Made by a program: the position numbers and the translations under genes | In this document: piece by piece, positions 1 to 64,000 of the stretch | Layout: every line of letters begins with the position of its first letter | Position numbering within the stretch: the first letter of the stretch is position 1 | Assembly: GCF_000264995.1 (NCBI RefSeq) | Contig: NW_006767449.1 | Span: 57,805 to 121,804, forward strand | Reading direction: 5' to 3' | Length of the DNA: 64,000 nucleotides | Source of the DNA: Punctularia strigosozonata HHB-11173 SS5 | Lineage: Eukaryota > Basidiomycota > Agaricomycetes > Corticiales > Punctulariaceae | Notes under the pieces: generated by a model | Seen by the model: the letters and a program-made list of their open reading frames with translations, nothing else | What the model was told of the DNA's origin: nothing | Databases searched by the model: none

Positions 1-1
1 C

Positions 2-686
2 AACAAGAACGGTCTTCTGGACTTCAGCGACTGCTTCTCCGCCGACAGCGATTCTCTGTTCGATGCTGGCCTTATCTCCGAGAGCGAATTCGAGGCGCGC
101 CGGGGGCTTGAATGGGATGTTCTAGATTCTCTCGTAAATCCCTCTTTCTTGGAGTCTGAGAGCGACTTCGGCGCGCTTGCTAGCGAGATTTCCCCAGAAC
201 CAAGCTCCTCGCTCGCCGCGATCCGTGTCGTTCCGATCCCTGGAGCACAGGCTTATGAACCTGTCGCACCCGGGTCGCCGTCGTTTGTCGAACCGGAACG
301 TTACTACGACGACGAAGAAACAAGACGTTAAAGGCTGGGATCCCGTGAGCGAAACCATCGTTTCCTTGGCCGACAAACCCAACTGGCGCGGACCGCGGGT
401 CTACCCTATTGGGTCGACTTATCGCTACTCCCCGGTGACGCGCGATCGCTCGGAGCGCGTCCTCTCGTCGGCCAAGCGCAATTCGATCAAGCTGAACTGT
501 GCGCGAGCCGCGACGGTACGAAAAGGTCTCGCTACATCGCCGGACCCGGTGAACACAGCGGCGAAGGCACTGGCACGCGGTAGCGTCCCTCTTGCAGACG
601 TGAGGTACCCGGGAATCCGGCAGGCTGGATCGGCGCTTGATCCTGTCGAAGCCAACGTTGAAACGCAGGGAGGATCTTGGGAATAA
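2..686 (+). CDS. B0: 3' end of an FHA-pseudokinase family gene, cut by the window edge
   Basis: Only the C-terminal tail lies inside the window. Frame 2 is open from the first bases to a stop at 329-331, and a second frame is open from about 312 to 686. The tail shows the landmarks seen in B1, B2 and B3 further right: a GLEW block matching ELEW in B1/B2, then an SSSLAAIRVVPI block matching SPATTVCAIPV (B1), SPKTTIYAIPV (B2) and SPAAAIHAVPT (B3). The second frame encodes a basic, Ser/Ala-rich tail. Either a short intron joins the frames or the copy is frame-broken; I could not settle this. The family match places it in the same tandem array as A1-B1 and A2-B2. Its kinase domain would lie to the left of the window. 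Confidence 0.55.
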
Positions 687-792
687 TGACGACGAGATAC
701 TTGGGATAGATATGGATCTAGTTCCTTGATACCAGATACCGATCCTCTAGTGTACATTTTTGGCCATCACAAGACATGCATGTTACGCTCTG

Positions 793-1324
793 TCATGCCA
801 TCCCAACCGCATCCCGACTACCAGTAGGGGGTTCTGTTCGTTTTACGTACTACTCCATCATAACGGAGGTATCAAGCATAACGACCTCGAACCGAGGAAC
901 ATCGTGTGTTACAAAAACATTTTCCCTGTCTTTGTGGTCCTCGCTGAAGCCATTGTGCATGAATCTGTACGCCGACTCAATGTGACTCCTCGCGCACTTC
1001 GCCCCAATGTCGAGGAGTTCGGCTGCGACGAAATGAATAGATCATGTCCAGAGTACCGGATCTGGTTCAACGGTCCGCGCCTGTACTTAATTGAATTTAC
1101 TCGCGCCCTCAGATCGTCTCTGCTTCGCCGGGTTTTCGATCCCTGCCAATTCGATAAGTACCTTAGAGGACGTGATCAGACCTTTCACGTCCCGCGGCGG
1201 CTGCGTAGCCAGGTATGATCTTGTGATGGCCAAGAAAATATTGGCAGAGGTGCAATTTCGCCGGAGGCACTATCCAGACAGTCTGAAACCTCGAATCTGG
1301 GCCCGGTCGACACGTCGTTGGTAA
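793..1324 (+). pseudogene. Fragment of a fungal phosphotransferase/kinase-like gene (HNDLEPRN loop)
   Basis: Translation of about 860-910 gives GGIKHNDLEPRNIV, which resembles the catalytic loop of the basidiomycete aminoglycoside-phosphotransferase/FunK1-like kinase superfamily (usual form HGDLEPRNV). About 60 codons later the same frame has RLYLIEFTRA, resembling the metal-binding loop (usual LIDF) with E for D. The reading frame then stops near 1216 and a neighbouring frame carries on to 1324. No start, no N-lobe and no complete C-lobe are visible, so this reads as a remnant. It is not a member of the B family described next to it, which has a different loop sequence. Confidence 0.4.
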
Positions 1325-2361
1325 CGACGTCCTACGCGGAAGAACTTGAGCAAGGCGCGAGTTGATGACCGAAGTTCGTGGTATGAGTTGGGAGAGCAAT
1401 CGTCGGATATCAATCCCTGCGATGAAGAGAGGACACCCTGGAAATCGGCCGGAGCTCCATCCTCCGGATGTACTTCCCAGATTTCGTCTTCACGAATAGC
1501 ACTGCTTCATTACGAGAGCGGGTGAGAATGAAATGCACGACTGCAAGAGAAAGCACATACGTGTTGGCTTGTCGACATAGTATGAGGATCGTTCCTCTGG
1601 TCTACTGACGGGTTCGAGGGAGGGCGTCGACTGAGCGCAGCCTGTACGGGGCGTGCTGGGCTAAAAGTAACGATCGCGCTGCTGCAGCGTCGCTCCTCCA
1701 GTTTTCGGTCTGGGCGCGCGAGGCTCCCTTGTGGACTTGAAGACGACCGTCAGTGCGACCACGCTTTCTGGGGCATTCTTCATCAGATGACGGAGAGTGG
1801 GATCGCTTCCTGGACGAGTTTGAGAAGTGATTGATTAATGATCATGGGGACTTCGTCTTCAGACGTTTCGTCTGGAGATGGAGATGGAGCGGCAAGAAAG
1901 TCGGATGTCGGTGCAGGTCTCTGTGACGTAGACTCTGGTCGAGGGATAGACTCTTGGAGTCTACAGTTCCGCATGCCTAGGCAGGTTGGATGAACAGGCG
2001 AAAGGGTTTGTATGACATGACCAGTGCAAACCTGATGCAGTACGCTGTGCAGTTTGATCGCCAACACCTGGCGCGAGATTGACGAACTCCAGAGAGTCGT
2101 AAGATTGGGATCTGTCCAAGGATGGCGAACGTTCGGCCTGACCATATGACCCGCTCGGTCTGACTTGCCGTGTCATCGCGGCGGTGACGGAGACCGCAGA
2201 TGTTCGCGCACAAAGCATCGTAGCAAGCCGTAGCGGCGAGTCGGGTCTCAACATCTAGCTTTTTACATGCAAAGGTAGCAACTCGCACAAGGATCTGGTG
2301 ATCCGTCGATTCGCATGAGTTCAGGGTTGAGGAACAAGACGCTGAGCGGGATGCAGTGAAC
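1325..2361. other. Intergenic, no gene recognised
   Basis: Only short overlapping ORFs without recognisable motifs are seen. Around 2203-2236 there is a short stretch resembling 9564-9597 upstream of A2, so this may be a rearranged part of the module's 5' flank. Confidence 0.4.
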
Positions 2362-3000
2362 AGTAAGCCGTAAATGCGAGCCGGATGGTCCGCTTGGCGT
2401 GTTCTCAAGCGCCATCCTCCTCTTGCCAACGTAGGCTCAAGCATCCCGTGGTACTTTCCAAATGTCGGTCGGAAGACTTTCTTGGCCGACTCATCGGTGT
2501 CGCAAGTGAGAGGGGGAAAACGGCGAGCGCACGACGCGCCATCGCGATCACATGCACAGAGATATCTAAGACATCCACGTGGCAATGGCGTTGAGTAGAC
2601 TTCTGCAGTCTCAGCTCAGAGCTGAGATCTACCGCATCTCATACGGGACATCCTTGTCTGTATACACTTGCTTTCATCCCTAGAATTTACTGGCGAGAAT
2701 TTACGAACCGGATCAGATCCTGAACAATCCGTTTTTTCGACAGCGAGATACCCATGGTCCGCGTCTCGAAGGTCACCCGAACCTCTATCCGACTATCTCA
2801 TTCACCAGCTAAACTCGAGACTGCCGAAAACCACGTCAGACCAGTCACTCGCGCCGAAAAGCAGCGCGCCTCTACCCTAGTCGAGTTTGGCAATGCTGTG
2901 CTTAAACTTGAGGCGACGACGTCCCAGCCTTCGCTCCGTACGCACAAACCCTATGTCTCTTGAGTCGTCTCATTGATCCCTCATGCCTGACATTATATAG
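2362..3000 (+). repeat. Direct repeat copy 1: module 5' flank plus A exon 1 and intron 1
   Basis: This segment matches 9581-10193 in direct orientation. I see no mismatch between about 2554-2786 and 9755-9987, which spans about 200 bases of untranslated flank and the first 33 bases of A exon 1. Further upstream the match continues with small indels. The repeat ends gradually inside A exon 2. Confidence 0.9.
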
Positions 3001-4403
3001 GATCGACTCATCATGGCTATAATCTCCGATCTACTCTCAAACGAACGTCCGAAGTCTCCCCGCAAGGCTCAACAAACTCAGTGCGCAGACCTCAAGGCTT
3101 AACAACAGCATCCGGCGCTCGACCGCGCACAGGGACTGTTCCTGATACTTCCAAGATCACTCCCGCACCCCGTGCAACGCGTCAGCGTAAAAGACCTCCA
3201 TCACCGTCTGTGCTGGACGAACGTCCTACTAAGGGCCGTCCTGGCCGCGATGAAGTGCCGACGAAGCGAACTGGCGTCCTCAGACGAGAACTGCTCACGA
3301 TGAGGGACGAGGCTTCCACAATACACGACCTCATCGCTCAAACTGAAGAGGCCGTGAACCGGACCACTGCTAGAGTTAAGGAGCTGCGAGAGGAGACCAA
3401 GATGCTTTGCATAGCACCCGCAGCGTTACCGCTGACCAAACCCGCTCCTGAAGGTGATAGAACTCGAGGCCTGTAAGCTGCTCTTCTACTCTCGATCCGA
3501 CTTGTGGAATCTCATGAAATCGCCTGCAGGCCTGCACAGGAGGGTGAATGTAGGCAGCCGCGTACCGCACAACCAGCACCTACGGACAAAAACCCCGTAC
3601 CCCCGGTCACTAGTCTTGCGACAGCATGGGTGCGACCAAGTGACCCGAATAGAGATCCCTATGACTACTCAAAGGGCGAGCTCGCCTCCCTATATCACCA
3701 GTTGCTCGACGCTTCTCCCACTCTTTGCACATGTCGACGGACCGCCCTACAACAGACGCGCGTCGACAAAACGAAGTGCTCACGACCCAGGCCTCGCTTT
3801 GGTGTTGACGCGCAAGGCATGTCTTTCCAAGACTGGGCTGTTTGCGCGACCACGCGTCGTCGTTCGCATTCCCAACGACGCATGATCAAAGAAATCATCA
3901 TTTCCCAAGAGCTGCTCTTGGAATGGGAAAGGCTCGACGACGATCATCGCCTGTTACTGCCAGCGCTACTACGACCGCGACGTCCCAGAGGTTTTACGAC
4001 CCAATTCACCCTCCAGTTTCGACATCTACCACGTCATGTCTTCGATACGCTCGAGCTCTGGCACATATCCACCGGCAGGTGCTTGAACTGCATCGTCGTA
4101 GCCATGCGTACGTTTCCGCCATGGATCGTCGAGACGCGTGGGCCAGAAGAAACGGAGGACGGAAATCCGGTCTATGTGAATTTGAAACGCAACGAGTTGA
4201 TCGAATGGGACGACGACAGGAAAAGCTGGCGGCACCTGGTGCTGGACCACCACACGTGGATTCCCATACAAGAGCTGGAAGAGAGGTCGGGTGACAGCGC
4301 GGCTGATCCCTCAGTGATCAACGGCTCGTTCAACAAACCTATTCCTCAGCCGTTTCCTCTCTGGTACGGTACCATACTGGACACGCCCTTGGCTAATGTA
4401 TAG
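2754..4403 (+). CDS. A1: unrecognised protein with CxC/CxxC C-terminal domain, module gene A
   Basis: Three exons are inferred: 2754-2937, 3001-3472 and 3530-4403, with introns of 63 and 57 nt bounded by GT and AG and phases that agree with copy A2. The start is the ATG shared with A2 (MVRVSKVTRT). The product is about 510 residues. Residues 1-130 are basic and Ser/Thr-rich with a nuclear-localisation-like KRPPSPSVLDERPTKGR block, followed by a predicted helical segment. The C-terminal domain begins with CTC, continues with PRPRFGVDAQG and FQDW, a second basic PRRPR patch, then CLNC, RTFPPWIVE, GNPVYVN, IEWDDDRKSWRHLVLDHH and an ELEER end. All four landmarks recur in A2, A3 and the A remnant. 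The CxC and CxxC pairs could bind a metal; that is inference. I do not recognise the family. It lies about 1 kb upstream of B1 on the same strand. Confidence 0.8.
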
Positions 4404-5304
4404 TTTGGATCATAATGCGGCATCGTCAAGACGATTGAGTTGTAATGGAGTGCATGAGGTCTGAGTGGATCCGTACAGACTCTCATGCGCCAATTCGATC
4501 ATTCGTCCGCGCCATCGCTGAAAACACACCACCCAGGTAAGCATGCATACCACAGCTCCTGCAACTAACCAAGTCACCACCGGGTATGACAACCGTGAAA
4601 TAGCATTTATAGAAATATGTTCGCGGGGATTGAGTCCGGCCAACTGTGCATCAAGGTGTTAGTGCCACCAACACAATGCGAGAGCGCTGTTATGCGATCT
4701 TGAGCCGTCGATGCACGGTCTGGGGCTCTTGATAATGCTTTTAACCCACCCCTACATTCTTGCCCATGGGGTAAACGGGGGTGGCCGGGTTTTGCATGCA
4801 CTGACGGGGTACCCAGCTATCTATGCTCGACGGCTGAAGAGGACTCCGATAGGTTACAGTACATGCATATCGATGAGGTACTCATGTACCTACCAGTAGT
4901 GCACCGCTGGACTTGGTGCGGTCGACTGTTGCAACTCAGGAAAAGCAGGGATCCGGTGTAACCATGGCTGTACGCCTGACGTATATGCGGCAAGGCAACC
5001 TCTACCGGCCACTGTTGGGAAAATAAGGCCAGGCCTTGTCTCCCCAGGCAGACTCTAGAGCGTCAAGACAGTCACGCAATGGAGGCCATCGGCAAGCCAA
5101 GAGAACTTTAGGGGAGGCCCCGGTTTGCTGCGCTTGTGGCGAACACGAGATTCCCTCGCAGAATCTACTTACTAACACCGTACCCGCTGCAACATTTGCC
5201 ACGTCTTGAATCTCGAACGTCTACGGAACACGTCGATCGCCCAGTGTCGCTATCTTCGATTGCTAGGTTGGCCTTGCGTACATGTGCACAATGCCCCACA
5301 ATAT
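4404..5304. other. Spacer between A1 and B1
   Basis: No coding region is supported. A short minus-strand ORF (4410-4643) contains one hydrophobic stretch but has no other support. Confidence 0.4.
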
Positions 5305-5391
5305 GGACAAAGCCACTGGCCATTGCGAATCACTTTCCGTCGTGCCACGGACACCACAAACAAAGCGTCGTTAACCGATTGTGCATATAAA
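5305..5391 (+). promoter_or_regulatory. B1 promoter: conserved GGACAAAGCCAC box and TATA
   Basis: GGACAAAGCCAC at 5305-5316 and ATATAAA at 5385-5391 lie upstream of the B1 start at 5449. The same box and the same GCATATAAAC TATA context occur upstream of B2, with TATA-to-ATG distances of 64 and 62 bases. An AATGCCCCAC motif also occurs in both upstream regions. Confidence 0.6.
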
Positions 5392-5448
5392 CGAAGGACC
5401 TTGGGCCCTTTGAACGCGTCTCCGCCTCTCACGAGACCCTCTTCAGCT

Positions 5449-8125
5449 ATGTCCCTCACTGACGAACTGTTCACTCGGCGAGCGTCCCTTGCTTGCGAGC
5501 TGCGCGACCGTAACTGGGCCTTTCTGCAGTCATATACCAAGTCTCAATCGCACATTCTGCTCGATAAATCTTCGGATAAGTGGTACCTGTGCTCTCTACC
5601 ACTTGGACATTCACACGTCAAGGATAAGCCAGAGAAGCAAGGTCAGTGCCTGCTGTGTCTGCAACACGATGTGTCTGACGCTCGAGTAGCCGTGGCCATA
5701 GTTCGAATCCGTAAGGGTGATGAAAACAATGCGATCGAAGGCGGCGACATTTCCACTCAGTTGGAAATTGAGCCTGTCGACGATGAAGCCCGCATCTTCG
5801 TGAGTGCGAAACTGCGCTGAGCCGCCCACATGGACTCAGCAGCTTTTAGCTCAACGGGTCATTGGCCGAGGTCGGAGATTGCTACACGCTCGTACCGAAT
5901 ACTATCGTCCGTATCAACGACAAAGGTTCACCATTCCAGCCATTGCGCGCGTTTAGTCGTGCTTATTGCTCTTGATGTGGCAGAATACATCTACCGTCTT
6001 TTGAGTGATACTGAAGACGTCCCTTATCATGCTGAACGCTACGAGATCAACCAAAGTCGGAACCTTGGGTGGCCAGCAAAGCGTGAGTAACGATTCATCC
6101 AATCCGTCGGATTTCCGCGTCTTACCTCTTGCTTTATTCCAGCTGTCTATAGTGCGACGCGCATCCGAACTGGAGACGCTGTGGTCGTCAAATCTTGGAA
6201 TGTATCGCTCCCGAAGTTGAGCAAGGCGGCGGATCTATTGCGCACCATCGAAAAGCTGAAACACCGGAACATCGCATCGGTAGACGACTGGTTCATGCTT
6301 TTCGAAGACGTTGGAGAATCGTTCAGACGAATCTGTGGGGCCTCAATCAACTTCCTTTCCACCTCCAATTCCACTGATGACTTTACCAAAGGCATGGTGA
6401 CATCTCTAGCTCCGGGTGGTAACCTGTACGACTATATTAAGTTTGGCCGGAAGCTCGGTGAGCCGCACATAACTCACTTCTGTTCGCAGGATACTGACAC
6501 ACGATCTCTAGGTGAAATGCACGCCCGTCCCGTAGTTGCCCAACTCATGGACGGATTGATGGTAATGCGAGCCTTATTGTCTACCATCTTCCACTCACAG
6601 TATCCCTACAGTATATGCACGACCAGGGTATCATTCACCGTAACATAGAACCAAAGGTACGTCCTATCTATTCTCAAGCTTGTTTTCAGCGACCTCACAC
6701 GGGATGTGACTAAGAATATCCTCGTTTGTGACGAGAGCTGGGGCTACGTACCAACAATCAAGATCGGCGGGTTATGTTCCATACAACGATCCTCCATTGC
6801 CGATGTTCGGGTTCATGAGGAGCAAATGGTCGGGGACGCCAAATGCGCACCACCCGAGATACTGGATCACAAGTACACTGAGCTCGGCGACGTGTTCAGC
6901 ACAGGAGCTCTGATGTTCTTCATGTAAGTGCTCTGCGTGCTAAGCTTGGAGGTCTTCATTAACAGCCCTGCCAGTCTCTGGGGAAAATCGCTTTACCGTG
7001 TCCAGAAGGGGAAGAGCCTCCAGGAACAGATGCAGACGAGGCGTTGTAATTACGTCAAAGAGCGAGAGTTGATGATGAGCGAGGATGGTGAGTCTACCGC
7101 ACGTCGTCGTAAAACGCATTACTCATTACTCATATTTCGTCCAATCCTCAGCGAGCGATCTTCTAAATGGGCTGATAAAGAAGGACATGACCGACCGCTT
7201 GGCTCTGCACGAAGCACGACGCCACTCTTGGCTCTACCAGCGCCGGGTTCCTCCTCCCTCTCCGGATTCCTACTCCGTCGACGACTTTCGCGTCGTGGAA
7301 TTTCTCGAAGGCAAGACGCCCAGACCTCCCGTCCGAAGCAGCATACTGCGGACTGTACCACTGAAGCGAGATCCCATTGGAGACAGCGACACCGAATCCG
7401 AAAGCGACGCCGACGCGGAGTCGGATACTGATTCGGACATGCAGTCGGACGATGGATCGGAAACGTCGTCCGCCTCAGCTTCTGATGCATCCTCTGATGC
7501 TGTCTCAGACGCGCGGTCGGACGCAGATTCAGAGTCATCGTCTACCTTGGAAGAGGACGAAGAGCGCACCGAACTTGAATGGTACACCCACCATCGCAGC
7601 GACCCATTGCTTCTTCCGGATACCAGTGTTGTTTTGGACCAAGATCTTCTCCCATCCTCTCCGGCAACAACCGTCTGTGCTATTCCTGTATCTGACCGTT
7701 CCGTGGGTGTCCTATGTTCAGGGAAATTTGGCTCCGACTCAGATGGAGGAGACGATGACACTGACACGGTCGTCGGTTATGACGATCGTTTGCATCCCAT
7801 GAGGCTCTCCACGGAGGAGGAAGAGGAAGACGCCCAGGTTGCTCCGCGCACCAGTCGCGCCTCTCGTTCGAAGTGCGGACGCGGTGGACGCGTTGGCGGC
7901 TCCCGCCGCGCTGAAATAGCTGCATCGTCCGACGGTCGTCAACGCGCCCGCACGTCGGCCAGGATTCAGGCCGCCAAAGTCCGGGCAACCGAGCTGAAGA
8001 GGACCGAGCAGGCAGAGGCCAGGAATGTTCAGAAGATGATGCAGAGCACGGAGAAGAAGCTGGCGAGGGCGGCGGCGAGCGCCAAGAGCCTCCTGAAGAA
8101 CCTCGCGAAGCTGGACGCTATGTGA
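5449..8125 (+). CDS. B1: FHA-domain pseudokinase with acidic and basic tail, module gene B
   Basis: Multi-exon gene; exon 1 is 5449-5641, intron 1 is 5642-5686, exon 2 is 5687-5799, exon 3 starts at 5850, and several more 45-60 nt introns follow. The N-terminal region has the layout of an FHA domain ending LNGSLAEVGDCYTLV, TIVRIND and EYIYRLL. It is followed by a kinase fold with TGDAVVVK (N-lobe lysine kept), GNLYDYIKFGRKLGE, YMHDQGIIHRNIEPKN, IKIGGLCS, CAPPEI and a C-lobe. The catalytic HRD is HRN and the DFG is GGL, so phosphotransfer is unlikely. A long Asp/Glu/Ser-rich stretch (about 7380-7575) and a basic RG and coiled tail (about 7840-8125) end the protein. The architecture recalls CHK2/RAD53 kinases (FHA plus kinase), but the active-site losses and tail differ. 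TATA and start position match B2. Confidence 0.8.
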
Positions 8126-8326
8126 GACATCGCACGCGGGTCAGGCAAATGGAAGGTTCTAAGTATGGGATCGATAAAGTCGACATCGGTGCCTCCATTA
8201 TCTCTCTTTTGAGTATCATAGCTACGCCTGCCGTACCACAAGGACACTCAATCCAAAGAATCGTTATTTGAGCAATGATATGCTCGTTTCCATTGCCGAA
8301 CCCTTTTGACGCAACAGCCAACCCAC
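7834..8326 (+). repeat. Direct repeat: B tail and 3' flank, copy 1
   Basis: The last 292 coding bases of B1 match the last 292 of B2 (14432-14723) with roughly 20 differences by eye. The match continues about 200 bases past the stop with more scattered changes, including a shared stretch ending TTTTGACGCAACAGCC. This block is the right-hand conserved edge of the module. Confidence 0.88.
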
Positions 8327-8710
8327 AACATCATTGAAACGATATTTGGGGGGGCGACGACTTTGAACTCGCTCCCCAGGCCTGCTTTGCTTTGCTTCCC
8401 TCCCACTCTCTCCCTCGCATTCCGTGTGCCACGATCCCCGTGTCTTTCCCTCCCACCTATGTCTCCACCCCCCTACCCCCCTTCTTCCCTTGAACAGGTC
8501 TCTCCGCTTGGCCGCGACCCGCGCCGATGAACGGAACTCGACATCACCCCAAAAACGGATCAGAGCCGACCGAGGAAGATGTGGGAACAAGTTCCGTTGC
8601 TGTAGATATTGTACTACATTGTCGTTTGGATATATCTTTCCTTTCTTTATCATCATCCGTGTTGTTGTTCTTGCTGATTGCTTATTTGTATGATGCTCCA
8701 ACGGCGGTCG
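8327..8710 (+). repeat. Inverted repeat, left arm (copy of azgA 3' end and downstream region)
   Basis: This segment matches the reverse complement of 15055-15462 at high identity with small indels, for example ACAACATCATTGAAACGATA at the left end and GATGCTCCAACGGCGGTCG at the right end. In the right arm it begins with the last three codons and stop of the purine permease gene, so this left arm is a displaced copy of that gene's terminus. A pyrimidine-rich, C-run-bearing stretch (about 8390-8490) is the most variable part. Confidence 0.88.
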
Positions 8711-8726
8711 TATTGTGGACACGACA

Positions 8727-9476
8727 CCTACTCTTCAATCTGTTCTCTCGAACATGCAACAACTGGTTTCTGACGACTGCTCACCCGGCTCGGACACCGA
8801 ACTCCGGTCGACGTCCCACATTTTACTCGAATACTTCTGCGGAGATGAGCTTACTTGCTGTATGTGTCCACGTAAACGGTCGTGGCGCCGCAAGAACCAC
8901 ACGAAATTTGTATACCCTCACATGGGCGTGGACGCTCAGGGACACTTCTTAGAAGACTGGAGTGCTGGTCCAGCCCGACTGTTGCTGGCGCCCGGTTCCC
9001 CACACATCAAGTTGAAGGACAACATCCTCCGGAATGTTCTGTCGCGCAAGGAGGGTGAGGGGAGCAAGCGTATCCTACCGGCCCCGCTGCGTCCGCGCAG
9101 GCCAAGAGTATTCGCTACGCAACACAGAGTCGAGTTCAAAAACTTGAATCCCCAAGTTCTCAAAAGCGCTGGATGATTGGCGATGCCAGAGGGAGTGCCA
9201 CGACTGCATCGGCAGGGCCATAGATTCCTTCTCGCCATTGATCGTGAAATCTACGCGATGAAGGCCGTAATTCCTGCGTTTGTCAATAAGTTATCCGACG
9301 AAGTCATCGCGTGGGGTGAGGACAAGAGGCGATTCCGCATCTGGCTCTGGACCATTACCGGTGGGTACCGGTTGATGAGCTGCAGGAGAGACCGAGCGAC
9401 GGTGCTGCCAACCCCAAGGTCCTCAACGGGACGCTGGACAAGCCAATTCCTATACGTTCGAGGAATGTATTCATGA
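8727..9476 (+). pseudogene. Decayed copy of gene A (A remnant)
   Basis: Only the C-terminal domain of gene A is recognisable. It shows CCMC, PHMGVDAQG, LEDWSAG and LRPRRPRVFATQ in one frame, then DDWRCQRECHDCIG in another, then IPAFVNKLSDEVIAWGEDKRR in the first frame again, ending with a TGGYRL stretch. These match CTC/FGVDAQG/FQDW/RPRRPR/CLNC/NPVYVN/IEWDDDRKSW of A1 in the same order. At least two frame changes are needed and the N-terminal exons are missing. It starts directly after the inverted repeat and ends where the A2 5' flank begins, so it marks an ancient module now interrupted. Confidence 0.7.
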
Positions 9477-9580
9477 CCTAGTCGATCATGAGATCGGATT
9501 TGTACAAACTGTTTGATTAATGTGTGTAGTGATGTATAAGGCGCCAGCGCTAGGGTCCACACTGTTCGTGCACAAGGGGT

Positions 9581-10193
9581 CATAGTAAGCCGTAGATGCG
9601 ACCGCTTGGCGTGTTCCCAAGCGCCATCCTCCTCTGGCCAACGTAGGCTCAAGCATCCCGAGGTACTGTCCAAATGTCGGTCGGAAGACTTTATTGGCCG
9701 ACTCATCGGTGTCACAAGTGAGAAGGGGCGCACGACGCGCCATCACGATCACATGCACAGAGATATCTAAGACATCCACGTGGCAATGGCGTTGAGTAGA
9801 CTTCTGCAGTCTCAGCTCAGAGCTGAGATCTACCGCATCTCATACGGGACATCCTTGTCTGTATACACTTGCTTTCATCCCTAGAATTTACTGGCGAGAA
9901 TTTACGAACCGGATCAGATCCTGAACAATCCGTTTTTTCGACAGCGAGATACCCATGGTCCGCGTCTCGAAGGTCACCCGAACCTCTACCCGACTATCTC
10001 ATTCACCAGCTAAACTCGAGACTGCCGAAGACAACGCCAGACCAGTCACTCGCGCCGAAAAGCAGCGCGCCTCTACCCTAGTCGAGTTTGGCAACGCCGT
10101 GCTGAAACTTGAGGCGACGACGTCCCAGCCTTCGCTCAGTACGCACAAACCCTCTTCTCGTCTCACGGATTCCCAATGCCTCATGTTATATAG
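9581..10193 (+). repeat. Direct repeat copy 2: module 5' flank plus A exon 1 and intron 1
   Basis: This is the partner of 2362-3000, offset by about 7.2 kb. It contains the promoter region and first exon and intron of A2. The intron 1 interiors differ although both ends are shared. Confidence 0.9.
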
Positions 10194-11590
10194 GATCGAA
10201 TCATCATGGCTATAACCTCCGATCTACTCGTAAACGAACGTCCGAAGTCTCCCCGCACGACTCAACAAACTCGGTGCGCAGACCTCAAGGCTTATCAACA
10301 GCATCCGGCGCTCGGCCGCGCACCGAGACCGCTTCAGATGGGACCATCAAGATCACCCCCGCACCCCGTGCAGCGCCTAAGCGCAAACGACCTCCATCGC
10401 CGTCTGTGTTGGATGAACGCCCTACCAAGGGTCGCCGCAGTAGCGATGAGGCCCAAACGACAGAGATCAGGGCTCGTCTCGCTTTGCGACGAGAAATGCG
10501 CACGATGAGCAATGAGGCGTCCGCGGTTCGCGATCTCGTGGCTCATACTGAAGAGGCTGTGATTCGGACCATGGCCAGAGTCAGAGATCTCCGAAAAGCG
10601 ACGAGGAAGCTCTGTAAACAGGCAGCGTCATTCCCAGTGAACACCGCCCTCGAGCCTGATGTAATTCGAGATAGATCGTGAGTAATCTTGCCGTTATTGC
10701 TTGCTTTACGTCGACTCATGAGATTCCTAAGTTCTGCTCCTGCGCGCGGGACACACCGTATTCAGCCGCCCTCCCCAACACAACCCGCAGATTCGAGGCA
10801 CAACCCTCTCGTTATCACACCTGATGTAACCTGGCCGCGGTACAACGATCCGGAGAGATACTCTCAGGATTACTCGGACGCCGAACTTGCGTCAATCTAC
10901 CGTACTATGCTCGACGGCATGCCTGCCGTCTGCATATGCAGACCGACGACCTTGCAGCGAAGACACTTCGAGCACACGAAATACAATTATCCAAGACCTC
11001 GATTCGGCGTAGATCAACAAGGCGCGCCTTTCCAGGATTGGTCCGTTGTCCCCCGGGGAAAAAATCGTCGCCGACGACGTCTGGCAAAGGAGGACATCGT
11101 TGCCAACGAGCTGTTCTTGGACCAAGCCGCCCCTGATGAAAACGTCTGTGTCTTACCGGCTCCCCGTCGACCGCGACGCCCTAGGGCGTTCTCGACGGCT
11201 TTCACCCTCCAGTTCCGACATATTCCCACTTGCGTCTTAGACACGATGGAGTTATGGCACGTCCAGAATGGTCGATGTTTGAGTTGCATCGCAATGGCGA
11301 TGCGGACGTTCCCTCCTTGGATCGTTGAAGCGCATTCACCCGAGCGAGTAGAAGAAGGGAATCCCATTTATGTGAACCAGGATCGAGACGAGATGATCGA
11401 GTGGGACGAAGCCAGGAAGCGTTGGAGGCATCTGGTGCTCGACCATTACAGGTGGACACCGGTCCAAGATCTGGAGGAGAGGCCTGTTGACAATGCTGCC
11501 GATCCCCTGATTGTCAACGGGTCATCCGGGCGGCCCGTGCCTCGACCCTGTCGTATCTTCTACGGGTGTGTACTCGACACGCATTACTAG
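9955..11590 (+). CDS. A2: unrecognised protein with CxC/CxxC C-terminal domain, module gene A
   Basis: Three exons are inferred: 9955-10138, 10194-10677 and 10732-11590. Introns are GT-AG (55 and 54 nt) and sit at the same phases as in A1. Exon 1 is nearly identical to A1, exon 2 is similar (KRKRPPSPSVLDERPTKGR), and exon 3 is clearly diverged. The C-terminal domain has CIC, PRPRFGVDQQG, FQDWSV, RRPRRPRAFST, FRHIP, CLSC, RTFPPWIVE, GNPIYVN, IEWDEARKRWRHLVLDHY and QDLEERP. The product is about 508 residues without signal peptide or membrane span, with many basic residues in the N-terminal half, which suggests a nuclear or nucleic-acid-associated protein (inference). B2 starts 464 bases downstream. 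I cannot name the family. Confidence 0.82.
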
Positions 11591-11907
11591 AACAGTTGCG
11601 CGCAAATGACTTCGGTTGCTCGTCCTTGCTGCTGTACTATATCAAATCTTGTCATCTGTCGAGCTTAATGGGAGTCCGGGGGCGCGTCCGGGCCGAAGTG
11701 GCCCGATGCGTTGTCGGTGCACTCACGTGCGCCAACACTGCAATAAATCGTCCGCCTTCGGCGTCTACATTACACGTATACATAACTAAGTCAGGAGCCC
11801 ACTGCAATTTCATGCCCGGTATATCAGATTCTCACTAGCATCGCCAGTAGCCGCACTGTTGCAGTGGCACATGGGCCGCGCTTTGTCACGCCAGTGGCCT
11901 ATAGTTT

Positions 11908-11999
11908 GGACAAAGCCACCCGCAATGCTTCTGGGGATGATTGGCCATCTGGCCATGGCCGCCACAGACAATGCCCCACCATCGAAATCTGCATATAAA
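11908..11999 (+). promoter_or_regulatory. B2 promoter: conserved GGACAAAGCCAC box and TATA
   Basis: GGACAAAGCCAC occurs at 11908-11919 and ATATAAA at 11993-11999, 62 bases before the B2 start, repeating the arrangement in front of B1. The rest of the 11591-12054 spacer has nothing else recognisable. Confidence 0.6.
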
Positions 12000-12054
12000 C
12001 CATGCTTGTAGGCGAGTTTTACCCCGCTCTACCTCTGCGAGCTATCCGCCAACC

Positions 12055-14723
12055 ATGCCACTGAAGAAGGATCAAGTGTTTGCTCAGCAAGCGTCTCTGC
12101 TGTACGAACTGCGCGGCAAGAACTGGGCCTTCCTTCAAGCCTCCAAGCCTCATCAACACGTTCTGTTCGATAACTCGTCGCCGGAGTGGTATTTATATTC
12201 CCAAAGCGTTGGACAGCCACCGGCGCCGTTCGAGTCAAAGCAAGGTCGGTGCCATTACCATATAAGCGTCACATCATCTAATGCTCAACCACAGAGAATC
12301 GTTCGGCACTTGCCGTCATCCGCAAGGTGAATGACAGCTCTGAAGATGCACAGGTAGAAATCCTGCCCATGGAGGAAGCCGCACGCATTCGTGTACGTCG
12401 AAGCTCGCGTTGATCTACCTGGCTTCGCTGATGATCATGACAGGTGAATGGAAGGATGATATACGTCGGAGACGAGTGCCCACTCTTACACAATACCGTC
12501 ATTCGTATCGGTGACCACGGTATGTATCGGATCATGCAAGCTTGACGCAGTACTTATTCACTGCCCACAGAGTATATCTATCGCTTTTTGGGAGACTTGC
12601 AAGACGTTCCATACCATGTTGATCGCTACAGCATCGACGATCACAATGTTCTTCGCGGTGTTCATGGTAAAGGATGTAAGCAGTTCAAGATTCTCTCCGC
12701 CCAAGTTCTCGCTCTTTACCCGAGGGATATCCTTAGTCGTTTTCAGTGCCACGCATCTCACAACAGGTCATGCTGTGGCCGTGAAGGTTCTATCGATGCC
12801 CACCAAGAAGATGAAGCACGCACAGTCACAGCTATTGAGAATGGTCGAAGAATTGACTCATCAGAACATATTGTCTTTTTCTGACTGGTTCCTGTATCCC
12901 AAAGCTGCCGGCGAAGCGGTCACGCGGATTGGTGAGTCGTTTATTCACATGTCCACGCGCTCCCTGACTGTAACACCTGAAGGCATGGTGACATCACTGC
13001 TCCCGCACGGGAATCTTTTCGACTATATCAAGATCAGAGGAAAACTAGGTATGTCCCACGGTCCGTAGAACCAGTCGTTGCCGTCCACTGAATGCAATGT
13101 CCGATTTCTAGGAGAACTACTCGCTCGTCCTGTTGTCGCTCAACTCATGGACGGACTGATGGTAGCGCACCTCATGACCGTACTGCGGTTTGCCACTGAC
13201 ATTGTATCCGTAGTACATGCACAGCCAGGGCGTCCTTCATCGCCAAGTCGAGCCAGAGGTTTGTCACATTCGCTTTCAAGTCCTCTCCTTGCCAAACCTC
13301 ACCCTCAACACACGCAGAACATCCTCGTATGCGATGAGAGCTGCGGCCAGATCCTTACAATCAAGATCAGCGGTTTCGGATCTGCCCAGCGGTTTGCCAG
13401 CACAACCGACGGAGACGACCAGAAGTTGGTCGGAAATGCACAATGGGCACCACCCGAGCTCTTGAAGTCTAAATATAATGAGCTTGGAGACACCTTTGGC
13501 GTGGGAGCTATCATGTTCTTCGTGTAAGTGGTCAGATTCTTCCCCGGTACGCGCGCTTCAATTCCGCCCTTTAGCCTCTGGGAGAAACCATTTTACCGCG
13601 TCGATGATGAGATGAGCCTTAAGGAACAGATGCAGACGAGGCTCTCCAATTACACGGCAAAGCGAAAGTTGCGGATGGGCTCGCCCGGTATGTATACGCT
13701 GAATCGTACATGATATAAAAAAACTCACTTTACTTCGACTTAGCATGCAATCTCCTCGATAAGCTGACAAAAGAGAACACAAGTGAGCGCCTGCGACTGC
13801 GCGAAGCCCGATGCGACCCATGGCTGGAGCGACGCCAGGTCCCTCCTCCATTTTTGAAACCGTACTCTGCCGATCATTATCTGGTTAGGGGTTTCATTGA
13901 CAGAAACGGGCTCCCTGAACCTGCGTTCAGACGGACATTCATGACCAATGGGAAGTCCACCTACTATAGCGACTCCGACAACGACTCCGACAACGACTCG
14001 GATGCAGAGACCGACGCCGACGTCAACACGGAGCAGGACGACGAGTCTGGCCCGGAAACAACCTCTCATGAAACGTCGATTTCGGATGCGTCTTCTTACG
14101 TAGCCACGGACGCGCGATCGGACGCAGGTTCAGAATCGTCTTCCAGCCTCGAGGAGGAAGAGGATCGCCCCGAACTAGAATGGTACTCGACCAATTACGC
14201 CAGTGATCTGCTCTTTCTCCCGGATAACAATCCAGTTTGGGACCCTGTGCCGCGCTCTCCGAAGACCACCATCTACGCAATCCCTGTATCCGACGCTCCC
14301 GTAGGCGCCGCGTCGGGTGTCATTGACCTCGAGTCGGATGGAGGAGACGATGACACGGACACGTTGGTCGGTTACGACGACCATTCGTATTCCATGGACC
14401 TCACCACCGAGGAGGATGAAGACCAAGAACCCCAGGTTGCCTCGCGCACGAGTCGCGCCTCTCGTTCGAAGCGTGGACGCGGTGGACGCGTCGGTGGCTC
14501 CCGCCGCGTCGGAATAGCTGCATCGTCCGACGGTCGTCAACGCGCCCGCACGTCGGCCAGGCTCCAGGCCGCCAAAGTCCGGGCAACCGAGCTGAAGAGG
14601 ACCGAGCGGGTGGAGGCCAGGAATGTTCAGAAGATGGTGCACACCACGGAGAAGAAGCTGGCGAGGGCGGCGGCGAGCGCCAAGAGCCTCCTGAAGAACC
14701 TCGCGAAGCTGGACGCTATGTGA
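12055..14723 (+). CDS. B2: FHA-domain pseudokinase with acidic and basic tail, module gene B
   Basis: Multi-exon gene starting MPLKKDQVFAQQASLLYELR; exon 1 is 12055-12244 and later introns are short GT-AG introns at B1-like positions. The FHA-like part is recognisable by WYLYSQS, IRVNGRMIYVGDECPLLHN, TVIRIGDH and EYIYRFLGD. The kinase fold shows GHAVAVKVL, GNLFDYIKIRGKLGE, YMHSQGVLHRQVEPEN, IKISGFGSAQ, WAPPELL and a complete C-lobe. HRD is replaced by HRQ and DFG by SGF/GFG without the metal-binding Asp, so it is probably a scaffold or sensor, not an enzyme (inference). The tail has an acidic serine-rich run (SDSDNDSDND and following), then RASRSKRGRGGRVGGSRR, then a Lys/Ala-rich helix ending LAKLDAM. 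It converges on azgA. Confidence 0.82.
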
Positions 14724-14935
14724 GACATCGCACGCGGGTCAGGCAAGTAGAAGGCTGTAAGAATGGGGTCGACAAAGTCGACATCGGTGCCTCTCTTATA
14801 TCTCTTTTGATTATCATAGCTACGCCTGCCGTACCATAAGGACACTTACGCCATGTATGATCCAACGAATCGTTATATAAGCAATGATATGCTCGTTTCC
14901 ATTGCCGAACCCTTTTGACGCAACAGCCAAACCGC
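14432..14935 (+). repeat. Direct repeat: B tail and 3' flank, copy 2
   Basis: This is the partner of 7834-8326. The non-coding part runs from the B2 stop to about 14935, after which the two loci part: copy 1 continues into the inverted repeat at once, copy 2 has about 120 unrelated bases first. Confidence 0.88.
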
Positions 14936-15054
14936 AATGCTTTATATGCAAGAATATTGATTCTACGTTTCACGATCCATCTTCTGCCAGTAGTTCCTGA
15001 CCAACGCCCGGTGCGTTGGCGAACAAAACCAATAAGATACCCGTCCTACAGAGA

Positions 15055-15462
15055 CATACGACCGCCGTTGGAGCATCATACACACAAGCAAGCAGCAAGA
15101 ACAACAAACAACACGGATGATGATAAAAGAAAGGAAAGAGATATACCCAAACGACAATACAATATCTACAGCAATGGAACATGTTCCCGTATCTTCCTCG
15201 GTCGGCCCTGATCCGTTTTGTGGGTGAAGTTTAGTCCAGTTCATCAGCGCGGGTCGGGGCACAGCGGAGCGATCTGTTCAAGGGAAGAGCGGTGGAGTGG
15301 GGGGGAGGGGAGAGGTAGGTGGGAGGGAAAGACACGGGGGATCGTGGCGCACGGAATGCGAGGGGGAGAGAGAGTGGGAGGGAAGCAAAGCACAGCAGAG
15401 GGGGGGGGAGGGAAAGCGAGTTCAAACGACGTCGGCCCCAAATATCGTTTCAATGATGTTGT
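15055..15462 (-). repeat. Inverted repeat, right arm (native azgA 3' end and downstream region)
   Basis: This is the reverse-complement partner of 8327-8710. The azgA stop codon (15450-15452) lies inside it, so this arm is the source and the left arm the copy. Together with 8327-8710 it brackets the A remnant, A2 and B2. Confidence 0.88.
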
Positions 15463-18400
15463 CCGGATGACCGCACCGAAACCTCGTCCTCAAACTTCTG
15501 CCGGAGCGCGTCCCCGTGCGCCGACTCGGCCATGTCGATCGAGTGCTCTTGCCGGCTCTGCAACTCCTGCGGCGGGTCCATGTGTGGGTCTTGATATCTC
15601 CCCGTGAGCTTTTGGCTGATCAGAGTCCTCGTGAGCATTCGCGAGCGTCAGGGAAAAAGAAAGGGGGCATTTGGATACGCACAACCAGATGGGCACGAGG
15701 CCGCCCGGGGGTACGACCCACTCCTCCGAGTACTCGTAGTGCGCGGGGACGATGCGTCCGCCTGAGATCTTCATGAGGATCCAGGCGGTGCCGTTGATGG
15801 CGATGTAGGACCCCAGGCCGGCGATGATACCGTACGCGATGCTACGCCGCCGGGATATGAGCACGGAATCACCAACGCGAGACCAAAAAAAAAGAGCAAC
15901 GTACTTGTACGATAGAGGGATGATGATGATGGTCAAGAACGCGGGTATCGCGTCGCCGACGTAGTCCCAGTTGATCTCCTTGACACTGAAAATCGGCAGG
16001 GTGAGCTCTCGGCTGAACCTCTGCACGGAAGCGTACCGCGACTCACTTGCGGATCATCAGGCAGCCGACGATGACGAGCGCGCTCCCGGTCGCCCAAGGG
16101 GGTATCGACGCGAAGATGGGCGCGAAGAACACGCTGACGAAGAACATGAGCCCCGTCGTGATCGCGGTGATGCCCGTCCGTCCACCCTCTGTCCGCGCCA
16201 AGGGAGATCATCCATCAGTAAAAAAATAAAATAAAAATACAAAAACGGCCTATGTACACCGGGATCGGCGAAACGGGACGTACCGGAGATACCGGTGGCG
16301 CTCTCGATGAAGGCCGTCACGGGGCTGGTGCCCATCAGCGCGCCCATGCTGATCGAAAACGCGTCGACGCAGTACGCGACCGTGCTCCTCTCGAAATCGA
16401 GCGTGACCGGGTCGCGCAAGCCCGCAAACTTGGCCATCGAGTAGAGCGTGCCCGTCGTGTCGAGGATGTCGACGTAGAGGAACGTGACGAGCGCGTACCA
16501 CACCCGGCCGTTGCCGTAGTGGTAGTCGAGCACGTCGCCGACGCGCTGTAGCGGGCGGAAGGTGACGACCTTCTTGAAATAGTCGAAGGCGGCGTCGCCG
16601 GTGGGCGTGTGCGGGAAGGCGGTGACGGACGTCGGCCGGGGCCAGGAGATGATGGAGACGAGGAAGATGCCGATGAGGATCGCGCCCTTGACGCGGTAGA
16701 GCATGAGGAGCAGGGTCAGGATCCCGCCGCAGAAGATGCCGAGCCACATCGTCGGAAGCCGGAGAACGCCGCGCGCGCAGTAGCCCGATAGGTTCTCGAC
16801 ATAATCTGAATCGCGTTGCCCGAAGGTCAGGCTAAGGAATGCAGACAGGAAACGCGGGAGGAGGAAGCGTACCTTCAGCCTTGCAACCGCCGAGGCCGAC
16901 AAAGTTCGTCTGGTCGCCGCCGATCACGAAAAGACCGCCGTTTGCTGTGCGCAGAGGGGAAAAAAAAGGGATGAGCGCCCACGTTCGTCGCATGAAACGC
17001 AGGAAATGCTCACACAGGCCGATAAAGGCGATGAATAAGCCAATGCCAGCGCCAACGGCCAATACTAATGACTGCGGCATGATCCGCGCCAGCCATTGCC
17101 GTAGGCCCAGGAGGGAGAGTATCACGAACACCCAGCTATCAGGGGGGATCAGAACAGGCACCAAGCCATTATAAAACGAGTAGACGCGTACCCTTCCAGG
17201 AAAACGGCTGCGAGCGCTTCCTGATACGTTATCTGGCCCGATCCATGGAAGCCCACGATGCTGTACGTGAACTACCCAAGACGCGAATTAGCGCACGCGG
17301 ATTTGAGATGTAGCGCCGTGCCGGCGAGCCGCCCGAGCTCGGAATAGCTGATGGTGGCAAGCTCTCGATCCTCGAGCGGGCTCGCCGACCCAGCACACGG
17401 TAGAAAATGCTGTCGTCACGATTTCGACTCACGTATGCGTTCAATCCTAGACCGGGCGCGAGTCCGATGGGCAAATTGGCCAACAAGCCCATCAAGCACG
17501 ACGCGAGCGCCGACACGGCCGCGGTCGTCGTGATCAGATCCTGCCGTACCTCTTCGACCTACGACCAAAAAAAAACCGATAAGATAGCAAAGACGTCAGC
17601 ACATCGAGATCCCATCTTCCAAAAAAGAAACCTTAACGTTAAAGCAGAAGGAGACGGTATTAATAAAAAAAAACGCCGTGCGAAAACGCGATAGAGGCGC
17701 GGATCGAAGGAAGAAGGGAAGGGAAGCTTGGGGAGACTAGGTTTGATGCCGACGCGCGCAACGAACGCGGAAGCTTGGGGCGAAGATACCGATTATGGTG
17801 TCCGCTGACGCACGCCCCGCCGGCAGAGTCCGCCGAGAAGGCCGCGCCCGGGACACAAATAAGGAAAGAAAACCAGAGAGACGCGGGTGCAGTCCTGTCC
17901 GTGGCAGTCACCGCAGTCATGACACCCAAGCGACCCGCGTTTTCCGCCCCGTGTATTCATGGAACCGGGAACGCAAGCGGGCAGCGGGAGCGGGGGGAAG
18001 ATGAATATAGACCAGGCAGGGCCGCGGCAGAGGAACAAAGAGGGAAAGGAGCGAAGGAGTCGAAGGCGATAACAACTCACGCAGGTCAGGTAGACGTCGT
18101 CGTTGACGCACATGTCGCTCTGGGTGCAGACGCACGTTCCGCCCGAGTCGGACAGGATCGAGGCGTTGACCGCGATCTTCGCGACGCCGCAGCGTGTGGG
18201 TCGTCGTTTGCATATGGTGGTGTGGTATGGTGTGGGAGGTGGCGTTCGAGGGAGCGGGAAGCGACAGCACGCAGCATGAGCACATGGATGCGACGCATGG
18301 CGGTACGCATCGGAAATTTTTGCGAGGAGGAGGACAGGAGCGATCCAGACGGACGTGAAAGAAAAAATGTCAGCTTGTGCGAGGAACGGCGCCAGCGAGG

Positions 18401-18715
18401 ACGGAGGGGAGGGGAGACGTACGATGTAGGCCATGGCGGCCCATGTCGTGATCCCAGCACGAATCTCCGTCTGAGATAACGCCATTGTCAGCGGGGCACG
18501 AAGGTTATATAAGAATCACGAGCGCGCGCGGACGCACCAGGAATCGAGAGCCTTCGCGTTCGCGTTCTGCACCTGAGCCGTCGAGCTTGAACCAGCGACC
18601 GACGAACGATCTGGCCACCTAATTATGAACAGCGCCCAGATGAGCGACTAGGATGCTGCGGAGGATGACGACTGCACTGCCGCACCGCATCGTTGATTGT
18701 ATGCGCAGCGCCCAT
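15450..18715 (-). CDS. azgA: Purine (adenine/guanine/hypoxanthine) permease, AzgA type
   Basis: A multi-exon membrane transporter of the NCS2/AzgA-like family, which imports adenine, guanine and hypoxanthine with protons across the plasma membrane. The inferred start gives [10 protein letters not shown] joined to [16 protein letters not shown], followed by [83 protein letters not shown] and LGGC, which are all typical of fungal AzgA. Later exons carry the second helical half ([33 protein letters not shown]) and a hydrophilic C-terminus ending SSGQHH. Many short introns interrupt it. The stop lies inside the inverted repeat. It is transcribed toward B2. Confidence 0.9.
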
Positions 18716-19993
18716 ATCTTGGGTGTGGGCGGTAACCGAGGAACGAGGTTAAGGAGGGCAAGAGGGGTACGGAGGTAGGTCGGCGATGTTACAAGGGGAA
18801 GAAGAGGGAAGGGAGCGTCAGCGGCTAGCAAGGGAGCGGAAGGGAAGAGGGGGGAAGGGGATGTACGCGGAATGGAGGCTGTCGCTGGGCGATGCAAATT
18901 ACTAGGGTGTATTATTGAGCGTGTGGGTGAGAGGAATAAGGTTCGCAACCGCCGCCCGCTCCTGGGCACGCTCGTCTTTCGGTTTTCGATCACGCCCTCC
19001 GAACAAGAGGCCGAAGAGACGGGTGAGAGAGAGAGAGAGAGAGATCTGAGCGTTTGCCCTGAGGTCAGGCGAGCCCGCGGGACGATCAAAAGTTTCGTTA
19101 TCGCCGGCCTCGGGGGAATTCTCACTCGGGCGCAAGCGACGGGAAAGCCTGCGAGGTGGACGGGGAGGGGGGGGGAAGACGGAAGAGGAGGAAGAGGACG
19201 GGATCTCTCGCTCGCTCGCCAAAACGCTGCAGAGGGTCAATTGGAATTCTCGAGCCGTCGGCGCCAAAACGGTTGAGCCCATGGGGCGCGCGCCCCTCGT
19301 CCGTACCGCCGGGGACGGTCCGGCGCGGCAAGTCCCGGCCCCTCCGCTCATTTTCGCACCCCGCGAGCGACCGTGCAGTGATGTTCCTGCGCTTCTCAAT
19401 ATACAAACCACCGTTGATCAGGAGGTCCACAAATGAGCACAGAGGGCGTTCGGTGTCACAGCAAAGCTTGAGGGATGGACAGAGAGGTTACATAGACCCG
19501 TTGCATAGCGGAGGCAGGAGGGTGTGCTTGGGTCGAGCAAAAGGTCCGAAAAGACCTCTCCACCGATTTGCAAAACGAGAAACGGGCGAATTTGGTGATC
19601 GCAATCAAAATTGCCATCAAGCGCATATTCGGTATAGGCTGTTACCGATACACACCCCCGTAATCGCGACGGCAAGATGCTCGACTCCACCCTGTCAAGT
19701 GCTTGGCTTGGGCGCTTGAGCTTCGTAGCCGACAACAACTTAGGATACCAGAAGATACTCTTTGAAGGCTCTTTCACTTCACTGAGACTAGCTCCATAGT
19801 ACAAAAGAATGCAGGGGCGACCGAGCATAGGCTCGGTCGATAATAACTTAGCCGACACCCACACACCAACTCCATCTAGACTCATGGGGGTTTCTCCGAC
19901 ATGGTATCTCCCTTCCTATCGGGTATCTTCCTTTTCGTGTTCGGAGGGCCGTAAAAACGTGTCCCTCTCAGCACCCACTTTTTGTTTTGCCTT
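18716..19993. other. Intergenic between azgA and the lectin-like gene
   Basis: No gene is recognised. It holds a GA dinucleotide run at about 19024-19042 and purine/pyrimidine-rich stretches near 18780-18860 and 19160-19200. The azgA promoter should lie at its left end. Confidence 0.5.
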
Positions 19994-21562
19994 TTACGCG
20001 AAGGTGAAGAGCTGGTTACCGGTCGCGGCATCGGGGCTGGCCGCCGCGGCGTCGAGCACGCCGTTGTTGACGGCCAGGATCGTCTGGTTGTTGCCGTTCT
20101 GGGGCGCGAGCGCGACGTTTTGCGTCTGGCCGTTGAACGCGAACAGCTGCGAGTCGGTGACGGCTCCTCCGCCGTCCGCGCGGCCACCGCAGGAGAAGAG
20201 GATGACCTGGTCGCCGGCGGCGCGGCGCGGGTCGAAGTTCATGCAGCCCTGGGTCTAATACAACAACCGTCAGCAAAGCCCAAAAAATAAAAAAAATAAA
20301 AAGGTGGGGGAAGGGGGAGAGAGGGAGAGGGAGAGGGGACGTACGAGGGTGCTGACGAGGAGCGCGAACCCGGGCTGGTCGTTATGCACGCCGGCGGTGA
20401 TCACGTCCCACTTCTCGTTGTCGCTGCCGTCGCACGCCTTGGCCTGGACCGGGATCAGGTTCTCGCGGAAGTCGCCCGCGGTCGGGTCGACGAAGAGGCA
20501 GTCGCCGTCGCCCGTCTTGATGCTCACGCCCGACAGCGCGCGCGTCGCCGTGTCGTCGCGCGGGTTGGCCTCGGCCGCCGCGGACGGGTTGAGCACGACG
20601 CCGGCGCGGGAGACCGAGGTGACGTCCGTCGCGGTCGCGGTCGCGGCCGTGGTGGACGGCGCGGGGGTGACGGTCGCGGCGTCGGCGGAGGAGGAGGTCG
20701 CGGCGGCCGCGGCGGAGGAGGAGGAGGTCGCGGCGTCCGTCGAGGCAGCAGCAGCCGCGTCACCACCGAAGGTGAAGAGCTGAGTGAACGGAATAAGATC
20801 GTTGAGCACATGGGACCGGAAAACACGGAACGATTTTTTCGTGACCGTACCTCGTTGCCGCTCGCGCTGTCGGGCGAGCCGGAGGCCTGGTCGAGCAGAC
20901 CGTTGGTGACGGTCAACAGCGTCTGGTTGTTCCCGTTCTGGGGCACGAGCGGGAGCGGGCCCGAGCCGCCGCTGAACGCGAACAGCTGCGAGTTGGTGAC
21001 GGCTCCGCCACCGTCGGCGCGGCCACCGCACGAGAAGAGGAGGACCTGGTTGCCCGCCGCGCGGCGAGGATCGAAGTTGAGGCAGGCTTGCGTCTAGCGG
21101 TTCGCAGTGTCAGCAAAAAGCGGGAGGGAGGGAAAAAAAAAACGGAGCGAGGATGTCCCTTACCAAAGAGCTGACGATGAGGGCCTGGCCGGGCTGGTCG
21201 TTGTGGGCACCGGCGGTGATCACGTCCCATTGCTGGCCGGCGGAGCCATCGCAAGCGCCGACTTGGACGGGAGTGAGGTTGTTGCGGAAGTCACCCGAGC
21301 CGCTCACGACGAACAAGCACTGTCCGTCGGAGGTCTATTCAAACGAACGTGCGCGCGTCAGTAACGATAACGCGTCTTCGACGCCGGAAGGACGCGAAAG
21401 ACGTGCCTTGATCGCGGTGTTCGAGAACGCGCGCGTGGCGGTGTCGTCCCGCACTTGCGCCTCGGCGGTGGCAGCCGGGTCGAGCGTCACCAGACGCGGG
21501 TTGAGGGGGGCGGCGCGGGAGAGGCCGAGGAAGAGGAGGGCTGAGACAGTCGAGAGAATCAT
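19994..21562 (-). CDS. Secreted protein with two tandem beta-trefoil (ricin B lectin-like) modules
   Basis: The start MILSTVSALLFLGLSRAAP is a clear signal peptide. Two homologous modules follow. Module 1 has DDTATRAFSNTAIK, CLFVVSGSGDFRNNLTPVQV, ACDGSAGQQWDVITAG, TQACLNFDPRRAAGNQV and ends SASGNELFTF. Module 2 has DDTATRALSGVSIK, CLFVDPTAGDFRENLIPVQA, ACDGSDNEKWDVITAG, TQGCMNFDPRRAAGDQV and ends ATGNQLFTFA. An Ala/Ser/Thr-rich linker (about 20640-20760) joins them. Repeated C-L-F-V, C-D-G...W-D and C-x-N-F-D-P motifs fit ricin-type trefoil folds. An intron sits at the same place in both modules (before TQxC). The first intron appears to use a GC donor (AAG then GCACGT). Likely an extracellular carbohydrate-binding or cell-wall protein; the substrate is unknown. 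Confidence 0.78.
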
Positions 21563-22813
21563 GATGGATACGAGCGAGTGTGGTGAACAGGGGCGAGTCG
21601 AACTGTGTCAGCAAAGTAAAGGGAACAAAGAAACTCCTCTTCTAGAGGCCGCGCGCTGAAAGGGCAAGGAAGAAGGAAGGAAAGAGCAGATCGGAGCAGG
21701 AGAGAAAGAGCAAGAGGATGGGTCCGTAAACGCCCCTTGGCGCATGTCTTATACGCAACGCGGTCGTCGGCAATTGCCTAAGCTGGTTCGCGGTTGGTCG
21801 TGCATCTCCGTGGGTAAGATGGCTACTACGGCTGGCCACGGAACAAAAGCTGATGTTGATTTGGTGTTTGTTGATTCCATCTAAACAGCGATGGCCTGAC
21901 AAGTTCGTCGTCAAGCGAAGGAGAAGGTGCGGCCCCGATCCCAGGCCGTGGCCCTCGGGCTCTTTGGCCGTCTCCTGACTTTTGTGGTCCCAGTTTGGTC
22001 CTGGCATTGCCCCTGGACTGGGCAATGCTTCTCAGACTCAGAGGCAGACAGGTCGCCCGTCGCCGAAAGCGAACGTGAACGGACGGTTCCATATCATCAA
22101 CCGGGCGAAATGCACGCAAGTCTCATGGCCTCACTTAGCGCGGATCATCAGCGACAGTGCCAGGTGGTGACCGAGGTGCAAAAAGCGTTCGCGACGTCCT
22201 GAGGCTGCGGATCTGGGTGGTCGATGGCGGTGCGAGAGGTTGCTAAGCAACCGAGCGCGAGAATCTCATCCGCAACCGCGGTATGTGCGCTCGCTGCTAA
22301 GTTACTTCGACGTCACGACTCACAAACCCCCAGCTAACACGGAAACCGTCCAGCCATGATCCCTACCGGAATACTGTCGCACCACTTTACACAAGTGCAT
22401 TCGGTATGCAACGGCTTGCGCATCCGCTAGTCGCGAAGGGTCTACATCTCTATCCTCATCAGGTCTTTGTTCGGAAGGCTGACTGCGCTATGATTATGGT
22501 CAGGAATCTCATGCATTTTTGAGACCGCGAACGGATTCTCGATTACGAGAGAGGGGACGACGAGCGTCATCATTTTCATCATCCGGGCATCAAACCGACC
22601 TTCGGGCCTTGATAAAACCGACGACATCCAATAACTTTGATTGCCTGGTACGAAGCTGCATCCTGACGAATGCCCGCGGCGACATGCCGGCACATGGCCT
22701 TCGTCGGCGGTCATGCTTTCAGCGATCATCTCTGTGATGGAATGGGGTTACCATTGCTATTCTCGAGATCAATCCGGGTTACGACGGGGAAAGAACACGT
22801 TTTCGTTCTTCGT
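21563..22813. other. Intergenic between lectin-like and CHAT genes
   Basis: No coding region is supported; ORFs here are short and lack motifs. The promoter of the lectin-like gene should lie in the first few hundred bases. Confidence 0.45.
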
Positions 22814-25800
22814 TCACATCCCAATGTGAATATAGGACGCCCACCGACTCGGCTCTGGATATACCCTTCGAAGCTCTTGCACGGCAGCATCGAGTGCGTA
22901 CGGAACGTCGTCCGGATCTAGGTATCCTCGCTCATCGTTGAACAAGTCTGCGTAGACCTTCCGAGCAATCATGGGACCGTCGATATCTTCCATTGACCTT
23001 GGAAATAGTTCTTATCCTGCGGCGCAGCGCAGACAACATAGGAGGCACTCACCACAGCGTGGCAATGACGCTCTTGAAGCCAGCAAACAGCATAGTGGCA
23101 GCAAGATGGATCGTTTGGTCAGGTTGGTCCTGGAAGATGGACGCATGATTCAAATCCCAAGTACTGCGCGCGAGAAATCGCGTACGGACCTTGTCGCCCT
23201 TGGCGGTCTCGCAGGCGCTCAGAAACGCGAGAAAAGCACGAGGAAGAGGCGTAGGCATCAGTCTCTCGATGGTCACCAGCTCGTCGCGCATGACGAATCC
23301 GCTCTTGAGCGGATTCTCGGGGTCTTGCAGCCCATGACACGCAAGGTGCAGGATAGTCGCACCCGGGAGTTTATCGAGCAACGTCCGGGCTCGCAAGCCG
23401 TTGCTTTCGTCGATCATCGCGTTCTCGTTGGGGGGTAGTGGAATGATCGCGCTCGACGGCATGATCTCTGCTACCGCACGAATCTCTTCCGGCGTGGAAA
23501 TCAAATCGCGCCATCTTTCGGCGTATGGACGAGGAACCGCGGCAAGAAGGGTCTTGATATCCGCCTTTGACACCGGCTCGAAGTTGTTCCTAGCGTTGAT
23601 TAAGGATCCTAATGTAGGAATGTAGGAAGAGACCACATAATCGGAGCACGATTCTTCGCGTGTGCCTGCAGCATGGATGGGGAGATGGACTGTACTACCA
23701 GTGGGGCACCACCATACACGGGGTCGAAGACGGCCTGAGGATTGCTGGAAGAATATGTATCATGTCATCGCTGGACGACGTATGAGATGAGCACGAGACG
23801 GCTCACCTTCAGGCCCAATGCAAGTAAAACGGGTTTGGTAACCTTCGCCCACAACCCTTCGAGGATCTCCCGAGCAGCGTTGGCTCGTACAGATGACTTG
23901 GATACTATCGGAACCTTCGCCAAATGTAAGCGCTCTCGGACCGCCGACCGTGCTTGGGATACTGCCGATCCCCACGTACTGCTCGCATCGAGCACCCAAG
24001 CGTCGGTGAGCTCGGGTAACGACACACTGAGCGGCGCCCGAGACGTCCTGATAATGATGGCATACCCTGCACCCGCGCTGGACACCAACATCACCAGAGG
24101 GCCTTTATCTGCCGCTTTTGCGAGTAACGAATACTCGTCGTGTAGCATAAACCGATCTAGTCCCGGAAGAACGCGAACCTGATCTATCAGCGAGGCGAAC
24201 GTATCGCTCTGCTTCCTTCGAAGGACCATGGCCCGTTCAACGACCTTCCGGTCCGCCGAGCCATAGGAGATGTCGGTATCGCGCTCGAGCTGCTGTGCGA
24301 GCAACAGCAGTTGATCGCGGTAGCGCTCGGGAACGGTATCGAATTCGGAGCGTAGACGGAGTGCATGTGTCCAGAATATGGCGCGCCCTTGCTCGAGGAT
24401 TTCCACGGCGCGTTCGGTTTGATGCACGTGCAGAGCGTGAGAGGAGCCAGTCGTAGCGACGCTCTGACCAACAGCAAGAGCACTCAGCCGGGATGATAGA
24501 TCAACGCCGAAATAAGCAATGCGGGGCAACAGGGCGACCAGGCTAGCGTAGATATCGACAAGTTGCTCCCTGACCACCGCATCACCCGCGGTGTTAACCA
24601 CATGTCGAGCCTCGACGATTTGGAGAAGACGGACGGCGCCCTGAATGCGCGAGCGTACATCTCTGTGCTCGTCGGCAAGGGCTTCAGCGAGGTGCTGCAA
24701 GGCGATAGTGATGTCCCGGAAAGGAGTTCCGGGTTCAAGATATAACCGTGCTGCTTCCAGGAAGCATTCGTGGCGATCTACCCGCCCTAGGACCGTTCTG
24801 TCGAGCAGATCCCGCTGAATCGCCAATGCTGCGTTCGCGTCCTCTGTATTCCTGTACGCGCGATATCTTGCCATGTGAGCCTTGCATGTAACCTGGCGGT
24901 ACTCCACGCCAGAGTACGATCCCAGGAATGATCCATCTGTATATTGCTGGAGTAGCTGCATGGATGTCTCCAAGTCGGCCAACGAAGACATCCGTTCGAA
25001 TCGCAGGATCAGAGCTGTGGCGAGGCGAGAAACGAAACGCTGAATAAAGCGATGACCGCTGGGGATCAGCTCCATTACCCTCGTGAGGAAATCAATTGCC
25101 TCGTCCAAATCAGAGACTTGGCTGAGTGCTTCAGCGCTGGTGCATAGCGCAGCCGCGAAGGATAAGTACTGGTCGTAATGTTGAGGGTTTGCTACTGACG
25201 TTGACTGGGAAACAACGCGGTAGGGATGTATGGCCTCCGTAAGATCATCTAGACGCTTATATTCCTTGTATCGAAGGTATAGGTCTGCGGCACGATTGCC
25301 TGTTGTCATCCACCCGTGGGGGTTGGTGTCCGTTCTGCTCTCGAGCGCATGTCTGCGTAACTCGATAGCTTCTTCGAGATCAGCCGGGTCCCCACTCCAC
25401 AGGTAACGCAAGCGCAAGGCATTGGCGAGGTTCTCCGCTTCAATCCAGCCCGAATGTTGCCCTAGCACATTGATTCGGTGGGCTTCACGGCGCAGCAAGA
25501 CAAGTTCGTCGAGATCCGCGGCGACGGTCGACGCGACGAACACCCGCTCCGTGAGATTGGTCGCGATCGCCTCTATGGCGTATCCTCGGCTGGAGCTTCC
25601 GGGCATACTTTTGGAGAGTGCTTGCTTGGCCACATTTAGGGCTTCTTCCAGGTCTCCAAGTTCACCTTTGATGCGGTACCGACAGTGCAATCCCTGGCTG
25701 AGCCTGAAAAGAACTGTTTCCCGTTCGATATGCGAGGAAGGACAGAGGTTTACGGCTTCTCTAAGCAGCGGTACCGCTTCTTCTAGATCATTAGAATCGC

Positions 25801-26592
25801 CGGCGACCATATGGCGTACCCACAGATGCTGGCCGAGAATGCTAAGATGATGATGACGTTCGTCGGCACAGACCAACGCGGCATCTGTCGCTGCATCCCG
25901 CTGAAGGCGGAGAGCTTCGTCAAGATACTCAGACGAGCTTGTGACCTGGAAGCGTCGATGCAGGACCATGCCGAGATTCCTGAGGCACGCCGGTCGTAAG
26001 GGATGGTCAACGCTAAGCAACGAGAGCGCCTCGCGTTCCAGTCTTTCGGCGATGTCTCGCTCTTCAGCGCTGCCGTGGTACTCGGCGTGAAGCTCGAGCA
26101 CATCGCCATAAATGACCAACACCAGTGGGCAAGTCACTGCGGCACTTGCGCTATTTCCCAATACTTCGCGCGCGAAGTCCAAGGCACGCTCGAGATCTTG
26201 TTGATCCCTGAGATAGCGATAACGTGCGCAAAACGCACGAGAGAGCTGTATGAGCACATGGCGTCGTTTCAAGTCTGCAGGTTGCTGGGCCGCCGGTGAG
26301 AACGTAACTTAGTTACGCAGTATAAGTTTATGCATACATCTTCAGTGGAATGCTCCAGGAGCGCGTGCGATGCTTCCACGGAGGCTGAGAATGTTCCCGG
26401 ATCACTGGTTTGGCAAAATCGATCGAAGAGTTCCGCGGGATTCTTGTTGAAATTCGCGTGCGATAGATCGAAGGCTGCTACCCCGTGCCTGTCGTCATCA
26501 TGTCGAGAGTGGATACGACGGAGACAGCTCACAGGTAGCACATTCACACAGAGCGCCAGAGGGCGACGAAGGTCGACTACGCTCAGGACCAT
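22814..26592 (-). CDS. TPR-repeat protein with C-terminal CHAT (caspase-like) domain
   Basis: The product is about 1,150 residues. The 5' end is inferred: ATG at 26592, then an exon ending STED joined across a 54 nt intron to QPADLKRRHVLIQLSRAF. A large exon (to about 23820) encodes degenerate TPR units of about 40 residues with repeated DLEEAI or DLEEAL motifs (for example DLEEAVPLLREAV, DLEEALNVAKQAL, DLEEAIELRRHAL). The C-terminal part is a CHAT domain: WWCPTG, LPIHAAG, DYVVSSYIPTL, LHLACHG (catalytic His), FLSACETA (catalytic Cys), TMLFAGFKSVIATLW and a final RWASYIHIGM. Two further introns split it, one after AKGDK and one after ATLW. CHAT domains are clan CD cysteine peptidases related to caspases and separase. 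In Agaricomycetes TPR-CHAT proteins form large families, with roles in self/non-self or cell death only suggested. His and Cys are both kept, so it may be active. Confidence 0.85.
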
Positions 26593-27155
26593 GCGCTATT
26601 GGTGAACCTGAGTCGTTGCAAGTTCAAACGCGAACTATGATCAATCATGATGATTTCACGTAGATATGTGAACTTGCCGTTGGGCCAAGCCTTCACGAGG
26701 GCACTAATGCTATTGCCCATATCCTGGACGCTTAACAGGAACGAAGACTACAGCGTCGGGAGGACCACCGTGAATGAAGTGGCCAGGGGGTGAGGCGTTC
26801 GCAATCTCGGGCGGTGAGCGTTTTGTACGCTTGTGAGCGTAGCGCATCTATTCCGAGCAATCGAAGCCCCAATGCTGGTATCTCGGGGCCTATCGTAGCT
26901 TTCTATAGATTTGGGGCAGCAGAAGGCAGCAGAATGAACTGAATCGCCCGAAATAACACGGTCTGAGGCTATTGTGGGGAGATAGGCCGCCGTTGTACTT
27001 CCGAAATGGATGAGGGTGAGGTAAGTCATGAGAGCTTTCATTGGCTGCATGTTCTCGGATAAGCACTTATATGTGATATTCCTGTCCCTAACAGTGACGG
27101 CGAGAATCTCAGTTGATTGATATGCAGATGCAAATGGGGAGCCACCCTCACTATA
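26593..27155. other. Intergenic between CHAT and F-box genes
   Basis: No coding region is recognised. The CHAT gene promoter should lie at the left end. Confidence 0.4.
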
Positions 27156-28332
27156 TCAACCAAGACTTGCTTTGGTCCAAGTATTTCCCTCTATAAGGAA
27201 CCACGCTTTGCCATGCGGGAGCATGATCGACTTTAGGGTGGGACACGACCCGTGCCATGCCTTCGCAGTCTTCTCCTGTGCTTCCTCGTCCATCTTCAGG
27301 TTGGCCGTCATCAACGCCAGCTCCCGGAGCGCCGTGAACTTCTTCAACGGTTCCCTCATATCGAGGAGAGTGTCCTGCACGTGACCCGATGAGCGAACGA
27401 CGACGAGCGGGCAGGTAGAGGGCGCTACGTACGACGGAGCCCTGCGGCTGCAGGAACACCATATTGAGCATCACAAGCGAGGTCATGCGCTCCGATACTT
27501 GCCGTACAACGTCGTTGGGCGACATTTTCTCCAGCACCATGAGCGTCAACCTCTCCGCCGGCATGGCGGAGCGCGCGATGGCATTCAAAAAGGGCTCGAG
27601 GGCGGCCACCGATATGACTAGGAAGAAATCTTGAACCGGCCGCCCGGAGATGATATGCTGGAGCAATATGGGCCCGGTGTGAACTGAGCGCAAGCTGCGT
27701 AGGCGGGGTAGCGCGCTACACGGCAGTAGGAAATCGGCATGCGGTGGTGCGGGCGGGCCACGGAGGACCAGCTCCTCGATATGGGGCTGGCTTGCGAGGA
27801 AGGACGCGAGCTGCTCGTCGGGGAAAAGCGTGACGGATAGGTGACGGAGGGAGAAGGCGTGGGAGGCGGCGCAGAGGGTAGCCATGAGAAAGGGGTCGTG
27901 GTGGGGGTGGGCGTGCCTACATTCGACGGTGAGACGCCGGAGTCGAGGGAGGCGCAGAAGCACGCGACGCAGCAGATCGTTCAGACCGCGCAGCGGTCGC
28001 GATATCGGGGCGATGTCGATGTTCAAGTCGCGGACGTGTTGGACGAGGGAGTCCTTCCTGAGCAGGACTCGAAGGCACTTGATGAGCCTGACGGGGCCCA
28101 GATCCGGTATGCGACGGTATAGTATCCGTGAAGCAATCGTGTAGAACACCGAGCATACCCGCAAGAGCGGAAGGAGGGCGTTGAGCATAGCTTGATCTTG
28201 TTTCTCGCAGTCTTGAACATGCGCGACATCATTGGCTAAGCATACACACACGTTCTCTAAGAGTTCGGGCGGGAGCTCCAAGAGCTGTAATGGATTCGTT
28301 CGGGCAATCGGAGTGGACGTAGGACAGGTCAT
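27156..28332 (-). CDS. F-box protein, likely SCF ubiquitin ligase adaptor
   Basis: Two exons: 27433-28332 and 27156-27374, joined across a 58 nt GT-AG intron, giving 372 residues. The start MTCPTSTPIA is followed by an F-box-like LLELPPELLENVCVCL near residues 15-30 and CSVFYTIASRILYRRI near 55-70. Leucine-rich stretches follow (LRRLTVECRHAH, LRHLSVTLFP, IEELVLRGPP, LRSLRSVHTG), as is usual for substrate-recognition regions of fungal F-box proteins. The C-terminus reads through TALRELALMTANLKMD to TKASLG. The unspliced reading of exon 1 also stays open and would give a different, Arg/Gly-rich tail; the spliced one looks more like protein. Such genes are numerous in Agaricomycetes and the substrate cannot be guessed. 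Confidence 0.78.
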
Positions 28333-28592
28333 CGTGCTGCGATGAGTGAGCGTTCCGAAAGCAAGGTCAAATCTCGGAGACGCGGAAGCTATCTGTGAAA
28401 GTTTCACGTGCTTGGCGTCTCCACAGAGGGTCAGGGCTAAGTACCGCTCGTTTGACGGTGTCAATTATTGGATCGCGTCTAGCAGACACCTCAACAAAGA
28501 GGCAAGATGAAGAGAAAGAAAGCTTGATCGTCTCTAGGTATATTATATAAAAGATAAAATTCCACTGCGCCCTAACTAATCCATCGGACCGT

Positions 28593-29847
28593 TCATGCCT
28601 TCTTCTTGTCGTAGTTCTCAACCTCCGCCTCCGCAATCAATCCCTCTCGCTCAGCCTCTGCCGCAAGCTTCTCCTCCATCGCCTTCAACTCCTCCTGGCT
28701 GGCATTCTTCTTCTTCAACTCGGCCTTGGCAGCAGCAGTGCGCTTCTTGTAAGCACGGTACTTGTCGTCGGTGCCGAGGAGGTAGTCTAGCCAGCGGAAG
28801 GAGGTTGAGTAGTTGTTGACGAAGGCCATGTGGTGGAAGTCGTGGTGGTCGGCGCCGGACCAGAACGGCACGATGTGCTGGAGCGACCAGGGGAAGTCTG
28901 CAAGAGCGAAGTTAGCTTGCGTGCGATGAGGTGAACGGATGATCTAAACGAACCGTAACCGCTGTGCGCATCGATGGCCTGGAACAGACGAAGGGTGATC
29001 CAGATGTAGACGGTGAAGATGTGGAGGTTGCGGGTGAAGTAGCAGTAGAGCAGGGGTCCAGCAATCGTGCCCGTGCCAAGGATGAAGACCTCTGCGGGGT
29101 GCGCGTACTCGGCGGCAAGACCGAAAGGCGCCGAATACTTGTGGTGGATTTTGTGGATGTGCTTGTACAGAGCACCGGTATGAAGAGCTTGGTGAGCTAG
29201 AAACGAGGCAGGTAAGGAAGGCGCTCCTATATCGGCGGTGAATCGAAGAGCCTACCGAAGTAATGGAACATGTCCTCAAAGACAAAGAAGAACGCAATCT
29301 GGGGCGCCATGGTCTTCCACGAGGGGAAGGGAACCTGCCATGTGGTCATGCCGATAGATTCAGCCATGGGGTGGAAGAGCCAGATCTAAAGGAGTAAATG
29401 AACTATGAGCGACCGTGCGAAGGTGACTCTTCGCAAAGAGTGCTTACCGCCGGCAACTCAATGGTGAAGTGCGAGAACAGAACCTGCTTGGTGCACTCCC
29501 ATTGCTCGAGAGCCGTGGGGACCTTGTTGGGTTGCAGCTTCCATCTCCTGAAGTACGGAATGGCGTCGATGATGATCCACGGCACGCATCGACCGAAGTA
29601 CACAATCTGTGGCAGACAAGCAAAATCCGGTCACTATGTATACCCAATGTAACCCGCCCGGCGCGCGACTACGCACCTCATGCAGCAAGAAGCTCATAAG
29701 CCCCGTCGCAATGATGGGGTTCCCAATCCATATGTACCACGCGGCCCAGTTTTTCTCGAGCCAATTGAGCTTGCTGAAGTCCGTGTCGGCGTAGAGCAAC
29801 TCGGGTGAGTTGTATGCGGGGACCGTCGAGTTCATTGCGGTGGCCAT
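28593..29847 (-). CDS. ERG25: C-4 methylsterol oxidase (ergosterol pathway)
   Basis: An ER membrane di-iron enzyme that oxidises the C-4 methyl groups of sterol intermediates in ergosterol synthesis. The start is [20 protein letters not shown]. Several short introns split the gene. The exons give [21 protein letters not shown], then [50 protein letters not shown], and the histidine clusters [22 protein letters not shown] and [13 protein letters not shown], with [11 protein letters not shown] after them. The His-box pattern (HX3H, HX2HH, HX2HH) is that of the fatty acid hydroxylase superfamily. The charged Lys/Glu/Ala C-terminus ends [10 protein letters not shown]. Length and order match fungal ERG25. 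Confidence 0.93.
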
Positions 29848-30483
29848 GGCAGCGCTGCGAGTAGACGGACTAGATCAGCGTCCTGTCTTTAAACGCCAGC
29901 GGCAGTGGAGGAGTGGGTCGATGGAGGTCGGACGCAAGGAAGGCTCCCGAGAAACCGCACCACTTTTCGGCTTTTCTGAGCGTGGGAACGTGCGGTTACA
30001 CGGGCAGGTGACGGTCGAAGCACTCCAGGCTCCACTGGACTCGGGTCGCAATTCCAGCACTTGTCTGGCTCAAGCTCGAGACGAAAGTATTAGCAGGGCA
30101 ATAGCTGGAGTATTTACTACGTCTCCTGACACTGAATTCTATTATCGCCACTCGCCTAAGTGTGGCGCGAGCAAAGCCGATCGGTCCCGAGCGCGCGACT
30201 TGTCGTGGATCCTGAGTTCCACCGCAAACTGTTCAGATGCCCAGAGGATGGTCCGACGTCCTGAACGGCTAATCCGCTGCGCATTTGGAAGGGGAACCAT
30301 CGAATCTACGACGAATTTCGCGGGTTTTCAGATCGATTGTTCCGGTTCACGAGGATCGTCATTTAACGGGTTCGTCTATGTCCTTGCGTTACACTCACAT
30401 GAAATAGAGAATAGGTCGACGATATGCCGACACGGATACCGGATTATCTAAGGTCCCGAGATCAATTGTCCAATAGGTGACCA
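29848..30483. other. Intergenic between ERG25 and B3
   Basis: The ERG25 5' region lies here. A long plus-strand ORF (29810-30451) overlaps it, but its sequence has no recognisable domain and probably is chance. Confidence 0.45.
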
Positions 30484-33211
30484 CTACGTCCCCTGTTTAA
30501 CCTCCAACCCCGCAACGGCCTCCAGCAAATCGTCAACGCCTGTCTTCGCCTCCGAATTAACCGCGCCCGTGTCGATTAGCACGCCGCGGTCGATATTGTT
30601 CATGACATCCATTCGAGCTTCCTTCGGGCTGGTTGAATCGGATCTGGCCAGTTTGACCTTGCCTTCCCCGCGCGGCCTATCAAGCGCGGATGGGCCGGTG
30701 CTGGCGATGACCACATCGTGAACGGCGCCAAAGAAGCTGCGAGCACGCCTACGGTTGGCGCGGGACCACGGATTGGATGGCATGGTTGTTTCGCTATTGG
30801 TGCGTTGTTCCGAAGGGCAAAGATCCAGCTCAGCGTTCAGAAAGCCATCGTACTCGCAAACAGTGTTCGCGTCGACAGTACAAGCGTCGGTATCTGTGTC
30901 GATATCGGAGATCCCGGAAGGATGGAACGATGCCCTGTCCACAGGATCTTTGGAAGTAGGGACGGCGTGAATGGCTGCGGCAGGTGAGGTTTCCCAGTCA
31001 TTACTGTCGTTGCTATTAATTCCCCAGTCGTCAATGTACGCATAGACTAGCGAGTTCTCAGGGGTCCAGGGCCGCTCATCCAGAGATGGCGATCCTTCGG
31101 GGCTCGCATAGGGCAGAATATCCTGGTCGTAAGTCGGATGTTCGGTGGAATCCAGACAGGTACCCATAACATTGGTAAGGTTCGCTGGTCTCCTGTCTTC
31201 GTTAATGAACGCTTGCACAACAGGATCATCGTAGTCGTAGGGTTCCGAGCATGGAGGTGGAACCTGCACTTGGCGCAGCCACTGGTGGTAACGGGCTCCA
31301 CCCAAGGATAGCCGCCCGCTCGGGGCCATTCTTGTCATACACTTGATAATTAGGTGTGCTAATTCACGATAAATTCGATCAAAACATTTTCTACTGCAGG
31401 AAATCAGAGGGTTACCGTCGATGCTCATCGTCGACTCCCCATCCATAGTGTGATTCGAGCGCCGCTCTTCTATCTGTCGCTGAGGACTCGTTTGTCGCTT
31501 TTTGTCATCGACATAGTAGAGTGGCTTTCCCCGCAATCTGAAGGTTCTGATTGAGCACTCTGACCGCGTACCTGAGGTTGAACACCTACATGAAGAACAT
31601 GACGGCACCCACGCTGAAGGCCTCGCTCAGTTCACTATATTGACACTGCAACAGTTCGGGTGGGCTCCATTCGACACTGATAGTCATGCCCTGCATGTTT
31701 TGCATTGAGCCCCGAAGAATACTCATGATAAAGAAAATATGGTCACTCGCCTCGACATCCGAGTCACAAAGGGCCTTAACACAGTCACTGGCCTCGACAT
31801 CCGACTCATAGTCATCAGATCGTCGCGCAAAACTAAAGCCACTGAGCTTGATGGTCGGAATACCGCTTTCGCTCTCTTGATATACAAGAATGTTCTGACA
31901 ACGTTCGGAGTCAGATCTCCGCGTATCCAGGGGAAGGAGATATTCGACTACCTCTGGCCTGACATTGCCGTGCAGGATGTCTCGTCCATGCATGTACTGT
32001 GGATATAATGTCAGCTGGGATGCTAGGGGGCTCATAGGTGTTTTACCAGTAATCCATCCACGAGTTGCGCCATGACGGAACGAGCGACTGGTTCGCCTGG
32101 GTTTGTATTTAGGTCAGTGTCATGTCCGACGTATTCAAATCCCGAATCAAGCGCACATAGATTGCCCCGTGCGATGGTGAAATCGTAGAGGTTGCCTCGC
32201 GGAGCAAGAGGCGTCACAATGCCTTAGGAAGCAATCATCAAAGGATACTCTTCCAACGATTTGTTACTCACTGATTCGCCGAACGGGTGCGCCGAGATCT
32301 TCGGGGCACATATACCAATCGCACGGACGCACGATATTCTCGTGGATAAGCTCATCGCACATTCTGATCATAGACGCGGCTTTGCTCAGCTCCTCAACTG
32401 GAACCGATATTGTCTTGACGACTACGGCATGATTTGTTTGGATGTGCTTCGCGACGTAGATGGCTTAGGGGAGAATTAGTCAGTGGCCGAGGTAGCGAGT
32501 ACACGAACGCACCCGTTCGACCTACGTCCAGAATCGGTTTCGGGTCCAACCGATAATGACCAGCAGAGTATGGGGTGCTCGTGATATCCCATAAGGATCG
32601 ATAGACGTAGTCTGAGAACATCGGATGAGCGTGAACATCCATGAGGAGACTGCATAGTATATGAAGAACCTACCGACATAGTTTACGCGTACGGTCGCGT
32701 CAGGCAAGAGCGCACATTTGTCGCCATATTTCAGCAATGTTCCGTCGACCTTGAAGGATGATCAGCGGATACGTCTCTCGTGGAGCGCGTTACTTGGCGT
32801 ACATAAATCCGGACGGAAACGTCTGTGCGCTGGATCTCAACCCTGACACCTTCCTTTCTTCCCTCCAACACGTTGTCATCGATGAGAGAGACTATGGCCA
32901 CTGGGTTGGACATGGATACCTCAGATAGCGGTTCTGAAGACGAGCTCGGTTATCGGCGCCAAAGTAACGATTCATTATGAACACTACTGACCCTCGCCCC
33001 TTCCCTCGGCTTGCAGTTGTTCCTCTTCGGTGGCGTCGTAGCAGATTCCCCACGATCTTGACTCGTTGGAGAAAAGGAGGTTCAACATACAGTGAATGGG
33101 AGACTCAAGATAAGCCCAGGCCTGCCCGCGCAACTCATACCTCGCAGACGCACGCTTAGCGAACACGGCAGGATCTGCTAGGTGAAGGATGGGCTCTGCG
33201 GATGGTGGCAT
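30484..33211 (-). CDS. B3: FHA-domain pseudokinase, third module copy
   Basis: Minus-strand multi-exon homologue of B1 and B2. The first exon (33211 down to about 33000) has FAKRASARYELRGQAWAYLES, matching FAQQASLLYELRGKNWAFLQA of B2. The FHA-like part includes VDGTLLKYGDKCALLPDATV and DYVYRSLWDI. The kinase fold shows HAVVVKTISVP, GNLYDFTIARGNL, MHGRDILHGNVRPEN (intron within it), IKLSGFSFARR, WSPPELL, EAFSVGAVMFFM, GKPLYYVDDKK and WLRQVQVPPP. The HRD is HGN and the DFG is SGF, so it is also a pseudokinase. The tail carries SPAAAIHAVPT but not the RG-rich basic end shared by B1 and B2. A TATA-like CATAAAAG lies at 33248-33255. Its partner A3 lies upstream, as in the other modules. Confidence 0.75.
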
Positions 33212-33922
33212 GGTGGTGTGAATACGGTTTGTCCGCTCCAGCGCCCGCTTTTATGCCCTCACGATGTCCCTTTGTTCGGCGGAGTAGCTGCGCATCCGTG
33301 GCATGCTGGAGAATAGCGCCTGTATTTGTTGTGTATGAGCCACGCGACTACCAATGGAGACAAAGCCGAAGTGCGAAAGATAAGAACTATTGGTGTACGG
33401 CCATGCAGTCGTTGCGTTGAGAGGTGCATCGGCCCTGCTAGCTCGTCCGGCTCTCAATCCTGAGATTGAAGAACTGCCGTGACATGCTCACGTCCCAGTA
33501 CACCTTTGCACATTGAACGTAGTTGCGTCCTCGACAAGCTGAGACGGTGTCTTTGATCATCAAGACAAAGTGGCTCGCGCATCGCCTCTTTTGTGACTGA
33601 GCGTTATACAATTGCGTATCGACGTGGTCTCCCCAGCTATGGTGAGATGGCAAACGTTCTCGACAGTATTGACATCGATTCTTCAGCTCAAGAGACCGTG
33701 GTGATGCCTCGGGCGTACTGTGCAGGGGAAGAGAATGAACAAGTGTACGGTCCAGACGGTCGGCAGTGTTAACAGGCGCGGTCCCAGGCCTCGCACTAGT
33801 TATCAAAAGGTCGGGCCACGACGCCGCAATCTCAGCTGATTGTAAGTACTCGTGTAGGAAGGCAGATTACCGGGCAGTCTTTGAACAGGAGCAACCCTGC
33901 ACTCCAGGCATCTATACTACGA
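33212..33922. other. Spacer between A3 and B3
   Basis: The B3 promoter lies at the left end. A minus-strand ORF of 122 codons (33438-33806) is open, but I find no homology to A or B in it. Confidence 0.4.
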
Positions 33923-35797
33923 CTACGTAAAGTATCGGTTCCACGAACTGAGCGTATGTATGTAACGTGCTCCGTTGATGATTGTCGGATCGACGTGCCT
34001 ATCGGCCGGTCTTTTCTCAAGCTCTTCGACAGGTATATCCACCGATGGTGATCAAGGGCCGCCACCCCTTCCGCTCCTCGGCCCATTCGACAATTTCGTC
34101 TCCGTAGAAATTTGAGAATACAGGATTCCCTTCTTCGATCAACCCTCTACCGGAGGGTTCCCAGTCGGTCATCCACGTAGGCAACGTCCGCGTCGCCCTG
34201 TCTAGACACGTAGAGCACTTCCCGAATTTGATACACCATTGCTCCAGCATCTCGGATGCGCTGCCAGGAACGTAATCAAGTGGGAGAAAAACTTCGCCAC
34301 GAATGTCCGGCGGGGTCGTGGACGGACCGTTGCCGGATACATGCGCCGACTCCGAATCGCGTCGGGACCATGTGTCAGGCCTGGGGACATGTTCTGCTTG
34401 GCGAGAAGTTCTCTCTTCATGAGCCGTGGACGCTCCGAATGGGGTTGAGGAGGACAAGCCGACCAGTCCTCGAAGAGGATTCCTTGCATATCCACGCGGA
34501 AGCGGGGTTTCGGACGCAGGAACATTTTCTTGTCCATGTACCGTCGGTGCGAGGCAGATGGTAGGCAGGTGCAAATAGGGACGGGAATGTCGTTCTTCGC
34601 TTGGGATGACGACGCAAGCTCCTCGAGAAAGTGCTGTTTCGAGAGCTGACTTCCTTGAGGGGTAGTCTCCTCACGTTTAAGTGGCTGTTTTCGTTCGGAA
34701 TGCTTCACGCGTGAATCCAAATCAGAGCGTGTTCGGAAAACATCAGGCCGCATCGACGCCGCGGCAGAGGTGTCAACCTCGTTCAGTCATTTCCTGCGCT
34801 CTTGCTTCTGGTCGTGATGTGATGGTGTACTTTCGTCACTACTCGCAACGCTGAGTCGAACAACGTCAGTTAAGAGCTAGACGGTGCCTACGGAGGAGAC
34901 TCACAGCGCTGGATCCGGAGTGCTATCCTGGCCAGACGATCGCTCTGTAAGTGCGCGCTTTCGAGCCTTTTCCTTCGCTAGTACGTTGGCTGTGGCTAGC
35001 GCTAGATGTACACTTTCCTTGATCTCTACGACTAGCCTGTGCACCTCGGGTTTCTGGGTAATCAACCATTGCAGCTCCTTCCTGTCGCGTCGGATATGGA
35101 TCTTCGTCTCTTCTCGCAGGTCGTGGTTCCCGTGGCGACGCTTGACGTGACGTTCGTCGGACGCGGAAGGGGATCGGGGTCGCTTGGTAGCAACGCTTGT
35201 AAGATCAACCTCGAATGCGGATTTCGCCTGTGTGCGAAGGAGTTCAGGTACGTCTTGCGACTGCTACAATGCTGATTTCTGGGCCGCAAGTACGCAGGGG
35301 AATCGAAGATAATGGTCATGAGCCATCTGATCTGGACAGGGAGTCGTAAATAACGAGTGAACGGGGTGACGGAGCTCGAACGTACCGGACAATGACGAAG
35401 AGGTTGGCTGTCCGGAGTGGCTATATCGGTGTAAAGCAGAGCAAAATTTGTTCCTTTGCGAAGCACCTCTCTTGGTGCTATCGGTAGATATACGAGAAGG
35501 TCTTAGCGCGGTTGCTCTTCGGGTGGCACTCAAAGCGCTTGCGCAGGCGATATCCAAGGTGAAGTCCTGAGTTATGCAGTGAGGTTCGGGGCGGGTAGAC
35601 AGCACTGAGGTCAAGTGGGCTGTCTCAGCAATAGCGAAAGGTATGTGATTGGTACAATAACTGAATAAGCCGTGATACACAGAGCTCGAATTGAGCTCCG
35701 AACGCCGTTGCCACGTGTTTGTGTCCGTTTTGGGAAGATAAGATGCCTCTTCATCCGTTTGAATCGGTGGAGCATCACTTGGCAATGAATTAGCCAA
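33923..35797 (-). pseudogene. A3: third copy of gene A, frame-broken
   Basis: Homology to A1 and A2 runs along the minus strand in the expected order but across frames. Upstream parts show TKRGASQRNKF and a KRPRSPSASDERHVKRR block equivalent to KRKRPPSPSVLDERPTKGR, then a helical DLREETKIHIRRDRKEL segment. The C-terminal domain shows CTC, RPKPRFRVDMQG, FEDWSAC and RPRPRRTFVAKFF in one frame. A second frame gives KCSTC, RTLPTWM, GNPVFSNF and DEIVEWAEERKGWRPL, and a third VDIPVEELEKRP and TIINGA. At least two single-base frame changes are needed in the last exon, so the copy is probably dead unless the assembly is wrong there. Both cysteine pairs are kept. The gene would end at 33923. Confidence 0.65.
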
Positions 35798-36294
35798 AGT
35801 AAGATCAGTAGTCTATCTTAGTTTGAGTAGATGAACGCGCTCTTGTTCTTCGCCGAACATGTCCTCACCCAGTGGAGATGAATTACTTCTAGCAGCCGTA
35901 TGGGCTCGGCGGGATCCTCGCTCCGATATCGAGGACCACGACTCGTCGATCGAGGAATGCGCGTTGCCCTCCCATGTTTGCGATCGGAGTAATGCAGGAA
36001 AGCTGCTGTGCTTCCCTGCATCTTCATTGTCCTTCCTGGTTCATAAGGATAGTTGTAGTGGAATCCTGGAGACCGCAGGGCGCTCGGGGGACCGTTTCCC
36101 ACTGCGCCAAGAATCAATGACAGCTGCCAAGACCAAGAATTCGTAGCCAAGGCGGCCATCCGGCCACGCCGCCACCTCCAAGCCTCGAGTCTTTCAGCAT
36201 GCCAATCCTCTTCATAAGGCTCCATCGCGCAATTGCATCCACTCTTTCAATCCTTTGACCCTCATTGCTCCGAGAGCTGCTCGCGATACGGGTC
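35798..36294. other. Intergenic between A3 and the first exchanger gene
   Basis: Divergent region between A3 (-) and the CAX-like gene (+). A minus-strand ORF (35818-36225) is open but has no recognisable motif. Confidence 0.4.
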
Positions 36295-38397
36295 ATGGAA
36301 GAGTCGAAACAGCATCCCGACGTCGAAATGGGCATTACCTCCCCCGCGAGGCTACCAACGAACGGCCATGCGGACTCCAGTCACGTCAAGCTGCCAGACC
36401 AGCCCCAGCACCCCAAGAACTTGACGCTCATGCATCCCGGTGAATATGCCACCCATCTGGAGGAAAAGTGGCGCACGGCCGTTGCGGACAACGAAGAGAG
36501 CTTGCAGCGGTTCTGGGACAGGTTCCGTGGCAAGGGACGAGAGGTCGGGTTTGGCGAAAGTTTGTTGGCAATTCTCCGGTCGTCTTGTGAGTTGGCCGGG
36601 CGACGGCTATGCTACTGAAATACTGCTGATGTATACGAGGTAGATCTGAACGTCCTCTTCGTTTTCTTCCCTATCGCGTGGGCTTCACACTGGGTACCAT
36701 GGCACACTGGAATCACCTTCGCATGTACGTCCCCTTTCAAGCTTTGGTCTACAATGCTTGCGTTGACACTGCGACACAGTATGCTTTGTCGCCATCATAC
36801 CCATGGAGAAAATGTTCGATTACGGCGGCGAGCAAATGGCGTACTATCTTGGGAAGGACTTGGGAGACCTCGTAGTCGTCACGCTCAACAACGCTGTTGA
36901 AGCCACGCTTGCGATCATCCTTCTTTTGAAGTGCGAGTGAGTAAGCCGGTGTGGAGAAATATAAGGTACCAACTCGAACCTGACGATCGGCCTCCCCAGA
37001 ATCAAGATCCTGCAGTCCACCATCGCTGGCGTCGTCTTGTTGCATCTCCTCCTCATACCAGGAACTGCCTTCCTGACAGGCGGAGCCCGTATCTGGGAGC
37101 AAAATTTGCATCCTCACCCGACGCAGGTACGAAAGCTATAGCCCGCGTTCCATGCCGATCTGAACATTTAACCTTAGTTGAACCATTCCTTGCTCACCAT
37201 CGGGTAAGTCTAGGCCATAGTCCTGATATCACGCTATCGACCTTGATATCGCAGGGTCTTGACGCTTTTGCTACCGACGGCCTTCTTCTCCTCCATCAAC
37301 CGCGGTACAGCGTCCGAAAGTATAGTATCCGACGACCTTCGGCATACCTTCCTTCAGATGAGCCGCGGCTTGGCCATCATACTTCTGCTTGTGTGAGTTT
37401 TTCGCAGTCCATCGTCTCCCTTGCCTCGTTGACTCAACGGCTCTCGCGGTATGCAGCTACATCGCGTCGAGGATATACCTCCACAACCCTCCCGGAGAGG
37501 ACAACGCGCTGCGCGTAGCACATAACGCACCTGAGGAAGTCTTGCATGAGGAACATCATCTCCAGACATCACGGCCGGAGGTCAACGTTTGGTGCTGTAT
37601 CGCGCTGCTGCTCATAATCATCGCGATCATGGCCGTGACGGCCGAGATGGTATGTCCCCTCACCTTGTCAACTCGCCGAACTCGATCCAACGCGCTCTCT
37701 CTAGCTCGTCGAGAGCATCGAGTTCGTCCGCGAAGAAGCCGGCATCCAGGAAGAGTCCGTTTCGTTCCCGCCTTTTTGTAAGCCGATCGCTGACCGCAGA
37801 ACGGTGCTCTGCAGGTGGTTCGGCTTGGTCCTCTTACCCATCGTCTCCTTCTCTGCCGACGGCACGGTCGCGATCGTCTTCTTCCTGCGCTACATGCTCA
37901 AGATGTTCCTCGGCACCCCGTCCCCGCCCGCGACGCTCGCGAAAGCACGCGCGATCGACCTTAGCATCCAGTTCACCTTGTTCTGGATGCCGTTCTTAGT
38001 GCTTTTGGGATGGTGGACGGGCAAGCCTTTGACGTTGTTGTTCGGTCAGTAGGTTCTCGATGCCCTCGAAGGATATCGGTTCAAGAACTGACACTCGCAA
38101 CACAGATATGTTTGAAGTAGCGCTCTTGATCGGGGCATGCTTCCTGGTGAACTACGTCACCGCCGATGCGAAGACCAACTGGGTGGAAGGATGCATCATG
38201 ATGGCGTTCTACGTCATGATCGTAAGCGTCCTCGTCGTGAGCATGCGCTAGCAAGATGCTGAATGATCTTCTAGGCACTTTGCTCGTGGTTCTACACCGG
38301 CGAACCCCAAATCGAGGAGATGGTGCGATGCGAGAGCGTTGCAGCGGCAACCGAAAGCACAGGCACGAGCGAGATCGTCGCCAGGTTGCTTCGGTGA
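36295..38397 (+). CDS. Cation/proton exchanger, CAX/VCX1 family, tandem copy 1
   Basis: A multi-exon membrane protein of about 500 residues starting MEESKQHPDVEMG. A soluble N-terminus carries FWDRFRGKGREV. The first alpha repeat is clear: DLGDLVVVTLNNAVEATLAIILLLK, then ILQSTIAGVVLLHLLLIPGTAFLTGGARIWEQ, TQLNHSLLTI and LTLLLPTAFFSS, which match vacuolar Ca2+/H+ exchangers. The second half has WFGLVLLPIVSFSADGTVAIV, AIDLSIQFTLFWMPFLVLLGW, MFEVALLIGACFLVNYVTADAK, NWVEG and ALCSWFYTGE. In canonical VCX1-type proteins the second repeat has GNAAEH where this has SFSADG, so transport selectivity or activity may differ. It would normally move Ca2+ or another divalent ion into the vacuole against protons. 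Copy 2 lies 3.4 kb downstream. Confidence 0.85.
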
Positions 38398-39417
38398 CAC
38401 AAGCTTCCTTTCTCATGGGACAGAGACGCCTCTTCGCCCATCGGATCCGATCGACGCGGGCATCTGTCGCAATGCTTGCTTAGTTGTCCGTTTGATCGCT
38501 GATATGCGGCGAGATAGTTCTCTTGCATCTTTGTTCTTACAGTCGTGACATTTAATTGCGGAGCGGAATATACCTTTGGAAACATGCCTGAAATGGATTA
38601 CAGTAATGCGAAAATAACTTGGCGCGGTCGATGATGGGGGCACGTCCGAGCATTTCTAACCATCCTAGGATTAACATGATGCAACACCCAGGCAGATGAA
38701 TTCAGAGGGTCATCGGTTAGTGCTATGTTTCAAACGTATAGACTTGCCCTCAATGAACAACTTGGCAGATAGTTCTCACTTAATCGACGCATGAATCTTC
38801 GTCTCTGAGGTCCATGCTGTAAGCGTCTCAGTCCAACAGCCATCACACATGCCTTGATGTCTAGCTTCATGGTATATCGTCGGGTCGTGGACACGCCGTG
38901 GCAGCTGATCTCACGGACATGAGAAATCCGATGGAAGGATACTAACTCAGCGGCATTTCTGGTCCAAAGATTCTACACCTGATATGACGGACTTCGTGCA
39001 CTAACTGCTGGCGCAATTGCTCTCGCAGAAGCAACACTCGTACCCGACGGCTTATCGAGGGTACCCATCACAAGCTACACCTGGCTAAAGATGGCGTTGG
39101 ATCTTCCCGCCCTTGATGTGTGACGACTGCCCCGGTTCTACTAATACCCGTATCATCCGATCCTTTGTCTTCGGCACTGGTATCATGTAGTAACCATCCG
39201 CAGGCTGTATACGCGGCGTGCAAACCGCTCTGAAGGCACTACTCATAGTTTCGGCGGTGTTCAATGCTATGACCGCCACCGTCTCGCCCACGCACTATTA
39301 TAAACTGATGTATCAGTATTTCTACGTGCCATTGGAATGAGTCTAGCGATGTGCTCTGCACCTTTTCTGAACACTCTCCAGGCTCACCTCTATTGTGCCC
39401 GCTTATTCCCTTGTACC
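38398..39417. other. Intergenic between CAX copy 1 and the DUF6534 gene
   Basis: No coding region or repeat recognised; a few short ORFs only. Confidence 0.45.
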
Positions 39418-40850
39418 ATGTCGTCTACGAGCCCGCTCGATGTCGGCCTCACATTGGGCGCTCTCTACGTTGGATTGTTGTTCTCAATTTTGTAAGTAAT
39501 ATTCAGTTCGTTCATAACCCCCGACGTCACGCATTGACATCAACTTATTCAGCTTATTCGGAATCGCTACTCTGCAGTCATACAGGTACTTTGCAGAATA
39601 CCCGAAAGATACGCTCGCCCTGAAATGCCTGGTATGAAGTCTCGTTCAGATAGAAACATTCATCGTTGACTGTAATTATCAGGTATCCACCATATGGGTG
39701 CTTGATGCTATTCACTGCGCACTTATCTCGCATTCTGTATATTACTGTGGGTTGAACGGCCCCAACTCGCATCACAGCATCTAGACCTCACGATTTGCCA
39801 ATATGATAGACACGATCCAGAACTACTTCAACCCAAAGGTTCTGTCAACCGCAGTGTGGTCGCTAGACTTGCAAATAGCTCTCTCCAATGTCGTAGGCTG
39901 CACCTGTCAAGCATACTTTATCTTCAGAGTCTGGGTGCTCGGCCGCTCGTATCTGGTTACAGGTGTATGCGCGCTGGTAACCCTCACGTGGCTGGCCCTG
40001 GGTATGGTCGTCACGTACAGCGCATTTCACGACGCAGAGCGGAGCATCAGTTTGTGGGAGAAGGCTTTTGGGTGGGGCGTTCGATCCGGGTACGATGGAT
40101 TTGCTTTGTATATTACTATTCATCCAATTGTTTATAGATTGTCTCTTCCTACAGCCGCCGACGTGTGCATTTCTGCGTCATTGATATTCTATCTGTTTCC
40201 GAAGAGGCATGGTCTTACGAGTACCAATCGGTTGATCAAGCGAATCCTCAGTGAGAACGACGGTTTCTGGATGATTCCACATCTAACCAAATCAGCAGTC
40301 TTTACAATTGGTTCGTAGCGGGCTACGTGGCTGTTTTGATTTTACTGTACTGAACTCTCGCAAGAAACGTGCTTGATAACGTCGTCTGCCACGATTGTCG
40401 ATGTGATCTGCGTACGTCCATACTCCCAGTTCGAGATTTAGACTCATAGAATCCTAGTTTGCGTCGATGAACAACTGTGAGTCGCCTGACCTCTGAGTGC
40501 ATATGGGGACCAGTAATGCCGGGCTTGCGCAGTCGTATATATGGGCGTATACTTTGTTTCATCCAAGCGTGAGTTTAATGAGTCCCTTGCCCATCAAAGG
40601 TCAATGCTCTAACACCAGTTGACCAGTATATGTTAACGCACTCCTCGCATCTCTCAACGTGCGGAAAGATCTGAGAGCCAACTACGCGGTCACTCCTATA
40701 TCAAGGATGCAACTCACCGCTCCCGGATCCGCGAATATTCACTCCTCCTTCCCGCGATCTCCCGCGAACGGGGTCGTACTGCCAGATCAGATTGTAAGTG
40801 GCAGCATAAACATGCTACTCGACGTTCACTGCACTGCACCAGGATCTTAA
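39418..40850 (+). CDS. DUF6534 seven-span membrane protein
   Basis: The start is MSSTSPLDVGLTLGALYVGL, followed after short introns by LFGIATLQSYRYFAEYPKD, TIWVLDAIHCALISHSVYY, TIQNYFNPKVLSTAVWSLDLQ, IALSNVVGCTCQAYFIFRVWVLG and ALVTLTWLALGMVVTY. This is the pattern of DUF6534 proteins, a family very abundant in Agaricomycetes and of unknown function. The 3' exons include ISASLIFYLFPKRHGLTSTN and YVNALLASLNVRKDLRANY. Near 40080-40140 the splice junctions are unclear, and the C-terminus may end at 40850. It sits between the two exchanger genes. Confidence 0.78.
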
Positions 40851-41778
40851 ATCCCCTACTGGCACAACACTTGGGGGCCTTGAGGACGAAGGACCCATTG
40901 CATGTTACAAACGGGCGCATCAAGTTTAGATGAACATCACGCAGTCTGAAAGTAGTAGCACGAGTCACAATCCATCTCTGTCTTGTGATTGAGTTGGTTG
41001 CGTTCGATTACGGTGTCAGGGTGATGCAGAGCACTGAACTGAACGCCAGGTCTTTGAAGCGCATCGCGATCACGTGACGTAGTGCGCTGCCGCGCTCTTG
41101 TCCTCGTGTCCATCTTCCTCCTAGCACATTCCGGCATGGCTGCCGCCGTTCTTGCGTTATGATCCATGTAGACCACTCCCTTTCGTGTGTTTGGATGCAC
41201 CGGTGGAAGCCGGTAACTCCTTTGCCTCGTCCGGACTACGGACCTACTCGTTCATGGAATTAGGAATGCCGGATCTGCCGTAAGTACTCTAGGCCGCGAG
41301 CGCCTATCACCAGATGAACAGATACTGGAGTACTTATATGCGTATACTGAATAGAGAACGGGCTCTAGTCTTGCTCGCGGCAATGCTCTTTTGTAACCGC
41401 CGACTTCCTTGACACTACGCCTAGAATGGTTCACTCCTGGAACCCCACTCGACTGTGATTGGTGAGAGTACTATCGACTGTTTATTATGCAAATAGTTTA
41501 TGATGTGACAGCCCTCATCGATAAGATTCTTGTTGCGCTATACTTACGCGTACAACATGCTCGTTCAATGCTGCAAAGCTCTATGCGCGCTGATTTGACA
41601 GCGGCGCCAAACTCGAGACTTCTATTCAGCTACGGTGTGTCTACTATCCAGCCATCTGGCATGTGTGGACACGGCAGAACCATGTGGGCGCCTTGTGTCA
41701 ACGTATTTATAAGACGAGTCCGGGGATGGCCTTGGCGAGCCCGCCACCTCCCTTCGGACCTCCTCCTTTCGTACGCAA
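40851..41778. other. Intergenic between DUF6534 gene and CAX copy 2
   Basis: Short ORFs only; none has recognisable motifs. Confidence 0.45.
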
Positions 41779-43795
41779 ATGTCGCTCATGCCGTCTGGAG
41801 AGCGTAGTGCTGCGAGTCCGAAGCATGGCTTGCAGTCGATCCAACCTAGTGCCAGAGAGGAGGTTGAGCGGACAGCTCCTGTCCATGAAACACGTGGATC
41901 GCGACGACTTTCCAGAGCCAGGGAAGTTGTGCGCGAGGTTGTCGAAGAAGAGGAGGAAAACTTTCAAAAATTCTGGGACAGGTTTCGCGGCAAGGGACGG
42001 GAGGTGAGCTGGAGCGAGAGCCTGCGCAACATCGTGTTTTCGTCGTGTAGGTCCTCCAACAAGTAAGTGCGTGCCCTCTTTACACCAACATTCTGTTCCG
42101 CAACAGGGCTCAACATCTTCTTCGTCATTCTCCCGATCGCTTGGGTTTCTCATTGGGTACAATGGCATACCGGCTTGACGTTCGGACGTACGTCGCAACC
42201 CTTCGGTGCAACCGCCTGTACGCACCCTGATCATACATTTTAGTATGCTTCGTTGCTATCCTTCCCATGGCCAGGATATTTGACTACTGCGGCGAGCAGA
42301 TGGCGTTCTACCTTGGCTATAGCCTTGGTGACCTGGTCGTCATCACGCTCAATAATGCTGTGGAGGCGACTCTTTCCATCATATTGCTTTTGAAATGCCA
42401 GTCAGTATTATTTGTCGTACCTCATCTCCGAAGGCGCCTCACTCTTTGTCGTACCAGGGTGAAACTGCTGCAATCCACGATCGCAGGTGTGGTGCTTCTC
42501 CACCTGCTCCTCATACCTGGGACTGCGTTCCTTGTCGGAGGGGCGCGCATCTGGGAGCAAGAACTGCACGAGCATCCTACCCAGGTACGGCCGGGTCTTT
42601 CTTGCACTTTAACCCTTACACATTATGCTTATCAGCTGAACCACTCACTTTTGACGATCGGGTATGCTATCCCTGCTGTAATATGTAGATTCTCACTGAC
42701 ACCTTCGCGAAGAGTCCTTGCCCTCCTTCTTCCATCAGCCTTTTTCTCGTCGATTGGCACGGGCTTACCGTCAGGAATTACTACTGGTCTCCGACATGAC
42801 CTCGGACAAATTTCTCGAGGTTTGGCTCTCATACTGCTGATTGTGTAAGCCAGGATTCACCGCGCAACGAAGGTTCTTCTGAGCCTCACATTTGGCGACT
42901 AGATACATCGCGTCCCGCATTTATTTGCATCATCCACCGGGTGCAGAGGGTCAACATGTGGACGCACACCTGCCCCATGCATTAAGGATCAAGGAACGCG
43001 AACTCGCTAGGCAGCGCCCGGAGGTGAACGTTTGGTCCTGTATTGCGCTGTCCCTCGTCGTCATCGTGCTGATGGCTGTTACCGCTTGGATGGTGCGTGT
43101 GCCTACTAGCTCCCAGTCACCTGCCTTCACCTTGAACATGTTGGTATAGTTAGTCGAGAGTATCGAATTCGTGCAGGAGCGTAGCAACATACAAGACGAG
43201 TGAGGTATCAAATATGCGGTTCGTGTGATGCCATCTGATGGGACGTGGACCAGGTGGTTTGGCCTCGTTTTCCTCCCGATCGTATCTTTCTCTGCGGACG
43301 GCGTAGTCGCAATCGTGCTGTTCTTGCGCGTGCTGTTCCGGGCCTACCACGGCAAAGACAAAGATTCCTATATAACGACGCTGGCGAGAGGCCGAACGAT
43401 CGATCTCAGCATACAGTTCACGCTGTTCTGGATGCCGTTCTTCGTCTTGCTCGGATGGTGGACCGACCGGCCGTTGAGCCTGCTGTTTGGTGAGTATTTC
43501 GACTGTACCGAGGATCCTGACATCGGAAGCTGAGCAAGTTTTCGAGATATGTTCGAGGTTGCGCTATTGCTCGGCGCGTGCTTCCTGGTGAACTATGTCA
43601 CTGCCGACGCGAAGACGAATTGGGCCGAAGGTTGTATCATGGTCGGTTTCTATGTGATGATCGTTCGTTTTCAACCTTGTTCATGTTGTAGTGAGCGTTC
43701 ACTCACGGTCGTCTTGACAGGCGCTGTGTTCCTGGTTTTACCCCGGCAACATGGTGATCGAGGAAATGGTCCAGTGTCAGAAGAATATCCTTTGA
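41779..43795 (+). CDS. Cation/proton exchanger, CAX/VCX1 family, tandem copy 2
   Basis: Paralogue of the gene at 36295 with the same intron layout. The start chosen is MSLMPSGERSAASPKHG; it leads to FWDRFRGKGREV, then INxFF/IAWVSHWV-type helices. The first alpha repeat reads SLGDLVVITLNNAVEATLS, then LLQSTIAGVVLLHLLLIPGTAFLVGGARIWEQ. The second half has WFGLVFLPIVSFSADGVVAIV, TIDLSIQFTLFWMPFFVLLGW, MFEVALLLGACFLVNYVTADAK, NWAEG and ALCSWFYPGN, ending QCQKNIL. It keeps the acidic residue in LNNAVE but, like copy 1, has SFSADG in place of GNAAEH in repeat two. Likely arose by tandem duplication with the DUF6534 gene in between. Confidence 0.85.
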
Positions 43796-43952
43796 AATTG
43801 TGACTAGCTTCCATATGCCAGTCCTCGTTGTCCTGCTTGCTTCAGAGTCATTTGCAATATAACATGCATTGAACCCAATTCATATGATACTGTACAGGAT
43901 GGTCGCATGCGTTCGCGCGGGGGTGAATAAAACTTGAGCTCATCATTCATGA

Positions 43953-45687
43953 TTAGACAACATCGAAGAAACCGGCCATATCCCAACCTCCTTCAGGCTG
44001 TCCCTCGCGCACCCATCCCACCCTATCCATAGTCAAGCCCGCGACCCTAACGAACAACGTCGAATCGAGCAGCTCGAGACCCGGTAGCTTCTCGTCCGCA
44101 TCTTCGAGCGCCTTCGAGAAATAGCCAGGGTACCGGTGACTGTACAGCGTCGCGTAGTGCGCGAGCGCCCTCTGGATCTTCGGAACGTGGTCGTCCGGGT
44201 GGCCCAGCACGGATTGGATGAGAGGCAGCCACGGGTTTGGCACCGTCTTCACACCCCGCGCGCCGAATGTTTGTGCCGTGATGGGCTCTTTCTGTTCGGG
44301 GGGTAGAATGTCCGTCGATGTGTTGTGGTAGAAGGACTCGAGACCGAGCGCAGGACGGCCGCGGCCGACGTACTCTGTAAGCACGGTTGCGAAGTACGCA
44401 TGTAAGAGAGCGAGCTGCGAGGCGGGTTTCAGAGCGAGCACCAAAGAGGGTATGAACAAGGACGATGTGACAAGGTGCATCCTGTAGCAACATAGTTGAT
44501 CAGTCACACGGGCATCAGGAACGCGGAGAAAGGGCTTACAAGAAGAAGTCGGCATTGAAGTCTTTGCCCTTGGTGAAGCCGCCGACGCCGTAGATCAAAA
44601 CATTCGTCCAGGCGATCTCTTCCAATTTCTCCTCAATATGTCCCTCGGCTCCGCCGAGCCACTCGTCGGTATAGGCGAGGATTTTGCTAACGCGGTCCTC
44701 GTCGTTTAGCACGTCGGCCGCTGACTCCGCAAGATCCCTCGGACGACGAGGAGAGAACAACGGATCCTTGAGTACCCGTGCAAGAATCGTCAAAGCATGC
44801 GTCTTGCTCGCAGATGTTGGTACGGGTAGTTGTGACGTCGTCGAGGAGATGGAGAGCGAAGGCAGGAGGGAGGTCACTCGAGCAAAGGCAGAAGCGCTCT
44901 TCGGTGGGCCTTGGTCGAACAGGCTCTCAACCATCAAAGTAGGGGATGTCGCTGCATGCACGCATGTCTGAGCAAGGCCTGAGTCACCAAATTAGCGCGA
45001 TTCGGCATAATCAGCTGGGAATAATCACCTTCGACGAGAATGCCCGGTATTCCGAATTCGATCCCGTAACCAGTATGAATCAATGGGTGCAGGAGGCCTC
45101 CAATGAAACGATTTAGGAGGTGAGGATGAGACTCCGCAGTCTTGCCGCCAAAGTTGAACTTGTGCGAGAATATGTAGGTCTCGAGTGTCTCCTTCGCGCC
45201 GTTCTTCTTGATGGCATCGACGAAGAAGTTAACGTATGCATTGTAATACCTATGAAGTCAAATTCAGTACGGCCAATAGCAGACGTCGAATGACGAGGTG
45301 CTCACCTCTCGTCGCCGAGGTGTTCGGTGAAATTGTCGGTAGTGATCTCAGAGGGTGACTTGAACGCGTCCCGTTGAGACTTCTTGTCCTGTTCATACGC
45401 CGCTTCGATCAATTCTCCATTCCCTCCCAACGTCCAGAGGGCGAGCAGGCGATGTGCAGTATGGCTGGGTCTCGACGTCAGACAGGCCGACCAATCAGTC
45501 ACAGAGGACAGAGTACGAACTTGTGGAACCCTCGATCATTGAAGAAGATATGCCATTTCTCGTGGTTATCCTTGAGCGTATTCGCCAGATATGTCGTCGA
45601 GCTCTGGTCAATCCCTGGCCAACGTCCCGGGGAGAGATGCGACGTCGGCGGCGGGAGAACGGACGGGAACAGCTCGTCGAGACTCAT
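43953..45687 (-). CDS. Questin oxidase-like protein (DUF4243 family)
   Basis: Minus-strand gene with about four exons and short introns. The start MSLDELFPSVLPP at 45687 was preferred to the ATG 60 bases further upstream because it fits the family. Family hallmarks are YNAYVNFFVDAIKKNG, FNFGGKTAESHPHLLNRF, LLHPLIHTGYGIEF, an MHLVTSSLFIPS segment, YVGRGRPAL and a C-terminal end GGWDMAGFFDVV. The family contains AflY and GedK, Baeyer-Villiger-type oxygenases of polyketide pathways, such as questin to desmethylsulochrin. No polyketide synthase or other pathway gene is next to it here, so a secondary-metabolite role is not supported by context and the substrate is unknown. Confidence 0.82.
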
Positions 45688-50572
<4,885 letters not shown>

Positions 50573-51692
50573 GGTCGCGTTTCGGTGGCTAGTCAACGAG
50601 GAGATGGCCTTCAAACGGTATACAGCCGGGCTATTTGAATCCTGAACCATGAGAGTGCATGTACTTTGCACAGAACATGTTGGTAATGGTGGTGTGTGTG
50701 AAGACACATGGGTGCCTGTAGACTGTTACGACAGCTGAGCGATCTCAGCACGCGTTTGACGTTCGCGTTCTTCGCAGTACAGGCCCCGCGAAGACACTGC
50801 TGACTTAGACGAATACGCGCGAAGGCGCCATCCACTGTGCTCGGGGGTTGCTAGTCGCAGAGCACAGTGGACACCGCGTCGCCTGCCGTCGCCGCCGCCG
50901 CCGTTATGGATGACCCGGGCGGTCGAGCTTGGTACCCGGTGTACTTTGTGAACGCCACGAAGCAGACGCTGAGAGACCGTCTTATATATACATCCTTCCT
51001 TCTCCCGTTTGGTGAGAGTAAGGTACGCAGTCAAGCCCTGGAACCTGACAACCAGATCTTCAATGAGAGTAAAGGGGGTGGGCTGCCGTGTAGTCGCATT
51101 AGTCCATTCGCGCTGCGTCGTTCCACCGACAGATCACAGGCGACCATCTGGTACACACAGAGCGCCGTTAGTGAGGCATCCGGGAGGTCACCCGCTCGCG
51201 GAAGCTCGGGGAGTGAATGATTCGAAGACATCTGCACGTAACCGTGGCGTCTCGCCGACCACTGCTGCTCTACCCAAGGTTATCCCCGGCGACACCATGT
51301 CTCAGGATGGCGAGAGTGAGTGAGCGGGAGGTCCCATGCTCGTCTTCCGCCGTCCTGACTCTCGTAATATTGACTATGTCCGGCAGAGAAGGGGTGAAAA
51401 ATGGAGCAGTCATGTCCAAGAACTAGATGGCGATCGCGGGACGAGACAAGCAGCGTTTGGTGTACGTGCCCTCCCGTCTTCCACCTCTTCGTCCGTTATG
51501 TATTGGTGCCACAATTCTGTGCCAATGCTTTGCGCCCCGCCAATGAGTCGAAGGCCAAGCTGGACGCCGTCAAATCTTGTGTTGACATGGGACCCTATGA
51601 GCAAACGGTATATCTGCACCATATGGAGCTGACGCGGGTTTCGACTTCATCAGAACGGACTTCATACCACTACAACGCACCCCCAAGCAGCA
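50573..51692. other. Intergenic between MET17 copy 2 and the S9 peptidase, with a coding-like stretch
   Basis: Around 51480-51650 one plus frame reads FVRYVLVPQFCANALRP, then ESKAKLDAVKSC and YEQTVYLHHMEL. This looks like real protein, but I could not build a gene with a start, and it ends just before the S9 start. A GTTATCCCCG...GATGGCGAG stretch near 51275-51320 resembles one near 48547-48585. Confidence 0.35.
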
Positions 51693-54043
51693 ATGTCCTT
51701 GAAAACTGCACCCTACGGTACCTGGCAATCCCCAATATCGGCAGAATCGCTGTTTGTACAGGTGTGGACTAGCGTTGCCACTACGCTCGGTAGTGTAGAG
51801 GCTAACAATCTGCTCGGATGATCGCGCACGCTATCTGCGGGTTGTATAGTCTATCTCGTTCGACAATGTGCTCGTTGATGAAGTTACCGGCAAGATATAC
51901 CTCATCGAGAGTCGACCGTCCGAGGATGGTCGCAGTGTCGTCGTAGACACGGCTACCGGAACCGACCTCGTTGGTCCCGGATGGAATGTCCGCACCGGCG
52001 TTCAGGAATACGGCGGAGGCCCTGCCATCGTCTATAATGGGATCCTCTACTTCTCGCACTTCGTTGATAATCGAGTATATGCGGTCAAGTCAGGCGAAGA
52101 GCCTAAGGCGATCACACCAGGTCAGTTCCGCGATCATTCGTGGTGCTATCCGAGCCTTAATCTCGCGTAGACAACAAGAACCACCGCTTTGCGGATTTCG
52201 ACGTCTACCCTTCCCTGAATGGTTCTCCCATCCTCGTCGCCATCCTCGAAGATCATACCAAGCCTGCCCCTGCGGACGTTGTGACGTCTTTGGTTATCAT
52301 CGACGTTGATACATCCACCGTCTCTCAACTCGTCTCCGGCATCGACTTCTACTCCAGCCCGCGCTTCTCCCCCGACGGTACCCGTCTGGCATGGCAGCAG
52401 TGGTCCCACCCTGACATGCCTTGGGAAGGCTCCGAAATCTTTGTTGCCGACGTACACATTCAGTCTGGCTCGGCTTCGCCAGTAACCCTTGACACGCCGA
52501 TACACGTCGCTGGCAAGAAAGGCGAGATCAGCGCGGCCTATCCCACCTGGACGAAGCACAACACCCTCTTCTTCACCAGCGACGAGGGCCGCCTACGTTT
52601 CCAAAATCCTTGGGCGTACGCGTCCGGGACTGCCAAAGCGCTACTCAAGGAGCCTCTCGATCAGGACTTCGGCCAGCCGCAGTGGTTCTTGGGCTGGCAG
52701 TTTGGCGCTGCGCTGGACGACGCCGGCAAGTTTTTCCTGTTCTCCGCGAGCAAAGAGGGACGGGACGTGCTTCAGCTCGTCGACGCCTCCACGGGGACCT
52801 CGAAGGAGATCGACGGCCCGTATGCCGAAGTCGTCTCGCTTCGCCGTGCGGGGACCAACAAAGTGGCGGTAGTGGGCCAGAGCATCAACGCGCCGACGTT
52901 CCTTGGCTTGGTCACGTTCGACGAGGGGCTCAACCCGTCATTCGTTACGATTAGGTCCACCTCCTCGGGCGAAGAATTGTCCGAGGGTCTGCTTGCGAAA
53001 CCGCAACCTATCACGCTGAATATCCCTGGAAATGAGCTATGCCACGTCATTTACTACGCGCCGACGAACCCCGATTACTCCGGGACGAGTATCGAGGGCG
53101 AGAAGCCGCCGTGTGTGGTCGGCGTTCACGGCGGACCGACTTTCAGGACTGGACAGGGATTGGACAAGGCGAAGCAGTTTTGGACTAGCCGTGGCTGGGG
53201 ATGGTGAGATTCGACGCTGTTCTCGAAATTGCCCGCTCATGGCTGACGGGATGTTGCAGGCTGGACGTCAACTATGGTGGCTCATCTGGCTACGGTCGTG
53301 ACTATATGTGAGCACGTTGCTCGATGTTATTACTTGGTGTTCTTACCGCCCACGGCGTCAGTGATCGTTTGAAGGGCCAATGGGGGGTCGTCGACGTCGC
53401 AGATTGTGTGGTCGCCGTACAGTTGTTGTCCCTTGCGCCATACTCCTTGATCGATCCTCGGCGCCTTGCCATCCGTGGCGGTTCTGCCGGCGGATACACC
53501 GTTTTGCAAGCGCTCACGCACCCTGATCCGGAGTGGGCGAAGGTATGGGCGGCGGGCACGAGCATGTACGGCATCTCAGACCTCAGGGGTTTGGTGTCGG
53601 ACACGCACAAGTTCGAGAGCCAGTACATGTACAAGTTGTAAGTCGGAACCACTGCGTGATTCATGTTATGGGGCGCTGACGTTCTTTCAGGATGGGCGGC
53701 ACGTTGGAAGAGATACCTGAAGTGTACGAGGAGCGTTCGCCAGTCGAACATGCGGACCGGATTGTGGCCCCGCTTCTGGTGAGCACGTCATCGTAATTCA
53801 TCCCGTAGCACTCGCTGAATGCCCCATACCTCATAGATCCTTCAAGGACTCCTTGACGCCGTCGTGCCGCCAGCCCAGGCGAATGTAATCGTTCAGAGCA
53901 TTGAGGATCGACACGGACAAGTTAAATACGTCCCTTTCGAGGGCGAGGGACATGGGTGGAGGAAGGCAGAGACAAAGGTGGCCGCGTTGAATGATGAACT
54001 TGCGTGGTACCAGGACGTGTTAGGGCTGAAGCAAAGCGAGTGA
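51693..54043 (+). CDS. S9 (prolyl oligopeptidase family) dipeptidyl/acylaminoacyl peptidase
   Basis: Serine peptidase of about 665 residues with an N-terminal beta-propeller and a C-terminal alpha/beta hydrolase domain. The start [18 protein letters not shown] is typical for fungal S9C-like proteins and was chosen over upstream ATGs. After an intron come [36 protein letters not shown] and [13 protein letters not shown]. Propeller motifs follow ([31 protein letters not shown]). The catalytic domain has [18 protein letters not shown] (nucleophile Ser near 53487), GLLDAVVPP (Asp near 53850) and GEGHGW (His near 53950), so the triad is complete. No signal peptide is visible, so it is probably cytosolic and takes short peptides. 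Six or more short introns. Confidence 0.88.
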
Positions 54044-54336
54044 AGGTTGCGGAACGACAAGCTCACTGCTGACTGCGTACCGAATCCAAACTTGCCGTGA
54101 TCGCACAAAGACGCATGCTCAGATTCCGATGTCCCTTTGTTCTCGTTTCCACGAGTGTTCATCTTCCGTATGTGCTTGTACACGACTCTCTGAAGCATTG
54201 AAGTAGAGCTTATGTATGGCAACGTTCGCGTGAGCCTTGAAGCAAGCGCAGGGCCGAGCGCCTGCTCGCGAAGAGTGGATAGTACAGATGTATTATGAGT
54301 GCGTACTACCTACGGAAGATATCCTCTGCGACTACA

Positions 54337-55313
54337 TTAGAACTTTGCCTCCCAACTGACCCCGCAACCGCATCCCGAGCCCTTGGCTTGCGGATTGTCC
54401 ACAACACGGAACGAAGACCCAATCAACTCGGTCGCATAGTCTATCGTTGATCCTAGACAAAGATCAGACACATGCATCGGTTCGACACGTTGTGAAAGTG
54501 GGTGTACGAACCCTTCAACAATGCGAGAGAGACTGCGTCGACTACGACCCGCGCGGATCGGACCTGAGGATGCTCGAAGACGCTGCATGCATTCATTCAG
54601 TGGCGGATACGATACATACACGCAACAACTCACTAGTCTTCCGGCTGCTTTCCCTCCGATAAATAGGCAAGGTCCATCTTATATTGATAGCCATGACACC
54701 CGCCTGCCTCCACCGCAATGCGGAGGGCAACATCATCCACTTTCTCTCGCTGACTTATCTTCCGCAGTTGCTGCCGAGCGAGCTGTCAATCAGCGTCGCG
54801 ACAGTATGCATGCGTACGAACGCTTACCTCGGCAGCCCTTTCCGTGAGCCCGATCTTCGCCTCGGTTTCGGGTATTGGCTCGACATCAACTTCTAGATCT
54901 TCCAACGCGTCGGCTGTCGGGGCAGACGTAACCCTGCACTGTTGCGCAGGTGGGTGTGTGGCTAGCGCGGCGCGAGCCGAAGGTGTGGTGGAGAATTCGC
55001 GAGACCAGTATATCTGAGAAGCAGAGCGACCATGCCGGGGTGCGATATACGATGCAACGGAGCCAGTGGGAGAGGTCGCTCCCCTACCAGTGTGGACAGT
55101 CAAAGTAGCTGAGTTGCTCGAATTGTCCTGCCTCGTCGCACTAGTCGAGGCTATGCTGCTGTGCCGTGCATGTCCGTGTAATGTGGTACGGGCCATGTCG
55201 AGGGGGGCGCTGGCGGCTGCAATATGGGAGCGGTACCACGCGAGGACAGGGGCCTTCGTGGCGCCCGATGCGTACGTCCTAAATGCAGCGAGAGACATTG
55301 CCTTGACGAGCAA
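54337..55313 (-). CDS. ISCA-type iron-sulfur cluster assembly protein (ISA1/ISA2-like)
   Basis: Four exons with GT-AG introns that join in frame: 54828-55313, 54634-54782, 54512-54582 and 54337-54452. The long first exon encodes a mitochondrial-presequence-like, Ser/Ala/Arg-rich N-terminus (RTYASGATKAP, REFSTTPSARAA) and an acidic linker. The A-type domain follows: LRKISQREKVDDVALRIAVE, GGCHGYQYKMDL (first conserved Cys), EDYVFEHP, RVVVDAVSLALLKGSTIDY, ELIGSSFRVVDNPQAKG and SGCGCGVSWE (the CGC pair). All three cluster-ligand cysteines are present. ISA proteins act in mitochondria in 4Fe-4S cluster formation. The TELIGSSF and SGCGCGVSWE ending fits ISA2 better than ISA1, but this is not firm. 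Divergent from FAHD1-like gene. Confidence 0.88.
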
Positions 55314-55698
55314 GGTAACTTAGTAGTTGTAGATTCGAGGAAGGAGGAATTGGGTACGAGTGCAAGCGGCGATTCGCGAACCGAGTCTTGGTCAGTCATG
55401 TGTAAGCCTCACCGCTACGGCTGGGACGGCGTACCTGGAGTGCTATTCGACTGAGCTTTGGGCTCGAGATTAGTTCTAGTGAGCCTACGGATATATATTG
55501 TACAACATATGGTTACTCGGGAGTGCGGAGGTGCACGGAGTGCCGTGAAATCTATGACGAATTACACATCCCGCTTCGCTCAGGCCATAGCCTATAGCTC
55601 GCCTGCTTGACTCCCCGACTTCTTGTTTCACGCACAGTCTATATATTACACTGCTTCGACAAGGATATCAGTATATCTGCTCGCAGAAGCAAGCAAAC
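55314..55698. promoter_or_regulatory. Divergent promoter between ISA and FAHD1-like genes
   Basis: A 385-base region between two start codons facing away from each other. A TATATAT stretch lies near 55490, and another near 55639 lies about 60 bases before the FAHD1-like start. Confidence 0.45.
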
Positions 55699-56656
55699 AT
55701 GGCAGCAGCAGCGTTCGTCCGGCATGGCAAGAAGGTACGCATCGGCGTCATCCTCTTCGTGCCCATCTCAATTGGACAGATCGTCGCTATAGGCAGGAAC
55801 TATGTCGACCATGTGAAGGAATTGAACAACACCGTTCCGAAGGAGCCCTTCTTCTTCCTCAAGCCCACGTCCAGCTATCTTCCCTCAGGAGGCAACATCG
55901 AGATTCCCCGAGGTGTGGATGCGCACCACGAAGGTTAGTACCGGTCATACTGTTGCTTCTAATTGGAGATGTTGATGCACATGCGATACAGTCGAACTTG
56001 GTCTTGTCATCGGCAAGTCAGGGAGGGATATATCCCAAGCAAATGCCTTCTCGCATGTCGCCGGCTACGGTACGTAGGATGTATGTCACGCTATCACGGA
56101 TCAGGCTCTTACTACCCTCTCAGCTCTGGCTCTGGACATGACCGGTCGCAACGTACAAAACGAGGTGAAGAAGAAGGGATTACCATGGACCACTGCAAAG
56201 GGCTTTGACACCTTCACCCCGATCAGGTAGCGTACCCCACAACACTGCATACATACAGGAAACAGCACTGACGCCCTCGTATCCAGCTCCTTCATTCCAA
56301 AAGATGCCGTTTCCGACCCGCAAAATCTGCGTCTCTCCATGAAGGCATGCATATATACCCTCATTGAAGCAACTCGTGACTGAAGCTCCTCATCATCCCA
56401 GGTGAACGGCATCATCAAGCAAGACGGCACGACGGCCGACATGATCTTCCCCATTCCCCGCCTCATCGAGCACATCTCCTCCATCATGACCCTCGAAGAG
56501 GGCGACCTCGTCCTCACGGGTACACCCTCCGGTGTAGGTCCTATCGTACCCGGGGACCGTATCTCTTGCTCGTTGGCGGACAAGGATGGCAAGGAGATTG
56601 CCAAGCTCGACGTCGGCGCCGTGCAGCGGGAGGGTGGTTATAGCTTCAGCCCTTGA
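55699..56656 (+). CDS. Fumarylacetoacetate hydrolase family protein, FAHD1-like acylpyruvase
   Basis: Product of about 230 residues. After a short first exon ([12 protein letters not shown]) the reading is [83 protein letters not shown] and [16 protein letters not shown], then [35 protein letters not shown] and [16 protein letters not shown] supplies the metal-binding glutamates and GTPSGVGP is the family signature. Family members act in mitochondria or cytosol as acylpyruvate hydrolase, oxaloacetate decarboxylase or oxaloacetate tautomerase. Which applies cannot be told from sequence. Introns are 45-60 nt. Confidence 0.9.
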
Positions 56657-56988
56657 AGTACCTCCGTTGCTAAATCGTAGGGCGAGGACGCTGGGTTTGC
56701 ATGGAGAAATAACAAAAACCGAAATTGAATCATATGATGCATTCGTCATACGCTATTATACCAATGACTACGAGTCTCCGCTACTCACGGTGACCTTGCG
56801 CGTGTATCTCCAAGTCGTTCATGGATCTGTGCGACAGTCAGACGAGGCAGACGAGCGCGTTTATCCCAGGCGTGACAGGGCGCTGACACGAACGTCTCGC
56901 GTTCTCGTCACGCTTCTCGCTTCAGCTTGCCCCTTCGCTAAGTTCACGCCCACTTGAACAGCTAACGCCTGCCGTGTCCCCCCTCGTT
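56657..56988. other. Intergenic between FAHD1-like and SAP-like genes
   Basis: 3' region of the first and 5' region of the second gene; nothing else recognised. Confidence 0.5.
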
Positions 56989-58001
56989 ATGTCGAGCAAA
57001 ATACCTTGGGAATCTGTCAAAATGCTCACGCTCAGGAGTCTGTGCCAAGAGATCGGTGCGCCGCACTGGGGGGCCATGCGGAAAGACGAAATGATCGCGT
57101 TCCTCCAGGCCGCCAACGAGAAGGGAGGTGAGTGAATCTCGAAAGCCCTTCGCAGTCGTTTGGGACGAGGGGCGTTATTGATCGTGTGCTACATCGCGCA
57201 GTGGAGGCCGCTGCGAAGGAGATGCCCACGCCCGCCAACATCGAGACGCGCGCGGATGGCACGTCCGTCAAGCGCAAGGCGGCGCCGAAGGAGGAGCCCT
57301 CCGTTCTCGTTGGAGGAAGCGAGACGCCGTCGGCCAGCACGCGGAGCAAGCGGGCTAAGGCGGTAATTCAGACGAGGAGCTCGAGCACGAAGGCGGCCAA
57401 GGCTAAGGCTGAGAAGGACGCGGCCAACGGCGTTGGTAGGAAGCCGGCGCCGAGGAAGAAGAAGCGTCCTGCGAAGAAGGTGGAGAAGACAAGCATCAGC
57501 GACGACGAGGACGCCGAGGGAGAGGACGTGGAGCCGTCTGACGCGGAGGCGGATGCGGAAGGCGAGCCGTCCCAGGAGGCGCCGAATGATGATGCCATGC
57601 AGGAGGACGTACCCCCTCCTTCTGGTAGGTTATCCTTATTTGTCGATACTCATACGTGTGGTCTGACCGTGGAGCAGCCTCTGCAGAAACGAATGACGCT
57701 ACTGCCACTGACGACGGTGCGTGTTTCTCCTCTGCCGCTTGTACCTCCTGTTTACGAGCTCTTCCTGCATGTACTCGGCTCCGCTCTCACACTGCCCATA
57801 GATGTAGCCGGAAGTGGTGTTGTGCAGGATGCATCGCCCCCTGAACCCGTTACTGTCGTCGAGACTACGGCCACCGAGATGGTTGTCGATCCCGCTGGGA
57901 CATTTACCGCTTCGGAAACCACGCAAGTCGTAGTCCTCACCAACGAAGACGCAACATATGCAGTTGCTGCAGAAGGCACATCGACGACCCCCGCTGCATG
58001 A
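56989..58001 (+). CDS. Basic and acidic low-complexity protein with SAP-like N-terminus
   Basis: The ATG at 56989 gives MSSKIPWESVKMLTLRSLC; the first 45 residues (LRSLCQEIGAPHWG, KDEMIAFLQ) have the helix-turn-helix spacing of a SAP-like nucleic-acid-binding motif. A Lys/Ala-rich middle (RKPAPRKKKRPAKKVEK) resembles a nuclear localisation signal. An acidic stretch (DDEDAEGEDVEPSDAEAD) and a Val/Thr-rich C-terminus ending TSTTPAA follow. Introns are seen after NEKG and, near the 3' end, after PPPS and after TDD (57744-57801 region). Probably a chromatin- or RNA-associated protein; this is inference and no specific family is named. Confidence 0.65.
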
Positions 58002-58663
58002 AAAACGCGAACCGATGCGATATGACGACTCTCTGTTGTGAAAATTCGTACTTCATCGACAGGGTATATATTTGGCCATCCTTCCCCGGCTCCATTGCGC
58101 TGCTTTATATATGAAAATAATAATACGATCACAATTCAGGTGTTTCCTCTCGCGCAGGCGAGAAGCCATTCCTGGATTTCTGCGACGCGATAAACCTTCT
58201 TCCTCAAACGTTTTTAGGTTTCTGGATTGTGTGCGGATACCTACCGCTCTCGACCGAGTTGCGTTGTCATGTGGCCTGAACGCGAATCACGTCTCACCAA
58301 TAGGATAATGAAGCCTGAGGCCCGAGGTCCTACAAACATTCCAGATCCCAAGAGCATCATAGAGGCCAGTATGTGTACCGTGGAGTCGAACGGACTACCG
58401 TTAACCAATGCATCTCCCGTTCATCTGACTCATGAAACTCGTTGCCACGCTTCGAAGGAAACGTTGCTTGCACGAGGCCAGTGCTTCGCACCGCCTCCAG
58501 GCGTCGTGGATGGCAGCCCTATTACCCAAAGGGCGGGAATAGGACCATTGTCCGCAACTGATATTCACACTCAAGGGTGAGGCAAGCTTTGAGATTCGCC
58601 CCATCTCCAGTCGCCGCTACCTTCCGCGCGGCAAACATTTTCTCTTTTTTCCGGTTACACGAC
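58002..58663. other. Intergenic between SAP-like and coiled-coil genes
   Basis: No feature recognised besides short ORFs. Confidence 0.45.
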
Positions 58664-60483
58664 ATGCCTACGAGTCGTGAATCTTTGGAACGTGCACCAG
58701 CAGAACACGGGGAGGATATGTCACCTTCCCAGGTAGAGTGTGCTCGCGGATGGAAACGGACAGTATATATTGCTAACGTCCCTCCCGTCGTCAGGTTCGC
58801 CAGTCAAGCAGGATCCCGTCCACAAGGGAACGTGAATCTAGGCGAGAGGATCATTCTCGAGATGACCGTGGCCATCGTGGGCGCAGAGAAGATAGCGTCA
58901 GACCGTATAGTCGCAATACGGATGGGATCAGCGCCTCGGAAGTCGCCAAGTCAGCTAACCTTCTTATTTTTTTCCATTGGCGAACGCATAACTCATTCAT
59001 CCAGTACTCATAGACCGACCCAATCGCACCGCTCTCGGACAGAAAATGCCGAGGCACGCCATCCGTACGTGTCGCTTGTACCTGAGCGATGGTCGTTTAT
59101 CAACATGTCTGTAGACTCGTTACCAATGGTTCTCGAGATATCGTGGACACGGGGTATGTTGTCCAACACACGCTTAAAGTATGATCTTCTGACATTTGGC
59201 TTGTTTGTGTCAAAAGCGCACCTGCTTCAACCACAAGAAGCAGAGGGCTCTTGGGAATGGGGGCAGGAGTCATACGGTGGATCAGCACGTCGAACACCAG
59301 CGAAGCTCCCGATGTTTCGGGCACAGGAAGACCAGACGAGGCCAGTAGTCAACTTCAGCAAGCGCTTCGCCGTATCAAATCGCTGGAAAACCGAGAGAAA
59401 GACCTGACCGCGAAGCTTGCAGCTCGTGACGAGCAGTATGCGACGGAGGTTTCGCGGTTGGAGTATCAGAGCCAGCGTACAAAAGGCGAAACGGAACAGT
59501 ATCGGAGCGAAATCGCGAGACTACGGGCAGACCTCGTCCAGGCGAAGGAGGCCCTCGCCAGGCGGCAGGACGTTGCGTTGGACACGTTCAATGTCACCGC
59601 GGACCAGGTGTCAGAAGCCTACCTCCTATCCAGTGGTCCTTACAGCCTACAGGTCATCAACAACGCAATCGACGACATGGTCCAGAACATACTGGTCGAT
59701 TACGAGAAACTTTCCCATTCGCAATCCCACTCGACATCCGTAGACACTCCCCCGCCTCCCACTGATTGTCATCCCCTCTTATCTCCGTTTTGGACCATGA
59801 AAATGGACTCGGAATCGAGGGGACTAGTACTCGATGCGCTCCTGCATCATTCGGTCGTCCGATTCCTTGAGGGGACTGTTTTCAGCTTTGGGGTCGTACC
59901 CGCACACTTCCAGTATGATCCGTTTGCGTCGAGGATCTACGAAAGATTACGAGAGCAAGGTGCGTAAAAGAAGCTGCCGCATCTTCCAGGGTTTAATATA
60001 TGAACGTTCTCAGAGCCGTGGAGCACCACTCAACGATGGAAATCCCTCTCCGTAGCCGGCGCAGTGAGCGTATGGAAGCCGGACTTCGTCACGCCAATAT
60101 CCAACGCAGCGAGAGATATCATCGCAGCCTTCGCATGCGCTAGCAGGACAACTCTGGAATTCTTCTACCCGCTAGCTCCCAAAATCGAGCAAGAAATACA
60201 TCGTATATGCTGTCTGGCTTATCAGCTATCCGTTGCGGTCAAGCGTGATATAGTGTCCGTTGAGCTGACCGTAACGTGCTCCAGGTTATTCCTTCGTCCT
60301 GTTGACAATCAGCTTGCCGAGCTACAGTGGGATATGGGTGCGCAGCCGGGTGATATGGTCATTGGCGACTATAGCTTAGGGCTGACAAAGACCACCGCGG
60401 AGGGGCAATCGACAATCGCTGTACTGCCGAAGGTCGTTACCACCGCCTTGCTGCGTTATGCCGACCAAAACCAGGCTGCTTAA
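58664..60483 (+). CDS. Unrecognised coiled-coil protein
   Basis: The start is taken as MPTSRESLERAPAEHGED. Several short introns follow, not all placed with certainty before 59250. The middle exon (59340-59967) is clear: a coiled coil of about 75 residues (LRRIKSLENREKDLTAKLAA, YRSEIARLRADLVQAKEAL), then DTFNVTADQVSEAYLLSSG and LQVINNAIDDMVQNILVDYE. Next is LVLDALLHHSVVRFLEGTVF. The last exon (from about 60015) has KPDFVTPISNAARDIIAAF, LAPKIEQEIHRICCLAYQL and VLPKVVTTALLRYADQ. No catalytic motif, signal peptide or membrane span is seen. The layout resembles uncharacterised coiled-coil proteins common in Agaricomycetes. Confidence 0.65.
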
Positions 60484-60597
60484 GATGTGACCATTGGAGT
60501 AGCATAGTGGTTTCAGTCAAATAAAGGTACATGTTATCGTGCTCGTTGATTTGGAGAGTGACTATGATCATCAAGATAATGCTGTCCTTGCTCATGT

Positions 60598-63153
60598 TCA
60601 GTCATAAGCGACGGTGGCGGGCCCATAATGGTAACCAGTCTATCGTGAGGTCAGTCTGCTGTCCAAGATGCCGCATTCTTACGGAGAATGCTCACCCCAA
60701 CCTGCCACCGGATACGGGCACTCAGTTCGGTGCCTCCCATGATCAAGCAGATATCGAACTGTTCTTGACATGTCAACGCTGAGGGGTCGCCTTGAGAAGG
60801 CTACCGCTACCCACAGAGACTTCCCGGTACCATGTAGAGCCGTGTGGTGACCTTCTCTTCGGAGAGGACATAAATGGGGTCCTAAGGTCGGCGTTCACGG
60901 TGCAGATCTTATCAAAGCCTCGCATGTAGTCGGTTTGGCCTGCATCATGATGAGGATGCATGTTTCAAGCAGGAATGCGAAAAAAAATCCACCAGGTAAC
61001 GTCATGAACTTCGGAGGAACACTTCCACGATATGCATAGATGGCATAGGACCTTTGGAAGTTTAGTGCATTGTTGTCGATATACGCGTGATAAGTCTGAA
61101 CAAATTCCTTGGTAGAGGCGACTGCGTGACCCTAAATCATAGACGGTGGTTATTTGATTAGCTGATTGTTATACGAGATGCTCACCTTGGTGAGGATAGT
61201 ACTCCACAAATTTTTGTGCTCGAGCGTCCCCTTATAGTAACTGATGTAAGCCTCTGCTGCCCTTTCTACGTGAGCCGGGTCCGCGTGGTCATAGGGGGTG
61301 ATGATTTCGATCCCATAATAGTTTTTTGATACACGTGCAGTTACCACGTCGTCGATGTGCCAAGCCAATGCACCATTGGCGACAGCTTTTGTCCTGCCCA
61401 GAAGTTGTCAGAGGAAATTATGGAAGCGGGAGGGCTTTACATTGGTCCATCTGGTCGACTGACGGAGATACCGTAGCTCCGAGCCCACCTAGATATCTCG
61501 CTGTAGATATAGGGGGAGCTAGCCAGTCCCCCGACTAGAATAACGTTCTGGTACACCTGCGTTACGATGCGGAGACTGATCGTAATGACTCATCTACTCA
61601 CGTCCGTGACTTGCCCTTGATTATCGATCGCGATCTCGAGGCCTTCCTTGATGGCCTTGAGAGAGGCAGCGAAGAGCGACGCCATGTCCTCTCCGGGAAT
61701 TCTGAGGCGCCCACGCAAGACTCCAAGTTCAGCCACAGATTTGAAACCATCCAGTTGAACCCAGGAAACATCGCTCGGATCTGCGAACTGAGCAGATCCC
61801 GATGTTGGTGTGAAGGACCATCGCCATCGTTATTGACTCACGATCTTTTTGGCGTTCCGGTCGAAGTGCTTGACGGCTTGCGCGATAGACTCTGGATTGT
61901 CCCACTGAGAGTCCTTGAGACGTACTATTTGTGCATGCTCAACTATGAGTGATCATGTAGCGACTTGCAACGCCGTGACAAACCTCTGATGTATGCGTCG
62001 AAGGCTTGAGTAACAAATACCGCTCCGGCCAAGTAACCTACGTAGCAGAGCCCCCGTTAGTGCTGGCGCTCAGATTGCAAAGGAAGAGGGGATGCCTACA
62101 GCGCGATGCTGCTGATTCTTGCAATCGTAATGGTCCGATCTTCTGGATTTGATATCGAATGATATCTATCGTGCCGCCTCAAAACATGGAGATAATTGAA
62201 AGCCATATTCGTCAAAGAAAGCATGACAGCTACCTCCGCAATCGCAAAGAACGAGATTCGCGTCCGGCTGTAAGACAACCATTCAGCTGACAGGAAGCTG
62301 AGCAATGATACAGCCCATACCACTAGCCAGGAACCTATGCATCCGCTCTCTATGGAGTACAATATAGCTGCCTAGGGCGGATTCAATATCCTACAGCCAC
62401 TGGGTTGTGCATGAACGGAGGACGTACTTCAGCTTCCGTGACGAATCGAACTCTGTTGCTACCGCCGGCGTCGACAAGATCAGCATTGATAGCAGCTTGC
62501 CTCATACGACCTTGCTGTCGACCCTCCCACCCATTGGGTGTAGTAAGGACGAGGGACAACGAGGAATATAAGCTAGTCCAAAGCATAGGACCATCAGCAT
62601 ACACAGTCGAGATGTATTCCTGCAGCTGTTCTTTCACATATCCCAAGTAGTGTGAGAATATGTCATCGGCAGTCAGCGTTCCGGTGAGCGGCTTCAGCAC
62701 GAGGTCCTTCACGAGTGGCAGGTGAGATGGTCGAAGATGCATCTTCCACCACTCCGCGCGCGTCCATTGTTGCATTTCGGCTTCGAGAAGCATATCATCG
62801 TTATCGGTCTCTGCGCCGAAAGCCTTCGGGTTGCCATTACTGTCGTAGTAAACTACCGACGGAACTTTTCCATCGGGTGTTACCTGATGATATATATCAG
62901 ATTAATGTCCCTGCTTCAAGGACAGATGGATGATATCTACCTGTCTTGCCCAACGCAGGACCTGCGGGCGGAATGTCAGCACACCTCCACCTCGTCGTTG
63001 AACTGAATATCGGGTACGCACTTCCTCGAATTTGGGTACCTTGCCCGGTTGCAAAATACAGAAGGATGCAGCGCTGTAGGTAGTCCCAACGTCGATGGAG
63101 ATTACCAGCCTCTTGGCCAAGCCATCGTACGGCTTGCGTGTCGCATCAGCCAT
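60598..63153 (-). CDS. Hsp70-like (HSPA12-type) actin-fold ATPase
   Basis: The start MADATRKPYDGLAKRLVISID leads into the phosphate-1 loop VISIDVGTTYSAASF. Next exons give PSVVYYDSNGNPKAFG, DIFSHYLGYVKEQLQEYI, LVLTTPNGWEGRQQGRMRQAA and RVRFVTEAE. The phosphate-2 loop LVLCDCGGGTIDI is split by an intron at about 62206-62260. The adenosine region ends KALPHGALAWHIDD-like with VTARVSKNYYGIEI, then a C-terminal part ending TGYHYGPATVAYD. These are marks of the large fungal family related to human HSPA12, which keeps the ATPase but lacks a typical peptide-binding domain. No substrate is known. About ten introns; several junctions between 61000 and 62100 are approximate. The gene is 128 bases downstream of the PhyH-like gene on the same strand. 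Confidence 0.82.
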
Positions 63154-63280
63154 GGTGTAAGAGGGCGAGGGGGCCGGTCACCGCATGCCATTGTCAATTG
63201 CCATGCTACTAGGCCACCTCGTTTACGAGACACGTGATCGATGTCGGTAGTCGATATTCTGAAAATGGACTGTGTATTCC

Positions 63281-64000
63281 TTAATCGAGCGAGTAGCCTA
63301 CATGTCCGCCCACGCTTCTTTCCATCGCGAGCAACCGCTCTAACATTGCGTTGCCTCGAGGATTCAACGTGGCCCGAAACGCGTCTTCTTTCATCCAGCG
63401 TAAGCCATGCTGCAAGATGTTCCGCGCTCGTGTTGAACCGCCCCTTGTGTCGCCCATGCATGCGTGCAGGGTCGCTCGTCGTTCGTGCGATTTGTACGTC
63501 CCACAGTGCAAGATGTTATTGTTATAGAATACGGTCTCGCCAGCTGATCGTGATGGAGGAAGCGGAATCACGTTAGCTCAAGATTAAGAAGTCAGGGAAT
63601 CACGGAGGTCCTTACGTTGGAGAACGACCTGCACTGCACCAGGCATCTCCGATGGATCGTCCGGCGGCGATTGCGTCGCGGACTGAGCTCGCTGTTCAGG
63701 CGTCCGGGGAAGCTTGTGGGATCCGGGTACCACGTAAAGGCATGAATCCTGATACAGGGCACTGAATCTGGTCAGCAGGGGGCATGCCGATTGGAGATTG
63801 CGCGTACTCACGTATTCCACTGGACCTACAAGGAAGGCATTGAGTATCGATTAACGTGAAGATGTCTGACGTACTCCATGGTCCCAGACAGAGAGTGCAG
63901 CTCGCTCCTCTTCCTCCGATGCGGTCTCTTTCACGTCATCTCTGTGCCAACGAAGGGCGAATTCGTGCGAGAGCGGATTGATAAGCAGATTGAACAGCTC
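63281..64000 (-). CDS. Phytanoyl-CoA dioxygenase family (PhyH) protein, 3' part
   Basis: Fe(II)/2-oxoglutarate-dependent dioxygenase; the 5' end is beyond the right edge. From the edge inward the minus strand reads ELFNLLINPLSHEFALRWHRDDV (HxD of the iron site within WHRDDV). Then come ALYQDSCLYVVPGSHKLPRT and AGETVFYNNNILHCGTY, which supplies the distal iron-binding His, and ERRATLHACMGDTRGG, whose Arg would bind 2-oxoglutarate. It ends GGHVGYSLD. Two or three short introns separate these. The facial triad is complete. The substrate is unknown; fungal members act on fatty acids or secondary metabolites. Confidence 0.85.

Follow-up and report, generated by a model that had tools for sequence, protein, structure and literature searches.

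Genes and features of the window

The window, that is, the whole stretch of 64,000 nt from Punctularia strigosozonata HHB-11173 SS5 that was analysed here, carried copies of two types of genes, designated A and B, arranged in modules (Table 1). A sequence-only reading had described three same-strand A-B pairs in which A always precedes B, and this order was true for all three. A1-B1 and A2-B2 could be modelled as open spliced genes, whereas A3 was a pseudogene, with weaker remains seen by eye further upstream, to approximately 35.6 kb; of the three pairs in the window, two are thus open, and in the third an open B follows a dead A. In the spliced models, B1 and B2 had intron phases in the identical order 1,0,1,1,1,1,0,0,2,1, and B3 had the same phases except that the last intron was absent, leaving 10 exons. 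The decayed A described between modules 1 and 2 was also recovered. However, the end of another B, claimed for the left edge, was not: neither tblastn nor a spliced profile search gave a B above noise in the first 2.6 kb or in the stretch further left, which reads N. One 18-residue kinase-loop-like stretch was the only B-like sequence at this edge. The frame at nt 751–1218, which had no Pfam match, contained a stretch, HNDLEPRNI, resembling the catalytic loop of another kinase.

Table 1 Features of the A-B modules in the window
Feature	Position (nt)	Strand	Description
Module 1 5' end (upstream DNA and first A exons)	2390..3130	+	90–99% identity to module 2, ~9602–10330
A1	2754..4403 (exons 2754–2937, 3001–3472, 3530–4403)	+	509 aa, 3 exons, spliced model; N-terminal part basic; a stretch that looks helical by eye; CTC and GRCLNC in the C-terminal domain
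B1	5449..8125	+	709 aa, 11 exons, open, spliced model; N-terminal domain, kinase domain with HRN/GGL instead of HRD/DFG, tail acidic then basic
Module 1 3' end (B tail and 3' flank)	7780..8230	+	83–95% identity to module 2, ~14378–14840
Inverted repeat arm	8325..8700	+	83% identity; other arm 15069–15462
Decayed A	8790..9451	+	3 frameshifts within aligned part; between modules 1 and 2
A2	9955..11590 (exons 9955–10138, 10194–10677, 10732–11590)	+	508 aa; 62% identity to A1
B2	12055..14723	+	707 aa, 11 exons, open; HRQ/GFG replace HRD/DFG
B3	30484..33211	-	734 aa, 10 exons, open; HGN/GFS replace HRD/DFG
A3 C-terminal domain	33968..34573	-	Pseudogene, 3 frameshifts in aligned C-terminal part

Modules 1 and 2 were alike at their ends (83–99% identity) around a divergent core (approximately 48–72%), and the region from 8.3 to 15.5 kb was bracketed by an inverted repeat (~400 bp). 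This arrangement of ends and core was dropped as a rule for the family, since it was not observed where the neighbouring C10 and C19 modules had been fetched.

Protein A

Protein A possessed a conserved C-terminal domain and the motifs [C/H]xC and CxxC. Its earlier description as a CxC/CxxC protein was right for CxxC, but the first motif was not always CxC. A regular expression for a basic bipartite motif, a putative nuclear signal, matched 21 of 29 A copies, A1 and A2 not among them. No convincing relative of A was found in Pfam or PDB, and AlphaFold2 applied to exon 3 of A1/A2 (two-row alignment) gave no usable structure (pLDDT 36.6). DNA primase large subunit was the only family in the PDB profile list of 11 chains, a short stretch of A, PRPRxGxDxxGxxFxDWS, being similar to KPRPGRGDYHGCPFRDWS of that subunit (E 0.07). 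However, the likeness was limited to 45 residues, A lacked the Cys of GCPF, and 14 A members matched no primase family in Pfam at E ≤ 10; the primase-like motif is a weak lead.

Protein B

By its sequence, B is a member of the protein kinase family: PF00069 was over the curated cut-off in all three window copies and in the three others scanned, the Pfam Pkinase E value being 9e-32 in B1 and 9e-52 in a copy from C10. The Lys at the VAIK position was retained in 13/13 B copies. The HRD and DFG aspartates that mark an active kinase were both missing from B1, B2 and B3, and among the six copies of the window's clade the HRD-Asp was retained in one and the DFG-Asp in none, whereas both catalytic aspartates were retained in all seven of the other B copies modelled. 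In two of the C19 copies, the Asp residues lie in altered motifs (HAD/DFV and HGD/DFG), thereby making kinase activity of those copies uncertain. Judged from these motifs, the pseudokinase state is derived and confined to the window's clade; the earlier naming of B as a pseudokinase thus holds for this clade, and the general label "pseudokinase module" was dropped.

An FHA domain had also been assigned to B. This assignment was not borne out, as none of 12 B N-terminal regions matched Pfam FHA (PF00498) at E ≤ 10 and the PDB profile list contained no FHA structure. Profile-profile comparison by hhalign aligned the B N-terminal domain with FHA over the C-terminal half only (E 0.0035, probability 9%; positive control 90%), three column shuffles giving E values of 0.14–0.57, which is only suggestive of an FHA-like part. 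Among 13 other kinases of the genome, the one nearest to B was the FHA-kinase (in C5:1495367-1498627; support 82), and B was probably derived from an FHA-type kinase.

Genome-wide linkage of A and B

Counting fragments, A occurred at 35 loci of the 33.6 Mb genome; B-type loci numbered 24. A was located directly upstream, on the same strand, of 22 of the 24 B-type loci, in clusters on five contigs. The pairing noticed in the window is therefore genuine in this genome and larger than the three pairs seen there; the contrary expectation, that A and B would usually be unlinked, was not observed within this genome. The C10 array alone held 6 A and 6 B within 33 kb, in tandem, head to tail and in one orientation. 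With coordinate lists compiled by hand from the search outputs, 23 of 35 A had a B within 3 kb downstream, compared with 0.04 A-B pairs predicted by random placement; when B was shuffled inside the clusters, the mean was 6.3 pairs and the maximum 13, so that none of 2000 shuffles reached 23. This count uses 22 distinct B, as a remnant A reaches B2, which belongs to the neighbouring A2; with the remnant left out, there were 22 pairs, and 13/35 A were without a B of their own.

By eye and among the best-scoring candidates, A was upstream in 17/17 loci with a B N-terminal match (one beginning at or before query residue 100), and no such match lay elsewhere. The count also includes the two A-less B-type loci, whose matches were confined to the kinase domain. 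In one B search, 37 of 82 rows, located outside the A-bearing clusters and limited to the kinase domain (query residue 150 onward), were excluded as ordinary kinases; similar kinase-only rows in the other B searches were also excluded, without a count.

Thus, B without A was rare (2/24), whereas no B accompanied at least 12 of the 35 A, indicating that pairing is not obligate for A. Four A genes at L070 and L072 had no B downstream, as confirmed by spliced search. B, with its many short exons, is harder to detect than A, which has one long exon, and part of the excess of A without B may reflect this. At the window locus, B3 is still open despite its own A3 being dead.

Co-inheritance, age and selection

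Trees of A and B built for 13 pairs agreed (Mantel r 0.82, a value reached in 0 of 10000 permutations), except that the branching order of the C10 pairs differed between the two. Core dS values of A1/A2 and B1/B2 were approximately 1.1–1.9, and the window pairs thus do not trace to one recent block copy, although the outer ends of modules 1 and 2 are nearly alike. The dN/dS ratio was 0.18–0.33 across the core regions of both comparisons, being 0.18 for the A C-terminal domain and 0.27 for the B kinase domain; from these ratios, both A and B look to be under purifying selection. Joint retention of A and B is strongly supported by the linkage at 22/24 loci and the congruent trees; the joint function proposed in the sequence-only reading goes a step further and is an inference from this retention.

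Possible functions of the A-B module

Since duplication has carried A and B along as one unit, they probably work together. We propose, with about even confidence, that they form a working pair in which B acts on or through A, this being why the two are inherited together. What the analysis shows is linkage, order, co-inheritance, purifying selection and, in one clade, the disappearance of catalytic residues. Under this proposal, the A-B pair would be an old, expanded two-gene module of P. strigosozonata. A may be a nuclear, metal-binding adaptor, as hinted by its [C/H]xC...CxxC domain and the basic stretch in many copies, and B would be a kinase, variable in its N-terminal domain and of probable FHA-type kinase origin, that docks on the product of the adjoining A gene. 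Copies of B with intact catalytic aspartates (C10, C19, C6) might phosphorylate A or an A-presented target, as B would have done originally, whereas those of the window's clade, with the catalytic residues gone, might bind A as a scaffold or decoy. Physical contact of A with B, cell location, metal binding and direction of action are all inferred here.

Tandem copying of one ancestral pair is expected to yield linkage and tree agreement even without joint function. It is conceivable, and in our view unlikely, that A and B were merely ancestral neighbours with separate functions that spread in this manner; the single orientation of the C10 tandem arrays (6 A and 6 B in 33 kb) and the congruent trees, which block copying alone would also give, fit such a history. 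Yet core dS has reached 1.1–1.9 and 22/24 B still keep an A neighbour on five contigs, with lone A being commoner, and free loss would strip both genes equally, whereas 2/24 B and 12/35 A were found alone, albeit with B the harder to detect. A toxin-antidote, killer or self/non-self module, in which one gene harms cells or spores lacking the pair and the other protects, would account for the copy number, clusters, dead copies and rarity of B without A, as for a harmful gene in need of its partner, and for the contrast in modules 1 and 2 between homogenised ends (83–99%) and divergent core (~48–72%); by analogy, the kinase domain of Spok confers resistance (PMC6660238). We consider this rather unlikely, since the copies are old and under apparent purifying selection, 26/27 other modelled A are open in the aligned part, and the fetched stretches of the neighbouring C10/C19 modules showed no homogenised ends. 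A very weak Pfam match to the PIN family in one of two A proteins (E 0.097) was not significant, and 14 A C-terminal domains had no nuclease or other toxin family match in Pfam at E ≤ 10.

That the pair is cargo or body of a mobile element is very improbable: many copies on five contigs and the inverted repeat around 8.3–15.5 kb would suit it, but a genome-wide search located just two copies each of the repeat and of both module ends, all at the window locus, and the C10 array runs head to tail. Pfam matches of A or B included no transposase family, and the search with these sequences gave no repeated termini at dispersed copies of the kind that define a DNA transposon. A more speculative and doubtful possibility is a previously undescribed recognition or conflict system of this fungal lineage, in which each A would recognise its own B, dead decoys would have arisen from active kinases in one clade, and new specificities would arise in the divergent core while the ends are kept alike by gene conversion, serving allorecognition, genome defence or meiotic drive.

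If A and B form a working pair as preferred here, approximately 20 linked pairs with active-looking as well as dead kinases would be available in one genome, a natural series for the change from kinase to pseudokinase with the partner kept, and a first handle would be gained on A, a protein family without an assigned domain. No description of the A-B pair was recognised in the literature searched, which leaves out most subscription papers.

Comparison with known systems

FunK1-type kinases (PF17667) are expanded kinase families in fungi. B differs from them in scoring far above the cut-off for PF00069 instead, whereas PF17667 stayed under its cut-off of 24.1 bits in two B copies (12.3 and 15.2 bits) and was absent from the third copy scanned. 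Like B, kinases of the Rad53/Cds1/Chk2 type have an N-terminal domain followed by a CAMK-like kinase domain; this domain order is shared by the FHA-kinase at C5, the kinase domain of which was nearest B. However, B has no recognisable FHA domain, at most a possible C-terminal half, the DFG and HRD Asp are missing from its window copies, and it is multi-copy and linked to A. In a PDB search with a C10 copy of B, CDPK and CaMK chains (8e-32) were well above RAD53 (3e-21).

Spok (PMC6660238) is a gene family with several members and resembles A-B in that one module unites a kinase domain with a Cys cluster. Spok is a single protein with a predicted PD-(D/E)XK nuclease and the cluster C-x3-C-x13-C-x5-H-x7-H, whereas A-B comprises two genes, with no significant nuclease match and with [C/H]xC and CxxC as its Cys motifs. 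Should A-B prove to act in conflict, it would represent a fungal system built on a kinase and made up of two genes, in contrast to Spok with its single gene.

Gene structures and duplicated ends

The window corresponded to positions 57805-121804 of C17, a contig of a 33.6 Mb genome in 32 contigs. All-vs-all comparison of stop-to-stop frames revealed the repeated A and B genes, for which spliced models were built by hand. A1 and A2 had three exons each and shared 62% identity; B1 and B2 had eleven exons each with identical intron phases, and B3 had ten. Over the first 440-490 residues, B1 shared 50% identity with B2 and 40% with B3. The sequence-only reading had described three A-B pairs with A upstream; this order was found in all three, but A3 carried three frameshifts in its C-terminal part. 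The decayed A that it placed between modules 1 (A1-B1) and 2 (A2-B2) was recovered, also with three frameshifts, and a further B at the left edge was not borne out.

Between near-identical outer ends, the core of modules 1 and 2 was only about 48-72% identical, an arrangement that would fit local gene conversion, or else ends shared around a divergent cassette. Neighbouring modules on C10 or C19 did not show this pattern in the portions retrieved, and no further copies of the ends were found elsewhere in the genome. A genome search with the inverted repeat likewise found only the two copies listed.

Coordinates of features in the window and at one further C17 locus
Feature	Position	Strand	Observation
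5' end of A, modules 1 vs 2	2390-3130 vs about 9602-10330		90-99% identical
3' end of B, modules 1 vs 2	7780-8230 vs about 14378-14840		83-95% identical
Inverted repeat	8325-8700 and 15069-15462		83% identical; flanks remnant A and module 2
Frame with HNDLEPRNI	751-1218		Resembles catalytic loop of another kinase-like family; no match in Pfam scan
Tandem uncharacterised sequence	19.8-21.7 kb	+	Two copies, spacing 819-839 bp
Further duplicated region	36.3-38.2 and 41.7-43.8 kb	+	Matched frames 43-90% identical; no Pfam match for two pieces scanned
Cys/Met metabolism PLP enzyme gene	46.0-47.9 and 49.1-50.5 kb	-	In duplicate
L070	C17:554500-564400		Three successive A genes, no B between; B at stretch end, opposite strand

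Linkage of A and B across the genome

A single A protein query gave 40 matches, all on C17, C10, C19, C6 and C4, and a B protein query gave 82; B matches near A genes lay downstream of A on the same strand. Both lists were completed with further queries from other family parts, and 37 of the 82 rows of the B search, with matches confined to the kinase domain, were excluded as ordinary kinases. The locus table, compiled by hand from search outputs that score best candidates only, listed 35 loci for A, counting fragments, and 24 B-type loci. Among these candidates, 22 of the 24 B directly followed an A of the same orientation; the matched A and B stretches were 148-1227 bp apart in 20 of these pairs, and 1.8 kb and 2.2 kb apart in the last two. 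Random placement would yield 0.04 pairs, and 2000 within-cluster shuffles yielded a mean of 6.3 and a maximum of 13. By eye, all 17 loci matching the B N-terminal domain among the best candidates scored also had A upstream, a check independent of the exclusion of ordinary kinases. That the linkage is real is hardly in doubt.

Of the 35 A loci, 12 had no B within 3 kb, or 13 with the remnant A included; one of these A copies is frameshifted and two are short fragments. B is the harder of the two genes to detect, since A has a single long exon. Since B is rarely alone and A more often so, B seems to depend on A. L070 is a site where A multiplied alone. The A-B clusters on the five contigs lay within ~255 kb of a contig end, a post hoc threshold, several contigs being short.

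Co-inheritance and selection

Tree distances of A and B correlated across 13 pairs, A3 included (r 0.82; 0 of 10000 permutations). In both the A and B trees the window's clade (for B, six copies including B1, B2 and B3) was separated from the rest with support of 100; the two trees disagreed within C10. Selection on both genes looks purifying: dN/dS was 0.18 for the A1/A2 C-terminal domain, 0.27 for the B1/B2 kinase domain, 0.47 in the stretch adjoining the B tail, and 0.50 and 0.99, from few changes, in the short homogenised module ends, values that are rough because core synonymous changes are near saturation.

Protein A

With two full-length proteins and 14 C-terminal domains as queries, no convincing Pfam match was obtained: one full-length protein matched a PIN domain family (E 0.097), and the C-terminal domains gave two matches, one member each, the better being a putative coat protein (E 0.0033). 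Profiles of A found nothing significant in PDB; a 45-residue stretch weakly matched the DNA primase large subunit (E 0.07), which serves as a lead only. Apart from A1 and A2, 26 of 27 modelled loci were open in the aligned part, as counted with an aligner that may skip stops as introns, and one was frameshifted. All 29 copies (A1, A2 and these 27) possessed [C/H]xC followed by P-R/K-x-R-x-G-x-D, 28 retained both CxxC cysteines, and 21 had a bipartite basic motif, for which A1 and A2 gave no match.

Protein B

The kinase domain of B was clear in Pfam and PDB comparisons, and its N-terminal region showed at most a doubtful resemblance to an FHA domain, confined to the C-terminal half of the latter. 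Thirteen B genes were compared with a custom-written spliced aligner. In the window's clade (three copies in the window, one on C4 and two elsewhere on C17), the DFG aspartate was absent from all six and the HRD aspartate from five; both were present in the other seven, of which four lie on C10, one on C6 and two, with altered motifs, on C19. As the aspartates were lost in this clade and kept elsewhere, the window B genes are predicted to be pseudokinases, a derived state, from a family with active-looking members. The pseudokinase label earlier given to B thus applies to this clade and not to the family as a whole. When 13 further kinases from this genome served as the root, the clade formed a single group (support 100) adjoined by the C6 copy (support 82), and the nearest outsider to B among those kinases was an FHA-kinase on C5 (support 82).

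Possible function and comparison with known systems

A and B probably function jointly. Their linkage, their co-inheritance and the disappearance of catalytic residues from B are demonstrated by the sequence data. B would bind the product of the neighbouring A gene, a contact that, like the cellular location, we infer; copies with catalytic residues kept may phosphorylate A or something A brings, and those of the window's clade may act as scaffold or decoy. Action of the kinase on A is, in our estimate, evenly balanced between right and wrong. That the two genes stay together through hitchhiking appears unlikely, that they form a conflict or killer system marginally more so, and that they belong to a mobile element highly improbable.

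In the literature searched, no description was recognised as such an A-B pair. PDB matches of a C10 copy of B ranked CDPK and CaMK chains over RAD53, which counts against a close link to Chk2/Rad53. The kinase itself is of known kind; the novelty is its lasting linkage to the uncharacterised partner A.
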